From Herbaspirillum hiltneri N3 (GTDB lineage Bacteria > Pseudomonadota > Gammaproteobacteria > Burkholderiales > Burkholderiaceae_D): DNA of 64,000 nucleotides. The position numbers and the translations under genes were made by a program. The notes under the pieces are model-generated. The model ran no database searches and was not told the origin of the DNA. It was given only the letters and a program-made list of their open reading frames with translations. Where the stretch lies: positions 806,001-870,000 of the forward strand of contig NZ_CP011409.1 in assembly GCF_001267925.1 (NCBI RefSeq), written 5' to 3'. This document shows, in pieces, positions 1 through 64,000 of this stretch; position 1 is the first letter of the stretch; the number at the start of each line of letters is the position of its first letter.

Positions 1-57
1 CGAATTGGCCATCGTCAAAGATAAGTTATAGCGAGCATAGATTGGCTTAAAAGCTCG

Positions 58-342
58 TTATATAAGTTCAGCATACAAATACCTGAGTATTACATCGCCC
101 GTATCTGAATTCGCGAGCAGATAACTGCCCTTCCAGTTATCCCAGCCGCTAGAGATTTCAAGGTCGGCACGTAAGAACGAGGGGTTTATGCCTTCATCGA
201 AACCGATAAGGGTATCTCCATGCCTAATGAATCCCAATTCGTTTTCAAGCTTGGCGCATGCCTGTTTGTATGCCACTGAATTGTAATCGCCGAAATCGAG
301 AGATACATGTCCGTTTGCACAGATAGTTAAGGTTGGGTTCAT
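58..342 (-). CDS. Small hypothetical protein, possible immunity-type gene
   Basis: A 94-residue cytosolic-looking protein with no signal peptide, membrane segment or motif I can name. It begins MNPTLTICANG and its C-terminal half is rich in Trp, Asp and Gly (GWDNWKGSYLL, GDVILRYLY), as seen in many small immunity proteins of polymorphic toxin systems. It is the last gene of a minus-strand row that includes a SUKH-family gene. Unlike its neighbours, no clear copy of the 24-nt hairpin repeat follows it, although the window edge is close. Function is inferred from context only. Confidence 0.5.
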   Translation of the reverse strand: MNPTLTICANGHVSLDFGDYNSVAYKQACAKLENELGFIRHGDTLIGFDEGINPSFLRADLEISSGWDNWKGSYLLANSDTGDVILRYLYAELI

Positions 343-393
343 GGCAATGCTGTCTAAAGTCTGAGTTCAGATCACATATGATTCTCAATGTAG

Positions 394-417
394 GTCCGCT
401 TCTGGCCGATTGCGGAC
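394..417 (+). repeat. 24-nt hairpin repeat, copy A
   Basis: Perfect 6-bp stem GTCCGC/GCGGAC around a 12-nt loop TTCTGGCCGATT. It lies 24 nt beyond the stop codon of the minus-strand gene at 442-774. It is the best-preserved member of a family of seven copies in the first 4 kb. Confidence 0.85.
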
Positions 418-441
418 GCTGCCTTCACCCAACGAAGATTT

Positions 442-774
442 TTAAATCTGCTGTGCAGAGACCTTCGATTTTTCGAGACGAAAGAGCATGATCTTCCCAA
501 GATGAGAAGGTTGCCTCAACAACGACTCCCGCAGTTGTTTTTCATAGTCGAGGTTAGCTGATTCTATTCCATGAATAATTCCCCAACAAACCTCAGCACT
601 TGGGTCATCTGGAAATCTCTCAAACACGCGGAACAGGACTGGCAAACAGTCCTCAGATATTTTGGTCGACTGCCAAAGTTCGGCAAGGAGGGTATCTAAA
701 CCGAGCCAATTACCCTCTGCGCTGGGTTCAAACTTGTCGATATTAGACAGAATTTCATTTTTTGAACGGATCAT
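442..774 (-). CDS. Hypothetical protein, immunity-like
   Basis: A 110-residue, mostly helical-looking soluble protein. Residues about 45-105 contain a pattern (VFERFPDD, then CWGIIHGIES, then LDYEKQL and a PSHLGKIMLFRLE stretch) that resembles small all-helical immunity proteins of bacterial toxin systems; I cannot assign a named family with confidence. No toxin gene is next to it. Copy A of the hairpin repeat follows its stop codon and copy B precedes its start, so gene plus repeat looks like one unit. Confidence 0.55.
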   Translation of the reverse strand: MIRSKNEILSNIDKFEPSAEGNWLGLDTLLAELWQSTKISEDCLPVLFRVFERFPDDPSAEVCWGIIHGIESANLDYEKQLRESLLRQPSHLGKIMLFRLEKSKVSAQQI

Positions 775-830
775 CGTTTGATTCTTCTCAGTGGAACATG
801 AACATAGAGAGATTAGGGCTTGGATCGAAG

Positions 831-854
831 GTCAGCTTCTGGCCGACTGCGGAC
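831..854 (+). repeat. 24-nt hairpin repeat, copy B
   Basis: Imperfect stem GTCAGC/GCGGAC around TTCTGGCCGACT. It lies 10 nt beyond the stop of the minus-strand gene at 865-1176. Confidence 0.75.
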
Positions 855-864
855 TTAGAAAAAG

Positions 865-1176
865 CTACGTCGCCTCGCCTATCTGGATATCAAAGCCTGC
901 ATCTTTTGCGACCTGCGGCCAATTCGACTCGGCAAGACCACTACTCACTAAAATATCTCTCCAATCAATCTCTGCGCCGGCAACGCCGGCCAACAATCTT
1001 TCAAGGTGCGCCTTAGATGACATAAAAATCGCTACCTGAACGCGTGCACGGGTCGCCGTCCACTCCTTGTCGAGAGGCGGCATTGTCATACCAGACAATG
1101 CAGAAATAGCTACTTCGGCTTCTTGAGCTGGGAATGTAGCTCTAACCTTCTTTTCAACTGGCGGAAAGATTCTCAT
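865..1176 (-). CDS. Hypothetical small protein in the repeat-linked gene row
   Basis: A 103-residue soluble protein of unknown function. The C-terminal part (IDWRDILVSSGLAESNW, followed by AGFDIQ) has the compact helical look of proteins common in bacterial accessory islands, but I do not recognise a defined domain. It sits between copies B and C of the hairpin repeat, with copy B 10 nt after its stop. No promoter is obvious; the spacing would allow separate or joint transcription with the gene at 1290-1673. Confidence 0.55.
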   Translation of the reverse strand: MRIFPPVEKKVRATFPAQEAEVAISALSGMTMPPLDKEWTATRARVQVAIFMSSKAHLERLLAGVAGAEIDWRDILVSSGLAESNWPQVAKDAGFDIQIGEAT

Positions 1177-1257
1177 CTTAGAGTCAAATTAACGTAATTG
1201 TGAATCACAGCTTTATCATCGCATACTGCATTCCGCAAAAAACGCTCTTGCAGAGAC

Positions 1258-1281
1258 GACCGCTTCTGGCTGAAAGCGGAC
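1258..1281 (+). repeat. 24-nt hairpin repeat, copy C
   Basis: Stem GACCGC/GCGGAC around TTCTGGCTGAAA. It lies 8 nt beyond the stop of the SUKH gene at 1290-1673. Confidence 0.75.
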
Positions 1282-1289
1282 GAGCTAAT

Positions 1290-1673
1290 TCACTTTCGTT
1301 CCACACATACCTGTTGATACCACAGCTCGAGCGTTGACCATCGTTCGCTTGTTGCGCCGTCGTGAGACCAATACACAATATCTCCGTCGGACGTAATGCA
1401 AAAATAGTCGCCGTTATCTTCGATAAACGGTAAATAGTGACGAGGAACTCCCATCACTTTCCATGCGGTTTCTGCAATCTCCACCAAGTCACAGTATCCC
1501 GACCCTGGCAAAACGACTGCTGGAGTGAACACTGCATTCGCTACGTCTCCTCCACTAAGAAGAAACTTTCGATAGTCCGGATGAAATTTCATCCCTAAAC
1601 TATTTTCAGCAGCATCAATCTCCAAGTCTGTCGGGAGGCGAAAGGGGCTATTTTTTGCATCAACTTCGTTCAT
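1290..1673 (-). CDS. SMI1/KNR4 (SUKH) family protein, probable immunity protein
   Basis: A 127-residue protein that fits the SUKH superfamily: an N-terminal LPTDLEIDAAENSLGMKF segment, a YRKFLLSGGD motif, then LPFIEDNGDYFCIT and GDIVYWSHDG strands typical of the fold. Bacterial SUKH proteins are commonly immunity proteins that bind and neutralise toxins of contact-dependent or secreted polymorphic toxin systems (established for the superfamily). Here no toxin is adjacent, so it may be an orphan immunity gene giving protection against neighbours' toxins (inference). It sits between hairpin repeats C and D. Confidence 0.8.
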   Translation of the reverse strand: MNEVDAKNSPFRLPTDLEIDAAENSLGMKFHPDYRKFLLSGGDVANAVFTPAVVLPGSGYCDLVEIAETAWKVMGVPRHYLPFIEDNGDYFCITSDGDIVYWSHDGATSERWSTLELWYQQVCVERK

Positions 1674-1702
1674 ATTTTTATGCTCTTGGCTTTAGGAGAG
1701 AA

Positions 1703-1726
1703 GTCTGCAACTGGCCGATTGCGAAC
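1703..1726 (+). repeat. 24-nt hairpin repeat, copy D
   Basis: Degenerate stem GTCTGC/GCGAAC around AACTGGCCGATT. It lies 13 nt beyond the stop of the gene at 1740-2300. Confidence 0.7.
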
Positions 1727-1739
1727 GTCCATGCAAAAC

Positions 1740-2300
1740 CTACAGAGCCGGCCATTTCCCCGATGCGACGATTCGCCCGACAATAGATCCCGCAATGATG
1801 CCAAGAAGACAGATGAGCCACTTTTCCATACGATCGAAATAGAAGGTCTCCAAAACAGTATGGAGCAGTATCCACGCCATGACCAGTCCGAAAAAGGCCC
1901 CAATTCCACCGTACATACGCCGGTCGAGTTGCATTGCGCCGATTTGGTAATTTGATGGAGGTTCTTGCGATCGACGTTTGACATTGACGTCGCCGTGGGC
2001 ACCCAAGCGAAAGACAAAATGTAGAGAACTCTGGCCTATTACTAGTCCCACCGGTGCCTCTGGCGACGTATCTGCTTTCCAGCGAACCTCACCTGACGGG
2101 TAGACTTCCGCGAGCTGTCGGCCATCCACCTCGACGCTGAGGCGATCGTTAGTGGACGAATACTGTAAGAAATCCTTTGCACATATTTCCTGTAACAAGG
2201 CTTTAAGCGTCGTGCTACTACTTACCCTGTGGATGGCCTCGAGATTGCCCATTTGATCATCTGCTGAGCAGCATGCCTGACGAAAAACGTTGATCCGCAT
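1740..2300 (-). CDS. Hypothetical protein with C-terminal membrane segments
   Basis: About 186 residues from the ATG at 2300 (an alternative start at 2327 adds nine residues without a better ribosome binding site). The N-terminal two thirds are soluble, with MRINVFRQACCSADDQ at the start and LSVEVDGRQLAEVYP further on. The last 60 residues hold two hydrophobic stretches (AFFGLVMAWILLHTVL and WLICLLGIIAGSIVG), so it is probably anchored in the inner membrane. I do not recognise a family. It is followed by hairpin copy D, as the other genes in the row are. Confidence 0.6.
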   Translation of the reverse strand: MRINVFRQACCSADDQMGNLEAIHRVSSSTTLKALLQEICAKDFLQYSSTNDRLSVEVDGRQLAEVYPSGEVRWKADTSPEAPVGLVIGQSSLHFVFRLGAHGDVNVKRRSQEPPSNYQIGAMQLDRRMYGGIGAFFGLVMAWILLHTVLETFYFDRMEKWLICLLGIIAGSIVGRIVASGKWPAL

Positions 2301-2366
2301 ATTTTTACTGGATGAATGGGCTTCCAAGAACCTAGTCGGGTGGCAGTGAGAATTTAGTTAAAGTAT

Positions 2367-2390
2367 TTCAGCTTTTGGTCGAGAGCTGCT
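2367..2390 (+). repeat. 24-nt hairpin repeat, diverged copy E
   Basis: Core stem CAGC/GCTG around TTTTGGTCGAGA with the same overall length as the other copies. The stem sequence has changed but pairing is kept. It overlaps the stop codon of the gene at 2368-3249. Confidence 0.5.
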
Positions 2391-3249
2391 GTCGGTATCG
2401 TCGGAATTGTAAGTAAAGAAGAACGATCGAGACGCTACTGACCCCGATAGCCCAATTCCTGAGTTGCCAAAGAGATGGCCCAATCTGCGCAGTGTAGGGA
2501 GAAGCGTATTTATAAAGAAATATCTGCATCAGATACACGGAGAAGGCGATAGCCAAGTTACTTACTCTGGACACGACACCAGGGGTCTTCCCTATCCATT
2601 CGGCAATAGCAATCATAGGCAACGCAAGAAAGGCTAGCTTGTCTCGATAGAGTGTTTGTGGATATATCTCGGTAATTCCCAAGACAATCGCATTGAGACT
2701 CCAGAATGCAAAGATTGTGGTCAGCACATACAAACATGCGCCTAGTCGGCGCCGGAGGGGAGTGCGTGGCCGCTGAAGTGTCGTTGGCGACGAAAAGTAA
2801 AGGTGAGCGTCTTTGCGATAAAGCAGATAGACGAATACGACGAAGCAAGGGACAGAAAACAGCAGCTCTACAAAGAGAATTTTTTGCGTCTGTTGATACA
2901 TGAAAAAAATGAGCGAGAAACCTAACAGTCCTCCAATGATGTATCCCCATCGCGCCCATCGCTGTGCCCACAGGAGTCCGATAGCGATGAAGAAGTTGGC
3001 ACAGTTCCATGCTTCAAATAATTGCCATTGCAAGCGACTGCCTATCGGCGCGCGGGGAAGAATCGCAACCTCCTGCATGTAGCGGCCAAACAGTAGAAAA
3101 TAGATTGCGGTACCGCCTAAGTGGAACAGCATGAAATAGACAAGTACAGTAACGCCGTCTGGTCGACGCGCGCTAATAGCGCTAGCGTTTTCTGCTGTTT
3201 CCAGGGGGGCTGTATTTTGTTGGCGAGATTCAGGAGCTGGTGATGTCAT
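2368..3249 (-). CDS. Polytopic membrane protein of unknown function
   Basis: About 293 residues from the ATG at 3249 (MTSPAPESRQQ); an upstream GTG at 3318 would add 23 residues that look non-native, so I prefer the internal ATG, though neither has a strong ribosome binding site. Seven to eight hydrophobic segments are visible, for example VLVYFMLFHLGGTAIYFLLF, YIIGGLLGFSLIFFMY and ISIVLLYLQF-like ends, separated by short basic loops. I see no transporter or enzyme motif. It is the first gene of the minus-strand row and has the diverged hairpin copy E at its 3' end. Confidence 0.6.
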   Translation of the reverse strand: MTSPAPESRQQNTAPLETAENASAISARRPDGVTVLVYFMLFHLGGTAIYFLLFGRYMQEVAILPRAPIGSRLQWQLFEAWNCANFFIAIGLLWAQRWARWGYIIGGLLGFSLIFFMYQQTQKILFVELLFSVPCFVVFVYLLYRKDAHLYFSSPTTLQRPRTPLRRRLGACLYVLTTIFAFWSLNAIVLGITEIYPQTLYRDKLAFLALPMIAIAEWIGKTPGVVSRVSNLAIAFSVYLMQIFLYKYASPYTAQIGPSLWQLRNWAIGVSSVSIVLLYLQFRRYRQQLSTKS

Positions 3250-3482
3250 GGTAATGAGATAGCTCTCGTATTTCCACGTTCTAACGCATGGCGCAAATAA
3301 GCTACCTCCCTCACCCACACGAAGGACAAGCGGGCTCCGGAAAAAGTGAAATTAATGTGAGCGAAAGACAGGCTACTCGATTGTTTTGCGCCACTGTAAC
3401 AGTGTCATGAAGCAATGAAAAGCTTCCGGCAACAGATTTCGCGTACGGGTAAGTATGTTGCTAGGAAAGGGTGGAACAGATG

Positions 3483-3506
3483 AGCCGCTTCTGGCCGATT
3501 GCGAAC
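3483..3506 (+). repeat. 24-nt hairpin repeat, copy F
   Basis: AGCCGC, loop TTCTGGCCGATT, then GCGAAC; the loop is identical to copy A. No minus-strand gene ends just to its right, so it may mark a lost gene unit. Confidence 0.7.
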
Positions 3507-3580
3507 GTAATGTTAGTCGGTTGTGTCCACGAAATTAAGGGCCAGTTGATTACGAGCGTACGCTATATAACTACGCAAAA

Positions 3581-3841
3581 ATGTCATCAACACGCACGGC
3601 TCTCAAAAAAAGAACTCGCGTCGCCTATCGGATGCTTCGAGCTGAAGGGAAGTGCCAAAGTATGGGATTTCTCAAGCGTCAATGGAGGCGATTAGAGCGA
3701 GATCTGTTTCGTACCCGTGCTTTTGATACCTATTTTTCCACCGAGAAGATCCCTGAAAATAGAGCTCGATTTGCGGATGCTCAAAAACGGATGCTAAGGC
3801 GTCTCGATAGCTTACGGCAGGATCGCAACTACTTTCTTTAA
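3581..3841 (+). CDS. Small basic hypothetical protein
   Basis: An 86-residue plus-strand reading frame rich in Arg and Lys (FLKRQWRRLERDLFRTRAF, KRMLRRLDSLRQDR). It is predicted helical and resembles no family I know. Coding status rests on length, composition and the fact that an inverted copy of the hairpin repeat (G) lies 128 bp downstream, oriented as expected for a plus-strand gene. It could be a decayed remnant. Confidence 0.35.
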   Translation: MSSTRTALKKRTRVAYRMLRAEGKCQSMGFLKRQWRRLERDLFRTRAFDTYFSTEKIPENRARFADAQKRMLRRLDSLRQDRNYFL

Positions 3842-3969
3842 TGAAAATGTCTCATTAGGCTGGATAAGTTACCGCTGTCTGGTAAATTAATCGGCGAAGA
3901 ATTTCATAGGATCAGCGCTTACCCAAATAGGCCAACGCAGTAGCGAAAGGATAGGGAGCGTAACTTGAT

Positions 3970-3992
3970 ATCCGCAATCGGAAAAAGCTGAC
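3970..3992 (-). repeat. Hairpin repeat, diverged copy G in inverted orientation
   Basis: Reads TCCGCAATCGG, then AAAAAGCTGAC on the plus strand, which is the reverse complement of the family consensus with about four changes. It is the only copy in this orientation and it lies downstream of the only nearby plus-strand small gene (3581-3841). Confidence 0.5.
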
Positions 3993-4093
3993 ATGTCAGT
4001 GTCGGTGTGTAGATCTAGGGACCGTTAGAATAGTCAAGTAGAAGTAATTTGGGAGCTTTACCCTTTGCGTTGCCATTGCACACACCATACTAA

Positions 4094-5227
4094 ATGATGA
4101 CAACTCCACGTCACAATTTCGCCAGCAACCTCGTCTTAGCCCAGACAGACGCTGACTTGCAACAGCAACTTACAATCCACTTTGGCACGAGCGATCTTTC
4201 CGCGCCGAACAAATCACCTCTTGTTACTACTACTACAGACGTGATGAATTGGGTAGTTCAAAAGGCCCGGTCGATGTACAAAGCGGAGCCTGAGAAACTT
4301 GTTGCAGCCATATCGAGTTCTGCAACAAAAAATGCCCTAGCCGTTTGGAGTGGATCTGGCAGGGACTGGATCGTTTTTAGCGAAGGTCTGATGGAGCTTC
4401 TGCGTGATCGGGTTGATAGCGTAGCAGAACGTTTTGAGGAAGCGTTTCCCGATCTCATGAATACCACTCTGATGCAGCGTCTTCTAACCAGGAGTCCTTT
4501 ACCTGGCGGCTTTACGACCTCATTCAGCTCCTTCTTATACTTTGCAGCAGTAGCGTTCTTCACCGGGCACGAGGCCGGACATCACCTTGCTGGGCATAAG
4601 TCTCAGTATCCTAGGCAAGCACACGCAGAAAATTCGGAGAGCGGCGCCATTGATGTCGACGGCGCTTGGCTTATCGGGCAAGCATTAGAGCGTGATGCCG
4701 ACCTGTTGGGCATAACTTTATGTCGCATCGCTGTGAGTAGCTTGCTGGGTCAATTGTGGGAAGTGGATGAAGCAGAGAATCTGTCGGCAGACGAACGCAA
4801 GTGTTTCCAGCGTGTTCTTGCCGCGCTAATATCGACAGGTGCATTGACGGCAGCAGTGTTCATCAAGCCCAAGAGCATCGACTGGACAAACCAGCCTAAT
4901 GTTCTACACCCCCCGGCAGTCGCTCGACTACTGACGCTTGCCGCGAGCATATCTCTTGCGATAAAGAAAAACTTCCACGACTTGGACGGCTTCTACCGGA
5001 GATGGATACGACTGATGTCATTGGAAGTTGCTGTCGGTGCCACTATCACGCCCGGAACAAACGCCGACCGGATACATCAGGAACGCATTGCGCGCGGTGG
5101 CGAACTCGCCGCGATTCGAGCGACGGGGATTCGAAAGGCGTTGCACGATCCGATGTTCCGAAAGTACATGGCTCAGTTGGATGCGACGATTAAGGAGATC
5201 CGACCTGGTCTGAAACCTAGAATGTAG
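4094..5227 (+). CDS. HExxH zinc metallopeptidase-like protein
   Basis: A 377-residue protein with a gluzincin-type signature: HEAGH at residues 159-163 in the context FFTGHEAGHHLAGH, and a downstream ERDAD at 199-203 that can supply the third zinc ligand. This pairing is seen in M48-like and phage-exclusion (Lit, U49) peptidases. There is no signal peptide; a hydrophobic patch (FSSFLYFAAVAFF) just before the motif may bury the site or contact the membrane. It stands alone in an accessory island between small unknown genes, so a role in defence or stress proteolysis is possible but inferred. The start is the first of two consecutive ATGs; no strong ribosome binding site is visible. Confidence 0.7.
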   Translation: MMTTPRHNFASNLVLAQTDADLQQQLTIHFGTSDLSAPNKSPLVTTTTDVMNWVVQKARSMYKAEPEKLVAAISSSATKNALAVWSGSGRDWIVFSEGLMELLRDRVDSVAERFEEAFPDLMNTTLMQRLLTRSPLPGGFTTSFSSFLYFAAVAFFTGHEAGHHLAGHKSQYPRQAHAENSESGAIDVDGAWLIGQALERDADLLGITLCRIAVSSLLGQLWEVDEAENLSADERKCFQRVLAALISTGALTAAVFIKPKSIDWTNQPNVLHPPAVARLLTLAASISLAIKKNFHDLDGFYRRWIRLMSLEVAVGATITPGTNADRIHQERIARGGELAAIRATGIRKALHDPMFRKYMAQLDATIKEIRPGLKPRM

Positions 5228-5324
5228 CCTGTTGCAGATATTGCTTGGTCCTTGTACCGCCGGCTGGTGGCACATCCCTCCTAGTCGACTTCCTGTCGTA
5301 GTATCGCAGGGCATTGAAAGCGTA

Positions 5325-5530
5325 TCATCTTGGAGCAACTCCATCTCTCTCCAAGATAGCTATCCGAGCTTTCAAGTCTGCATTTTCGCCCTCCAGCGCT
5401 CTAAGTCTGCCTTGTTTTAGTTTTTCATGGCGAGCGACCATTCGACTAAGCTGCTTATTAACTCCGTCACCCGTTGCATCATTTGGATACTGACTTACTT
5501 TCCCTTGTATTCGAATTGCTCGCCAGCCAT
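5325..5530 (-). CDS. Small coiled-coil protein, possibly made by -1 frameshifting
   Basis: A GGAGG lies 7 nt before the ATG at 5530, which opens MAGEQFEYKGK and then meets TAA at 5495-5497. The stop is directly preceded by G GGA AAG (5498-5504), a canonical -1 slippery heptamer. Slipping there enters the -1 frame, which continues VSQYPNDATGDGVNKQ and ends in a charged heptad-like stretch (RLRALEGENADLKARIAIL) at 5325, giving about 68 residues. The competing ATG at 5537 is in the second frame but abuts the GGAGG with no spacing and gives an unnatural N-terminus. Either programmed frameshifting or a simple frameshift mutation fits. Function unknown. Confidence 0.45.
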
Positions 5531-5546
5531 GGTGCATCCTCCGAGA

Positions 5547-5876
5547 TTAGTCTTTTTTGACTACACGGATGACGTCTTGAATCACTGCGACAGTTCGCTC
5601 CATGAATTCGCGCGCGTCGGGTGAAAGGGCGAGGTTTGCCTCAATGGAGTCAAGCTGTCGTTGTAGGAGAGTCTGAAAAAGACGAGTCTGCTCCGGGGCT
5701 TGGGCTGATGCGTATTAATTTTCGGAAGGATCTACAGACGCAGCTGGAATATTCGTAATTTCCATCTTCAACGAACTGTTCCCTGCAAGAAGTGCCAACA
5801 TTCGTGTTCGAAATTCTTCTTGTTGACTTTCAATGTTACTGACTGCGGTCGGGCTATATGGTCCTCGTGCTGCCAT
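5547..5876 (-). pseudogene. Small gene split by an in-frame TAA
   Basis: An ATG at 5876 with a good AGAGGAG ribosome binding site opens MAARGPYSPTAVSNIESQQ, a 53-residue product ending in TAA at 5715-5717. The same frame then stays open for another 55 codons (ASAQAPEQTRLFQTLLQRQL and onwards) to TAA at 5547-5549, with coding-like composition and no start codon near the first stop. The simplest reading is a 108-codon gene interrupted by a nonsense mutation. Two separate tiny genes or stop read-through are alternatives. No family recognised. Confidence 0.45.
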
Positions 5877-5911
5877 GGTGTCGCTCCTCTGGAGAAGGCT
5901 CGACAAGCGTA

Positions 5912-6025
5912 TCAATTCATCGACTGGCCTTGGTCCAGCCCGAGGGGGTTACTCCCTAAGTGGGTCAGTTTTCGATGCAAATCAACGTTTTCACACGACA
6001 GAGATTTTTTGATGTCGTCGAACAT
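5912..6025 (-). CDS. Very small hypothetical gene
   Basis: A possible 37-residue product beginning MFDDIKKSLSCENVDLHRKL, 35 nt upstream of the gene starting at 5876 and on the same strand. Its frame remains open further upstream to a TAG near 6098, so a non-ATG start is possible. Support is limited to composition and its place in a same-strand cluster of tiny genes. Confidence 0.25.
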   Translation of the reverse strand: MFDDIKKSLSCENVDLHRKLTHLGSNPLGLDQGQSMN

Positions 6026-6109
6026 TTCTTCATGGAAACGTTTTGCTTTTTTGCGTCGATACAGCTGTCTAGGCAGGCCTTGGCAGCATTTTCCCTAAAG
6101 CCACGGGTC

Positions 6110-6445
6110 GGAGTATGGGTGTTGCGCGTACAATCGAGCGTTCCCGTTGCTTGCCTGTGTCCCGTTAGGACAAGGAGCGCGCAGATTCCGGCAAAGTTAA
6201 GGGGGCATTGCTGACAAGCCAACTCGAAGTGTCTGTGATGTAGCTCTCCACTAAGCTTTTCTGAGGCCAATCGGCAAATTAATGCATCCCCAATTGATGC
6301 TTCGGCAAAATTATGGGGAAAGCTTGCGTTTCGTGATTCGCTTTTGGGCTAAGCCATTCCAAAAAAACAATGCATGAATGGCCTTGGACGCCTTATGTGG
6401 CAGGGTAATGGGGGCAGTTCGCGGCATTTTTATGAGTGTCGTACC
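6110..6445 (+). repeat. Diverged direct repeat, left copy (flanks gtr cluster)
   Basis: About 330 bp that align with 9915-10250 at a nearly constant offset of 3800-3802 bp. By hand I count roughly 70 % identity over 6190-6320, with exact blocks such as GGCAAAGTTA, CAAATTAATGCAT, GAATGGCCTTG and TTATGAGTGTC. No reading frame is convincingly conserved. The 180 bp between this repeat and gtrA (6446-6623) show no gene. Confidence 0.75.
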
Positions 6446-6623
6446 ACTCTGGTTTGGGAATCATCATTATGCCGCTCGGCATGTACATGCGTCCCATCAA
6501 GTAGATAGGCCTCTCATCTACGGGAGTCCGCCCGTTAAAATTGTTTGCATTTTGTTAATTCTTTCTCCGAAGGTGCATACGCCAACCTAAAGTTTTTTTG
6601 GCGGGATGAAGAGGTCAAACCTA

Positions 6624-7040
6624 TTATTCTCGTTCGGCAAATGCCCAAGCTGCGCTGAACACATAGTTGAAAACCAGGATCAGGGCTGTCACGCCCAGTT
6701 GCGCGATCCGGTAGTCCCAGTCGGTGGCCTGCAGCACAAGGTGGAGCAGCAGGGTATTAAGCGCCAGACTGGCGCCGGCGATCAGCAAGAAGCGCAAAAT
6801 GGTCTTGCGGAATTTCTGCTCGCTGCGGAAGGTGAGCTTGTGGTTGAGGAAGAAATTGACCAGAGCTCCGGCCAGCGCTCCGCAAGCGGTGCCTGTTACG
6901 GCGGACTTTCCACAGAGTTCGACCAGTGTCAAGAGCACCGCGTAGTGCGTCAGCGTACCTATCGCGCCTACCAAGGCAAAGACCAGGAATTGAAGCAGCG
7001 ACAGTTGTCCGCGCTTCTCCTCGACGGAAGTTCTATTCAT
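6624..7040 (-). CDS. gtrA: GtrA-family membrane protein
   Basis: A 138-residue inner-membrane protein with four hydrophobic segments (LQFLVFALVGAIGTLTHYAV, ACGALAGALVNFFLNH, FLLIAGASLALNTLLLHLVL, LGVTALILVFNYVF). It fits the GtrA family, which is thought to flip the undecaprenyl-phosphate-linked sugar made by GtrB. Its ATG at 7040 overlaps the 3' end of gtrB by 8 nt, indicating translational coupling. It is the last gene of a three-gene minus-strand unit. Confidence 0.9.
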   Translation of the reverse strand: MNRTSVEEKRGQLSLLQFLVFALVGAIGTLTHYAVLLTLVELCGKSAVTGTACGALAGALVNFFLNHKLTFRSEQKFRKTILRFLLIAGASLALNTLLLHLVLQATDWDYRIAQLGVTALILVFNYVFSAAWAFAERE

Positions 7041-8013
7041 TATCCGAGTAACGGAGCTGCCCGCCACTGTCGTCGCCATCCGCGTAGCGCTTGCGCACCA
7101 CGTAGACGGGGCGCTGCTTGCTTTCCATATAGATACGTCCGATGTATTCCCCCAGTATGCCAATGCCGACCAGCTGTAGGCTGCCGGTAAAGAGGATCGC
7201 GACCAGCAGCGAGGCATAGCCGGGCACGTCAACGCCGTGAACCAAGGTCCTGATGACAATGTACAGGGCGTAGCACGCCGTCACCAGCGTTCCCATGGCA
7301 CCGACATAGGTCATGATCTTCAACGGCGTGGTGCTGAAACTGGTGATGCCCTCTAGCGCGAAATTCCACAGTTTCCATCCAGAGAACTTGGTGATTCCGA
7401 TTTCGCGCGCTTCCCGCTTGTACTCGACCGTTACCGTCTTGAAACCGACCCAGGCGAACAAGCCCTTCATGAAGCGTTGCCGCTCGGGAAGCTGTCGGAG
7501 CGCTTTCACGACGACGCGGTCCATCAAGCGGAAGTCGCCGACGTTCTCCGGGATCTTGACGCCCGACAGCGTATTGTGGAAACGGTAGAACAACGCCGCG
7601 GTCTTGCGTTTGAGATAGGAGTCACTGCTGCGGTCAACCCGCTTGGCCAGAACGACTTCGGCACCTTGCTCCCAGTGCGCGATCATTGTTTTGATTAGTT
7701 CGGGGGGATCCTGAAGATCCGCATCGATGGGAATCACGGCGTCACCGTCTGCGTAGTCGATGCCAGCCGTCATGGCGGCTTCCTTGCCGAAATTGCGCGA
7801 TAGCTCCAGTACCGTGAAGCGCGGGTCGAGCGATCGGACCTGCATCAATTCCTGGAGCGTAGTGTCCTTACTGCCGTCATCAATACAGATGATCTCGAAG
7901 TCGTATCCGTGGATCGCGGCCAGGATGGCGGCGATCGAACGAGCAAAGGAATGTACGCCACCCCCCTCATTGTAGAAGGGGACCACCAGCGATATTTTCT
8001 TGGTTACCGTCAT
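7033..8013 (-). CDS. gtrB: GtrB-type glycosyltransferase (family 2, DPM1-like)
   Basis: A 326-residue bactoprenol glucosyltransferase: it transfers a sugar, classically glucose from UDP-glucose, to undecaprenyl phosphate on the cytoplasmic face. Visible are the GT-A start LVVPFYNEGGG, the IDDGSKD loop, the metal-binding DADLQDPPE at 97-105, and two C-terminal membrane helices (about 235-285) as in phage and chromosomal GtrB proteins. The neighbours gtrA and the large membrane protein upstream complete a serotype-conversion-type cassette. Confidence 0.92.
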   Translation of the reverse strand: MTVTKKISLVVPFYNEGGGVHSFARSIAAILAAIHGYDFEIICIDDGSKDTTLQELMQVRSLDPRFTVLELSRNFGKEAAMTAGIDYADGDAVIPIDADLQDPPELIKTMIAHWEQGAEVVLAKRVDRSSDSYLKRKTAALFYRFHNTLSGVKIPENVGDFRLMDRVVVKALRQLPERQRFMKGLFAWVGFKTVTVEYKREAREIGITKFSGWKLWNFALEGITSFSTTPLKIMTYVGAMGTLVTACYALYIVIRTLVHGVDVPGYASLLVAILFTGSLQLVGIGILGEYIGRIYMESKQRPVYVVRKRYADGDDSGGQLRYSDNE

Positions 8014-8023
8014 TGTATGTCGA

Positions 8024-9466
8024 TCATTGTGCAGTCACATCCGTCAGGTGGAAATACTTGGCGAAGCAGACGTTTTCCCATTCGCGCGCATCGTTCCGTA
8101 TGTCGTTGAAGTAGGTGATGGGGCTGGGTTCGTGGGTGTAGGCCATTACCGTCAGGGACCCACGGTCGGATCGATTGACCAGCTCGAAGCGGGCATCCAT
8201 CAGTTCTCGTAGCTTCGCACTTTGCTGGATTTCGCTCCATATCGGTGCGATTGTCGCATTCGGCAGGACGAAGAAGGAAGCGATGGTGGCCAACACTACT
8301 GTGCCAATGATCGAGGCCAGTATGGGGCGTCGAGCGTCGTCGCGGGTCCTGCGCTTGTCGTTGAGCCAGATCGCAGCCAGGCATGCGATCAGGTTGACAA
8401 ATAGGAAGTCGATCGTCCTCGAGCGTTCCGGGCCAAGGTCGTTGAGGGCATAGGCCCGTGGGAAGATGCCAGCCCAAAGCGCTAGCATCAGGCAGAGAAC
8501 GATGGGAACGATATGGGAGCGCCGGGGGCCGGAGCGATGGTCGATGCGGCATGCCCACATGAAGATGGAAAAGACCAACGTATGAGCCACAATGACGACT
8601 GCGTATTTCGAAATGAGGATGCGCAGCGACGCGCCGACGGCGTGCAGGATGCCGGCATCATGAATCTTCGTGGTTGCGCGCACGAAGTTCCCGGGGGCGG
8701 CACCAGCGACGATCGTTCCTGAGATCGTGACCAGGGCTGCGATCAGGTACAGACGGTCACGTTTTTGTTTGAACAGCAGCGAGCCGCTCAACAGGCACAC
8801 CAGCACCATATGCGACAGCGAGGCCACTTCATTAAGGCCTGCCAATACGAAACCGCCCAGTGCCAAGGCGGCAACCCGCTTTGCGCCAAGTTCGACTGCG
8901 CCCGAATAGATTTTCCACTCTTCCGCGATCAATGCCAGCAGCAGCGCGCATGCCGTTCCGTAGGTGGCTCCGCCAGACAGCCAGAATAGCGACTCCCGCA
9001 TCCGGAAGGTCGCCATTAGCATCAGGCAGAACAGCATGAAAAAGGCGGGAGATCGCAGGTTGACGGCACGTAGAAAATGCCAGGCGGCCAGCAGGTTCAG
9101 CGTCAGGATGGCGAGTGGAACCAGGTAGTAGTGGCCCAGCAGCAGCGATTCGATGCTAGCGAAGGCGGAGATCAGTACCGTGGCGGAGAAGCGGCCACCC
9201 CATGTGAAGTATTCGTTGACCACATTCTGGATGATGCCGCGTTCCTGAGCGCCGGCGCCGTAGCAAAAATCGTCTACGGCAGGAATCGCATGCCAGGCAT
9301 TCCATAAGATCCAGCCTAGGAACATGATCGCGAGGGCAACGAGAATCGTCCTGGTGAAGGCAGCCAATCCAGCGTCAGAAATGTCGACTTTTTGCCGGAG
9401 TGGTGATTGGAGCTTGCTTGTCATGAGATCGAAGGCCTTGAAATAAGAATTATCGGGCGCCAACAT
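8024..9466 (-). CDS. GtrC-like membrane glucosyltransferase
   Basis: A polytopic protein of up to 480 residues (an alternative ATG at 9424 gives 466). An early periplasmic-loop motif AVDDFCYG followed by a YFTWGGRFSA segment resembles the acidic-pair motif of DUF6056/GtrC-like transferases that move the lipid-linked sugar to O-antigen in the periplasm. About ten membrane segments can be traced. It is the first gene of the gtr unit and ends 11 bp before gtrB. This third gene is normally the variable, specificity-giving member. Neither start has a strong ribosome binding site. Confidence 0.75.
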   Translation of the reverse strand: MLAPDNSYFKAFDLMTSKLQSPLRQKVDISDAGLAAFTRTILVALAIMFLGWILWNAWHAIPAVDDFCYGAGAQERGIIQNVVNEYFTWGGRFSATVLISAFASIESLLLGHYYLVPLAILTLNLLAAWHFLRAVNLRSPAFFMLFCLMLMATFRMRESLFWLSGGATYGTACALLLALIAEEWKIYSGAVELGAKRVAALALGGFVLAGLNEVASLSHMVLVCLLSGSLLFKQKRDRLYLIAALVTISGTIVAGAAPGNFVRATTKIHDAGILHAVGASLRILISKYAVVIVAHTLVFSIFMWACRIDHRSGPRRSHIVPIVLCLMLALWAGIFPRAYALNDLGPERSRTIDFLFVNLIACLAAIWLNDKRRTRDDARRPILASIIGTVVLATIASFFVLPNATIAPIWSEIQQSAKLRELMDARFELVNRSDRGSLTVMAYTHEPSPITYFNDIRNDAREWENVCFAKYFHLTDVTAQ

Positions 9467-9499
9467 TATATTTCAACAAGCTTGCCGACTGGGTGGAAT

Positions 9500-9905
9500 G
9501 ACGATCTGAAAAACAGAGTGGAGTTACCTGGAATTTGGTAGGTAGCTCATTTTCGTGCGTGCGCGCTTCAAACTCGTTCGGACTGACACTGCCAAGATAA
9601 CTGTGTCGTCGCAGCATGTTGCAGAATCATCGATGTATTCGGCCAGGTCAAGCGTGGCGGCTTCGCACTGTTTTGGCAATGGCATCAATGATTGACTCGC
9701 TGTGAATGGTCGATCGGACGGCTCAACCAACAATTTTCTAGAGAATAAGTTCATCGCCACGGCTAAGCAAAGGCAGCCCTGCCAAGTTCGGATATAGGTG
9801 ATGTCTGCTACCTAAGCTCCGTTTGGTCTAGCTACCGTGAATTGACGTTGAAGCAGGTTGGGAATCAATGCTAGCGGCTTTGAAGCCGGGATTGGCGACA
9901 AGAAT
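9500..9905 (-). pseudogene. IS3-family transposase (orfB) remnant
   Basis: Reading the minus strand in shifting frames gives recognisable IS3 OrfB pieces: GFKAASIDSQ, LLQRQFTVARPNGA, then VADITYIRTWQGCLCLAVAM and NLFSRK, then after an internal deletion LRRHSYLGSVSPNEFEAR. The tryptophan codon expected before VADITY is TAG, at least two frameshifts are present, and the stretch that would carry the remaining catalytic Asp and Glu is gone, so it is dead. It lies between the gtr cluster and the right copy of the flanking repeat. Confidence 0.85.
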
Positions 9906-9914
9906 CCCATAAGA

Positions 9915-10250
9915 TAGGCGCGAGTATGCGTACAATCGGCCAGTGCCACTGGCGGGGGGGTCTCGCCAGGACGGAGTGAGCCCAAATTTCGGCAAAGTTA
10001 GAGGTGCATTGCTTGGAAATTGATTCGACGTGTCTATGTTTTGGCCCTGCACGAGCCTTTTTGAGCCCATCCAGCAAATTAATGCATGTCCATTGCATGT
10101 TTTAGTAAAAATTATAGGGTTAACGTGTGTTTTTAGACTCGTGTTTGCATTGATTCAACTCCAAAATTCAATATGTGAATGGCCTTGAGCAGGTGTGTGC
10201 GATAGGCAATAGGAGTAACTCGCGGCATCCTTATGAGTGTCTGACCAATC
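9915..10250 (+). repeat. Diverged direct repeat, right copy (flanks gtr cluster)
   Basis: Partner of 6110-6445, same orientation. It abuts the IS3 remnant on the left and the atp promoter region on the right. The 200 bp between this repeat and the atp promoter contain no gene I can support. Confidence 0.75.
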
Positions 10251-10462
10251 TCAGTCACATCTTGGTTTTGTGCATTTTTGCCCATCCGGATCGCGTTTTT
10301 GTCAGTCCGATGACAGCATTCCCGAAGTTTGTTCGGTGTATTTTGCATTACCTTGCAGGTAATGGTCCCTCGCCCGATTTTGGCTCACAATGCAGCTGTA
10401 TGTTAAAGCCGACAACTAACCTGCAACTTGACGATATATCACTGTAATCGTGCGTTAAAAGT

Positions 10463-10492
10463 TTGACGGATTCGGACGCAAGCCTTTATAAT
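10463..10492 (+). promoter_or_regulatory. Sigma-70 promoter of the atp operon
   Basis: TTGACG (10463-10468), an 18-bp spacer and a perfect TATAAT (10487-10492), predicting transcription from about 10499, some 55 nt before atpI. Confidence 0.8.
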
Positions 10493-10554
10493 CGCCGGGC
10501 TTCTAAACCGCCGTCTGCTCATAATGAGTGCGGCCTGCACGATATTGGATATAT

Positions 10555-11711
<1,157 letters not shown>

Positions 11712-11779
11712 CAAGGCTGCTGTACGGTTTTAGCTTTTTGGTTTGTTTTTTGATTTTCGTATTAACTTTAACTTTCTAA

Positions 11780-12034
<255 letters not shown>

Positions 12035-12110
12035 TTCGGGCGGCATAGCCGATTCTCACTTTTGCCGGATTGATTGATTCGGCACACGATATTCTGAGAA
12101 GGAAATTACC

Positions 12111-12581
12111 GTGAACTTAAATGCAACATTGTTTGCGCAGTTCGTGGTCTTCTTCATCCTCGCCGGCTTTACGATGAAATTCGTCTGGCCGCCGTTGATC
12201 AAGGCGCTCGATGAGCGCGCGAAGAAGATTGCGGACGGCTTGGCTGCAGCAGACCGCGGCAAGGCTGACCTGGCTGCCGCTGAAAAGCGCGTTCAGGCAG
12301 AGCTGGCGACAGCACGCGACGAAGGCCAGAAACGTATCGGCGACGCTGAAAAGCGTGCTCAGCTGATCATCGAAGAAGCGAAGAAAACCGCTTCCGACGA
12401 AGCAGCGCGCATCATCGCCAATGCAAAGGCGGATGCAGAGCAGCAAGTGACCAAAGCGCGTGAAGAGTTGCGCGGCGAAGTTGCGACCCTCGCGGTCAAA
12501 GGCGCCGAGCAGATCCTGAAGCGTGAAGTCAATGCAGCGGCGCATGCTGACCTGCTGAACCAACTGAAAACAGAGCTGTAA
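12111..12581 (+). CDS. atpF: F1Fo ATP synthase subunit b
   Basis: A 156-residue peripheral stalk subunit: one N-terminal membrane helix ([20 protein letters not shown]) followed by a long charged, alanine-rich coiled coil. It is of standard length. One nucleotide separates its stop from atpH. Confidence 0.97.
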
Positions 12582-12582
12582 T

Positions 12583-13116
12583 ATGGCCGAACTCGCAACG
12601 ATCGCTCGTCCTTACGCAGAAGCTCTGTATCGCGTGGCCAAGGCCGGCAGTCTGCCAGCCTGGGCCGATCTCGTTTCCGAAATGGCGCAAGCCGCGAGCA
12701 ATCCTGACGTCAAGGCGTTCGTGCAAAATCCGGCGCTGTCGGATGAGCAGATCGCCTCCACGTTCGCTGCCGTTCTGAAAACACCGCTCAGCGGCGAAGC
12801 GAAAAACTTCGTCAGCGCCCTGGTGCAGAACGGTCGTCTGGCGTTGTTGCCGGAGATCGCCACGCAATTCCATGCGCTGAAAAACGCACAGGAAGGCGCA
12901 GCCGACGCAGAAATCACCAGCGCATTCGAGTTGTCTGATGCGCAGCTGAAGGACGTCGTCGTCACGCTGGAAAAGAAATTCGGTCGCAAGCTGACGCCAA
13001 CCGTCAAGGTGGACAATGCTTTGATCGGCGGCGTGCGCGTGGTTGTCGGTGACGAAGTGTTCGATACCTCGGTGCGCGCGAAGCTGCAACAGTTACATGT
13101 TGCTCTGGCTGCGTAA
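12583..13116 (+). CDS. atpH: F1Fo ATP synthase subunit delta
   Basis: A 177-residue OSCP/delta subunit linking the peripheral stalk to the top of F1. The N-terminal [15 protein letters not shown] is the family signature, and the C-terminal [19 protein letters not shown] strand pair is present. It is full length and directly behind atpF. Confidence 0.97.
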
Positions 13117-13174
13117 ATACAGCCCTGAGCCCTGGCGTAATAGCTAAGCGATAGAAAAATTTTTAGGAGTTAGT

Positions 13175-14716
13175 ATGCAACTCAACGCATCTGAAATCAG
13201 CGAGCTGATCAAGAGCCGGATTCAAGGCCTTGGCGATACCGCTGAGATTCGCAATCAAGGCACGGTTATTTCCGTGTCCGACGGTATCTGCCGTATCCAT
13301 GGTCTGTCTGACGTGATGCAAGGTGAGATGCTGGAATTCCCAGGCAACACATTCGGTCTGGCGCTGAACCTCGAGCGCGATTCCGTTGGCGCCGTTATTC
13401 TTGGCGAGTACGAGCACATTTCCGAAGGCGACACCGTCAAGTGCACAGGCCGTATTCTGGAAGTGCCTATCGGTCCTGAACTGCGCGGCCGCGTGGTCAA
13501 CGCGCTGGGCCAGCCTATCGACGGCAAGGGTCCGGTCAACGCCAAGCTGACAGCCCCGATCGAAAAGATCGCTCCGGGCGTTATCGCACGTCAATCCGTT
13601 TCCGAGCCGATGCAAACCGGCCTGAAGTCGATCGACTCCATGGTGCCTATCGGCCGCGGTCAACGCGAACTGATCATCGGCGACCGCCAAACCGGCAAGA
13701 CTGCTGTTGCGATTGATGCGATCATCAATCAAAAGGGCCAGAACGTGACATGTATCTACGTCGCGATCGGTCAAAAGGCATCGTCGATCAAGAACATCGT
13801 GCGCTCGCTGGAATCGCACGGCGCGATGGAGTACACCATCGTCGTCGCCGCGTCGGCTTCCGAGTCGGCAGCGATGCAATACGTGTCGGCCTACTCCGGC
13901 TGCGCCATGGGCGAGTACTTCCGCGATCGCGGTCAAGACGCGCTGATCGTGTATGACGATCTGTCCAAGCAAGCGGTTGCTTACCGTCAGGTTTCCCTGC
14001 TGCTGCGCCGTCCACCGGGCCGTGAAGCTTATCCGGGCGACGTGTTCTACCTGCACAGCCGCCTGCTGGAACGCGCAGCACGCGTCAACCCTGATTACGT
14101 CGAGAAGTTCACCAACGGCGAAGTCAAGGGCAAGACCGGTTCGCTGACAGCACTGCCGATCATTGAAACACAAGCCGGCGACGTGTCCGCATTCGTTCCG
14201 ACCAACGTGATTTCGATTACCGACGGTCAGATCTTCCTGGAAACATCGCTGTTCAACGCCGGTGTCCGTCCTGCGATCAACGCCGGTATTTCGGTGTCGC
14301 GCGTCGGTGGCGCTGCTCAGACCAAAGTCATCAAGAGCCTGTCCGGCGGTATTCGTACCGACTTGGCGCAGTATCGTGAACTGGCTGCGTTCGCGCAGTT
14401 CGCTTCCGACCTCGACGAAGCTACCCGCAAGCAACTGGACCGCGGTGCACGCGTGACTGAACTGCTGAAGCAGGCTCAGTACTCGCCGCTGTCGATCTCG
14501 CTGATGGCCGTGACTTTGTTCGCCGTCAACAAGGGCTTCCTGGACGACGTCGAAGTCAAGAAGGTATTGGCATTCGAAGCCGGTGTTCATAACTTCATGA
14601 AGACCAGCCACGCTGCCCTGCTGCAAAAGATCGAAGACACCAAGCAACTGGACAAAGAAGCTGAAGCGGCCCTGGCTGCGGCGATTGCCGACTTCAAAAA
14701 ATCCGGCGCGTACTAA
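13175..14716 (+). CDS. atpA: F1Fo ATP synthase subunit alpha
   Basis: A 513-residue non-catalytic nucleotide-binding subunit. The P-loop GDRQTGKT is at 169-176, and the alpha/beta signature is seen in [19 protein letters not shown] ribosome binding site precedes the ATG. Confidence 0.99.
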
Positions 14717-14745
14717 TCTCACTGAAGCTATAAGGAGTCTGTCTC

Positions 14746-15615
14746 ATGGCTACAGGTAAAGAGATACGCGGCAAGATCAAGAGCGTAGAAAATACGAAGA
14801 AGATCACCAAGGCGATGGAAATGGTCGCTGCATCCAAAATGCGCAAGGCGCAGGACCGGATGCACGCGGCGCGTCCCTACAGTGACAAGATTCGTAACAT
14901 CGCTTCGAACTTGTCGCGCGCCAACCCGGAGTACACGCATCCGTTCATGGTCAAGCAGGACAGCGCCAAGAAGGTGGGTTTCATCGTCGTCACGACCGAT
15001 AAGGGTCTGTGCGGCGGCATGAACACCAACTCCTTGCGCCTGGCCACTGCGAAGATCCGTGAACTGGAAGCGCAAGGCAACGCAATCGAGACTGTTGCGA
15101 TCGGCAACAAGGGTTTCGGTTTCCTGAATCGCATCGGCGCCAAAGTGGTGTCGCACGTGGTTCAGGTCGGCGATACGCCGCACCTGGAAAAGCTGATCGG
15201 CCCCGTCAAGGTGCTGCTCGACGCTTACCAGGAAGGCAAGCTGGATGCAGTCTATTTGGTCTATACCAAATTCATCAACACGATGCGTCAGGAGCCGACG
15301 CTGCAGCAACTGTTGCCGCTCTCGAGCGACAAGTTGCAAGCGGACGAAGGCGCGCATTCGTGGGACTACATCTACGAACCCGACGTGCAAAGCGTGGTGG
15401 ACGAGTTGCTGGTGCGTTATGTCGAAGCACTGATCTACCAGGCCGTGGCCGAAAATATGGCGTCCGAGCAATCGGCCCGTATGGTGGCGATGAAGGCAGC
15501 AAGCGATAACGCCGGTAACGTGATCGGCGAGTTGAAGTTGGTTTACAACAAGACTCGTCAGGCCGCGATTACCAAGGAACTGTCCGAAATCGTCGCCGGT
15601 GCGGCAGCGGTCTAA
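14746..15615 (+). CDS. atpG: F1Fo ATP synthase subunit gamma
   Basis: The 289-residue central rotor shaft. The N-terminal helix [20 protein letters not shown] and the C-terminal coiled-coil ending in [13 protein letters not shown] are the two parts that enter the alpha/beta hexamer. [12 protein letters not shown] is the family motif in the middle. Confidence 0.98.
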
Positions 15616-15638
15616 CGACGTAATGCAGAGATGCGTAA

Positions 15639-17072
<1,434 letters not shown>

Positions 17073-17143
17073 GATCTCTTGATTCTCGCGAAGCCGTTGT
17101 TGCCTGAAGCCAGGGCAAGACGGCTGACCGGATAGGAAACGAT

Positions 17144-17566
17144 ATGGCACATACTATTCACGTCGACGTAGTCTCCGCCGAAGAAGAAATCTTCTCCGGC
17201 GAGGCGGAATTCGTCGCGTTGCCGGGTGAAGCGGGTGAGCTGGGGATTTATCCTCGCCACACCCCCTTGATCACGCGCATCAAGCCAGGTGCAGTACGCA
17301 TCAAGATTCCTGGCCAGGCGCACGAAGAATTCGTATTCGTCGCCGGTGGTTTGCTGGAAGTGCAGCCTGACACCGTAACCGTTCTGGCCGACACCGCGAT
17401 CCGCGGCTCGGACCTGGACGAAGCCAAGGCCAGCGCCGCGAAGAAACTCGCGGAAGAAGCCCTGGCGAATCGCGACTCCCAAATCGATTACGCAGCTGCA
17501 CAAGCCGAATTGGCGACGGCAGTGGCGCAATTGGCGGCGATCGCGAAACTGCGTCAGAAGCGTTGA
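17144..17566 (+). CDS. atpC: F1Fo ATP synthase subunit epsilon
   Basis: A 140-residue subunit with an N-terminal beta sandwich ([20 protein letters not shown] is characteristic) and a C-terminal helical hairpin (from about residue 88) that inhibits ATP hydrolysis. Last gene of the operon; a strong terminator follows 50 bp later. Confidence 0.98.
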
Positions 17567-17617
17567 TTAAAGCGTCGATTACGAACGCCCTGCAGCAACG
17601 GCATCTTCAGCATCATT

Positions 17618-17646
17618 AAAAAAGGCAGCTCAGGCTGCCTTTTTTA
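17618..17646 (+). terminator. Terminator of the atp operon
   Basis: AAGGCAGC/GCTGCCTT-type stem with a 3-nt loop, A-run before and T-run after; it could work in both directions. Confidence 0.9.
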
Positions 17647-17815
17647 TTGCCCGTGGATTTTTATCGGTATTCCGGATGCTGTTGCTGCAGCCGCTGTTAA
17701 TGATGATGACGACGCACGACGCCTTCGTGCCCGATCGGTTAAAGTGACTGTTCCCGAATGTCCGTTGCCGTAGCCGGAAGAAGGCGGCAATAAGCTCTTC
17801 ACACAGGAGTTGTCC

Positions 17816-18226
17816 ATGAGCGCCAAGCCAGTCATCGCCGTCGTCGGCCTGTCCAATCGTCCCGATCGCCCCAGCTACGACGTCACCGCCTACATGCAGC
17901 GCCAGGGCTATCGCATCGTCGCGGTCAATCCCATGTACGCCGGCCAGCAGATCCTCGGCGAGCATTGCTACGCCAGTCTCACCGAAGCCGTCGAGGCGCT
18001 GGCCGGCCAGGTCAGGATCGACATCGTGGATTGCTTCCGCAAGTCGGCGGACATTCCGCCTGTGGTGGATGAGGCCATCGCCATCGGCGTTGCCTGCGTG
18101 TGGATGCAGCAGGGCATCGTCAATCACGCCGCCGCAGCCAAAGCCGAGGCTGCCGGCCTGAAAGTCATCATGGACCGCTGCATCAAGGTGGATCACGCCA
18201 TGGGAATTACCCACGGGGTGTTGTAG
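17816..18226 (+). CDS. CoA-binding domain protein (YccU-like)
   Basis: A 136-residue single-domain Rossmann protein of the CoA-binding family. IAVVGLSNRPDRPSYDV carries the glycine turn, followed by GYRIVAVNPMYAG and, near the C-terminus, GLKVIMDRCIKVDH. These stand-alone domains are conserved but their role is unsettled. The ATG at 17816 is chosen because AGGAG ends 6 nt upstream; an in-frame TTG at 17810 overlaps that site. It is transcribed towards ppk2, 46 bp apart, perhaps as one unit. Confidence 0.88.
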   Translation: MSAKPVIAVVGLSNRPDRPSYDVTAYMQRQGYRIVAVNPMYAGQQILGEHCYASLTEAVEALAGQVRIDIVDCFRKSADIPPVVDEAIAIGVACVWMQQGIVNHAAAAKAEAAGLKVIMDRCIKVDHAMGITHGVL

Positions 18227-18272
18227 TCCAATCGCTTTCATTGCGGCAAAAGCCACACAGGAGATCGTCACG

Positions 18273-19079
18273 ATGGGTATACGCGAGCAATTCCGCGCCA
18301 ATAAAAAGCAGGAAATCCAGGACGAAAACGCCGGCGCCAAGCCGCTCTCGAGCGGCGACAAGGCCGCCGACAAATTGCAGGTCCAGACGCTGGCGGCGCA
18401 GATCGCCGAGCAGCAGGCAATGCTGTTCGCGCAGCACGAGCGCAAAGTGCTGGTGGTGCTGCAAGGCATGGATACCAGCGGTAAGGATGGCACCGTGTCA
18501 GGCGTATTCGGCAGCGTCAATCCGCAAGGCCTGCGCATCGTCAGCTACAAGGCGCCGAGCCAGCTTGAACTGCAGCACGACTATCTGTGGCGCATCCATC
18601 AGCAGGTGCCGGCCAAAGGTGAACTGGCCGTCTTCAATCGCAGCCACTACGAGGATGTGCTGATCACGCGCGTGCATGACTGGATCGATGCGGCCGAGTG
18701 CAAGCGCCGCTACGCGCAGATCAATGACTTCGAACGCTTGCTCAGCGAGACCGGCACCGTGGTGCTGAAATTCTTTCTGCACATTTCCAAAGACGAGCAG
18801 CGCGCGCGGCTGCAGGAACGGGTGGACGATCCTTCCAAACACTGGAAATTCGAGTTGCAGGATCTGGAGGAACGCAAGAGCTGGGACGACTACCAGAAGG
18901 TCTACAGCCAGGCGATCCAGGCCACCGATGCCGATCACGCGCCGTGGTATGTGATTCCGTCGAACTCCAAGACCCACCGTAACCTGGCCATTGCAGGCGT
19001 GGTGCTGGAGACCTTGCAGGCGATGAAGCTGGCCTTCCCACCGGGCAAGAAAGAACTCACCGGCCTCAAGGTGGTGTAA
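18273..19079 (+). CDS. ppk2: Polyphosphate kinase 2 family protein
   Basis: A 268-residue PPK2-family phosphotransferase that uses polyphosphate to phosphorylate nucleotides. The Walker A motif GMDTSGKDG is at 65-73, the VNPQG segment follows, the lid/Walker B region FNRSHYEDV is at 121-129, and basic residues for polyphosphate lie between. It is a single-domain protein; whether it prefers NMP (class II/III) or NDP (class I) cannot be told safely from sequence alone. It is closely followed by the SGNH gene. Confidence 0.92.
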   Translation: MGIREQFRANKKQEIQDENAGAKPLSSGDKAADKLQVQTLAAQIAEQQAMLFAQHERKVLVVLQGMDTSGKDGTVSGVFGSVNPQGLRIVSYKAPSQLELQHDYLWRIHQQVPAKGELAVFNRSHYEDVLITRVHDWIDAAECKRRYAQINDFERLLSETGTVVLKFFLHISKDEQRARLQERVDDPSKHWKFELQDLEERKSWDDYQKVYSQAIQATDADHAPWYVIPSNSKTHRNLAIAGVVLETLQAMKLAFPPGKKELTGLKVV

Positions 19080-19081
19080 GC

Positions 19082-19849
19082 GTGCGTCGCTGGCTGCCTG
19101 AATTGCTGGCCTTGCCGCTGCTACCCTGGCTGCTGGTGCAAGGCAAGCGCACGCGCCGCATCACGCCGCGTTTGCCGGAAGCGGACGGCGCACGTGAAGG
19201 ATGGTGCACGCCGGCCGATGCCGACGATGCCGCTCCGGTGGTGCTGATCGCGATCGGCGAATCGCCCGTGGCCGGCGTGGGCGTGGAATGCCAGGAGCAA
19301 GCCGTCACTGCGCAGTTTGCGCGGGAACTGGCCGACGCGTTGCAGCGGCCAGTGCGGTGGTGCGCCTTCGGCAAGAATGGCGCCACGGTGGCTGACGCCC
19401 GTCAAGACCTCTTGCCGCAACTGGCGCAAATGGCGATGCCGCAGGAACGGGAGCTCCGCATCGTACTGGTCGCCTTCGGCGTCAACGACAGCACCGCCTT
19501 TCACAGCACGGGCCGTTATCGCCGCGACCTGGAGGCGCTGACGCGCGCTTTGCAGCAGCAACTGTCGCCCCGCTTGCTGATCATTTCGGGAGCGCCGCCG
19601 CTGCATCTGTTTCCTGCATTGCCGCAACCTTTGCGGCAGGTGCTGGGCATGAAGGCCGCTGCGCTCAGCCGCACCGCGCAGCAGCTGGCATCGGCACTGC
19701 AGCGGGCGATCTACGTGCCGGTGCGCAGCGACGCGCGCGATCGCAGCCTGATGGCGCGCGATGGTTATCATCCGTCTGCCGCCGGCGCGCGCCTCTGGGC
19801 GCAACAACTGGCGCAGGCAACCGTCGCAGGTTTGCGCACGCTGAAATAA
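19082..19849 (+). CDS. SGNH/GDSL-type hydrolase
   Basis: A 255-residue hydrolase starting with GTG two nucleotides after the ppk2 stop. The N-terminal LLALPLLPWLLV stretch may be a membrane anchor. SGNH blocks: nucleophile Ser61 in IAIGESPVAG, GVND at 133-136 (block III), and Asp/His in DGYHPSAAG (227-230). The first block is GES rather than GDS, a common variation. Likely an esterase or lipase acting at the envelope; substrate unknown. Confidence 0.85.
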   Translation: MRRWLPELLALPLLPWLLVQGKRTRRITPRLPEADGAREGWCTPADADDAAPVVLIAIGESPVAGVGVECQEQAVTAQFARELADALQRPVRWCAFGKNGATVADARQDLLPQLAQMAMPQERELRIVLVAFGVNDSTAFHSTGRYRRDLEALTRALQQQLSPRLLIISGAPPLHLFPALPQPLRQVLGMKAAALSRTAQQLASALQRAIYVPVRSDARDRSLMARDGYHPSAAGARLWAQQLAQATVAGLRTLK

Positions 19850-19851
19850 AA

Positions 19852-19873
19852 ACGCCCGCGTTACCGGCGGGCG
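19852..19873 (-). terminator. Hairpin terminator between convergent genes
   Basis: CGCCCGC/GCGGGCG stem. The run of five A on its left becomes a T-run for minus-strand transcripts, so it mainly serves the gene at 19907-20692. Confidence 0.75.
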
Positions 19874-19906
19874 TCGTATGGCTAAAAACCTATCCGCGCA
19901 TCAATA

Positions 19907-20692
19907 TCAATGCAGCCACTTGTTGAGCACGCGGTCGTACTCGCCGGTGGCTTTCTGCAAATGCATCCAGGCGTCCACGTATTCCTTGAAGGCGACATCG
20001 GCGCGCGGCAGCATGAATGCTTTTTCCGAGAATTGCAGCGGCTGCTCCGGATGGACCGGGCACAGCTCCGGATGCTGTTTCGCCTGCCACAAGGTCTCGC
20101 TGGCGTCGGTGACCATGACGTCGGCCTTGCCGTCGATGATCTGCTGGAAAATCGTGACGTTGTCCGGATGCAGGATCAGTTGCGCCCGTTTGTAATTGGC
20201 GCGCGCGAAACGCTCGTTGGTGCCGCCCGGATTAAAGATCGCGCGCGTGCCGGGCTGGTCGATCATGTCCAGCGTCTGGAACTTGGCGACGTCGGCGCAG
20301 CGCACAATCGGCGACTTGCCGTCGACCATGTGCGAGACCGCGAAACCGGCCTTCTTCTGGCGATCCAGCGTGACCGACACGCCGCCCATGGCGATGTCGC
20401 ATTTGGCCAGGAAGTCGCTCATCAGGTTGGTCCAGGTGGTCTTGACCAGCTGCACCTCGACGCCCAGCGACTTGGCCAGCGATTGCGCCAGGTCGACGTC
20501 CATGCCTTCAAACGTATTGTCGGTCTTGAAATAGGTGAACGGCTTGTAATCGCCGGTCATGCACACCCGCAACTTGCCGGACTTGATCACTTCGTCGAGG
20601 CGGCTGCTTTCGGCGGCGCCGGCGGTCTGCATCGCCAGGCCGGCGCACAGCAGTGTGAGGGGCAGCAGCCATTTCCCGAGGTATTTCTTCAT
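19907..20692 (-). CDS. pheC: Periplasmic cyclohexadienyl dehydratase-like protein (PheC)
   Basis: 261 residues with an N-terminal signal peptide (cleavage around residue 27, AGAAE). The fold is that of a periplasmic solute-binding protein, but the sequence follows the PheC pattern closely: RVCMTGDYKPFTY, EGMDVDLAQSLAKSLG, CDIAMGGVSVTLDRQ, NPGGTNERFARAN, HPDNVTIFQQIIDGKADVM and FSEKAFMLPR. PheC converts prephenate or arogenate to phenylpyruvate or phenylalanine in the periplasm. No ABC permease or ATPase gene is nearby, which also speaks for an enzyme. An amino-acid-binding protein is the alternative. Confidence 0.78.
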   Translation of the reverse strand: MKKYLGKWLLPLTLLCAGLAMQTAGAAESSRLDEVIKSGKLRVCMTGDYKPFTYFKTDNTFEGMDVDLAQSLAKSLGVEVQLVKTTWTNLMSDFLAKCDIAMGGVSVTLDRQKKAGFAVSHMVDGKSPIVRCADVAKFQTLDMIDQPGTRAIFNPGGTNERFARANYKRAQLILHPDNVTIFQQIIDGKADVMVTDASETLWQAKQHPELCPVHPEQPLQFSEKAFMLPRADVAFKEYVDAWMHLQKATGEYDRVLNKWLH

Positions 20693-20839
20693 GTCGTCTC
20701 CTGATTATTTTTGTGAAGCAAAGACGATATCACCACCAGCCCCGGCCATCAATCGGGCAGGGCTGTTTTGCGGTTTGGATGAGATAATAGAAGATTGCCG
20801 ATGCGGCCAACATGAAGTCCAGATTGCTCCAGAACGCCT

Positions 20840-21919
20840 ATGCCTCAATTTGCTCCGCTCAAGAACGATACCTTCCTGCGCGCCTTGCTGCGCCAGCCGA
20901 CCGATTACACGCCGCTGTGGCTGATGCGCCAGGCCGGCCGCTACCTGCCCGAATACCGCGCCACGCGCGCGCGCGCCGGTTCGTTCCTGGGCCTGGCCAA
21001 GAATCCTGATTACGCCACTGAAGTCACGCTGCAGCCGCTCGAGCGTTATCCGCTGGACGCGGCGATCCTGTTTTCCGACATCCTGACCGTGCCCGATGCG
21101 ATGGGTCTGGGCCTGTTCTTCGCCGATGGCGAGGGGCCGAAGTTCGAGCGCCCGCTGCGCGATGAAAAGGCCGTGCTGGCGCTGCAGGCGCCGCAACTGG
21201 ACAGTCTTCAATACGTGTTCGACGCCGTCACCCAGATCCGTACCGAACTGGACGGCCGCGTGCCGCTGATCGGTTTCTCGGGCAGCCCGTGGACGTTGGC
21301 CTGCTATATGGTCGAAGGCGGCGGTTCCGACGATTTCCGCATCGTCAAGGCCATGCTGTACGACCGTCCGGACCTGATGCACCACATCCTCAGGACTAAC
21401 GCCGCCGCCGTCGCCGCTTACCTGAATGCGCAGATCGACGCCGGCGCCCAGGCCGTGATGATTTTCGACACCTGGGGTGGGGCGCTGGCTGACGGCGTGT
21501 ACCAGGCGTTTTCGCTGGACTACATGCGTGAAGTCATGCGCCAGCTCAAGCGCGACAAGGACGGCGTCAGGATCCCGGCGATCGTCTTCACCAAAGGCGG
21601 CGGATTGTGGCTCGAGCAGATCGCCGACATCGGCGCCGATGCCGTAGGGCTGGACTGGACCGTCAACCTGGCCGATGCGCGTCGCCGCGTCGGCGACAAG
21701 GTGGCGCTGCAGGGGAACCTCGATCCCAACGTGCTGTTTGCCGGACCGGCGCAGATCCAGGCCGAAGTGCGCAAGTTGCTGGAATCCTTCGGCAAGCCCG
21801 CCGCCGGCGCAGGTCACGTGTTCAACCTCGGCCACGGGATCTCCCAGTTCACCCCGCCGGAGTCTGTCACGACCCTGGTGGAGGCGGTGCATGGCATCAG
21901 CCGGGAACTGCGCGGCTGA
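20840..21919 (+). CDS. hemE: Uroporphyrinogen decarboxylase
   Basis: A 359-residue cytosolic enzyme that decarboxylates uroporphyrinogen III to coproporphyrinogen III in haem synthesis. [13 protein letters not shown] near residue 30 is the substrate-binding signature, and [13 protein letters not shown] and [13 protein letters not shown] are also conserved. It is full length. Divergent from pheC; the gap downstream contains the DnaA-box cluster. Confidence 0.98.
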
Positions 21920-22013
21920 TTCCGGCCGGGCGGAAAACGATAAGCCGCTGAAAACACAGTACATACTCACCAGCATGCGGCGCGATGCACATCGGGGCCG
22001 CGCGCATGCGCAG

Positions 22014-22598
22014 TTATGCACACGAACGGCGCTTTCCTTAGTGGGAATCATTCATATCCATATTTGTAAAGCGATGATTTTCGAATTTTTGCAAGTCATT
22101 GATTTTTAAAGAATTTGTTTCTTGCGCGGGATTTGAGCAAACTATCGAGACCCGCATGAAACGTGGGCTTCGGGGCTGTCAAGAGGGAGTTGCCCACAAA
22201 GTTATCCACAGGAATTGTGGATAGTTGAAAAAGCACTTATGAAACCGTGAGTTACACGCTTTTTTAACGTTTTACTTTAGAAACCGGCGCGGAATCCTAC
22301 TGCGCTGTCAGGATTCTCCCGACAAAATTTGCTTGACAGAAAGTAGTGCGAACGATCTCGCCGCGATACCTTTTCGGTGCAGAAAAGCAGACTTATGCAC
22401 AAAATCGCTCTTGTGCGCGGCAATATAAAAATTTAAAAATAAATTTCATAGGCGGCGGCATGTTTTGCAAGTCATTGATTTTTAAGGATTTAAATTTTGC
22501 TTTTGATTTGAGCAATTTATTGAAACCCGCATCCAGACTGGGAAAATCGCTGTCAAGCCCGGGTTATGCACAAAGTTATCCACAGGTTTTGTGGATAG
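22014..22598 (+). other. DnaA-box cluster, candidate replication origin or DnaA-titration site
   Basis: Boxes matching TTWTNCACA: TTATGCACA at 22014, 22393 and 22564; TTATCCACA at 22202 and 22576; and reverse CTATCCACA at 22216-22224 and 22590-22598. Each TTATCCACA faces a reverse box with a 5-bp gap. A weaker TTGCCCACA lies at 22190. AT-rich stretches (22070-22125, 22425-22450, 22485-22520) lie between. No gene is visible in 21920-22658. Confidence 0.7.
22091..22248 (+). repeat. Tandem repeat unit 1 with DnaA boxes
   Basis: Starts GCAAGTCATTGATTTTTAA and ends TTATGAAACCGT; pairs with 22467-22622. Confidence 0.8.
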
Positions 22599-22622
22599 CC
22601 TAAAAAGTAGTTATGAAACCGT
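22467..22622 (+). repeat. Tandem repeat unit 2 with DnaA boxes
   Basis: Same order of blocks as unit 1, about 375 bp downstream: GCAAGTCATTGATTTTTAA, GATTTGAGCAA, ACCCGCAT, CTGTCAAG, CAAAGTTATCCACAGG, TTATGAAACCGT. Conserved blocks are separated by diverged spacers. Confidence 0.8.
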
Positions 22623-22658
22623 TACTTAGGTCATCTTTTCAGGAATCACATTAAGTTC

Positions 22659-24695
22659 GTGGAACAACGCATCCTTCAGATCGTTCTCGATACCCCGCTT
22701 GACAGGACCTTCGACTACCGTTGGCGCCGCCAGGGCGACGAGGCCCTGCCGCAAATCGGCCAACTGGCGATCGTGCCGTTCGGCCGTCGCGAGGTGGCGG
22801 GCCTGATCATCGGCCTGGCCGAACAGACCGAGGTGCCGGACGGCAAGCTCAAGGACGTGCTGGCGGTGCGCAGCCAGCTGGCGCCGCTGCCGCCGCAATG
22901 GCTGGCGCTGTGCGGTTTCGCCGCCGATTATTACCAGCGCCCGCTGGGTGAGGTGGCGTTGCCGGGTTTGCCGAAGAACTTGCGCACCCTGACCACGACC
23001 GCGCTCGACCGCGCGCTCAAGAAGCTGGCCAAGCTCGATGCCGGCCACGACGGCAACCCGGTCAACACGCCGCAGTTGAAGCCTGAACAACAAGAGGCCG
23101 TCGACGCCATCGCCGACGCCCGGGGGTTTGCGCCGCTGCTGCTGTACGGCGTGACCGGCAGCGGCAAGACCGAGGTCTACCTGCAGGCGGCGGCGCGCAT
23201 CCTGGCGCAGCACGAAGCAGCCGGCGAAGTCGCCCAGGTACTGGTGCTGGTGCCTGAAATCAACCTGACGCCGCAGCTCGAATCGAATATCCGCGCGCGC
23301 TTTCCGGGCGTGCACGTGGTCAGCCTGCACAGCGGCCTGGCCGAAGGCGAGCGTACGCTCAGCTGGCTGGCGGCGCACCAGGGCCAGGCGCGCATCGTGC
23401 TCGGCACGCGGCTGGCGATCCTGTCGTCGCTGCCGCATCTCAAGCTCATCGTGATCGACGAAGAGCACGATCCGTCCTACAAGCAGCAGGAAGGCCTGCG
23501 TTACTCGGCGCGCGACCTGGCGGTCTGGCGTGCGCACCAGCTGGCGATTCCGGTGGTGCTGGGTTCGGCCACGCCCTCGCTGGAAACCTGGCAGCACGCC
23601 CAGGCCGGCCGTTACCGCAAGCTGCAGCTGCGCGAGCGTGCGGTGCGCGACGCCGTGCTGCCCAAGGTCAAGATGATCGACATGGAGCGCGACCGGCCCA
23701 ACGACGGCCTGACCTCGACGCTGGTGGCGGCCCTCAAGCTGCGCCTGGAGCGCGGCGAGCAGTCGCTGCTGTTCCTCAACCGGCGCGGCTATGCACCGGT
23801 ACTCAATTGCGACGCCTGCGGCTGGATCAGCAACTGCATGCGCTGCACCTCGTTCATGGTGCTGCACAAGCCCGAGCGGCGCCTGCGCTGCCACCATTGC
23901 AGCCTGGAACTGTATATCCCCAAAGCCTGCCCGACCTGCGGCAACGTCGACCTGCAACCGCTGGGGCGCGGCACCCAGCGCGTGGAAGAAGGCCTGCAGG
24001 CGATGTTCCCGGAGGCGCGCATCTTGCGCATCGACGCCGATTCCACGCGTCTCAAGGGTTCGGCCCAAAATGCCTTCGACAGCGTGCACCGCGGCGAAGT
24101 CGATATCCTGATCGGCACGCAGATGGTCGCCAAGGGGCACGACTTCAAGCGCCTGACGCTGGTGGGGGTGATGAATCCCGACACCGCGCTGTTTTCGCAT
24201 GACTATCGCGCCAGCGAGCGTTTATTCGCGCAACTGATGCAGGTCGCGGGCCGCGCGGGCCGGGCCGGGCAGAAGGAGGGCGGCTCGCCCAGCGAAGTAC
24301 TGATTCAGAGCCGCTATCCGCATCATCCGCTGTACGGTGCGGTGGCTGCGCACGACTACGACGGCTTTGCCACCCAGTTGCTCGAAGAGCGCCAGCAAGC
24401 GGCATTGCCGCCGTTCCTCTACCAGGCGCTGCTGCGCGCCGAGGCGGCCGAACTCGACGTCGCACTGGCTTTCCTGCAGGATGCGGCGACCTGCCTGGAG
24501 CATCCCGGCATCACCATCAACGATCCCATCCCCATGACCATGACGCGCGTAGCCAACGTCGAACGCGCCCAGCTGTTGATCGAATGCCCGTCGCGGCCGG
24601 CCTTGCAGGCCTTCCTGCGCGACTGGATGGAAGTCTTGCGCCAGACGAAGACGCGCGCCAAATGGTCGCTGGAAGTCGATCCGGTCGATATCTGA
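22659..24695 (+). CDS. priA: Primosomal replication helicase PriA
   Basis: A 678-residue 3'-5' helicase that restarts stalled forks. Walker A GVTGSGKT at 164-171, DEEH at 267-270, and eight zinc-binding cysteines in four pairs at 384/387, 393/396, 411/414 and 424/427. The start is GTG; no ATG lies near that matches the family N-terminus (QRILQIVLDTPLDRTFDY). Confidence 0.97.
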   Translation: MEQRILQIVLDTPLDRTFDYRWRRQGDEALPQIGQLAIVPFGRREVAGLIIGLAEQTEVPDGKLKDVLAVRSQLAPLPPQWLALCGFAADYYQRPLGEVALPGLPKNLRTLTTTALDRALKKLAKLDAGHDGNPVNTPQLKPEQQEAVDAIADARGFAPLLLYGVTGSGKTEVYLQAAARILAQHEAAGEVAQVLVLVPEINLTPQLESNIRARFPGVHVVSLHSGLAEGERTLSWLAAHQGQARIVLGTRLAILSSLPHLKLIVIDEEHDPSYKQQEGLRYSARDLAVWRAHQLAIPVVLGSATPSLETWQHAQAGRYRKLQLRERAVRDAVLPKVKMIDMERDRPNDGLTSTLVAALKLRLERGEQSLLFLNRRGYAPVLNCDACGWISNCMRCTSFMVLHKPERRLRCHHCSLELYIPKACPTCGNVDLQPLGRGTQRVEEGLQAMFPEARILRIDADSTRLKGSAQNAFDSVHRGEVDILIGTQMVAKGHDFKRLTLVGVMNPDTALFSHDYRASERLFAQLMQVAGRAGRAGQKEGGSPSEVLIQSRYPHHPLYGAVAAHDYDGFATQLLEERQQAALPPFLYQALLRAEAAELDVALAFLQDAATCLEHPGITINDPIPMTMTRVANVERAQLLIECPSRPALQAFLRDWMEVLRQTKTRAKWSLEVDPVDI

Positions 24696-24863
24696 GCGCA
24701 ATGCGCCGCTCCGGCGCGCCCTTTCGTCGCATCAAAACCCCTGCAGCCCGCCGTTTTCGCACCATTCATCGCACGGCGCTGGTATCGCGCGCAGGGCTTC
24801 GCTAACGTGGCGGCATCCCTTTTGTTCCTTTCGTTCCTGTTATTCCTTCTTGCCGGAGCCGCC

Positions 24864-25382
24864 ATGTTGCAACAAATCATCATTCATACGCCGCTGTGGG
24901 TCTGGGCCATGCTGGCCTTCCTGGTCTATCGCGGCTGGCTGGCCGCCGCCGACCGCGAAAGTCCCCTGTTCAAGGTGGCGCTGATCCCGCTGCTGCTGCT
25001 GGTCTTGTCGCTGAACGGCCTGTACCAGCAAGCGCACGCCGATGCCCGGGCCCTGGCAGTAGCCGCGCTGGCGGCGCTGGTCAGCGGCGTGTTGAGCGCG
25101 ACGGCGGCCGGGCGTTCCGGCATCACCCCCTATCCGGACCGCGGCACGGTCTGGCTGCGCGGCAGCTGGATGCCCTTGTTGATGATGGTCAGCGTGTTTG
25201 CGGTCAAATACACTGTGGGCGTATTGCAGGCAATGCACTCCCAGTACGTCCAGGGCGTCCTGTTCACGCTGGCGGTCAGCCTGCTGTACGGCTTGTTCAT
25301 GGGCATCCCGGTCGGCCGTTTGTTGCGCATCGTGCATCTTTATCGCCAGGCGTCGTCAGCGGCGGTGCAATCGGCGGCGTGA
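24864..25382 (+). CDS. DUF6622-like small membrane protein
   Basis: 172 residues with about five hydrophobic segments. The start [20 protein letters not shown] matches the family's usual beginning, and GGAG lies 6 nt upstream of this ATG; an upstream GTG at 24807 would add an unlikely extra segment. Inner-membrane location is expected, function unknown. It stands between priA and argS on the same strand. Confidence 0.75.
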
Positions 25383-25506
25383 TATCGAAACCGCGCCTGC
25401 AAGATCGCCTTCAATCCAAGCGCGGCAAGCCGGTATAATCCGGGGTTTATATATTCATCAATGTGCGGCTGGCGTGTCAGCGCTGCCGCCGACCCCATCT
25501 GTTCCC

Positions 25507-27255
25507 ATGCTCGCCCAACAAAAACAACGCATCACCGAATTATTCCAGGCCGCCATGGCGCCGCTGATCGAGGGCTCCGGCCTGACGCCGGCGATCACCC
25601 TGGAGCGTCCGCGCGACCCGTCGCATGGCGACATCGCCTGCAACCTGGCCATGCAACTGGCCAAACCGCTCAAGAAAAACCCGCGCGAACTGGCGCAGGC
25701 GCTGGTCGACGGCGTGCTGTCGCAGCCCGGCCGCGAAGAACTGATCTCCTCCGCCGACATCGCCGGCCCCGGCTTCATCAACCTGCGCGTGGCCGAAGCC
25801 GCCAAGCAGGCCGTGGTGAAAGTGGTGCTGGCCGAAGGCGCGCAATACGGCAAGAGCAGCGCCGGCGCCGGCAAGAAGGTGCTGGTCGAGTTCGTCTCCG
25901 CCAATCCGACCGGTCCGCTGCATGTCGGCCACGGCCGCCAGGGCGCGCTCGGCGACGCCATGTCGGCGCTGCTGCAGTCGCAGGGCTACGACGTCACGCG
26001 CGAGTTCTATTACAACGACGCCGGCGTCCAGATCGCCACGCTGGCGACTTCGGTGCAGGCGCGTGCCAAGGGTTTCAAGCCGGGCGACGCGGGCTGGCCG
26101 GAGTCGGCCTATAACGGCGACTACATCGCCGATATCGCCGACGATTTCAAGGCCAAGAAGACAGTCGCCGCCAGCGACGGCGAGCCGGCCACCGCCAGCG
26201 GCGACGTCGACGACATCGAATCGATCCGCCGCTTCGCCGTGGCCTACCTGCGCCGCGAGCAGGATCTGGACTTGCAGGCCTTCGGCGTCAGGTTCGACAA
26301 CTATTACCTGGAATCGTCGCTGTACACCGAAGGCAAGGTCGCCGCAGCGGTCGACGCACTGATCAAGGCCGGCAAGACCTACGAACTGGACGGCGCGCTG
26401 TGGCTCAAGACCACCGACTACGGCGACGACAAGGATCGCGTCATGAAGAAGGGCGACGGCACCTACACCTACTTCGTGCCCGATGTCGCCTACCACATCA
26501 CCAAGTGGCAGCGCGGTTTCGGCAAGGTCATCAACATCCAGGGCAGCGACCACCACGGCACCATCGCACGCGTGCGCGCCGGTTTGCAGGCGGCCAATGT
26601 CGGCATCCCGCAAGGCTATCCCGACTACGTGCTGCACAAGATGGTCACCGTCATGAAGAACGGCGAAGAGGTGAAGATCTCCAAGCGCGCCGGCTCCTAT
26701 GTCACGCTGCGCGACCTGATCGAATGGTCCAATGGCACGGACGCCGACGCCGAAACTGACGCCGGCGATCTCCAGGATTTGACGAGGGGCCGCGACGCGG
26801 TGCGTTTCTTCCTGATCTCGCGCAAGGCCGACAGCGAATTCGTCTTCGACGTCGACGTCGCGCTGACCCGCAACGACGAAAATCCGGTTTACTACGTCCA
26901 GTACGCCCACGCGCGCATCTGCTCGGTGCTGAACCAGTGGGCCGGCGATGAAGCCGGTCTCGATCAGGTGACCGACCTGTCGCCCCTGACCGCGCCGCGC
27001 GAAGTCAGCCTGCTGGCCAAGCTGGCCGAATATCCGGAAGCGCTGGCCCATGCGCTGCAGGAGCTTGGGCCGCATCAGGTGGCTTTCTACCTGCGCGATC
27101 TGGCAGGCGAATTGCATAGCTACTACAATGCGGAACGCGTGCTGGTCGACGATGTCCCAACCAGGATGGCGCGCCTGGCGCTCATGAGTGCGACCCGCCA
27201 GGTGCTGCGCAACGGCCTGGCATTGATCGGCGTTTCCGCCCCGACAAGAATGTAA
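25507..27255 (+). CDS. argS: Arginyl-tRNA synthetase
   Basis: A 582-residue class I synthetase. The HIGH motif is HVGH at residue 139 ([10 protein letters not shown]), KMSKS appears as KISKR at 390, and the N-terminal add-1 domain and C-terminal anticodon-binding helices (ending VSAPTRM) are complete. A Glu/Asp/Ala-rich insert follows KISKR ([12 protein letters not shown]). The start is ATG 25507. Confidence 0.98.
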
Positions 27256-27262
27256 CCCTGTA

Positions 27263-27904
27263 ATGAAGACACAAGTGAAACAACACCACCCGATTTTACG
27301 CAAGCAGGCCGGCGGCACGTTCCTGGGCCTGATCCTCGGTCTCATCGTTGGTCTCGGCATCGCCGTGGTCGTCGCGCTGATGATTACCAAGTCGCCGATT
27401 CCATTCGTCAACAAGGTCGCCAAGCAGGAGCGCACCGAGCTGTCGCCGGGCCAGTCCGCCGATCCGAACAAGCCGCTCTACGGCAACAAGGACGTTGCCA
27501 AGGAAGCCCCGCCGGCGCCCAAGAATCCTGATCAGGAAAAGCCCGCGCCGGAAGCCAAGAAGCCCGACACGCCACCGGCGCCGAAGGCCGACGTACCGAA
27601 GGACAAGGACAAGCTGACCGCCATCACCAAGGAAGCGCCGGCCAAGTCCGACAGCGCGGTCGACGACAAGTGGACCTATTTCCTGCAGACCGGCGCCTTC
27701 CGTGAACAGGCCGACGCCGAAAACGCACGCGCCAAGCTGGCGCTGCTCGGTTTCGAAGCCAAGGTCAGCGAACGGCCTTCCGACAACGGTACGCTGTACC
27801 GCGTACGGATTGGCCCCATCGGTCAGCAGGAGACAGTGAACCGGATGCGCAGCAAGTTGTCTGACAGCGGCGTCGATGCAGCCATCGTGCGCATACCAAA
27901 ATAA
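27263..27904 (+). CDS. SPOR-domain membrane protein (FtsN-like)
   Basis: 213 residues: a short cytoplasmic tail, one membrane helix (about 20-42, FLGLILGLIVGLGIAVVVAL), a Pro/Lys-rich linker, and a C-terminal SPOR domain (about 135-210, YFLQTGAFREQADAENARAK) that binds denuded septal peptidoglycan. The layout is that of FtsN-type divisome proteins, common behind argS in betaproteobacteria. It begins 7 bp after argS. Confidence 0.9.
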   Translation: MKTQVKQHHPILRKQAGGTFLGLILGLIVGLGIAVVVALMITKSPIPFVNKVAKQERTELSPGQSADPNKPLYGNKDVAKEAPPAPKNPDQEKPAPEAKKPDTPPAPKADVPKDKDKLTAITKEAPAKSDSAVDDKWTYFLQTGAFREQADAENARAKLALLGFEAKVSERPSDNGTLYRVRIGPIGQQETVNRMRSKLSDSGVDAAIVRIPK

Positions 27905-28005
27905 GGACTGTTTCCCCATTTGTCGCCGTGGTTCGGCTTTTAGCCCCGGCATGACGGTCCGCCATCATATTTATTTGCGAATACCTTGAGAAGGGGTTAA
28001 GAATT

Positions 28006-28716
28006 ATGCGTTTGTTCCGTCATGCTCTCGCTGCCATCAGCCTGGGTTTGCTGGCCGTTTCGGCCGGCGCGTCTCCCGCCAATCCACAGAACGGCACCGA
28101 CTATCGTACGCTGGAGCAAGCCCAGCCGACCGAGTCGGGCAAGAAGATCGAAGTCACAGAATTCTTCTGGTACAGCTGCCCGCATTGCGCCGCCTTCGAT
28201 CCGGCATTGACGGCGTGGGTCAAGAAGCAGGGCGACAAGATTGTCTTCAAGCAAGTGCCGGTCGCTTTCCGCGACTCATTCATCCCCCAGCAAAAGCTGT
28301 ACTACGCGCTCGAGGCGATGGGCAAGACCGCGGAAATGAATCCGAAGATTTTCCAGGCCATCCACGTTGATCGTCAACGCGTCGACACCGACAAGACCAT
28401 CCTGGAGTTCATCGAGAAGCAAGGCATCGACAAACAGAAATTCCTCGACCTGTACAACTCCTTCGGCGTCCAGACCAAGGTACGTCGCGCCTCGCAGCTG
28501 CAGGAACAATACAAAATCGACGGTGTGCCGACCATCGCCATCGACGGCCGTTACCTGACCTCGCCGTCGATTGCCGGCGCCTCCATGGCCAATCAGCCTG
28601 AATCCATGCAACAAGCCGCATCGCTGCAAGTGATGGATCATCTGCTGACCAAGCTGGCGGCGGAAAAAGGCGCCGACAAGCCGGCTGAAGCAGCCAAGCC
28701 GGCCAAGAAGAAATAA
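28006..28716 (+). CDS. dsbA: Thiol:disulfide oxidoreductase DsbA
   Basis: A 236-residue periplasmic disulfide-forming enzyme. It has a signal peptide (about 1-22), the CPHC active site at 58-61 (FFWYSCPHC), and a cis-proline loop in DGVPTIAIDG. The C-terminal tail KPAEAAKPAKKK is a lysine-rich extension. A terminator follows. Confidence 0.96.
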   Translation: MRLFRHALAAISLGLLAVSAGASPANPQNGTDYRTLEQAQPTESGKKIEVTEFFWYSCPHCAAFDPALTAWVKKQGDKIVFKQVPVAFRDSFIPQQKLYYALEAMGKTAEMNPKIFQAIHVDRQRVDTDKTILEFIEKQGIDKQKFLDLYNSFGVQTKVRRASQLQEQYKIDGVPTIAIDGRYLTSPSIAGASMANQPESMQQAASLQVMDHLLTKLAAEKGADKPAEAAKPAKKK

Positions 28717-28733
28717 GCTTCACCGCGCCGAAC

Positions 28734-28767
28734 ACGGTCCGTCGCTCGCGAGAGAACGGGCCGTTTT
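28734..28767 (+). terminator. Terminator after dsbA
   Basis: ACGGTCCGT pairs with ACGGGCCGT (one G-U pair) across a 12-nt loop, followed by TTTTT. Confidence 0.85.
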
Positions 28768-28807
28768 TATTAGCGCGCACGGATAACCATCGAACGGAAG
28801 GGACTGC

Positions 28808-29587
28808 ATGCAGCGAGTCTTCATCACCGGAGCATCGAGCGGCATCGGCGCCGCGCTGGCCGCGGCCTACGCGCAGCAAGGCGCGATGCTAGGGCTGGTC
28901 GCGCGCCGCCGCGACATGCTGGAACAGCTGCGCGCCGGACTCGCCCATCCCGAGCGCCATCAGCTGTACGTGCTGGACGTCACCGACCACGGCGCGCTAC
29001 AGGAGGCGGCGCAGGATTTCCTCGCGGTGGCCGGTGGCATTGACGTGGTGATCGCCAACGCCGGTATCTCGCAAGGCACGCTGACCGAATACGCCGAAGA
29101 CATTCCGGTCTTCGAGCGCATCATCGCCACCAACGTGACGGCCACGGTCGCTACCTTCCATCCGTTCATCGCCGCGATGAAGGATCAGATGAAAGCGCGG
29201 CCGCAGGACTGCCGCCTGGTCGGCATCGGCAGCGTCGCCGGTATCCGCGGTCTGCCCGGCGCCGAGGCGTATAGTGCATCGAAGGCGGCGGTCATCAGCT
29301 ATTGCGAATCGCTGCGCATCGAACTGCGCGCCAGCGGCATCAAGGTGGTGACGATTGCGCCCGGCTACATCGACACACCGATGACGCAGGTCAATCACTA
29401 CCGCATGCCTTTCCTGATGCCGGTGCAGAAATTCGCGGCGCGCGCGTTGGCGGCGATCGCCGCCGGCGACAGTTATCGCGTGATCCCGTGGCAGATGGGC
29501 GTGGTCGCCAAGCTGCTGCGGCTGCTGCCCAACAGCGTGTACGACTTCGCGTTTTCCAAAGCGCCGCACAAAAAACGAAACCTCTGA
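28808..29587 (+). CDS. Short-chain dehydrogenase/reductase
   Basis: A 259-residue classical SDR: cofactor motif TGASSGIG near residue 7, NAG at about 80 (IANAGIS), a catalytic Ser in IGSVAG and YxxxK in YSASK at about 157. R residues after the first strand (VARRRD) suggest NADP preference. The substrate is not evident; it lies 12 bp upstream of fmt on the same strand. Confidence 0.9.
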   Translation: MQRVFITGASSGIGAALAAAYAQQGAMLGLVARRRDMLEQLRAGLAHPERHQLYVLDVTDHGALQEAAQDFLAVAGGIDVVIANAGISQGTLTEYAEDIPVFERIIATNVTATVATFHPFIAAMKDQMKARPQDCRLVGIGSVAGIRGLPGAEAYSASKAAVISYCESLRIELRASGIKVVTIAPGYIDTPMTQVNHYRMPFLMPVQKFAARALAAIAAGDSYRVIPWQMGVVAKLLRLLPNSVYDFAFSKAPHKKRNL

Positions 29588-29599
29588 ACGAGCAAGACC

Positions 29600-30565
29600 A
29601 TGAAAATCATCTACGCCGGAACCCCCGAATTCGCCGCCGTTGCGCTGGAAGCGCTGTACGCCGCGGGACACGACATCACGCTGGTGCTGACCCAGCCCGA
29701 TCGTCCCGCCGGTCGCGGCATGCAGTTGCAGGCTTCGCCGGTGAAGCAATGCGCGCTGGCGCACGGCACGCCGGTGGCGCAACCGGTGTCGCTGCGCCTG
29801 GACGGAAAATATCCGGACGTCGCGCGCGAGGCGCACGAGCTGCTGCGCAACACGCCGCACGACCTCATGATCGTCGCCGCCTACGGCCTGATCCTGCCGC
29901 GCAGCGTGCTGGATATTCCGCCCCTGGGTTGCATCAATATCCACGGGTCGCTGCTGCCGCGCTGGCGCGGCGCGGCGCCGATCCATCGCGCCATCGAAGC
30001 CGGCGACAACGAAACCGGCATCACCATCATGCAGATGGAAGAGGGACTCGACACCGGCCCGATGCTGCTGGTCGAGTCGCTGCCCATCGCTGCCGACGAC
30101 ACCACCGCCAGCCTGCACGACAAGCTGGCTGCGCTGGGCGGCAAGATGATCGTCGAGGCGGTGCGCAAGCTGGAGCAGGGCGCATTGCCGGCCACGCCGC
30201 AACCGGACGAAGGCGCCAACTACGCCGCCAAGGTCGCCAAGGAAGAAGCTGCGCTGGACTTCACGCAGCCTGCCGCCGTGCTGGCGCGCAAGATCCGCGC
30301 CTTCAATCCTTTCCCGGTCGGCTCGGCGCAGTTTGCGACGCCTTCGGGCGACGTCACCGTCAAGCTGTGGCAGGCGCAGGCGCTGGCTGAAAAGACCGGC
30401 GCTGCACCCGGCAGCGTCCTCGCCGCCAATGCGCATGACGGCGTCAAAGTAGCCTGCGGCGAGGGCGTACTGCACGTCACGGAATTGCAAAAGCCGGGCG
30501 GAAAGCGTTTGCCGGCGGCGGAATTCCTCAAGGGCTTTGCACTGGCGGACGGCGCTTTCCGATAA
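29600..30565 (+). CDS. fmt: Methionyl-tRNA formyltransferase
   Basis: A 321-residue enzyme that formylates initiator Met-tRNA with 10-formyl-THF. The N-terminal [17 protein letters not shown] and the catalytic [16 protein letters not shown] block (about 112-127) are unmistakable; the C-terminal tRNA-binding barrel is complete. The usual partner def is not adjacent here. Confidence 0.98.
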
Positions 30566-30587
30566 GTTAGTTTTCCGAGGAGGAGCA

Positions 30588-31493
30588 ATGGATCAACTGG
30601 CGGCAATGCGCATCTTCCGGCGCGTGGTGGAAAGCGGCGGTTTCTCGGCCGCCGCCGAGGCGCTCGACATCTCGCACACGGTGGTGTCGCGCCAGGTGCG
30701 CCAGCTCGAGGAGTTGCTCGGCGCGCAGTTGCTCAACCGCACTACGCGGCGTTTCTCGCTGACCGAAGTCGGCCAGCTCTATTACCAGCGTTGCATCGAC
30801 ATCATCGACCAGGTGGAAGACGCCGCGCGCGTGGTTTCGCATCACCATGCGCGGCCGGGCGGCGTGCTGCGCATCAATGCGCCGATGGTGTTCGGCACGC
30901 TGGAAATGCCCAACTGGCTGCCGCAATTCATGCAGGCGTATCCCGAGCTGAAAGTCGATGTGGTCTGCAATGACCGTTTCGTCGACCTCATCAGCGAAGA
31001 GTTCGACGTCGGCTTGCGCATCACGCGTTCTTTGCCCGATTCGACGCTGGTTGCCAAGCGGCTGGCGGTCAGCGACATGGCGCTGGTGGCGACGCCCGCC
31101 TATCTGGAAAAACACGGTACGCCGCGCGAACCCAAGGATTTGCAGCAGCATAATTTCCTGGCGTATTCGCTCGCGTTGCAAACGACCGAACTGGTATTCA
31201 TCGGCCCTGACGGCCGCGAGCAACTGGTCAGCCTGAGCGGCAATGTCCAGGCCAACACCGGCCTGATCGTCTGCGCCGCCGCACGCGCCGGCATGGGTAT
31301 CACGGCATCGGCCACCTTCGTGGTGCACGAGGACCTGAAGCGCGGCGAGTTGGTGGAAGTGCTGCCCGAGTACCGGCTGCAATCGCGCGACCTGTACGTG
31401 CTGTATCCGCAGAACCATCACCTTTCGCCCAAGGTGCGCGCCTTCGTCGATTTCCTGGCGGACTATTACGCTACGCCGCGCTGGTCCGTGTAG
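30588..31493 (+). CDS. LysR-family transcriptional regulator
   Basis: 301 residues. N-terminal winged helix (MDQLAAMRIFRRVVESGGFSAAAEAL-type start, VSRQVRQLEELLG recognition region) and a periplasmic-binding-like effector domain. The ATG at 30588 is preceded by GAGGAGGAG. Such CrgA/AaeR-like regulators often act on a neighbouring gene, but here the next gene is convergent and fmt lies upstream, so the target is not evident. Confidence 0.93.
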   Translation: MDQLAAMRIFRRVVESGGFSAAAEALDISHTVVSRQVRQLEELLGAQLLNRTTRRFSLTEVGQLYYQRCIDIIDQVEDAARVVSHHHARPGGVLRINAPMVFGTLEMPNWLPQFMQAYPELKVDVVCNDRFVDLISEEFDVGLRITRSLPDSTLVAKRLAVSDMALVATPAYLEKHGTPREPKDLQQHNFLAYSLALQTTELVFIGPDGREQLVSLSGNVQANTGLIVCAAARAGMGITASATFVVHEDLKRGELVEVLPEYRLQSRDLYVLYPQNHHLSPKVRAFVDFLADYYATPRWSV

Positions 31494-31510
31494 ACCGGCG
31501 CACAGACGTG

Positions 31511-31547
31511 AAAAAAGGCTGCACCCGCAAAGGTGCAGCCTTTTTTC
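31511..31547 (+). terminator. Bidirectional terminator
   Basis: AAAAAAGGCTGCACC and GGTGCAGCCTTTTTT form a long stem around a 6-nt loop between the convergent genes ending at 31493 and 31563. Confidence 0.92.
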
Positions 31548-31562
31548 ATGGAGACGGCAGGA

Positions 31563-32015
31563 TTACTTTTTCTCGACCGGAACCAGGTCGAAATGATCGG
31601 CCTGGTACTGGAACAGCAGGCAATCGTCGCCCTTGGCGCAACCGCTGTAATGCGGCATGTTGGCCGGCAGGTTATAGAACGAACCGGCCGGATACTCGAT
31701 GCGCTTGCCGTCGATGACGGCGTAGAACGTGCCTTTCAGGACCACCGTCGGCAGGTTCTGCGTGTGCAGGTGGTAAGGATTGTCCTTGCCCGCCGGGAAG
31801 ATCACGAAGGCGTCATAAGCCCCCTTGCCGGTGATGCTGCCGCGCAAGTCGGCTACCTTGATGCCGCCGGTACCGGGCAGTTCACGCCATTTCAGATCGG
31901 CGGCCGGGAAGGAAACCAGCGGCTGGGCGGCGGGCTTGCCGGTTTTGACGTTGTTGCCGGCGAAGCTGGCGCCGGCGGCGGCCAGCAACAGCAGTGTGAT
32001 TGCGATGCGTTTCAT
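31563..32015 (-). CDS. Exported cupin-like protein (DUF4437 type)
   Basis: 150 residues with a signal peptide (about 1-19, ending ASFAG). A cupin-style core is visible: PYHLHTQNLPTVVLKGTFYAV gives HxH plus a downstream glycine strand, then PAGSFYNLPANMPHY supplies a further His. It may bind a metal in the periplasm; substrate unknown. It lies downstream of the isochorismatase-like gene and may share its transcript (33 bp gap). Confidence 0.8.
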   Translation of the reverse strand: MKRIAITLLLLAAAGASFAGNNVKTGKPAAQPLVSFPAADLKWRELPGTGGIKVADLRGSITGKGAYDAFVIFPAGKDNPYHLHTQNLPTVVLKGTFYAVIDGKRIEYPAGSFYNLPANMPHYSGCAKGDDCLLFQYQADHFDLVPVEKK

Positions 32016-32048
32016 ATCTGTCCTTTGAAAGTCGATGGGCTTGGGGAG

Positions 32049-32660
32049 TTACTGCACTTGCAGTTCGAGAATGGCGCCGGTATCGAGCACGTCGCCGAAG
32101 GTGTCGGCGATGGTCGTCAAGGCGCTCCGATGCAGGACGTCGTGGGTGATCACACCGCCGCCAGGCGCATCGAGGTCGCGTGTGGCCGAGGCGTCGGCGG
32201 CGACGATCACTTCGTAACCCGCAGGGACGGCGTCGCGTGCGGCGCCGGCCACGCAGGCATGCGTCATCAGGCCGGCAATGATCAGCGTCTTGACGCCGGC
32301 GGCTTGCAGTTGCGCATCGATATCGGTAGTAGGGAACACGCTGACCGAGCTCTTCTGCACCACGCGGTGGTGGGCTGCCGGCTGGATATCCTTGTGGATG
32401 GCGACGGTATCGCCGTCCACCGCGAAGATCGGCGTACCGGAAGGCGTCACATGCTGGACGTGGAACACCGGCATGTTGTGGCGATCGGCAAAGGCAATCA
32501 GTCGCTTGGCGTTGTTCAGCGCAGCCATGCCGTCGGGGATGGGCATCTTGCCGCTGAAGTATTCGTTCTGAAAATCAATGACCAGCAGCGCGGTGCCGGC
32601 GGCTTGCAGTGCAACCGGTGCAGCAGCGCCGGCGATGGTGCGAATGGTGGGGTGCGACAT
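32049..32660 (-). CDS. Isochorismatase-family cysteine hydrolase
   Basis: 203 residues from the ATG at 32660, chosen because AGGAGA lies just upstream; the frame stays open further but without family similarity. Catalytic triad positions of the family are seen as Asp in LLVIDFQNEYF, a Lys in VVQKSSVSVF and the Cys in GLMTHACVAGAARDA. These enzymes hydrolyse amides such as nicotinamide or related compounds; the precise substrate is unknown. Confidence 0.88.
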   Translation of the reverse strand: MSHPTIRTIAGAAAPVALQAAGTALLVIDFQNEYFSGKMPIPDGMAALNNAKRLIAFADRHNMPVFHVQHVTPSGTPIFAVDGDTVAIHKDIQPAAHHRVVQKSSVSVFPTTDIDAQLQAAGVKTLIIAGLMTHACVAGAARDAVPAGYEVIVAADASATRDLDAPGGGVITHDVLHRSALTTIADTFGDVLDTGAILELQVQ

Positions 32661-32807
32661 GTTCTTCTCCTGGGTTGATAAACGACAGGACGAAGAGTAG
32701 GCGAACCAGCGCCGCGCCAACAGTAGCGCGGCCTCACAAGATATGTGCGGAATCAGCACATATCCGGAGGTATGCGGCGCGGTGGACGGCCGAAGGGCCG
32801 AAGAGAC

Positions 32808-33371
32808 TTACGCCGCCAGTATCAGGCGCAAGCGTTCCCAGAACAGATCGGCGCCGCGATGCACATTGTCGTTCCAGTGGTCGGCGGCGTTGTCGTCGGC
32901 AGCGTCGGTGATGAACTTGAATGCACGCCAGGAGACGCCATATCGATGACAGGTGTGGGCGATGGCGAATAGTTCCATATCGACAACATCCACCCCCTGT
33001 TCGACCAGCCAGGGATCGGCGGCGGTGACGAAGCTGTCGCCGGTGCCGCAGCGGGCATCGCCGTGGCCGGAGGCGTAGCAGTCAGGTTCGTCCGACAAGG
33101 GCGTCACGCCGCGCGCGGCCAGCGGGATGGCCAGCATGTCACGCTGGATGACGCTGGCGATGTCGAGCAGGCCGTCGCGGTGCGGATTGATCTTGCCCGC
33201 AGTGCCGAAGTTGATCACCAATTGCGGCCGGTGCTGCAAAATTGCCGCCGTCGCGGTTGAGGCGGCATTGACTTTGCCAACCCCCGTATAGATCACATCC
33301 ACGCCCGCTGGAGCGGCTGCGGCGTTGAGTTCGGAGGCAAGAGCGGTCAGCACCAGGATTTTCTGTGTCAT
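32808..33371 (-). CDS. MTA/SAH nucleosidase-like phosphorylase family protein
   Basis: 187 residues of the purine/uridine phosphorylase superfamily, shorter than typical MTAN (about 230). Visible are VYTGVGKVNA-like VIYTGVGKVNAAS, INFGTAGK, VVDMELFAIAH with the ribose-binding Met-Glu pair, and the catalytic Asp in FITDAADDNAADHW. It sits divergently beside metH; S-adenosylhomocysteine removal and methionine regeneration are connected steps, so a role in the methyl cycle is likely (inference). Confidence 0.82.
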   Translation of the reverse strand: MTQKILVLTALASELNAAAAPAGVDVIYTGVGKVNAASTATAAILQHRPQLVINFGTAGKINPHRDGLLDIASVIQRDMLAIPLAARGVTPLSDEPDCYASGHGDARCGTGDSFVTAADPWLVEQGVDVVDMELFAIAHTCHRYGVSWRAFKFITDAADDNAADHWNDNVHRGADLFWERLRLILAA

Positions 33372-33472
33372 TGCGGGATGTCGGTATCCGTTGTTTGCTA
33401 GGAAAGCGTGGCGGTCGGTCAGGGGGTTGGCGGGCGTTTCACGTATAATTTCAAGTCTTGACTGATCTGATC

Positions 33473-33500
33473 AACCCGGCATGTCGCGTGACCGGGTTTT
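33473..33500 (+). promoter_or_regulatory. Terminator-like hairpin in the metH leader
   Basis: AACCCGG/CCGGGTT stem with a loop of about 11-12 nt, followed by TTTTT. It lies after a TATAAT-like -10 (33444-33449) and about 55 nt before the metH ATG, so it could end transcripts early. Confidence 0.6.
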
Positions 33501-33555
33501 TGCATTCGGGTTGCATTATTTCACACCGCCACACGGTCCCACACTGAAGAACGCC

Positions 33556-37314
<3,759 letters not shown>

Positions 37315-37364
37315 TTGACGTTTTCACTTACCCTTTTGCCTATCCAGATTTCTTCTCTCGCGCC

Positions 37365-37640
37365 ATGATCGATTCCGCCGACAACGTCACCCACATGTTG
37401 CCCGTCACCGGGCCGCTGCGCCTGAACTTCTTCACCGACCAGCCCGATGCCGCACGCTTGTTCGTCGCCGACCTGACCCAGGATTTGCTGGGCGACTGGA
37501 TCGTCACGCAATGCTGGACCGGCAAACCGCAGGCGCGCGGCGGCGGTCGCGTGACCGTGGTCAATGACCAGGAGGCCGGTTTCAGGCTGATCCAGAAAAT
37601 CGCGCAGAAGAAGGAAAAAGGCGGTTATCGCCTGATCTGA
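37365..37640 (+). CDS. Small WGR-like protein
   Basis: 91 residues. DWIVTQCWTGKPQARGGGRV followed by AGFRLIQKIAQKKEKGGYRL resembles a shortened WGR domain, a fold linked to nucleic-acid-binding proteins in bacteria and PARPs. No other domain. It lies 50 bp behind metH and before a terminator, so it may be co-transcribed with it. Confidence 0.7.
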   Translation: MIDSADNVTHMLPVTGPLRLNFFTDQPDAARLFVADLTQDLLGDWIVTQCWTGKPQARGGGRVTVVNDQEAGFRLIQKIAQKKEKGGYRLI

Positions 37641-37674
37641 AGCAGGGCCGGAACACATGCCGGCGGCCATGAAG

Positions 37675-37704
37675 ACGGAGAGATTTTCTCTCCGTTTTGC
37701 TTTT
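37675..37704 (+). terminator. Terminator of the metH unit
   Basis: ACGGAGAGA/TCTCTCCGT stem with a 3-nt loop followed by TTTGCTTTTT. Confidence 0.85.
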
Positions 37705-37866
37705 TGAGACCGCATTTTTCCCTCTCCTGCATGCCCGGGCGTCTCGTGTTAGGCTGTCCACCGCTGTTGAGTTGACGATGGTGTTGTTGCATTGATCACG
37801 CCATCGAGACACTGCACTGCAGCAGGAGACAAAACAATATTCCCGAACGAGACGGAGAACCCGCGC

Positions 37867-39168
37867 GTGACTTCCACCCCAGCAGCACATTCCGCTTTCA
37901 ACAACGATCCTGGAAAAAATCACCACGGCGATTCCGGCGCCGATTCATCCTATGCCGTCGTGCGGCTGCTGATCACGCTGGTGCTGATGGTCATCGGCGC
38001 CAGCGGCATGTACGTGGTCGCCGTCGTGTTGCCTGCGGTGCAGGCGGAATTCGGCGTCGCGCGCGGCGTGGCGTCGATGCCTTACACCTTGTCGATGATC
38101 GGCTTCGGCATCGGCGGCATGCTGATGGGCAAGCTGGCCGATCGTTTCGGCGTCATGATTCCGCTGCTGGTCGGCGCGGTGTGCCTGGGACTTGGCTTCA
38201 TCCTGGCCAGCATGGCGCCCAACATCATCGTCTTCACGCTCGCGCACGGTTTGCTGATCGGCTTGTGCGGCAGCTCGGCGACATTCTCGCCATTGATCGC
38301 CGACACCTCGCTGTGGTTCGTGCGCCGGCGCGGCATCGCGGTGGCGGTGTGCGCCAGCGGCAACTATCTGGGCGGCGCGATCTGGCCGCCGATCGTGCAG
38401 CATTTCGTCGATACGGTGGGATGGCGCCAGACTTACTTCGGCCTCGGCGTGGTGTGCTTCATCGTCATGGGCGGCCTGGCGCTGCTGATGCGCCGGCGGC
38501 CGCCGGTGGCGGTTGCCGCGGCGGCGCGCAATGGCGTCAGCCTGACTTCGGAGCGTCCGTTCGGCCTGCCGGCGGGCAAGGCGCAGCTGCTGCTGTGCGT
38601 GGCCGGCGTCGCGTGTTGCGTGGCGATGGCGATGCCGCAGGTGCATATCGTGGCGTACTGCGGCGATCTCGGCTACGGCGCCGCGCGTGGTGCGCAGATG
38701 CTGTCGCTGATGCTGGCGTGCGGCGTGGTGAGCCGGCTGATTTCCGGATTGATCTGCGACCGCATCGGCGGCTTGCGCACGCTGCTGCTCGGCTCGGCGC
38801 TGCAGGGGATTGCCTTGCTGCTTTTCCTGCCGTTCGACGGACTGGTGTCGCTGTATGTCATCTCGGCGCTGTTCGGGCTGTTCCAGGGTGGCATCGTGCC
38901 GTCTTACGCGATCATCGTGCGGGAATACTTCCCGGCCTCCGAAGCCGGCGGCCGGGTCGGCGCCGTCATCATGTGCACCATGCTGGGCATGGCGCTGGGC
39001 GGCTGGATGTCGGGCCAGATCTTCGATCTGACCGGTTCATATCATGCGGCCTTCATCAACGGCATCCTGTGGAACCTGCTCAATTTCAGCATCTGCATGT
39101 TCTTGCTGCGGCGCACCTTGCGCAACAAGAACAGCGGCAGCGGCGGCTTGCAGGCCGCAAGCGCATGA
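37867..39168 (+). CDS. MFS transporter
   Basis: About 433 residues from the GTG at 37867, which has GGAG 9 nt upstream; an upstream ATG at 37792 would add an unstructured stretch. Twelve membrane segments can be followed, with the MFS loop motif GKLADRFGVMIPLL after helix 2 and GLICDRIGG in the second half. The pattern (ASMPYTLSMIGFGIGGMLMG) is that of monocarboxylate/oxalate-formate-type carriers. Substrate unknown, no linked catabolic gene. Confidence 0.9.
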   Translation: MTSTPAAHSAFNNDPGKNHHGDSGADSSYAVVRLLITLVLMVIGASGMYVVAVVLPAVQAEFGVARGVASMPYTLSMIGFGIGGMLMGKLADRFGVMIPLLVGAVCLGLGFILASMAPNIIVFTLAHGLLIGLCGSSATFSPLIADTSLWFVRRRGIAVAVCASGNYLGGAIWPPIVQHFVDTVGWRQTYFGLGVVCFIVMGGLALLMRRRPPVAVAAAARNGVSLTSERPFGLPAGKAQLLLCVAGVACCVAMAMPQVHIVAYCGDLGYGAARGAQMLSLMLACGVVSRLISGLICDRIGGLRTLLLGSALQGIALLLFLPFDGLVSLYVISALFGLFQGGIVPSYAIIVREYFPASEAGGRVGAVIMCTMLGMALGGWMSGQIFDLTGSYHAAFINGILWNLLNFSICMFLLRRTLRNKNSGSGGLQAASA

Positions 39169-39278
39169 CGGAATCGGTACTGGCAGCGCTTCGCCGGGTT
39201 TGATTTGACGGCGCGCCTGCATTACGCTACGGGGATGCAGGCGATCGCCTGCCGTTTCCTTGCTTCCCCGGGCCTCAG

Positions 39279-39959
39279 ATGCTGATCATTTTCCTCAAAG
39301 CCGTGCTGCTTATTCCGGTGACCTTGTTGCCTATCCTTAATCCGCTCGGCATCGCCCCGGTATTCGCCAACCTGCTCGGCGACGTGCCGCGCCAGATCGA
39401 GAACCGCGTGGCGCGCCAGGTGGCGATCAATTGCTGGTTCCTGCTGGTAGGGGCGATTTTCATCGGCTCGCACGTGCTGGCGTTCTTCGGCATTTCCCTG
39501 CCGATCGTGCGTATCGGCGGCGGCATCCTGGTCGCGGTATCGGGCTGGAAGCTGCTCAGCGACGGTGGCAACGATGCGGCGATTCCCAAGCAGGTGGCCA
39601 AGGCCTACGACGACGAGTCGAATGAAGAATTGAAGGCGCGCAGCTTCTATCCGATCAGCTTCCCGCTGACGGTCGGTCCGGGCACGATCGCGGCGTCGAT
39701 TACACTCGGCGCCAATACGCCGGCGCGGCTGGTGGACTGGGTCATGTCTATCGGCAGCGCAGCGCTCGGCTCGGCGCTGACGGTGCTAGTGATTTATCTG
39801 TGCTACCGCTCGGCCAACAAGATCGTCAGCCTGCTCGGCCGTCTTGGCACCATGGTGGTGTTGCGGCTGTCGGCGTTTATCCTGCTGTGCATCGGCATCC
39901 AGATTTTCTGGTCGGGATTCACCGGTTTGCTGGTGGAGACGGGGATGCTGCCGCCGTAG
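39279..39959 (+). CDS. MarC-family membrane protein
   Basis: 226 residues, six membrane segments. LPILNPLGIAPVFANL at the start, GGGILVAVSGWKLL and SFPLTVGPGTIAASITLGA are hallmarks of the MarC/UPF0056 family. Despite the name its function is unknown. Its stop codon directly abuts that of the convergent LON-domain gene. Confidence 0.93.
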   Translation: MLIIFLKAVLLIPVTLLPILNPLGIAPVFANLLGDVPRQIENRVARQVAINCWFLLVGAIFIGSHVLAFFGISLPIVRIGGGILVAVSGWKLLSDGGNDAAIPKQVAKAYDDESNEELKARSFYPISFPLTVGPGTIAASITLGANTPARLVDWVMSIGSAALGSALTVLVIYLCYRSANKIVSLLGRLGTMVVLRLSAFILLCIGIQIFWSGFTGLLVETGMLPP

Positions 39960-40574
39960 TCAGTGCAGCAAGCCGCGCTCGCCGAGCAGGTCCTGCACCA
40001 GTTCCAAGCGCAGCACGGGGTTGTCCAGCGCCAGCAAACCTTGCTTCTGTTCCACGCTCATCGGCAGCATTTCGCTCCAGCGATTGGAGACCCAGCCGCA
40101 ATCGTCGAGACGATATGGCGCCGCCACGGGGATATCGCTTTCGGGAATGGAATGGTTCTTCAGCGACGCCAGCAAATTCATCAGCGCAGTGACGGTGTTC
40201 TGCAACTCGTCCGGAATGGCGACGCTCTGGTCGTTCTCGAGCGGCTCGACCTGTGCCATCCACAGCCCGTGCTTCAGCTGCTCCTTGGCGGCAATGCGAA
40301 AGCGCGAGGTGCCGTTGCAGGAAATGCGCAGCAGACCCTGCACCGGCGCCGACCACTCCTTGATATGCGCCAGCGTACCGACCGGCACGAAGCTTTCAAC
40401 CTGGCCGGGCTTGCGTACTTCGTTGCCGGCGGTCAGCGCGACCACGCCGAACGAAGTGCCGTTGGCGATGCATTTGTTCACCATGTCCAGGTAGCGGACT
40501 TCGAAGATCTGCAGCGGCAGCCGGCCGTCCGGAAACAGCGCCGAGCCTAGCGGGAAAAGCGGGATGGTTTCCAT
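39960..40574 (-). CDS. LON substrate-binding-domain protein
   Basis: 204 residues consisting of the Lon N-terminal domain only, with no ATPase or protease part: IPLFPLGSALFPDGRLPLQIFEVRYLDM, then FVPVGTLAHIKEW and GTSRFRI. Such stand-alone domains are common in proteobacteria and may bind unfolded proteins. It ends exactly where marC ends, so mRNAs would overlap. Confidence 0.9.
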   Translation of the reverse strand: METIPLFPLGSALFPDGRLPLQIFEVRYLDMVNKCIANGTSFGVVALTAGNEVRKPGQVESFVPVGTLAHIKEWSAPVQGLLRISCNGTSRFRIAAKEQLKHGLWMAQVEPLENDQSVAIPDELQNTVTALMNLLASLKNHSIPESDIPVAAPYRLDDCGWVSNRWSEMLPMSVEQKQGLLALDNPVLRLELVQDLLGERGLLH

Positions 40575-40598
40575 GATGTCCTGATGACGCCTCTCGCT

Positions 40599-42161
40599 TC
40601 AGGTGCGCAGCACGTAGCGATTGTCGCTGATGCACTCATAGCGCTGCACGATGTAGCCGTTGTCGTCGACGCTCTCCAGATAGACATCGAACTGCCACAG
40701 CCGCGCCATGTGGCGCAGGACTTCGTTGGTGCTATCGCCCAGCGAACGGCCGTCGCTGCGGAAGTGGCGCAGCGTCAGGCTGCGGTTGCCGCGCGTGTTG
40801 ACCGACCAGACCTGGATATTCGGTTCGCGATGGTTGATGTCGTACTGCCGCGACAAGGCCTGGCGCACGTATTGATAGCCGCTGTCGTTGTGGATCGCCG
40901 AGACTTCCAGTTCGCTGCGGCTTTCGTCGTCGAGCACGGCGAACATGCGCATGTCGCGCATCAATTTCGGCGACAGGTATTGCGCGACGAAGCTCTCGTC
41001 CTTGAAGTTGCGCATCACGTAATGCAGCGTGTCCAGCCAGTTGCTGCCGGCCATGTCGGGAAACCACTGCTTGTCTTCGGCGGTCGGGTTTTCGCAGATG
41101 CGGCGGATGTCGCTCATCATCGAAAAGCCCAGCGCGTACGGATTGATGCCGTTGTAATACGGCTTGGTGATCGGCGGCTGGAACACCACATTGCTGTGCG
41201 AATGCAGGAATTCCATCATGAAGCCGTCGGTCAGCTTGCCCTGGTCGTACATGGTGTTGAGCAGCGTGTAATGCCAGAACGTGGCCCAGCCTTCGTTCAT
41301 GACCTGGGTTTGCCGCTGCGGATAAAAATACTGGCCCACTTTGCGCACAATGCGGATGACTTCGCGCTCCCACGACTCCAGCAGCGGCGCGTTCTTTTCG
41401 GCGAAATACAGCAGGTTTTCCTGTGGTTCCGGGGGGAAGCGCTCGTCCACCTGGGCCGCGGCGGTTTCCTTCTTTGCCGGCAGCGTGCGCCACAACTCGT
41501 TGACCTGAGACTGCGCGTAGGCTTCGCGCTCACGCTGCTGCGCACGTTCCTGCGCCAGCGACATGCGCTGCGGGCGCTTGTAGCGGTCGACGCCGTAATT
41601 CATCAGCGCGTGGCAGGAGTCGAGCAATTCTTCCACCCGGTCGAAGCCGTAGCGCTCTTCGCATTCGGCGATGTAGCTCTTGGCGTAGACCAGATAGTCG
41701 ATGATGGCGCTGGCGTCGGTCCACAGCTGGAACAGATAGTTGCCCTTGAAGAACGAATTGTGTCCATATGCCGCATGCGCCACCACCAGCGCCTGCATGG
41801 TCATGGTGTTCTCTTCCATCAGGTACGCGATGCAGGGATTGGAATTGATCACGATCTCGTAAGCCAGGCCCATCTGGCCGCGCTTGTAGTCGCGCTCGGT
41901 GGCGAGGAAATGCTTGCCGAACGACCAGTGGCGGTAATTGACCGGCATGCCCGAGGAAGCATAGGCGTCCATCATCTGCTCGGCGGAAATGATCTCCAGC
42001 TGGATCGGATAAATATCCAGCTTGTAGCTTGCCGCGACCTTGGCGATTTCCTCGTTGTAGCGCTCGATCAGCTCGAAGCTCCAGTCCGAGGGGCAGGGCA
42101 GGGGATCATGTTTCGTCGGCGGAGTCAGGGACGCAGGCGGCGTGTTCAGTCGCGTATTCAT
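40599..42161 (-). CDS. ycgB: SpoVR/YcgB family protein
   Basis: 520 residues. It shows the SpoVR features EIVINSNPCIAYLMEENTM, HAAYGHNSFFKGNYLF and MNEGWATFWHYTLLN, the last two carrying His/Glu clusters. Last gene of the prkA-yeaH-ycgB operon; its ATG overlaps the yeaH stop (ATGA). The family was named from Bacillus sporulation, but in non-sporulating proteobacteria it accompanies PrkA and YeaH in stationary-phase and nutrient stress. Confidence 0.95.
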   Translation of the reverse strand: MNTRLNTPPASLTPPTKHDPLPCPSDWSFELIERYNEEIAKVAASYKLDIYPIQLEIISAEQMMDAYASSGMPVNYRHWSFGKHFLATERDYKRGQMGLAYEIVINSNPCIAYLMEENTMTMQALVVAHAAYGHNSFFKGNYLFQLWTDASAIIDYLVYAKSYIAECEERYGFDRVEELLDSCHALMNYGVDRYKRPQRMSLAQERAQQREREAYAQSQVNELWRTLPAKKETAAAQVDERFPPEPQENLLYFAEKNAPLLESWEREVIRIVRKVGQYFYPQRQTQVMNEGWATFWHYTLLNTMYDQGKLTDGFMMEFLHSHSNVVFQPPITKPYYNGINPYALGFSMMSDIRRICENPTAEDKQWFPDMAGSNWLDTLHYVMRNFKDESFVAQYLSPKLMRDMRMFAVLDDESRSELEVSAIHNDSGYQYVRQALSRQYDINHREPNIQVWSVNTRGNRSLTLRHFRSDGRSLGDSTNEVLRHMARLWQFDVYLESVDDNGYIVQRYECISDNRYVLRT

Positions 42162-43429
42162 GCATGGACCTGCTTTTCAAAAAGTTCGCGGAAGACCGGA
42201 TAGATCTCGGACGAGGACTGCACCTTTTTCATCGCGAAGTGCGGATGCTCATGCAGCAGCTGCGTGTACTCCGTCCACAGGTTCTGTTCCGGCTCGGCCA
42301 CCTGGATATAGGCGAAGTAGCGGCACATCGGCAGGATCGCTTCTTCCAGGATGCTGCGGCATTTCGGCGAATCGTCGTTCCAGTTGTCGCCGTCGGAAGC
42401 CTGGGCGCCGTAGATGTTCCATTCGCTCGACGGATAGCGAGCCCTGATGATGTCCTGCATCAGCTCGAGCGCGCTGGAGACCACCGTGCCGCCGCTTTCC
42501 TGCGAGTGGAAAAAAGTCTCCTCGTCGACCTCGTCGGCGCGCGTGTGATGGCGGATGAAGACCACCTCGATGTGCTCATAGTTGCGCGTCAGGAACAGAT
42601 ACAAAAGGATGAAGAAACGTTTCGATAAGTCCTTGCGCTGCTCATCCATCGAGCCCGACACGTCCATCACGCAAAACATCACGGCGCGGCTCGACGGCTG
42701 CGGCTGGCGCACGCGGTTGACGTAGCGCAGGTCGAACGGATCGATGAACGGGATGCGCCAGATGCGCGCCTTGAGATGGTGTATCTCCTCTTCCAGCAGG
42801 AGGATTTCCGACAACTTGTCGTTGGGATGCTTGTTGAGCTCGCACAATTGTTCTTCCAGCTCGCGCAGTTTGGCCACCAGCGGGCCGCCCAGCGCAATGC
42901 GCCGGCCCAGCGAGCTGCGCAGCGAACGCACGATGTCGATGTTGGCGGGCGAACCGTCGACCGAATAACCGGCGCGCATGTTCTTCCAGTTTGGAATCGA
43001 CATCAGGTTGGTCTGGATCAGGCGCGGCAATTCCAGGTCTTCGAAGAAGTACTGCATGAATTCTTCGCGCGACAACTCGAAGGTGAATTCATCCTGGCTC
43101 TCGCCCTCGTTGCTGGCGGTGCTGCCGCCGTCGCCGGAGCCGCCGCTGCGGCGTGGAATCCGGTCGCCCTGCAAATAGTCCTGATTGCCGGGATGTACGA
43201 TCTCGCGCTTGCCGCCTCGGCCATGGTGGAACGCCGGTTCGGAAATATCCTTGCGCGGAATGCTGATGCTTTTCGAGTTCTCGATGTCCTTGATGCTGCG
43301 GTCGCGTACCGCTTCGGTAACGGAACGCCGGATATCGCTGCGGAAACGCCTGAGGAAACGCTCCCGGTTGGCGATGCTCTTGTTCTTGCCAGCTAGCCTG
43401 CGGTCGATGATCTGATGGAGCAAATCCAT
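42158..43429 (-). CDS. yeaH: YeaH/YhbH family protein (DUF444, VWA-like)
   Basis: 423 residues. The C-terminal half has a von Willebrand A-type metal site: MDVSGSMDEQRKDLSKRF (DxSxS), then a Thr in GGTVVSSALELM and a later Asp. The N-terminus has the family's basic stretch KNKSIANRERFLRRFRSDIR. It works with the kinase PrkA, its operon partner 75 bp upstream; targets are not known. Confidence 0.95.
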   Translation of the reverse strand: MDLLHQIIDRRLAGKNKSIANRERFLRRFRSDIRRSVTEAVRDRSIKDIENSKSISIPRKDISEPAFHHGRGGKREIVHPGNQDYLQGDRIPRRSGGSGDGGSTASNEGESQDEFTFELSREEFMQYFFEDLELPRLIQTNLMSIPNWKNMRAGYSVDGSPANIDIVRSLRSSLGRRIALGGPLVAKLRELEEQLCELNKHPNDKLSEILLLEEEIHHLKARIWRIPFIDPFDLRYVNRVRQPQPSSRAVMFCVMDVSGSMDEQRKDLSKRFFILLYLFLTRNYEHIEVVFIRHHTRADEVDEETFFHSQESGGTVVSSALELMQDIIRARYPSSEWNIYGAQASDGDNWNDDSPKCRSILEEAILPMCRYFAYIQVAEPEQNLWTEYTQLLHEHPHFAMKKVQSSSEIYPVFRELFEKQVHA

Positions 43430-43504
43430 TCTCCTGCTGATGGTACAGCCGGGCGGGTTGCTTTCAGCTGACGCGTTCTGTCATCGGCAACCCGCGTCCC
43501 TGGT

Positions 43505-45427
43505 TCAAGAGGATTTGCGCACGCGCAAATACCATTCACACAGCAAACGCACCTGCTTCGGCGTGTAACCCTTGCTGACCATGCGATTGACGAAGTCTTC
43601 GTGCTTCTGCATTTCTTCGGTCGAACCCTTGGCGTTGAAGGAAATCACCGGCAGCAGGTCCTCGGTGTTGGAGAACATCTTCTTCTCGATCACCACGCGC
43701 AGCTTTTCGTAACTGGTCCACAGCGGATTCTTGCCGCCGTTGTTGACGCGCGCACGCAGCACGAAGTTGACGATCTCGTTGCGGAAGTCCTTCGGATTGC
43801 TGATGCCGGCAGGCTTCTCGATTTTTTCCAGTTCCGCGTTCAGGGACGCACGGTCGAAGCTCTCGCCCGTATCGTGATCGCGGAACTCCTGATCCTGGAT
43901 CCAGAAGTCGGCATAGGTCACGTAGCGGTCGAATACGTTCTGGCCGTATTCGGAATACGACTCCAGATAAGCGGTCTGGATTTCCTTGCCGATGAACTCC
44001 GCATAGCGCGAGGCCAACGTGTCTTTGACGAAGGACAGGTACTTTTGCTCCTGTTCGGGCGGGAATTGTTCGCGCTCGATCTGCTGCTCCAGTATGTACA
44101 TCAGATGCACGGGGTTGGCGGCGATCTCGGTCGTGTCGAAGTTGAACACGCGCGACAGGATCTTGAAGGCGAAACGCGTCGAGATGCCGGTCATGCCCTC
44201 GTCGACGCCGGCGTAATCGCGGTATTCCTGATACGACTTGGCCTTGGGGTCGGTGTCCTTCAGGTTCTCGCCGTCATACACCTGCATCTTGGAGATCAGG
44301 CTGGAGTTTTCGGGCTCGCCCAGGCGCGTGAGAATGGAGAATTGCGCCATCATCTTCAGGGTGCCCGGCGCGCAGATGGCCTTGGCCAGCGAGGACGTGC
44401 GCAGCAGCTTTTCGTAGATGCGGATTTCTTCCGACACGCGCAGGCAGTACGGCACCTTGACGATGTAAATACGGTCGAGCAGCGCTTCGTTGTTCTTGTT
44501 GTTGCGGAAGGCCTTCCATTCCGACTCGTTGGAGTGGGCCAGGATGATGCCGTCGAACGGAATCGCCCCGAAACCTTCGGTGCCCTTGAAGTTGCCTTCC
44601 TGGGTGGCGGTCAGCAGCGGATGCAGCACCTTGATCGGCGCCTTGAACATTTCGACGAACTCCAGCAGGCCCTGGTTCGACAGGCACAGGCCGCCGGAAT
44701 AGCTGTATGCGTCGGCGTCGTCCTGCGAGTATTGCTCGAGCTTGCGGATGTCGACCTTGCCGACCAGCGTGGAAATATCCTGGTTGTTTTCGTCGCCCGG
44801 CTCGGTCTTGGAGATCGCGATCTGGCGCAGGATCGACGGATAGCGCTTGACCACGCGGAACTGGCGGATGTCGCCGTTGAATTCATGCAGGCGCTTGACC
44901 GCCCACGGACTCAGGATGGATTTGAGGTAGCGGCGCGGGATGCCAAACTGCTCTTCGAGGATTTGTCCGTCTTCCTCGTAATCGAACAGGCCGAACGGCG
45001 ATTCATTGACCGGCGAACCTTTGATCGAATAGAAGGGGATGTGCTCCATGAGCTGTTTGAGGCGCTCGGCGATGGACGATTTGCCGCCGCCGACCGGACC
45101 CAGCAGATACAGGATCTGCTTCTTTTCTTCCAGGCCTTGCGAGGCATGGCGGAAATAGGCGACCACCTGTTCGATGACTTCTTCCGCGCCGTAGAACTCC
45201 TTGAAGGCGGGATAGACCTTGATCACCTTGTTGGCGAACAAGCGCGACAAACGAGGGTCTTCGCGCGTGTCGACCTTCTCAGGTTCGCCAATCGCCATCA
45301 GCATGCGTTCTGCGGCCGATGCGTACACAGCCGGATCGTTCTTGCAAAGATTCAGATATTCTTCAAGCGAAAATTCTTCTTCTCTGGTCTTGTCAAAGCG
45401 ACTCGCAAAGCTGCTGTAGATATCCAT
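43505..45427 (-). CDS. prkA: PrkA serine protein kinase / AAA+ protein
   Basis: 640 residues: an AAA-like N-terminal part with Walker A GPVGGGKSSIAERL near residue 110 and a C-terminal PrkA kinase-like domain ending YLRVRKSS. First gene of the prkA-yeaH-ycgB operon. In enterobacteria the homologous yeaG-yeaH genes respond to RpoS and nitrogen stress (known); regulation here is unknown, but a tandem direct repeat lies 140 bp upstream. Confidence 0.96.
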   Translation of the reverse strand: MDIYSSFASRFDKTREEEFSLEEYLNLCKNDPAVYASAAERMLMAIGEPEKVDTREDPRLSRLFANKVIKVYPAFKEFYGAEEVIEQVVAYFRHASQGLEEKKQILYLLGPVGGGKSSIAERLKQLMEHIPFYSIKGSPVNESPFGLFDYEEDGQILEEQFGIPRRYLKSILSPWAVKRLHEFNGDIRQFRVVKRYPSILRQIAISKTEPGDENNQDISTLVGKVDIRKLEQYSQDDADAYSYSGGLCLSNQGLLEFVEMFKAPIKVLHPLLTATQEGNFKGTEGFGAIPFDGIILAHSNESEWKAFRNNKNNEALLDRIYIVKVPYCLRVSEEIRIYEKLLRTSSLAKAICAPGTLKMMAQFSILTRLGEPENSSLISKMQVYDGENLKDTDPKAKSYQEYRDYAGVDEGMTGISTRFAFKILSRVFNFDTTEIAANPVHLMYILEQQIEREQFPPEQEQKYLSFVKDTLASRYAEFIGKEIQTAYLESYSEYGQNVFDRYVTYADFWIQDQEFRDHDTGESFDRASLNAELEKIEKPAGISNPKDFRNEIVNFVLRARVNNGGKNPLWTSYEKLRVVIEKKMFSNTEDLLPVISFNAKGSTEEMQKHEDFVNRMVSKGYTPKQVRLLCEWYLRVRKSS

Positions 45428-45564
45428 ACCACCTCCGTAACTTCAATGAGACAACAAATTGAATACGTGCGTTATGTTTTTAGATTTATCGACCGCGGTT
45501 TCCTGAGCATCAGCTCCTGACCAGTTTCAGCAGGTTTCGCTATCGTGCGCGGCATTGGAATTTT

Positions 45565-45601
45565 CAATGCATTTTCAAACCATTCGCAATGCGTTTTCAA
45601 C
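45565..45601. repeat. Tandem direct repeat upstream of prkA, possible operator
   Basis: CAATGCATTTTCAAA at 45565-45579 and CAATGCGTTTTCAAC at 45587-45601, 13 of 15 identical, spaced 22 bp apart (two helical turns). Confidence 0.5.
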
Positions 45602-46257
45602 GCAGTGACGCCGCACGCGTCCTTATGAACTTGGACCGGAAAACAAAATTTTCGTTTTTATTCTATTCCTTTTTTTCTGAAGTCATCGTGCTGCTTTTGT
45701 TTCAGCGTACTGCTAAATGATTTTCCCGTATCCGAAAACAACTGCCGTTTTCGGAGCCAGCTTTTCGATATGCAAAAGCGTCGAAATTGTGCGCCGCGTT
45801 TTTTGCCATTCCCCTGTTCGTTAAATGGTTGAGCGCGATGCGCGGTTGACCTTGTTACGTAATTCCGGTGCACGGCCTCGCAAGCGAATCGGAGCAGGCC
45901 TGGCGCGCTTGCGCGATGACGCCGGCGGGCATCGCGCAAGTGCGTTTTGCTGGACTGGAAACCGTCGCAGCAGGCAATGCAAGTTTGATGCCGGGAAATA
46001 TCCTGCCGCAGGGATCGCGGTTGGCGGGAGCGTCGCCGTGGCGGAAACGGCGCTGAAAATTCTTTTTCATTGCGCGCGTGAAACGTTGCTTTTTTACCAT
46101 GTGACCGCTTCGCAACGATTAACTCGATAGCTTTCCGGCAAGCTTTGCAATCTTTTTGATAGATGCCCTCGATGAACTTACGGGGGAAATCGCCTGGGAG
46201 CCCGTCCCGAAGGCGTTCGCAAGCGATCTGCGGAGAAAGCCCGGAGTAGATAAGTCA

Positions 46258-46287
46258 TTGACAAACAAGTGAAAAATGCAGTCTAAT
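46258..46287 (+). promoter_or_regulatory. Promoter of rpmH-rnpA
   Basis: Perfect TTGACA (46258-46263), an 18-bp spacer and TCTAAT (46282-46287), about 160 nt before rpmH. Confidence 0.7.
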
Positions 46288-46448
46288 TCAGGGTTCACCA
46301 TCCGTTGAATTGCGTTCGTGCTGTGGCCTTGCGGTTTCGGCTCTCAAATGCCTCTCTACCTACAAGAAGAGGCACGCGCAGAAAACAGAAATTCCGCGGA
46401 GATTCCGATGTATTTTTGCCGATTATTGATTAAGTAAGCGAGTCCAAC

Positions 46449-46586
46449 ATGAAACGTACCTACCAACCTTCCGTCGTGCGCCGCAAGCGTACCCATGGTT
46501 TCCGTGCCCGTATGGCAACCCGTGGTGGCCGCGCTGTCATCAACGCACGCCGCGCCAAGGGCCGCAAGCGCCTGGCAGCTGTTTGA
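46449..46586 (+). CDS. rpmH: Ribosomal protein L34
   Basis: 45 residues: starts [20 protein letters not shown], continues [20 protein letters not shown] and ends RLAAV. The usual length is 44; the doubled alanine before the final valine adds one. First gene of the conserved rpmH-rnpA-yidD-yidC-mnmE order. Confidence 0.99.
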
Positions 46587-46623
46587 TCCGGGCAATAGCC
46601 AGAATCAGTGCGCTGCTGTTCGT

Positions 46624-47034
46624 GTGACAGGCGATCGTTCCTATCTCTACTCACGCGATCAGAGAATCGTTAAAACGGATGAGTTTTCATCCGTTTTTCG
46701 TTTGCGACCGGTGTATCGGACTGCCCATTTCGTCCTGTACGCGCGCAACAACGACTTGCCGCTAGCGCGTCTGGGTGTCGTCGCCGCCAAACGCATGGCG
46801 CCGCGCGCGGTCACCCGGAATACGATCAAGCGCGTCACCCGCGAATTGTTCCGGCAAACGGCATTGGCATTGCCCCAGGTGGATTGCATCGTGCGTTTGT
46901 CGAAGCCGGTCAACAGCAAGAGCGGACCGGCGACCAACACCAGACTCAAAGCGGAATTGCGCGACGAGTTGTCACAGTTGTTTGCATTTTTGCTGAACGC
47001 GACCGCGTTTGCCAGGAAGCCGGAAAATACGTGA
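46624..47034 (+). CDS. rnpA: Ribonuclease P protein component
   Basis: 136 residues from the GTG at 46624 (VTGDRSYLYSRDQRIVKTDE); the frame is open further upstream but overlaps rpmH. The RNA-binding RNR motif region is present as KRMAPRAVTRNTIKRVTRE. It cooperates with RNase P RNA to mature tRNA 5' ends. Its stop overlaps the yidD start (TGATG). Confidence 0.93.
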   Translation: MTGDRSYLYSRDQRIVKTDEFSSVFRLRPVYRTAHFVLYARNNDLPLARLGVVAAKRMAPRAVTRNTIKRVTRELFRQTALALPQVDCIVRLSKPVNSKSGPATNTRLKAELRDELSQLFAFLLNATAFARKPENT

Positions 47035-47303
47035 TGAAAACGCCTTTACTCCTGCTGTTACGTGCCTACAAGCTGGGAGTGAGCCCTTATCTCGGGCAGA
47101 ATTGCCGTTTTTATCCCAGCTGTTCCGACTACGCCGCAGAAGCCATTCGCCTCCATGGCGCATGGAAGGGCAGCGTACTGGCCGGCAAACGCCTGTGCAA
47201 ATGCCATCCCTGGCATCCCGGTGGACTCGATCCGGTACCTGAGTCCTCCACATCAGATTCCTCCTCTCCCACTGTAGCCGCTGGCGGCTGCAGCCACTCC
47301 TGA
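47034..47303 (+). CDS. yidD: Membrane protein insertion efficiency factor YidD
   Basis: 89 residues. [20 protein letters not shown], the CSDYAAEAI motif and [14 protein letters not shown] are the family's conserved cysteine-bearing blocks. It assists YidC-dependent insertion and lies between rnpA and yidC, as in most bacteria. A Ser-rich tail follows the conserved core. Confidence 0.96.
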
Positions 47304-47322
47304 TTTATTGGTCAATACTCTT

Positions 47323-48975
47323 ATGGATATCAAACGTACCGTCCTGTGGGTTGTCTTCTCGTTTTCCCTGCTGCTGCTCTGGGATAGCTGGCAACGTCAT
47401 AACGGCAAGCCGTCGATGTTTTTCCCGACGACGACCCAAGAGGCGACTCCGGCTGCTGCCGGCGCTGACCCGTCCAAATCGCCTGTGCCGCAAGCGGCCG
47501 GCGCCGCCGGTGCGACTGCCGGCGCAGCCGACGTTGCGGGCGGCTTGCCTGCCGCCAAGGGTGAGACCATCACCATCACGACCGACGTCGTCAAGGCCGA
47601 CATCGATACCGTCGGCGGCGAACTCAAGCGTCTGGAACTGCTGAAGCACCGCGACACCGCCGACCCGGCCAAGAACCTGGTCCTGTTCGATTCGAGCGCC
47701 GGCCACACCTATCTGGCCGAATCCGGCCTGATCGGCGGCCCGTTCCCGACCCACAAGTCGATCTTCATCGCCAAGCCGGGCGCACGGGCGCTGGACAACG
47801 GCAACGAAGTCCCGCTGGTGCTCGAAGCGCAGGAAAACGGCGTCAAGCTGACCAAGACCTACACCTTCAAGCGCGGCGACTACTCGATCGACCTGAAGCA
47901 CACCGTCACCAACGACAGCGCAGCGGCGATCAATCCTTCGCTGTACCTGCAACTGGTGCGCGACGGCAACAAGCCGGGCGGCGAGTCGCACTTCTACAGC
48001 ACCTTCACCGGTCCTGCGGTCTACACCGACGCCGACAAATTCCAGAAGCTGACCTTCGAGAAGATCGAAGAAGGCAAGGAACAGCACGCCAACAAGGCCG
48101 ACAACGGCTGGATCGCACTGGTGCAGCACTATTTCGTGTCGGCCATCATTCCGCCTGAAAAAGCACAGCGCGACATCTTCACCAAGAAGATCGGCACCAA
48201 CCTGTACGCCGTCGGCAACATCCTGCCGCTGGGCACGGTTGCTCCTGGCGCCAGCGTCACCATGGACGCGCGCCTGTACTCCGGTCCGCAAGAATCGTCC
48301 GTGCTGGAAAAGACCACCCCGGGCCTGGAACTGGTCAAGGACTACGGCTGGCTGACCATCATCGCCAAACCGATCTTCTGGCTGATGATCCACATCCATG
48401 CCTACGTCGGCAACTGGGGCTGGACCATCATTCTGCTGACCATGCTGATCAAGGCGGTGTTCTTCCCGCTGTCGGCCGCCAGCTATCGCAGCATGGCCAA
48501 GATGAAGGCCGTCACGCCGAAGATGACCGCGATCCGCGAGCGTCACAAGGGCGATCCGCAGGCCATGAACCGCGAAATGATGTCGCTGTACAAGACCGAA
48601 AAGATCAATCCGCTGGGCGGCTGCCTGCCGATCGTGATTCAGATTCCTGTGTTCATTTCGCTGTACTGGGTGCTGCTGGCCAGCGTGGAAATGCGCGGCG
48701 CGCCATGGCTGGGCTGGATCCACGATCTGACCGCGCCTGATCCGTTCTACATCTTGCCGGTGCTGATGGCCGTCTCGATGTTCATCCAGACCAAGCTCAA
48801 CCCGACCCCTCCGGATCCGGTCCAGGCCAAGGTCATGATGTTCATGCCTATCGTGTTCTCGGTGATGTTCTTCTTCTTCCCGTCCGGCCTCGTGCTGTAC
48901 TGGGTCGTGAATAACGTCCTGTCGATCACGCAGCAATGGGTCATCACCAGAAAGCTGCAGGCAGGCAAGGCTTAA
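47323..48975 (+). CDS. yidC: Membrane protein insertase YidC
   Basis: 550 residues: N-terminal membrane helix ([18 protein letters not shown]), an Ala/Pro-rich linker, a large periplasmic P1 domain (about 75-340), then the conserved five-helix insertase domain ([38 protein letters not shown]). This is the Gram-negative long form. A terminator follows. Confidence 0.98.
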
Positions 48976-49004
48976 CGACCTGCTCGTGATTCACTTGTTA
49001 GTCG

Positions 49005-49043
49005 AAAAAGCCCGTGGCATGATTTTCACGGGCTTTTTTTTTC
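49005..49043 (+). terminator. Terminator after yidC
   Basis: AAAGCCCGTG/CACGGGCTTT stem with a 10-nt loop and a run of nine T. Confidence 0.93.
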
Positions 49044-49081
49044 GCCCCCGTTTTCCTCTCTTTTGAAAAGTAGTGCGCATC

Positions 49082-50488
49082 ATGACTCTCGATACTTCTC
49101 CCATCGCCGCGATCGCCACCGCCCCAGGACGCGGCGGCATCGGCGTGGTCCGTCTTTCAGGCAAGAACCTGTGGCCGGTGGTGCAAGCTGTCTGCGGCAA
49201 GGATGAAGGCACGCTGGCGCCGCGCCATGCCTGCTATTTGCCGTTCAGGCGCGCCGATGGCAGCCTGATCGATCAGGGCCTGGCGATCTACTTCAAGGCG
49301 CCGCATTCCTACACCGGCGAAGACGTGCTCGAACTGCAAGGCCATGGCGGCCCGGTGGTCATGCAGATGCTGCTGGCGCGCTGCCTCGAAGCCGGCGCCG
49401 ACATCGGCCTGCGGCTGGCCGAGCCGGGGGAGTTCACCCAGCGCGCTTTCCTCAACGACAAGCTCGACCTGGCGCAGGCCGAAGCGGTCGCCGATCTCAT
49501 CGAGGCGTCCACCGAAGCGGCCGCCAAGTCGGCCTCCGAATCGCTGTCGGGCGCGTTCTCCAAAGTCATTCACGACCTGGTGAACAAGGTCACCAACTTG
49601 CGCATGCTGGTCGAAGCGACGCTGGATTTTCCCGAAGAAGAAATCGACTTCCTCGAGCAGTCCGACGCGCGCGGCCAACTCGCCGCGATCCGCGCCACGC
49701 TTGACGACGTCTTCATGCACGCGTCGCAAGGCGCGCTGCTGCGCGACGGCCTCAACGTCGTGCTGGCCGGCAAGCCCAACGTCGGCAAGTCGTCGCTGCT
49801 CAATATCCTGGCCGGCTCCGATGTCGCCATTGTCACGCCGATCGCCGGCACCACGCGCGACAAGGTCACCGAGACCATCCAGATTGAAGGCATGCCGCTC
49901 AACATCATCGACACCGCCGGTATCCGCGAAGCCGATGAAGATGGCAGCGGTCCCGACGAAGTCGAACGCATCGGCATCGAACGCACCTGGGGTGAAGTCG
50001 CCAGGGCCGACGTCATCCTGCACATGCTCGACGCCGATCGGGGGCCGACCGTGGAAGATGAAAAAATCACCGAGCGCTTCCCCGACGGCGTGCCGGTCAT
50101 CCGCATCTGGAACAAGATCGATCGCTCCGGCCACAAGCCCGCAGTCGACAAGATGACGGATGCCACGCACATTTACCTGTCGGCCACCGACCAGGTCGGC
50201 ATCGACCTGCTGCGCGGCGAATTGTTGCGCATCGCCGGCTGGCAGCAAACGGTGGAGTCGCGCTATCTCGCGCGCGAACGCCATCTGATCGCCCTGAAGG
50301 CCGCGCGCGACTATCTGGAAAGCGCCGCCCTGCACGCTGCGGTCGACAACCAGGCCAGCGACAAGTCTCTGGATTTGTTTGCGGAAGAACTGCGCCTGGC
50401 GCAGGAGCGTTTAAGCAGCATCACCGGCAAGTTCACGCCGGACGATTTGCTGGGCGTGATTTTCTCGCGTTTCTGCATCGGAAAATAA
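49082..50488 (+). CDS. mnmE: tRNA modification GTPase MnmE
   Basis: 468 residues. The N-terminal folate-binding domain starts [16 protein letters not shown]. The inserted G domain has GKPNVGKS at 230-237, IAGTTRD, and DTAG in [13 protein letters not shown]. The protein ends in the essential FCIGK. With MnmG it modifies the wobble uridine of several tRNAs. It is separately transcribed from yidC because of the intervening terminator. Confidence 0.99.
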
Positions 50489-50509
50489 GGCGGGACGACC
50501 TGCGGAGAA

Positions 50510-50676
50510 GTATGCAAGCCAAGGAGAAAGACAATCCTGTAACGAATGTTACAGGGTGTAAAAAACATAGGTGGGCAGGGAAGGGGGCGTTATCTTGAGC
50601 ACTCCCTCCCCTCCAATTCATCACCCCCCTGAGGATTGGATTTAACCCGCGCGCCGCAAGGCCGCGGGTTTTTTTC
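50510..50676 (+). ncRNA. Candidate small RNA or long 3' leader after mnmE
   Basis: Non-coding stretch with three ordered secondary-structure elements: CCTGTAAC/GTTACAGG with a 4-nt loop at 50536-50555, a purine-rich GGGAAGGGGG facing CTCCCTCCCC at about 50575-50612, and a strong terminator at 50644-50676. The 5' end cannot be placed; it may simply be the mnmE 3' UTR. Confidence 0.35.
50644..50676 (+). terminator. Terminator after mnmE
   Basis: AACCCGCG/CGCGGGTT stem with an 11-nt loop followed by seven or more T. Confidence 0.92.
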
Positions 50677-50704
50677 TGGGCAACGCCGATAGCGCCGGCG
50701 AGCG

Positions 50705-50896
50705 TCAGACTTCTTCGGAGCGGTCATGCGGCGCGGTCTGCAGGATGGCGGCGGGAGGATACAACTGCAGCGCGTTGTGCAGCTTGCCGATGGCGCGGCA
50801 CATGTCTTCGAAGCCGCTGGCTTCCACCTTCGATTTGAACTGGTAAATCGTGCCGTCGACCCAGACTTCGCGCTCTGCTTCTCTGAGTATGTTCAT
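50705..50896 (-). CDS. Small conserved-looking hypothetical protein
   Basis: 63 residues from ATG 50896, which has GGAG 7 nt upstream; begins MNILREAEREVWVDGTIYQF. Soluble, mixed alpha/beta, with VEASGFEDMCRAIGKLHNAL as a probable helix. Unknown function, convergent with mnmE. Confidence 0.6.
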   Translation of the reverse strand: MNILREAEREVWVDGTIYQFKSKVEASGFEDMCRAIGKLHNALQLYPPAAILQTAPHDRSEEV

Positions 50897-51182
50897 CGTT
50901 TGTCTCCATCTCATTTTTATGAGGGAATGGTAGCACGGTGATCCGCCGCCGCAAGACGGTGGCGGTTTTGCGACACGTCATTGAGTCCTCATCGTGTTCT
51001 CATTGTGTTCAGTTACGTGCGTCCGGACATGTTCCTGCATCTCGATCCTCTGCTGGAAAACGCAAACCGGCACCATGCCGGCAGTCTTTCCGGCGTCGCC
51101 TGCAGAGCCCGAAAACAACTGCTAAGATGCCGCTCTGCACGATGCCGCAGAACGGCATCTTTCCCATTTTTCAGGAGCCTTC

Positions 51183-51779
51183 ATGTCGCAAACCAATCCA
51201 CGCGTTGCCGATCATCCCATCGACCCGCAATTCCTGAATCGCTGGTCGCCCCGCGCCTACACCGGCGCCGACATTTCCGAAGAAACCGTACTGAGTTTCC
51301 TCGAAGCCGCACGCTGGGCGCCGTCGTCCTACAATTCGCAGCCATGGCGCTTCGTCTACGCACGTCGCGGCACGCCGCAATGGGACAGCCTGCTGGGATT
51401 GCTCAACGACTTCAACCGCAGCTGGGCGGACAAGGCCTCGGTGCTGATCATCGTGCTGTCCAAGACCACCTTTACGCCTCCGGGCGCCGCTGCGCCGGGA
51501 CCTGCGCCGACGCATTCCTTCGACACCGGTTCGGCCTGGGCCTACCTGGCGTTGCAAGCCAGCCTGTCGGGATGGCATGCACACGGCATGGCAGGTTTCG
51601 ACAAGGAAAAAACGCGCACCGAGCTGGGCGTACCGGCTGATTTCGCGGTCGAAGCTGCAATTGCCATCGGTAAAATCGGCGACAAATCGATCCTGCCGGA
51701 AGGCCTGCAAGCCCGCGAACTGCCGTCTCCGCGCGAGCCGCTGAGCAAATTGGCGTTTGAAGGCAAATTTCAGGGCTAA
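51183..51779 (+). CDS. Nitroreductase-family protein
   Basis: 198 residues of the FMN-dependent nitroreductase fold: NRWSPRAYTGADIS at the start carries the FMN-phosphate-binding Arg, ARWAPSSYNSQPWRFVYA is the main signature, and AYLALQASLSGWHAHGMAGF is the dimer-interface helix. Likely reduces quinones or nitro compounds with NAD(P)H. Single gene upstream of tRNA-Asp. Confidence 0.9.
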   Translation: MSQTNPRVADHPIDPQFLNRWSPRAYTGADISEETVLSFLEAARWAPSSYNSQPWRFVYARRGTPQWDSLLGLLNDFNRSWADKASVLIIVLSKTTFTPPGAAAPGPAPTHSFDTGSAWAYLALQASLSGWHAHGMAGFDKEKTRTELGVPADFAVEAAIAIGKIGDKSILPEGLQARELPSPREPLSKLAFEGKFQG

Positions 51780-51856
51780 TTTGTGGAAAAGTACTGGAAT
51801 TCCTGGAGAAGCTCGGCTATACTTGCGGTCTTTCAGCGAAACTGAAAACCAAATCT

Positions 51857-51933
51857 GGAGTGGTAGTTCAGTTGGTTAGAATACCGGCCTGTCACGCCGG
51901 GGGTCGCGGGTTCGAGCCCCGTCCGCTCCGCCA
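51857..51933 (+). tRNA. tRNA-Asp (anticodon GTC)
   Basis: 77 nt including encoded CCA. The acceptor stem GGAGTGG pairs with CCGCTCC, the D-arm is TTCAGTTGGTTAGAA, the anticodon GTC lies at 51891-51893 in the loop CTGTCAC, and the T-arm GGTTCGAGCCC is standard. A TATACT -10 lies about 35 nt upstream (51818-51823). Confidence 0.98.
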
Positions 51934-51945
51934 AGTAAGTCAGAA

Positions 51946-51973
51946 AAGCCCTTGATTTTCAAGGGCTTTTTTG
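51946..51973 (+). terminator. Terminator after tRNA-Asp
   Basis: AAGCCCTTGA/TCAAGGGCTT stem with a 3-nt loop and T-run. Confidence 0.92.
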
Positions 51974-52020
51974 TTTTCTGCTTCTATCGGTATGCCACTG
52001 CTGTTCGTTTGCAGGCCGGA

Positions 52021-52042
52021 TTGACCCGATCAAATTGACCCC
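52021..52042. mobile_element. IS21-type terminal sequence fragment
   Basis: TTGACCCGATCAAATTGACC followed by CC: two TTGACCC units around GATCAAA, the type of repeated motif found near the ends of IS21-family elements. No transposase gene remains nearby. Located 90 bp beyond tRNA-Asp. Confidence 0.4.
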
Positions 52043-52189
52043 ACCCTCCAGGTTCTCGCAAACACGGCGACTCCGTCATATATGCGGCAAATCAACAAGC
52101 CGATTCTCCCGAATGACCTTAACATTTCACGGAAATGCGCCGTTCTTGAATAAGTCCGAAGACACAGGCGCTCTACTCTGCTGCAGGTA

Positions 52190-52378
52190 TTAGCCTTTTC
52201 GCTCCTTCTTGCGCATTTCCTTTAGCCGCACCGCCGCACGTTCGACAGTCACCTTCTGCTCCTTGTGCTTCATGCCTTTCCAATCCTTGATTTCAGACTT
52301 GGAGCGGCCGCAGCCGGTACATATGTCATGTTTCAGATGGCACAGCGATATACACGGACTTTCTATCTCTTTCGACAT
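52190..52378 (-). CDS. DUF1289 family protein
   Basis: 62 residues. The family's cysteine pattern is clear: SPCISLCHLKHDICTGCGRS, four Cys that may bind zinc or an iron-sulfur cluster, then a W-containing basic helix (DWKGMKHKEQ). Function unknown. It lies 9 bp downstream of the Rrf2-type gene on the same strand and may be co-transcribed. Confidence 0.9.
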   Translation of the reverse strand: MSKEIESPCISLCHLKHDICTGCGRSKSEIKDWKGMKHKEQKVTVERAAVRLKEMRKKERKG

Positions 52379-52387
52379 GACGCGCTG

Positions 52388-52825
52388 TTAACCTGGGCCG
52401 GGCTTATGCATTGCCGGGTTGAACGAAGCTGCCAAATCGGCCAATGTAACTCCTTGAAGATTCTCCATGAAGCGCGCCTGCGATTGCCTGAGCGCCTCAC
52501 CCACGACAGAATTCACGGCAGCCTCGACTGGACATTCAGGATGGTCTGAGGAGAGGCCAATCGAGAAAATACTTTCAGAGCTCAGTGCAGATTGCACATC
52601 CAGCAAGGTCACTTGGTTCGCCGTCTTCGCAAGAACCCATCCGCCACCTTTCCCGCCTTCGGACTGAACAATGCCATGGCTTTTCAAGCAGGCCATGGTT
52701 CGTCTAACCACCACCGGGTTGGTGTTTAGCATCAGGGCGATTGTTTCCGACGTTTCCCTGCCTCCGAGTAAATGCATATGTACCAGCACGTGAAGCATGC
52801 GAGACAAGCGAGTGTCAGTGCGCAT
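52388..52825 (-). CDS. Rrf2-family transcriptional regulator
   Basis: 145 residues with an N-terminal winged helix (TSETIALMLNTNPVVVRRTM, then GIVQSEGGKGGGWVL). The cluster-ligand cysteines of IscR/NsrR are absent apart from one Cys in HPECPVEAAV, so it probably senses something else, as YwnA-like members do. It is divergent from the epoxide hydrolase and likely controls it through the inverted repeat in the shared promoter (inference). Confidence 0.88.
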   Translation of the reverse strand: MRTDTRLSRMLHVLVHMHLLGGRETSETIALMLNTNPVVVRRTMACLKSHGIVQSEGGKGGGWVLAKTANQVTLLDVQSALSSESIFSIGLSSDHPECPVEAAVNSVVGEALRQSQARFMENLQGVTLADLAASFNPAMHKPGPG

Positions 52826-52857
52826 CGGCGCCTTTCAATGAACGCTGAATTATGAGG

Positions 52858-52891
52858 TTGACCAAGGATTTACTGTAACTTATGATGTTAC
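52858..52891 (+). promoter_or_regulatory. Epoxide hydrolase promoter with overlapping inverted repeat
   Basis: TTGACC (52858-52863), 17-bp spacer, TATGAT (52881-52886). GTAAC (52875-52879) and GTTAC (52887-52891) form an inverted repeat centred on the -10 box, a typical repressor site. Confidence 0.65.
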
Positions 52892-52918
52892 GAAGTTATT
52901 CTATCAGGAGATTTTATC

Positions 52919-53914
52919 GTGGAAAGTATTCAGTACCGGACTGTCGTAGCGAACGGCATCAACATGCATCTTGCAGAGCAAGGCAGCGGACCACTGATTT
53001 TGCTTTGCCACGGATTCCCTGAAACCTCGTACTCATGGCGAAGCCAGATGGGAGCCCTGGCCGCAGCAGGATTCAAGGCAGTCGCGCCGGACATGCGCGG
53101 CTATGGGAAGACCGACAGTCCGCAAGCCATCGAAGCGTTCTCGATGGAGCAGCTAGTGGCAGACATGGTTGGACTGCTCGACGTCTTGGGAGTCGCGGAT
53201 GCGCTGATTGTCGGGAACGATTGGGGCGCGAACGTAGCTTGGCAAGCCGCATTGCGATATCCCCAGCGATTTCGCGGAGTGATTGCGTTAGGGGTACCAA
53301 TGATGAAGCGGTCACCGATGCCTCCGACGACATTTTTCCCGCGTACAGAGGGCCTGGAGCTCTATGCGCTTTACTTCCAGAATGTCGGGCCTGCAGAGAG
53401 GGAGTTCAGTGCAAACGTTGCAGAAACCTTGCTCAAGATTATGTATGCCGCGTCGGGGGAAGCAGGGCCGCGCCGCGAGAGCGACGGAACGCCCAATCCA
53501 TTCGGAATGGTGAACAAGACGCAAGGTCTGCTCGCAGCCCTGCCTGTGCCAGAGTCGCTTCCGTCGTGGATGACGCAAAATGACATTGATGTTCTCGCAC
53601 GTGAGTTTGAAAGAAGCGGTTTTCGGGGCGGCCTGAATTACTACCGAAACCTGGATAGGAACTGGGAGCAAGAGGCGGAATATTCTGATGCCGTCGTCGC
53701 CGTGCCGGCGCTGTACCTGGTTGGTGAGCGAGACACAGGGTTGAGCATTCCCGGTATGGCGGACATCATCGCCTCCATGACGGCGCAAGTTCCCTATTTG
53801 CGGGGGACGCATGTGATACCAGGCTGCGGCCATTGGTTGCCGCAGGAACGCCCAGAAATTCTGTCGACGATGATTATCGACTTCGCCAATGAGTTGGAAG
53901 GGAAGTCAACGTAG
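52919..53914 (+). CDS. Alpha/beta hydrolase, epoxide hydrolase type
   Basis: 331 residues starting at GTG, with AGGAG 8 nt upstream. Oxyanion motif HGFPETSYSWR, nucleophile Asp in the elbow IVGNDWGANVAW (Asp rather than Ser marks epoxide hydrolases and haloalkane dehalogenases), a helical cap domain from about 135, and the catalytic His in GCGHWLPQE. The physiological epoxide is unknown. Likely regulated by the divergent Rrf2-type protein. Confidence 0.9.
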   Translation: MESIQYRTVVANGINMHLAEQGSGPLILLCHGFPETSYSWRSQMGALAAAGFKAVAPDMRGYGKTDSPQAIEAFSMEQLVADMVGLLDVLGVADALIVGNDWGANVAWQAALRYPQRFRGVIALGVPMMKRSPMPPTTFFPRTEGLELYALYFQNVGPAEREFSANVAETLLKIMYAASGEAGPRRESDGTPNPFGMVNKTQGLLAALPVPESLPSWMTQNDIDVLAREFERSGFRGGLNYYRNLDRNWEQEAEYSDAVVAVPALYLVGERDTGLSIPGMADIIASMTAQVPYLRGTHVIPGCGHWLPQERPEILSTMIIDFANELEGKST

Positions 53915-54243
53915 GCATTCCATTTTTCTGTCTGGATATCGGCCAGAGCTGACCTCCCGTAAAAAACCAACCAGATGGTTTCTTGCAGGCAAAAAGAATA
54001 CGGAGGAACCGTATCCAGATAAAAATCAGAAGATCACGATCTCGAGGAAGGCAGCACGGCGTACACCCCAATCTTTACCAGCGCTTCGTGGAGTTTCGTG
54101 TAAAAAGCCGGAGCATAGCCGTCTGCTCGGTGTCGGTCTTCGTTCAGGCGCGTGATCGGCGCGACCATCGCCGGCGGGGCTTTCCTGACGGCCGGCTACA
54201 GTGCGCGCTGTTGATCGAGATCTGGGTGAATACAACTTACTTG
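53915..54243. other. Gap between the epoxide hydrolase and GntR gene
   Basis: 329 bp between two convergent genes. No reading frame here looks coding and I see no clear terminator or mobile-element end. Confidence 0.5.
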
Positions 54244-54960
54244 CTAGTCTCGTAAATATTTGTTCAGTCGTTTGGCTGCGTTGCGAAGATGCGTCTCAGC
54301 GGCAAGCGCGGCTGCAGCAGGATCCCTGTCCGCAATGGCTTTAACAATTGCCTTGTGCTCATCTTGTACGGCCTGTATCAGATTCTGATAGTTGGCAGCC
54401 GTATTTGTCCGTGCCTGGCGAATCAGGCGGCGGACATGGCGTTCCAGGTATTCATTGAGCATGCGGAAGTGCGGGTTCTTCGTCGAATCGACGATGGCCT
54501 GATGAAAGGCGTAGTCCTCCTCGTCTCCCAGGCGATCGTTGACAATCGCGTATTCCATGCCCACCAGCGCCTGTTTGATTCGCTTGAGATCCTCAGGGGT
54601 GTGGCGTACCGCAGCATAACGTGCTGCTGCCGCTTCGAGCGTCACCAATAGTTCGATGACATGTTCCAGTCCTTCGGCATCATCCAGGGCTGTGGCATCA
54701 AGGCGAAATGCTTGTCGCGAGCCGCGCTCGTTGACGAAGACGCCACGGCCTTGCTGAGAATTCACAATCCCTTCCGACTTGAGCTGCGACAAGGCTTCGC
54801 GCACGACGGAGCGGCTCACGCCGAATTGCTCCCCAAGTTGTTTTTCGCTCGGCAACTTGTCGCCTGGTCGCAGGCGCTGAGAGCGAATTTCCTCATTGAG
54901 CCATTCGACGATGTCTTCGGTAAGCGATTGCCCGGATGCTGATGCGGTGTCGTGTCTCAT
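54244..54960 (-). CDS. GntR-family regulator (FadR/FCD subfamily)
   Basis: 238 residues. N-terminal winged helix with LRPGDKLPSEKQLGEQFGVS and SRSVVREALSQL; C-terminal FCD domain with its metal/ligand-binding residues in DYAFHQAIVDSTKN and later histidines (DEHKAIVKAI, AETHLRNA). Such proteins repress catabolic operons until a carboxylic-acid ligand binds. Its gene follows the SDR at 54973 by 12 bp on the same strand and it probably acts at the twin boxes at 55869-55900. Confidence 0.93.
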   Translation of the reverse strand: MRHDTASASGQSLTEDIVEWLNEEIRSQRLRPGDKLPSEKQLGEQFGVSRSVVREALSQLKSEGIVNSQQGRGVFVNERGSRQAFRLDATALDDAEGLEHVIELLVTLEAAAARYAAVRHTPEDLKRIKQALVGMEYAIVNDRLGDEEDYAFHQAIVDSTKNPHFRMLNEYLERHVRRLIRQARTNTAANYQNLIQAVQDEHKAIVKAIADRDPAAAALAAETHLRNAAKRLNKYLRD

Positions 54961-54972
54961 GACTTCTAATTA

Positions 54973-55716
54973 TCAATTGATATACAAACCGCCATTGACC
55001 TGCAAAGTCTCTGCAGTGATAAAGCCTGCAAGCGGCGAACACAGGAAGGCGATGCCGCCGGCAACTTCTTCCGCCGTGCCGAGGCGCTTGAGCGGCGTAT
55101 TTTGCAATAGCGCCTGTTCGTTCTTTGCTAGCAAGTCCCTGGTCATCGGAGTCGCAATGATACCCGGAGACAGGGCATTGACTCGTGTTTTTGGCGCGAG
55201 TTCAAGCGCCAGGCTGCGGGAAAAGCTGATGACCGCGCCCTTGGAAGCGGCGTAATGCGCATGTGCATAGCTGCCACGCTGCGCCGCGACGGAAGACAGC
55301 GTGACGATGGAGCTGCCCTCGGTCAGGAACGGTATGACGGCACGGCAAATGTAGAAGGTGCCATCCAGATTGATCTGCATCAGTTTGTGCCATTCATCGG
55401 CAGTCATGTCGGTCACCAGTTTTTCAGGATAGATGCCGGCAGAGTGGACCAGATGGTCAATCCCGCCAAAGCGCGCTGCGACCTGCTGTGCAACGTTGCG
55501 GCAAGCCTGCGCATCGGAGACGTCGGTGACGTGGATGCTGATCTGGGCCTCGGGGACTTGCGCTCGCAATTCGCTTTGCAAGGTTTCCAGGGCGGATGGG
55601 TTGACGTCGCTCAATGCGACGTTGGCGCCATGTCGGGCGACCAGCAGGGCGGTTGCACGGGCAATCCCGCCGGCTGCGCCGGTAATTAAAAAGGTCTTGT
55701 TGCTGAACGAAATCAC
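54973..55716 (-). CDS. Short-chain dehydrogenase/reductase in catabolic locus
   Basis: 247 residues from the GTG at 55716, chosen because AAGGAG lies 6 nt upstream. Motifs: TGAAGGIA (cofactor loop, last Gly replaced by Ala), HSAGIYPE, catalytic Ser in VTLSSVAA, YAASK, and PGIIATPM. DVN after the second strand suggests NAD. Divergent from the transporter operon and co-directional with the regulator, so it probably oxidises the same imported compound. Confidence 0.9.
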   Translation of the reverse strand: MISFSNKTFLITGAAGGIARATALLVARHGANVALSDVNPSALETLQSELRAQVPEAQISIHVTDVSDAQACRNVAQQVAARFGGIDHLVHSAGIYPEKLVTDMTADEWHKLMQINLDGTFYICRAVIPFLTEGSSIVTLSSVAAQRGSYAHAHYAASKGAVISFSRSLALELAPKTRVNALSPGIIATPMTRDLLAKNEQALLQNTPLKRLGTAEEVAGGIAFLCSPLAGFITAETLQVNGGLYIN

Positions 55717-55868
55717 GTTATCTCCTTGATGGGCAGGCAGGTATCGCGCCGTATTCGCGCTGATTACCAGTCGACTACACGCCGATTTCCCGCATTTTTT
55801 ATTTGCTGGCCACGTCAGCAGCGATCTGTTGACACCTTCCAAAGTGCTCGGTAAAATCGCCTCTCAAC

Positions 55869-55900
55869 TTGTCTGACATGTTTAATATCTTATCAGACAT
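55869..55900. promoter_or_regulatory. Twin FCD/GntR-type operator boxes
   Basis: TTGTCTGACAT (55869-55879) and TTATCAGACAT (55890-55900), start-to-start 21 bp, in the divergent promoter gap 55717-55997. The first fits TNGTNNNACNA except for its last base. Together they also form a TGTCTGA/TCAGACA inverted repeat. Confidence 0.6.
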
Positions 55901-55997
55901 CTTTGCAAAATTCTACTCCGGCATCACAAACCATGCTGCCGGGAAAACGATAAAAAGACTGGCCACACACGATGGCGGGCGTTAGCGAGGAGGCATC

Positions 55998-56819
55998 ATG
56001 CTGAGCAATACAGGCAGGCAGATTACCGGCAGCACCAAGGTGGTGGCAATTCTTGCGGACCCGATAGGCCATGTCCGTACGCCGCCCGCATTCAATGCGT
56101 TGATGGCGCAGCACGACGTGGATGCGGTGATGGTGCCGTTCAATGTCCGCCCTGATCATTTCGCGCAATTCATCGCGGCGGTGCCGCTGATCCGGAGTCT
56201 GGCAGGGCTGGTCGTCACCATCCCCTACAAGGAAATCATTCTTCAACATTGCACTACGCTGACCGAGTCGGCGCAGCGCATGGGCGCCGTCAATATCGTG
56301 CGCTTCGATGACCAGCCGGATGGCGCGCGCAGCCTGATCGGCAGCAACTTCGACGGAATTGGTTTCGTCGGCGGTCTGTTGGCGCAGGGCCATGTTCTCA
56401 AGGGGCGTCGGGTCTATCTCGCCGGCGCCGGCGGTGCTGCCAAGGCGATCGTCCACGCGCTGGCGGATGAGGGCGTCGCGGCCATCGGCATATACAACCG
56501 CAGTGCGGTGCGCGCGGAACACTTGGTGCGCGAACTGCGTCAGCGCTATCCGCGATTGGACGCCCATCTGGCCGACGCACGGCCGCAGGGCTACACCCTC
56601 GCCATCAATTCCACGTCACTCGGCTTGCAGGAGTCGGACCCGCTGCCGTTCACGCCGGATGGCTTGCCTCCGGGCGCGGTCGTTGCCGAAGTGATCATGA
56701 AGACGGAGATCACGCCGCTGCTGGCAAAAGCCGGTGCGTGCGGCTTCGCCGTGCACCCCGGGCGCCACATGATGGAAGTGCAGATCGAGCGCATGGGGCA
56801 GTTCCTGGGCTTGATCTGA
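55998..56819 (+). CDS. Shikimate dehydrogenase-family protein
   Basis: 273 residues with the AroE two-domain layout. Catalytic Lys78 (TIPYKE) and Asp119 (GSNFDGIGF) are kept, as are GAVN, the NADP loop GAGGAAK (143-149) and the C-terminal Gln in EVQIERMGQF. The shikimate-binding SxS, normally in HSxSP, is replaced by HVRTP, and the usual NTD is NFD. This points to a related cyclic polyol or hydroxy acid as substrate rather than biosynthetic shikimate. It opens the transporter operon. Confidence 0.85.
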   Translation: MLSNTGRQITGSTKVVAILADPIGHVRTPPAFNALMAQHDVDAVMVPFNVRPDHFAQFIAAVPLIRSLAGLVVTIPYKEIILQHCTTLTESAQRMGAVNIVRFDDQPDGARSLIGSNFDGIGFVGGLLAQGHVLKGRRVYLAGAGGAAKAIVHALADEGVAAIGIYNRSAVRAEHLVRELRQRYPRLDAHLADARPQGYTLAINSTSLGLQESDPLPFTPDGLPPGAVVAEVIMKTEITPLLAKAGACGFAVHPGRHMMEVQIERMGQFLGLI

Positions 56820-56893
56820 CTTGCAGCAGTTTTTTGCAGTTGTCTTTTTGCAGTGCCGGATGTCATTTCAAAAATCAAAATGGAGATGTATCA

Positions 56894-58129
56894 ATGAACA
56901 AGAAACAAATCGCTTTGTCTTTCTGCGCTTTGATCGCGGCGGGAGCAGCCCAGGCGGGCGCACCGTTGAAGATCGCGTTGGTGGAGACGCTTTCGGGGCC
57001 GCAAGCATCGACTGGCCTGTTGTATCGGGCTGCGGTCAAGTACGAACTTGATCGCCTGAACGCCGCGGGCGGCTGGAACGGCGTCCCTGTTCAAATCACC
57101 GAATACGACAATCAGGGCGGTCCGGCGGGCGCGTCCGACAAGGTGAAGGCCGCAATCGCCGGCGGTGCGCAAATCATCATCCAAGGCTCATCGTCTGCGG
57201 TGTCGGGCCAGATCACGGAAGACGTACGCAAATACAATCTGCGCAATGCCGGCAAGGAAGTGCTGTTCCTCAACATGGGTGGCGAGGCGCTGGAACTGAC
57301 CGGCGACAAGTGCCACTTCTATCATTTCCGTTTCACCACAAATGCCGTGATGCGCGTAAAAACGCTAGTGCCGGCAATGAAGGAAACCAAAGAGCTGGGT
57401 AGCAAGGTCTACGCGATGAACCAGAATTATTCCTGGGGCGCCGACATGGACAAGGCCATCAAGGAATTCGCGCCGACCGGCGGCTATACCGTCGTGGAAA
57501 GCACGCTACACGACGTCAACAAGATCCAGGATTTCTCGCCCTACGTCGCAAAAATCAAGGCCAGCGGCGCCGAGACGGTATTGACCGGAAACTGGTCCAA
57601 CGACTTGCTGTTGCTGATGAAGGCAACGCGCGCTGCCGGCCTGAAGCTGCGCTTCGGCACCGTCTTCCTCGATCAGCCGGGCAACATCGGCAACGCAGGC
57701 GACACCGCGCTGGGCCACTACATTTCGCATGCGTTCAACATCGAAACGAACAAGCAGACCGAGCAATTCGGCAACGACTACAAGGCCAAGACCGGACACT
57801 ATCCGACGTTCATCGAGCCGCAAACCGTATTCGGCATGCAGATGCTGGGTGAAGCGCTCAAGCAGACCAAGGTAAGCGGCGACAAAGTCAACGTGACCGA
57901 ACTGGCCAAGGCGCTGGAGAAGGTCAAGATCGAGACGCCGATGGGCGAAACCTCGATTCGCGCAGCCGACCATCAGGTGCTGCTGCCGGTCGTGGTGTCG
58001 CGTGTTGAAAAGAACGTCAAGTACAAAGTTGACGACACCGACATGGGCTTCAAGGTGGTCAGGAAGTTCAGTGCAGAAGAGGCTGCCAATCCCGTGCAGA
58101 GCTCCTGCAAGATGCAACGCCCGGCGTAA
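56894..58129 (+). CDS. ABC transporter substrate-binding protein (LIV type)
   Basis: 411 residues from ATG 56894 with GGAG 8 nt upstream. Signal peptide 1-22 (ALIAAGAAQAG). The mature part is a type I periplasmic-binding protein of the branched-chain-amino-acid class: LKIALVETLSGPQASTG, DNQGGPAGASDKVKAAIAGG, NQNYSWGADMDKAIKE. The ligand cannot be named; context suggests a compound then oxidised by the operon's dehydrogenases. Three TTGCAG copies (56821, 56834, 56848) lie in the short gap upstream. Confidence 0.93.
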   Translation: MNKKQIALSFCALIAAGAAQAGAPLKIALVETLSGPQASTGLLYRAAVKYELDRLNAAGGWNGVPVQITEYDNQGGPAGASDKVKAAIAGGAQIIIQGSSSAVSGQITEDVRKYNLRNAGKEVLFLNMGGEALELTGDKCHFYHFRFTTNAVMRVKTLVPAMKETKELGSKVYAMNQNYSWGADMDKAIKEFAPTGGYTVVESTLHDVNKIQDFSPYVAKIKASGAETVLTGNWSNDLLLLMKATRAAGLKLRFGTVFLDQPGNIGNAGDTALGHYISHAFNIETNKQTEQFGNDYKAKTGHYPTFIEPQTVFGMQMLGEALKQTKVSGDKVNVTELAKALEKVKIETPMGETSIRAADHQVLLPVVVSRVEKNVKYKVDDTDMGFKVVRKFSAEEAANPVQSSCKMQRPA

Positions 58130-58255
58130 TCCTTCATCGTCATAGCGGTCGGCGTCATCTTCGTTTCGGCGAAATGGCGGCGACCGGCAACTTCAGGCTG
58201 CCCAGATTTCTGTGCAGCGTGGGCCCGCTTTACCCGCTCACCCCGGAAAGTACTT

Positions 58256-59197
58256 ATGGAATTCTTCACTGTCTCGCTGATCAACGGCACGATCTACGGT
58301 CTCCTGCTCTTCATGGTGTCCGCGGGTCTGACGCTCATCTTCGGCATGATGGGTGTGCTCAATTTTGCGCATACCTCGTTCTACATGGTAGGCGCCTACC
58401 TGGCGTACAGCTTGCAGAAGGTCATCGGCTTCTGGCCGGCGATCATTGTTGCGCCCGTCATCGTCGGGTTTCTCGGCGTGATGGTCGAGCGCTACTTCCT
58501 GCGTCGCGTGCACAAGCACGGCCATGCTCATGAACTTCTGCTGACATTCGGCCTGTCGTTCATCATCGCCGAAGTGATCAAGCTCTTCTTCGGCAACTAT
58601 CCGGTCAATTATCAGGTGCCGACTGCGCTGAGTTTCCCGGCGTTCCGCCTGTTCGGCACGGACTATCCGTTCTATCGCCTGATGATGGGGGTGATTTCGC
58701 TGCTGATGTTCGGCGCGATCTACCTGCTGCTGTCGCGCACCCGCATCGGCATCGTGGTGCGCTCGGCCATCTATCGGCCGGCCATGGCCGAGACCCTGGG
58801 CCACAACGTCCCGTTGGTGTTCATGGGCGTGTTCGGCGTCGGCGCTGCTCTGGCGGGCCTGGCAGGAGCGATTGCCGGCGCCTTTTATACGACCAATCCC
58901 AACATGGCGCTGGAGCTGGGCGTGCTGGTGTTCGTGGTGGTGGTCATCGGCGGGCTGGGCTCGCTGGAAGGCGCAATGCTCTCCTCGATTCTGATCGGCC
59001 TGATTTCCTCCTTTGCCGTGGGGATCGATCTGAGTGCGGCAGATCTGCTGGGATATCTCGGCGCCGGTGATTGGGCGCAGCAAGTCGGCGGCCTATTGAT
59101 GCTGAAAGTCTCATCGCTGGCGGCAACCATCCCGTTTGCCCTGATGCTGGTCGTACTGCTGGTGCGTCCGTCGGGCCTGATGGGCGAGAAGGAATAA
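58256..59197 (+). CDS. ABC transporter permease (LivH family)
   Basis: 313 residues, about eight membrane helices, with the LivH signatures GLTLIFGMMGVLNFAHTSFY at the start and EFVVV-type loop FVVVVIGGLGSLEGAML near residue 225. Forms the membrane channel with the next gene; 4 bp separate them. Confidence 0.95.
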   Translation: MEFFTVSLINGTIYGLLLFMVSAGLTLIFGMMGVLNFAHTSFYMVGAYLAYSLQKVIGFWPAIIVAPVIVGFLGVMVERYFLRRVHKHGHAHELLLTFGLSFIIAEVIKLFFGNYPVNYQVPTALSFPAFRLFGTDYPFYRLMMGVISLLMFGAIYLLLSRTRIGIVVRSAIYRPAMAETLGHNVPLVFMGVFGVGAALAGLAGAIAGAFYTTNPNMALELGVLVFVVVVIGGLGSLEGAMLSSILIGLISSFAVGIDLSAADLLGYLGAGDWAQQVGGLLMLKVSSLAATIPFALMLVVLLVRPSGLMGEKE

Positions 59198-59201
59198 ACA
59201 A

Positions 59202-60506
59202 ATGAACAAACCATTGAATCATTCTCTTCAGGCATCCTTGTCCGCCGGGTCTGCCGGGGCGCATCGCGGCGGCGCCGAAAGACTGTATCTGCGTCTTTTG
59301 CTGGCGGCAGTCCTGCTGTTGCTGGTGGCCTTGCCCGGCTTGTTGTCGCAGGCCCTGGTGAACGCCGCCATTCAGATGCTGATCGGCGCACTGTTCGCCA
59401 GCGCCTTCAATGTGCTGGCCGGACAGGGCGGCATGCTGTCGTTCGGACACGCTGCGTATTTTGGCATCGGCGCCTTTGCCACGCTGCATGCGATGAACGC
59501 GCTCTCCGGCGAAGGCTTGTTGCCCACGCCGCTGATGCCGGTGTTCGGCGCGCTCGGCGGCGCGGCATTGGGTCTGGTCGCCGGCTGGTTTTCGACACAG
59601 CGCAGCGGCGTCTATTTTTCCATGATTACCCTGGCGCTGGCCGAATTGCTTCATGCGTTGGCGCCGCATCTGAAAAGCACCTTCGGCGGCGAAGGCGGGG
59701 TGTCTTCCATGCGCATGCCGGCGTGGGGCATCTCGTTCGGCAATCCGTCCGAAGTGTATTACCTGACCCTGGTCTGGGTGGTCGGTTCGCTGGCGCTGCT
59801 GTATTTCTTCAGCCGCACGCCGCTGGGCCGATTGACGCTGGGACTGCGCGAGAACGCGCATCGTCTGAAATTCCTCGGCTACAACGTGCACGTGCTGCGG
59901 GTGCTGGTGTTCATGATCTCCGCCATGTTTGCCGGCATCGCCGGTGGCTTGCTGGCGATGAACAACGAGGCGGCAAACTATGTGCTGTTCGACGTGCGCC
60001 TGTCTTCCGAGGTCGTGCTGAACGCCTACATCGGCGGCGTCGGCGTGTTTTTCGGACCGGCTCTGGGCGCTGCCGTCATGACCTTCTTCGGCTACGCCGT
60101 ATCCGATCTGACGCGTTCCTGGCTACTCTACCAGGGCATCATTTTCGTGGCGGTCATGATGTTCATGCCTTCCGGGCTGTCCGGAATTTTTTCCTGGTGG
60201 AAGAGCAGCAAGCATGACAGCGCCGTATTGCTGCGCCATGTGCTGGGCTGGAGCATCGGGACCGTGCTGTGCGCTGCGGCGACGGTCTTTACGGTCGAAT
60301 TGCTGCAGCGTGCGCTGGGCGCGGACTATCAGTCGCTGCTAGTGCCGGGGCAGGTCTGGCCAGGTATTGATCTGTTCGGCCGGACGTGGTTGCCCGGCGC
60401 CGTGTTGACCTGGATAGTGCCTTTGGTTCTGGTGATGGCGGGAGGTTTGGCGCTACGCAGAACAAGTCGCGCATGGGCGGTGCTTAACGAGCAGGAGGCA
60501 GCATGA
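59202..60506 (+). CDS. ABC transporter permease (LivM family) with C-terminal extension
   Basis: 434 residues. The LivM core ends at about 330 (MFMPSGLSGIF); the family is usually 300-360 long. Core motifs: NVLAGQGGMLSFGHAAYFGI and GLRENAHRLKFLGYN (ATPase-coupling loop). The extra 100 residues contain two more membrane helices (about 346-366 and 399-417) separated by a periplasmic loop. Its stop overlaps the next start. Confidence 0.93.
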   Translation: MNKPLNHSLQASLSAGSAGAHRGGAERLYLRLLLAAVLLLLVALPGLLSQALVNAAIQMLIGALFASAFNVLAGQGGMLSFGHAAYFGIGAFATLHAMNALSGEGLLPTPLMPVFGALGGAALGLVAGWFSTQRSGVYFSMITLALAELLHALAPHLKSTFGGEGGVSSMRMPAWGISFGNPSEVYYLTLVWVVGSLALLYFFSRTPLGRLTLGLRENAHRLKFLGYNVHVLRVLVFMISAMFAGIAGGLLAMNNEAANYVLFDVRLSSEVVLNAYIGGVGVFFGPALGAAVMTFFGYAVSDLTRSWLLYQGIIFVAVMMFMPSGLSGIFSWWKSSKHDSAVLLRHVLGWSIGTVLCAAATVFTVELLQRALGADYQSLLVPGQVWPGIDLFGRTWLPGAVLTWIVPLVLVMAGGLALRRTSRAWAVLNEQEAA

Positions 60507-61270
60507 GCGCAGGAGCCAATAAGATCGCGCTGAGCTTGCGCGAGGTCCATAAATCCTTTGGCGAGGCGCACATCATCCGTGGCGTAAGCCTCGACCTGTC
60601 CGAGGGCGAGCGCCATGCCTTCATCGGCCCGAACGGTGCAGGAAAATCGACCTTGTTTCATTTGATCTCGGGGCAGTTCAAACCAAGTTCCGGCGAGATC
60701 CTGCTGGGGCAGCAGCCGATTGGCGGACTCGCTGCCGAGCGCATCAATCGCCTTGGCCTGGCGCGCTCGTTTCAAATCACCAATATCTTTCCGAAGCTGT
60801 CCGTCTACGAAAACCTGCGGCTCGGCGTGATGCAGCGCTTCGGACTGCAATACACCTTGTGGCGTCCGGTCTCCGGTTTTTCCCGGGTGCGTGAATTGAC
60901 GGAACAACTGCTGGAGCAGGTTCGCTTGACACGCCATCGCGACACCCTGGGAGGAGAGCTCTCCTATTCGGAGCAGCGCTCTCTGGAAATCGGCATGACG
61001 CTGGCGTCCGATCCCAAGGTCTTGCTGCTCGATGAGCCCATGGCGGGGATGTCGCGCGAAGAGACCGATTACACCGTCGACTTGCTGCGCGAGTTGTCGG
61101 CCGGCCGCACGTTGATGATCGTCGAGCACGACATGGACGTGGTGTTTTCTCTGTGCGACCGCATCAGCGTTCTGGTGTACGGCCAGGTGGTTGCCACCGG
61201 CACACCGGAAGAAGTGCGCAGCAATGCACAAGTACAGGAGGCTTATCTGGGCACCGAGGTGAACGTATGA
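60503..61270 (+). CDS. ABC transporter ATP-binding protein (LivG family)
   Basis: 255 residues. Walker A GPNGAGKST near residue 40, a degenerate signature ELSYSEQRSLEIGM in place of the usual LSGGQ (LSYSEQ is normal for LivG), Walker B VLLLDEPMAGM, and the switch His in IVEHDMDVV. Overlaps both neighbours by 4 nt. Confidence 0.96.
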   Translation: MSAGANKIALSLREVHKSFGEAHIIRGVSLDLSEGERHAFIGPNGAGKSTLFHLISGQFKPSSGEILLGQQPIGGLAAERINRLGLARSFQITNIFPKLSVYENLRLGVMQRFGLQYTLWRPVSGFSRVRELTEQLLEQVRLTRHRDTLGGELSYSEQRSLEIGMTLASDPKVLLLDEPMAGMSREETDYTVDLLRELSAGRTLMIVEHDMDVVFSLCDRISVLVYGQVVATGTPEEVRSNAQVQEAYLGTEVNV

Positions 61271-62022
61271 TGAACAGTCAATCCATCCCGTCAACTTTGC
61301 AGCATGCGCAGGGTGCTCCCTTGCTGCAGGTGCGTGACCTGCACGCACACTACGGGAAAAGCCACATTCTGCAGGGCGTCAGTTTCGACGTCGGGCACGG
61401 CGAAGTGATCAGCCTGCTGGGCCGCAATGGTTCGGGTCGTTCGACCACGGCACGCGCCATCATGGGGCTGGTGCCGCCGACCGGAGGGCAAGTGCTGCTC
61501 GACGGCAAGGACCTGGCAGGTTCGCGTCCCTATGCCATCTGCCGCGCGGGCATTGCCTTTGTGCCGGAAGAGCGTGAGGTATTCGGCAATCTGAGCGTCG
61601 ACGAGAACTTGCAGATGGGCATGCAGCCCGGTCACAAGGATGCGCCGCAATGGACGGTCGAACACATGTTCGATTTCTTCCCGCGTCTCAAGGAACGTCG
61701 CAATACCCGCGCCGGCAATCTGTCGGGCGGCGAACAGCAGATGCTGACGATCTGCCGTTCGCTGCTGGGCAACCCCCGGGTCATCCTGATCGACGAGCCG
61801 ACCGAAGGTCTGGCGCCGAAGATCGTCGCCGTGGTCGGCGAAGCGATCCAGGAGATCCATCGGCGCGGCGTGTCCGTCGTGCTGGTGGAACAGAAGCTCA
61901 CCATCGCATTGAAAATTTCAACCGGCGTTTGTTTGCTGGGCCACGGACACATCGTGTTTCGCGGCACCCCGGACGAATTGACAGACAACCCCCAACTTTT
62001 GAAAGATTGGCTGGCAGTATGA
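61267..62022 (+). CDS. ABC transporter ATP-binding protein (LivF family), Walker A Arg
   Basis: 251 residues starting at the first of two ATGs. Walker A reads GRNGSGRST (52-60): the invariant Lys is Arg58. The signature LSGGEQQ, Walker B VILIDEPTEGL, and H-loop replaced by LVEQ (normal for LivF) are present. The partner LivG keeps its Lys, so one canonical ATP site remains possible. Confidence 0.95.
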   Translation: MMNSQSIPSTLQHAQGAPLLQVRDLHAHYGKSHILQGVSFDVGHGEVISLLGRNGSGRSTTARAIMGLVPPTGGQVLLDGKDLAGSRPYAICRAGIAFVPEEREVFGNLSVDENLQMGMQPGHKDAPQWTVEHMFDFFPRLKERRNTRAGNLSGGEQQMLTICRSLLGNPRVILIDEPTEGLAPKIVAVVGEAIQEIHRRGVSVVLVEQKLTIALKISTGVCLLGHGHIVFRGTPDELTDNPQLLKDWLAV

Positions 62023-62873
62023 CGAACGCAGTATCTACCGTGAACCCGGGACAGCAGGACCTGGACGCGCATGCCTTGCATGCCGTCGCGCAGTACAGGA
62101 ATTTTTCCGATCTGGCCGGCAAGGTGATCTTCATCACCGGCGCCGGCAGCGGCATCGGTCGCGCGATGGCCAACGCCTTTGCCGTCAACGGCGCGCACCT
62201 GGCGCTGCTGGATATCAACCAGGAGTTGCTGGCGCAGGCGCGTGCCGAGTTGCATGCGGTCTTCCCGACCATCGAAGTCGCCACCTACCTGGCATCGATC
62301 ACCGATGACGTCGCCGTCGAACAGGCGGTCAACGCCGCGCAGGCGCGTTTTGGGCGGATTGACGTGTTGCTCAACAACGCCGGCATTTCCGCCAACCGTC
62401 CGACCCTGGAATTGGCGCCTGCCGACTGGCGGCGCGCCATCGATATCAATCTCAACGGCGTGTTCTATTGTGGCCAGTCGGTAGCCCGCCATATGGTCAA
62501 GCAGGGCGGCGGCGTGATCCTCAATATCGCCTCGATGTACGGCACCGTTGCCGCTCCCGAGCGTGCCGCGTATTGCGCCAGCAAGGCGGCCGTGGTGATG
62601 CTGACCAAGGTCATGGCGGTTGAATGGGCGCCGTCGGGCTTGCGCGTCAACGCACTGGCGCCGGGCTACGTCCAAACCGCGCTGGTCGACGAGCTGGTGC
62701 GAACCGGTCGCATGGATCTGGATGCACTGGTCAAGCGCACGCCGGCGCGGCGTCTGGGACAGCCGCACGAGATTGCGACGCTGGCGCTGTTCCTGGCGTC
62801 CGACAGCGCCTCTTATATCAACGGGCAGGCCATCGTCGCCGACGGCGGCTGGTCCTCCTACAGCTACATCTAA
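62019..62873 (+). CDS. Short-chain dehydrogenase/reductase in transporter operon
   Basis: 284 residues from ATG 62019, overlapping the livF-type stop by 3 nt. There is an N-terminal extension of about 35 residues before IFITGAGSGIGRAMA. NNAGIS, catalytic Ser in LNIASMYG, YCASK and PGYVQTALVDEL complete the classical SDR set; DIN after the second strand favours NAD. Likely acts on the imported substrate or its first product. Confidence 0.92.
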   Translation: MTNAVSTVNPGQQDLDAHALHAVAQYRNFSDLAGKVIFITGAGSGIGRAMANAFAVNGAHLALLDINQELLAQARAELHAVFPTIEVATYLASITDDVAVEQAVNAAQARFGRIDVLLNNAGISANRPTLELAPADWRRAIDINLNGVFYCGQSVARHMVKQGGGVILNIASMYGTVAAPERAAYCASKAAVVMLTKVMAVEWAPSGLRVNALAPGYVQTALVDELVRTGRMDLDALVKRTPARRLGQPHEIATLALFLASDSASYINGQAIVADGGWSSYSYI

Positions 62874-62912
62874 TACCGAACTCACCGCTACCTCTATCTG
62901 GAGATTGACACC

Positions 62913-64000
62913 ATGTCAGACCACATTGCACTCGCCCCGGCATCGAACTGGGTCGAATTGCGCACTACCGATGCCGACTGGGCTGCCGCTGATCCGGCCG
63001 TGCTGGGCACATTGCTGACCCATTCGCACCTGATCCGGGCATTTGAAGAAACCGTTCTGGAACTGGCGATGGATGGCCTCGTGCACGGTCCCGCGCACTC
63101 CAGCATCGGGCAGGAAGGCGGCGCCGCCGGTTCCATCGTGCCGCTGTTGGCAGCCGACCAGGTCAATGGTTCGCATCGCGGGCATCATCAGTTTCTGTCC
63201 AAGGCATTGGCCTACCTGACACCCGAGGGCATCGACCCCAAGTCCGAGCTCACGCCGGAAATCGATACCTTGCTGCAGCGAACCCTGGCGGAGATCCTTG
63301 GATTGGCGCAAGGCTTTTGCAGCGGCCGCGGCGGCTCCATGCACTTGCGCTGGCAAGAGGCGGGCGTGCTGGGCACCAATGCGATCGTGGGCGGCGGCGT
63401 GCCACTGGCGGCAGGCGCCGCCTGGGCGCATCGTCATGCCGGAACCGAAAACGTCGCCGTGACCTACTTCGGCGACGGCGCGGTCAACATCGGCTCGGTG
63501 CTGGAAACCATGAACATTGCCGCAGCGTGGAAACTGCCGCTGTGCTTCTTCATCGAGAACAACGGCTACGCCGTGTCTACTACGGTAGACGAAGCCACGG
63601 CAGAACCGCGCCTGTCGGCACGCGGTCTGGCCTTCAATATCCCCAGCTGGAAAGTCAACGGCATGGATCCGCTGGCCGTCTATCTGGCCATGAATGAAGC
63701 GCTGGCGCACATGCGCACCGGCAAGGGGCCGACGATCATCGAGGCCGATGTGTATCGCTTCTTCCATCAGAATGGCGGTTTCCCGGGAAGTGCTTTCGGT
63801 TATCGCTCGCGGGAAGAGGAACAATCCTGGCGCCAGCGCGATCCGCTGGATCTGCTGGGCAGCAAGATGCAGGCCCGCGGCCTGATTGACGAGGCCGGCA
63901 TCCTGGCCTTGCGCAATCGCATCAAGGCATCCATGGCGAAGGCCGTGGAGGAGCTGACGGAAGCCGATCCCAACGGCAAGGCGGGCAAGAAGCGCATTCG
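62913..64000 (+). CDS. ThDP-dependent 2-oxoacid/acetoin dehydrogenase E1 subunit (partial)
   Basis: The frame runs off the window after 362 codons. ATG 62913 has GGAG 9 nt upstream. The thiamine-diphosphate motif spans GDG (187-189) to NN (216-217), 30 residues as expected; HSSIGQEGGAAG, NGSHRGHHQFLSK and GRGGSMHL are E1-alpha hallmarks, closest in feel to acetoin or branched-chain dehydrogenases. The chain is still going past the usual alpha end, so it may be fused to the beta half. It could cleave an alpha-hydroxyketone or diketone made by the upstream dehydrogenases (inference). Confidence 0.9.
   Translation, partial: MSDHIALAPASNWVELRTTDADWAAADPAVLGTLLTHSHLIRAFEETVLELAMDGLVHGPAHSSIGQEGGAAGSIVPLLAADQVNGSHRGHHQFLSKALAYLTPEGIDPKSELTPEIDTLLQRTLAEILGLAQGFCSGRGGSMHLRWQEAGVLGTNAIVGGGVPLAAGAAWAHRHAGTENVAVTYFGDGAVNIGSVLETMNIAAAWKLPLCFFIENNGYAVSTTVDEATAEPRLSARGLAFNIPSWKVNGMDPLAVYLAMNEALAHMRTGKGPTIIEADVYRFFHQNGGFPGSAFGYRSREEEQSWRQRDPLDLLGSKMQARGLIDEAGILALRNRIKASMAKAVEELTEADPNGKAGKKRI

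Follow-up and report, generated by a model that had tools for sequence, protein, structure and literature searches.

A cluster of DnaA boxes between hemE and priA

The window analysed here is a 64-kb stretch of a Herbaspirillum chromosome (bases 806001-870000 of a single contig of 4,965,474 bp, the numbering of which begins at dnaA). Within it, the 739-bp gap between hemE and priA holds seven DnaA boxes, all located in 22014-22598 (chromosome positions 828,014-828,598): five exact matches to TTWTNCACA, every one of them on the plus strand, and two one-off boxes on the minus strand, both of which read CTATCCACA (Table 1). This count agrees with the first-pass annotation of the same DNA, as do two inverted box pairs with a 5-bp gap, AT-rich stretches in the cluster region (50-bp windows reach 72% AT), the position of priA on the far side of the cluster from hemE, with NCBIfam support for both genes, and the presence of the origin-type neighbour genes atpA, atpD, yidC and mnmE. 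Two open frames extend into the gap (21675-22109, plus strand, and 20705-22051, minus strand), and both overlap hemE.

Table 1. Genes, DnaA boxes and IHF sites at the hemE-priA locus (positions in the window)
Feature	Position	Strand	Sequence or support
hemE, upstream neighbour	20840..21919	+	NCBIfam TIGR01464, over cut-off
Module A, distal DnaA box	22014..22022	+	TTATGCACA; exact box
Module A, IHF consensus	22092..22104	-	AATCAATGACTTG; exact
Module A, core box III	22190..22198	+	TTGCCCACA; weak, two mismatches
Module A, core box II	22202..22210	+	TTATCCACA; exact box
Module A, core box I, inverted	22216..22224	-	CTATCCACA; one-off box
Module B, distal DnaA box	22393..22401	+	TTATGCACA; exact box
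Module B, IHF consensus	22468..22480	-	AATCAATGACTTG; exact
Module B, core box III	22564..22572	+	TTATGCACA; exact box
Module B, core box II	22576..22584	+	TTATCCACA; exact box
Module B, core box I, inverted	22590..22598	-	CTATCCACA; one-off box
priA, downstream neighbour	22659..24695	+	NCBIfam TIGR00595, over cut-off

The whole 64-kb window contains seven exact boxes, five of them inside the cluster; 100 shuffles of the window gave a mean of 2.4 exact boxes, and seven were reached by a single shuffle. Outside the cluster, no 585-bp stretch of the window has more than two of the boxes listed, even when one mismatch is allowed. Exact TTATNCACA is found at 33 sites chromosome-wide (5 in this cluster and 5 at 4,958,977-4,959,890) versus 41 for the backwards-read pattern, so that the motif is not enriched across the chromosome, and what distinguishes the cluster is its clustering and geometry, not motif frequency. 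The cluster repeats itself in tandem, in a register of 374-376 bp, and the exact IHF consensus, which occurs once per 48 kb in the sampled chromosome, is present only twice in the window, both times on the minus strand and within the cluster.

The cluster is very probably not oriC

The box cluster, AT-rich stretches and IHF sites in the gap are features that speak for a replication origin, and the first-pass annotation had put the cluster forward as a candidate oriC, invoking hemE, the neighbour of oriC in Caulobacter-type alphaproteobacteria. Cumulative GC skew, computed from a sample covering 28.5% of the chromosome, reaches its minimum at position 0, that is, at dnaA rather than at the cluster, and its maximum near 2.83 Mb. 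Mean skew is -0.0285 (s.e. 0.0095) at 4.70-4.96 Mb and +0.0146 (s.e. 0.0037) over 0-828 kb, which is positive like the stretch beyond (828-1400 kb, +0.0181, s.e. 0.0107), so that there is no sign change at the cluster. For a two-replichore fit, the sum of squares was lowest at 20-60 kb (0.032), similar at position 0 (0.034) and much higher at 820-840 kb (0.050).

A check for a box cluster near dnaA, suggested in the same annotation, yielded an oriC-like region about 5.6 kb upstream of that gene (4958914-4959904). The region is bipartite, with two AT-rich copies that carry DnaA boxes and TAG repeats and flank a 2Fe-2S ferredoxin gene. It contains two TAG triple repeats, which we take to be the DnaA-trio; none was found in the hemE-priA gap, where AT-rich stretches alone are present. 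Of 33 same-genus relatives, 32 have DNA that matches the oriC-like region, in some of them weakly, and the region lies close before dnaA in six single-contig relatives (G005, G015, G019, G020, G025 and G029, with G025 placed from a rounded genome length only). In these six relatives the hemE-priA site is located about 490-650 kb from the oriC-like region, on one side in five of them and on the other side in G005, and in the genome studied here the distance is ~835 kb (16.8% of the genome), or 828 kb from dnaA. Skew and the oriC-like region near dnaA, seen in relatives too, thus speak against the first-pass placement of oriC at hemE-priA; we conclude that the cluster is very probably not oriC and regard a role as an origin or second origin of replication as extremely improbable. 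The occurrence of hemE beside the element in beta loci, as beside the alphaproteobacterial oriC, may be a coincidence.

Two tandem modules with a DARS-like core and datA-like spacing

The repeat resolves into two modules, A and B, each consisting of a distal DnaA box, an IHF site and a core of three boxes, ordered III, II, I. The gaps between the core boxes measure 3 and 5 bp, and box I is inverted; in both modules, successive core boxes start at intervals of 12 and 14 bp. With the start of box III set to 0, the distal box is located at -176 in module A and -171 in module B, and the IHF site at -98 and -96, which is 78 and 75 bp on from the distal box, respectively. Box II lies at +12 and box I, which is inverted, at +26.

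The core of DARS (DnaA-reactivating sequences) is described as three DnaA boxes, with box I opposite to boxes II and III and with identical spacing in DARS1 and DARS2 (PMC5742627). By our measurement, E. coli DARS1 (bioD-uvrB gap) has boxes at 0, +12 and +26, the last inverted, and DARS2 (rppH-mutH gap) has the same arrangement. In DARS2, an IHF site with 1 mismatch lies at -87, in the same orientation as in the modules, another lies at -71 in the other orientation, and a consensus box is found at -185, also in the other orientation. The 3-bp separation given for IBS1-2 (PMC4245941) is the basis on which we read the -87/-71 pair as probably corresponding to these sites. In datA, with box 3 taken as 0, two features precede it, a box at -162 and, at -97, an exact IHF site; an inverted box follows at +12. 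By these coordinates, each module has a DARS core for its right half and a datA-like left half.

The modules thus share with DARS1 and DARS2 the three-box core, the gaps of 5 and 3 bp and the inverted box I, and with DARS2 also, at the level of sequence only, an IHF site that lies on the side of box III and is oriented alike. They differ from DARS2 in the presence of two tandem copies, in the IHF distance (96-98 bp from box III versus 87 bp), in the distal box and its orientation, in having no Fis consensus at a fixed place and in having priA as a neighbour. They agree with datA in how the distal box, IHF site and box are ordered and oriented, have a closely similar IHF distance (97 bp in datA versus 96 and 98 bp) and lie at a comparable distance from oriC. 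At +12, however, datA carries an inverted box where the modules have box II, the inverted box of the modules (box I) being at +26; the distal box of datA is closer (162 versus 171 and 176 bp), and the neighbours of datA are tRNA-Gly genes and queG. Furthermore, the essential boxes of datA all point in one direction, whereas in the modules the distal box and boxes III and II agree and box I is inverted.

Core spacing and conservation within the genus

When searched with up to 3 mismatches, the core pattern recovered the positive controls in the E. coli stretches searched (DARS1 with 2 mismatches and DARS2 with 3) and had a match in 56 of 61 genomes. The backwards-read pattern matched in none of the 61, and a gap-shift control, with gaps of 4/6 instead of 3/5, in only one, a drop which indicates that the 3/5 spacing of the core is selected. 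The window has two matches to the core pattern, compared with a mean of 0.00 in 100 shuffles. Chance clustering of boxes is ruled out by the window shuffles together with the gap-shift control.

Across the genome studied here, five cores were found in total, and an IHF site and distal box accompany only the two between hemE and priA. The other three (one at 1 mismatch, two at 3 mismatches) have neither an IHF site nor a distal box, so that a core-like match alone does not amount to a module. The core at 1 mismatch (1780218-1780252) is located between xseA and an exbB/tolQ-type gene; similar xseA-type cores occur in several relatives among the matches listed, and a core in G023 lies between the same two genes.

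The genus alignment comprised 56 modules, chosen by their core, from 29 genomes, namely, our own and 28 of the 33 same-genus relatives (G008, G011, G012, G019 and G025 are left out, and G006 and G014 contribute one module each). The distal box is exact in all 56 modules, 171-177 bp from box III, and the IHF site, at 96-98 bp, fits its consensus perfectly in 51 and with at most one mismatch in all 56. Mean column identity amounts to 0.99 for the distal box, 0.94 for the IHF site and 1.00, 0.93 and 0.86 for boxes II, I and III, and to 0.48 for the distal-IHF spacer, 0.69 for the IHF-core spacer and 0.61 for the 5-bp gap, where the core-box identities are partly set by the selection of modules and alignment gaps depress those of the spacers. 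Since the genomes are related, these conservation counts are not independent. The alignment also contains a GCTGTCAAG block kept just ahead of box III (22549-22563 of the window and its module A equivalent), which the consensus patterns used do not explain.

Distribution of the element and linkage to priA

Scanning a genome collection with an exact pattern that covers box II, box I and the end of box III returned at least 117 stretches, with titles mostly of beta- and gamma-proteobacteria. Only the last two bases of box III are part of this pattern; each of its other fixed positions matched the consensus in 71-93% of 122 cores among the matches listed. Considering the 114 cores with at least 200 bp upstream (9 cores with less than 200 bp were dropped), an IHF site with at most one mismatch is located at 95-100 bp in 76, exactly matching in 48, and a distal box is present in 58, again among the matches listed; in a shifted-position control, the IHF site was found in 14 of 880 cases and the distal box in 7 of 880. 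Six stretches with a poor box III, from Lentilactobacillus, Cohnella, Nocardiopsis and Thermosporothrix, probably represent something else and were kept in the counts.

Among the matches listed, priA lies downstream in the same orientation at 36 of 117 loci, which comprise 34 clustered loci, with priA as the nearest or second predicted frame, and the loci L220 and L241. The priA-linked loci listed include members of Oxalobacteraceae, Ralstonia, a Rhodocyclaceae MAG, Dyella and Cycloclasticus, and priA is the neighbour common to the beta and gamma members among the named loci of the matches listed. In E. coli, the gene upstream of priA is rpmE. A scaffold upstream of priA, scored by the presence of three of four features (0 of 196 control stretches), was detected within the order in 15 of 26 additional genomes, representing 26 genera, with box I missing in 6 of the 15, and in 8 of 23 other members of the class, with box I missing in 1 of the 8. 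A stricter count, demanding a core with at most 3 mismatches upstream of priA, gave 7 of the 26 order genomes. In one genome from another genus of the family (G034), four DARS-like cores stand in a row before priA, three of them with an exact IHF site at 97-98 bp, and a Nitrosomonas MAG locus (L233, 4896-5415) carries three DARS-like cores in tandem, 246 bp apart.

The recurrent position ahead of priA, in the same orientation, and the frequency of the scaffold in the order and in other class members are what would be expected if DnaA and IHF bound the priA promoter region and coupled expression of this gene to the cell cycle. However, the combination of IHF site and core also occurs away from priA, in 44 of 78 such cores among the matches listed. 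For instance, five Pasteurellaceae loci among these matches have the core beside uvrB, the same neighbour as that of E. coli DARS1, with an exact IHF site in all five (UvrB of one of the five was scanned and the remaining proteins were joined to it by BLAST), and a further eight listed loci lie beside xseA or an exbB/tolQ-type gene, with an IHF site in six. Moreover, promoter-like matches in the hemE-priA gap, as well as terminator matches, are at the level of shuffled sequence. We therefore consider control of priA transcription improbable as the main role of the locus, although the control of priA and that of DnaA are not mutually exclusive functions. In Gallionella/Sideroxydans-type loci among the matches listed, the core was likewise found beside the same xseA/exbB-tolQ-type genes.

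Partner proteins

The genome encodes DnaA, IHF alpha and IHF beta, with both IHF subunits scoring over the curated cut-offs, two HU-like proteins (best matched by HU models, below the cut-off) and a Fis-like protein (120.6 bits versus a cut-off of 122). A second, short DnaA-domain match belongs to a 237-aa frame (chromosome 1433092-1433262), which may be Hda, judging from its size. E. coli DARS2 needs Fis (sites FBS2-3). The Fis consensus was not found in the two window modules and had 4 scattered matches in the 56 genus modules, but the same scan gives just one site in E. coli DARS2, so that the scan of the modules says little.

A putative DARS-type element controlling DnaA

Taken together, we consider it likely that the locus is an IHF-assisted DARS-type DnaA-control element with datA-like geometry, present in two tandem copies. 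The first-pass annotation had offered a titration locus as the alternative to oriC; this proposal comes closer, the anatomy being consistent with a DnaA-control function and specifically with a DARS/datA architecture, though the locus may also act by plain titration. In each copy, the box III side of a DARS core carries an IHF site and, beyond it, a consensus box. IHF would bend the DNA that links this distal box to the core, and ADP-bound DnaA would assemble on both. Head-to-head contact at boxes I and II, described for E. coli DARS as releasing ADP (PMC5742627), may then promote the loss of ADP from DnaA, and the protein, having rebound ATP, could act at oriC, about 0.5-0.8 Mb away.

The main rival is a datA-like site, since datA is a closer fit than DARS2 in IHF distance, distal box and distance from oriC. 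At such a site, IHF-bound DNA would gather ATP-DnaA and promote ATP hydrolysis, or simply titrate DnaA, and so restrain initiation. The IHF distance of 96-98 bp is closer to that of datA (97 bp) than to that of DARS2 (87 bp), and the distal box is oriented like the datA box at 162 bp and unlike the DARS2 box at 185 bp; the distal box, at 171-177 bp in the genus, lies at 161-176 bp in other order members. The location relatively near oriC, at 9-17% of the genome from the oriC-like region, is likewise nearer to that of datA. Six of the 15 order members with the scaffold lack box I, and box III of module A is weak, which also tells against DARS. Conversely, the inverted box of datA is at +12, a position taken in the modules by box II, with box I, inverted, at +26; box I is kept within the genus at the exact DARS spacing, and the gap-shift control shows this spacing to be selected. 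Hence, we favour the DARS-type reading and regard the datA-like one as unlikely.

A more speculative view, which we put forward only tentatively, is that the priA-linked element combines datA and DARS2 and may stand near the ancestor of both, with inverted box I setting the DARS or datA mode. If so, the IHF-bent scaffold of distal box, IHF site and box III would be common to both modes, and the element would reactivate DnaA with box I present and inactivate or titrate DnaA once box I is lost. Lineages that lost box I would then have switched the sign of control through a single box, and the tandem copies of Herbaspirillum would raise the dose near the origin.

With respect to known systems, the DARS2 core is reported in PMC4245941 as conserved specifically in gamma-proteobacteria related to E. 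coli, for which the detailed architecture is also described (PMC4245941, PMC8682772), and a review gives its conservation as beta or gamma (PMC5742627); DARS-like sequences are stated, with reference to other work, to be conserved in many proteobacteria (PMC10380432). Further literature drawn on includes PMC4585315, PMC10950094 and PMC12371093. Given that DARS-like sequences have already been reported as widespread, the novelty of the DARS-type element described here is limited to the variant, that is, to the priA linkage, the datA-type IHF spacing with a distal box and the tandem copies; no priA-linked DARS was found in searches of an open-access library, as judged mostly by titles and the opening parts of abstracts. 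In B. subtilis, described as being without IHF, datA and DARS, loss of DnaA-box clusters outside oriC leads to early initiation (PMC13220808); the likeness to the cluster in the window, taken from the description rather than from sequences, consists in DnaA boxes located outside oriC.

DnaA recycling sites have so far been worked out in E. coli. The architecture ahead of priA, arranged in tandem and defined in sequence with a spacing control, supplies exact sites to alter in bacteria with a different oriC, and the 97-bp IHF spacing in common raises the testable question of whether a single element has datA and DARS2 as its variants.
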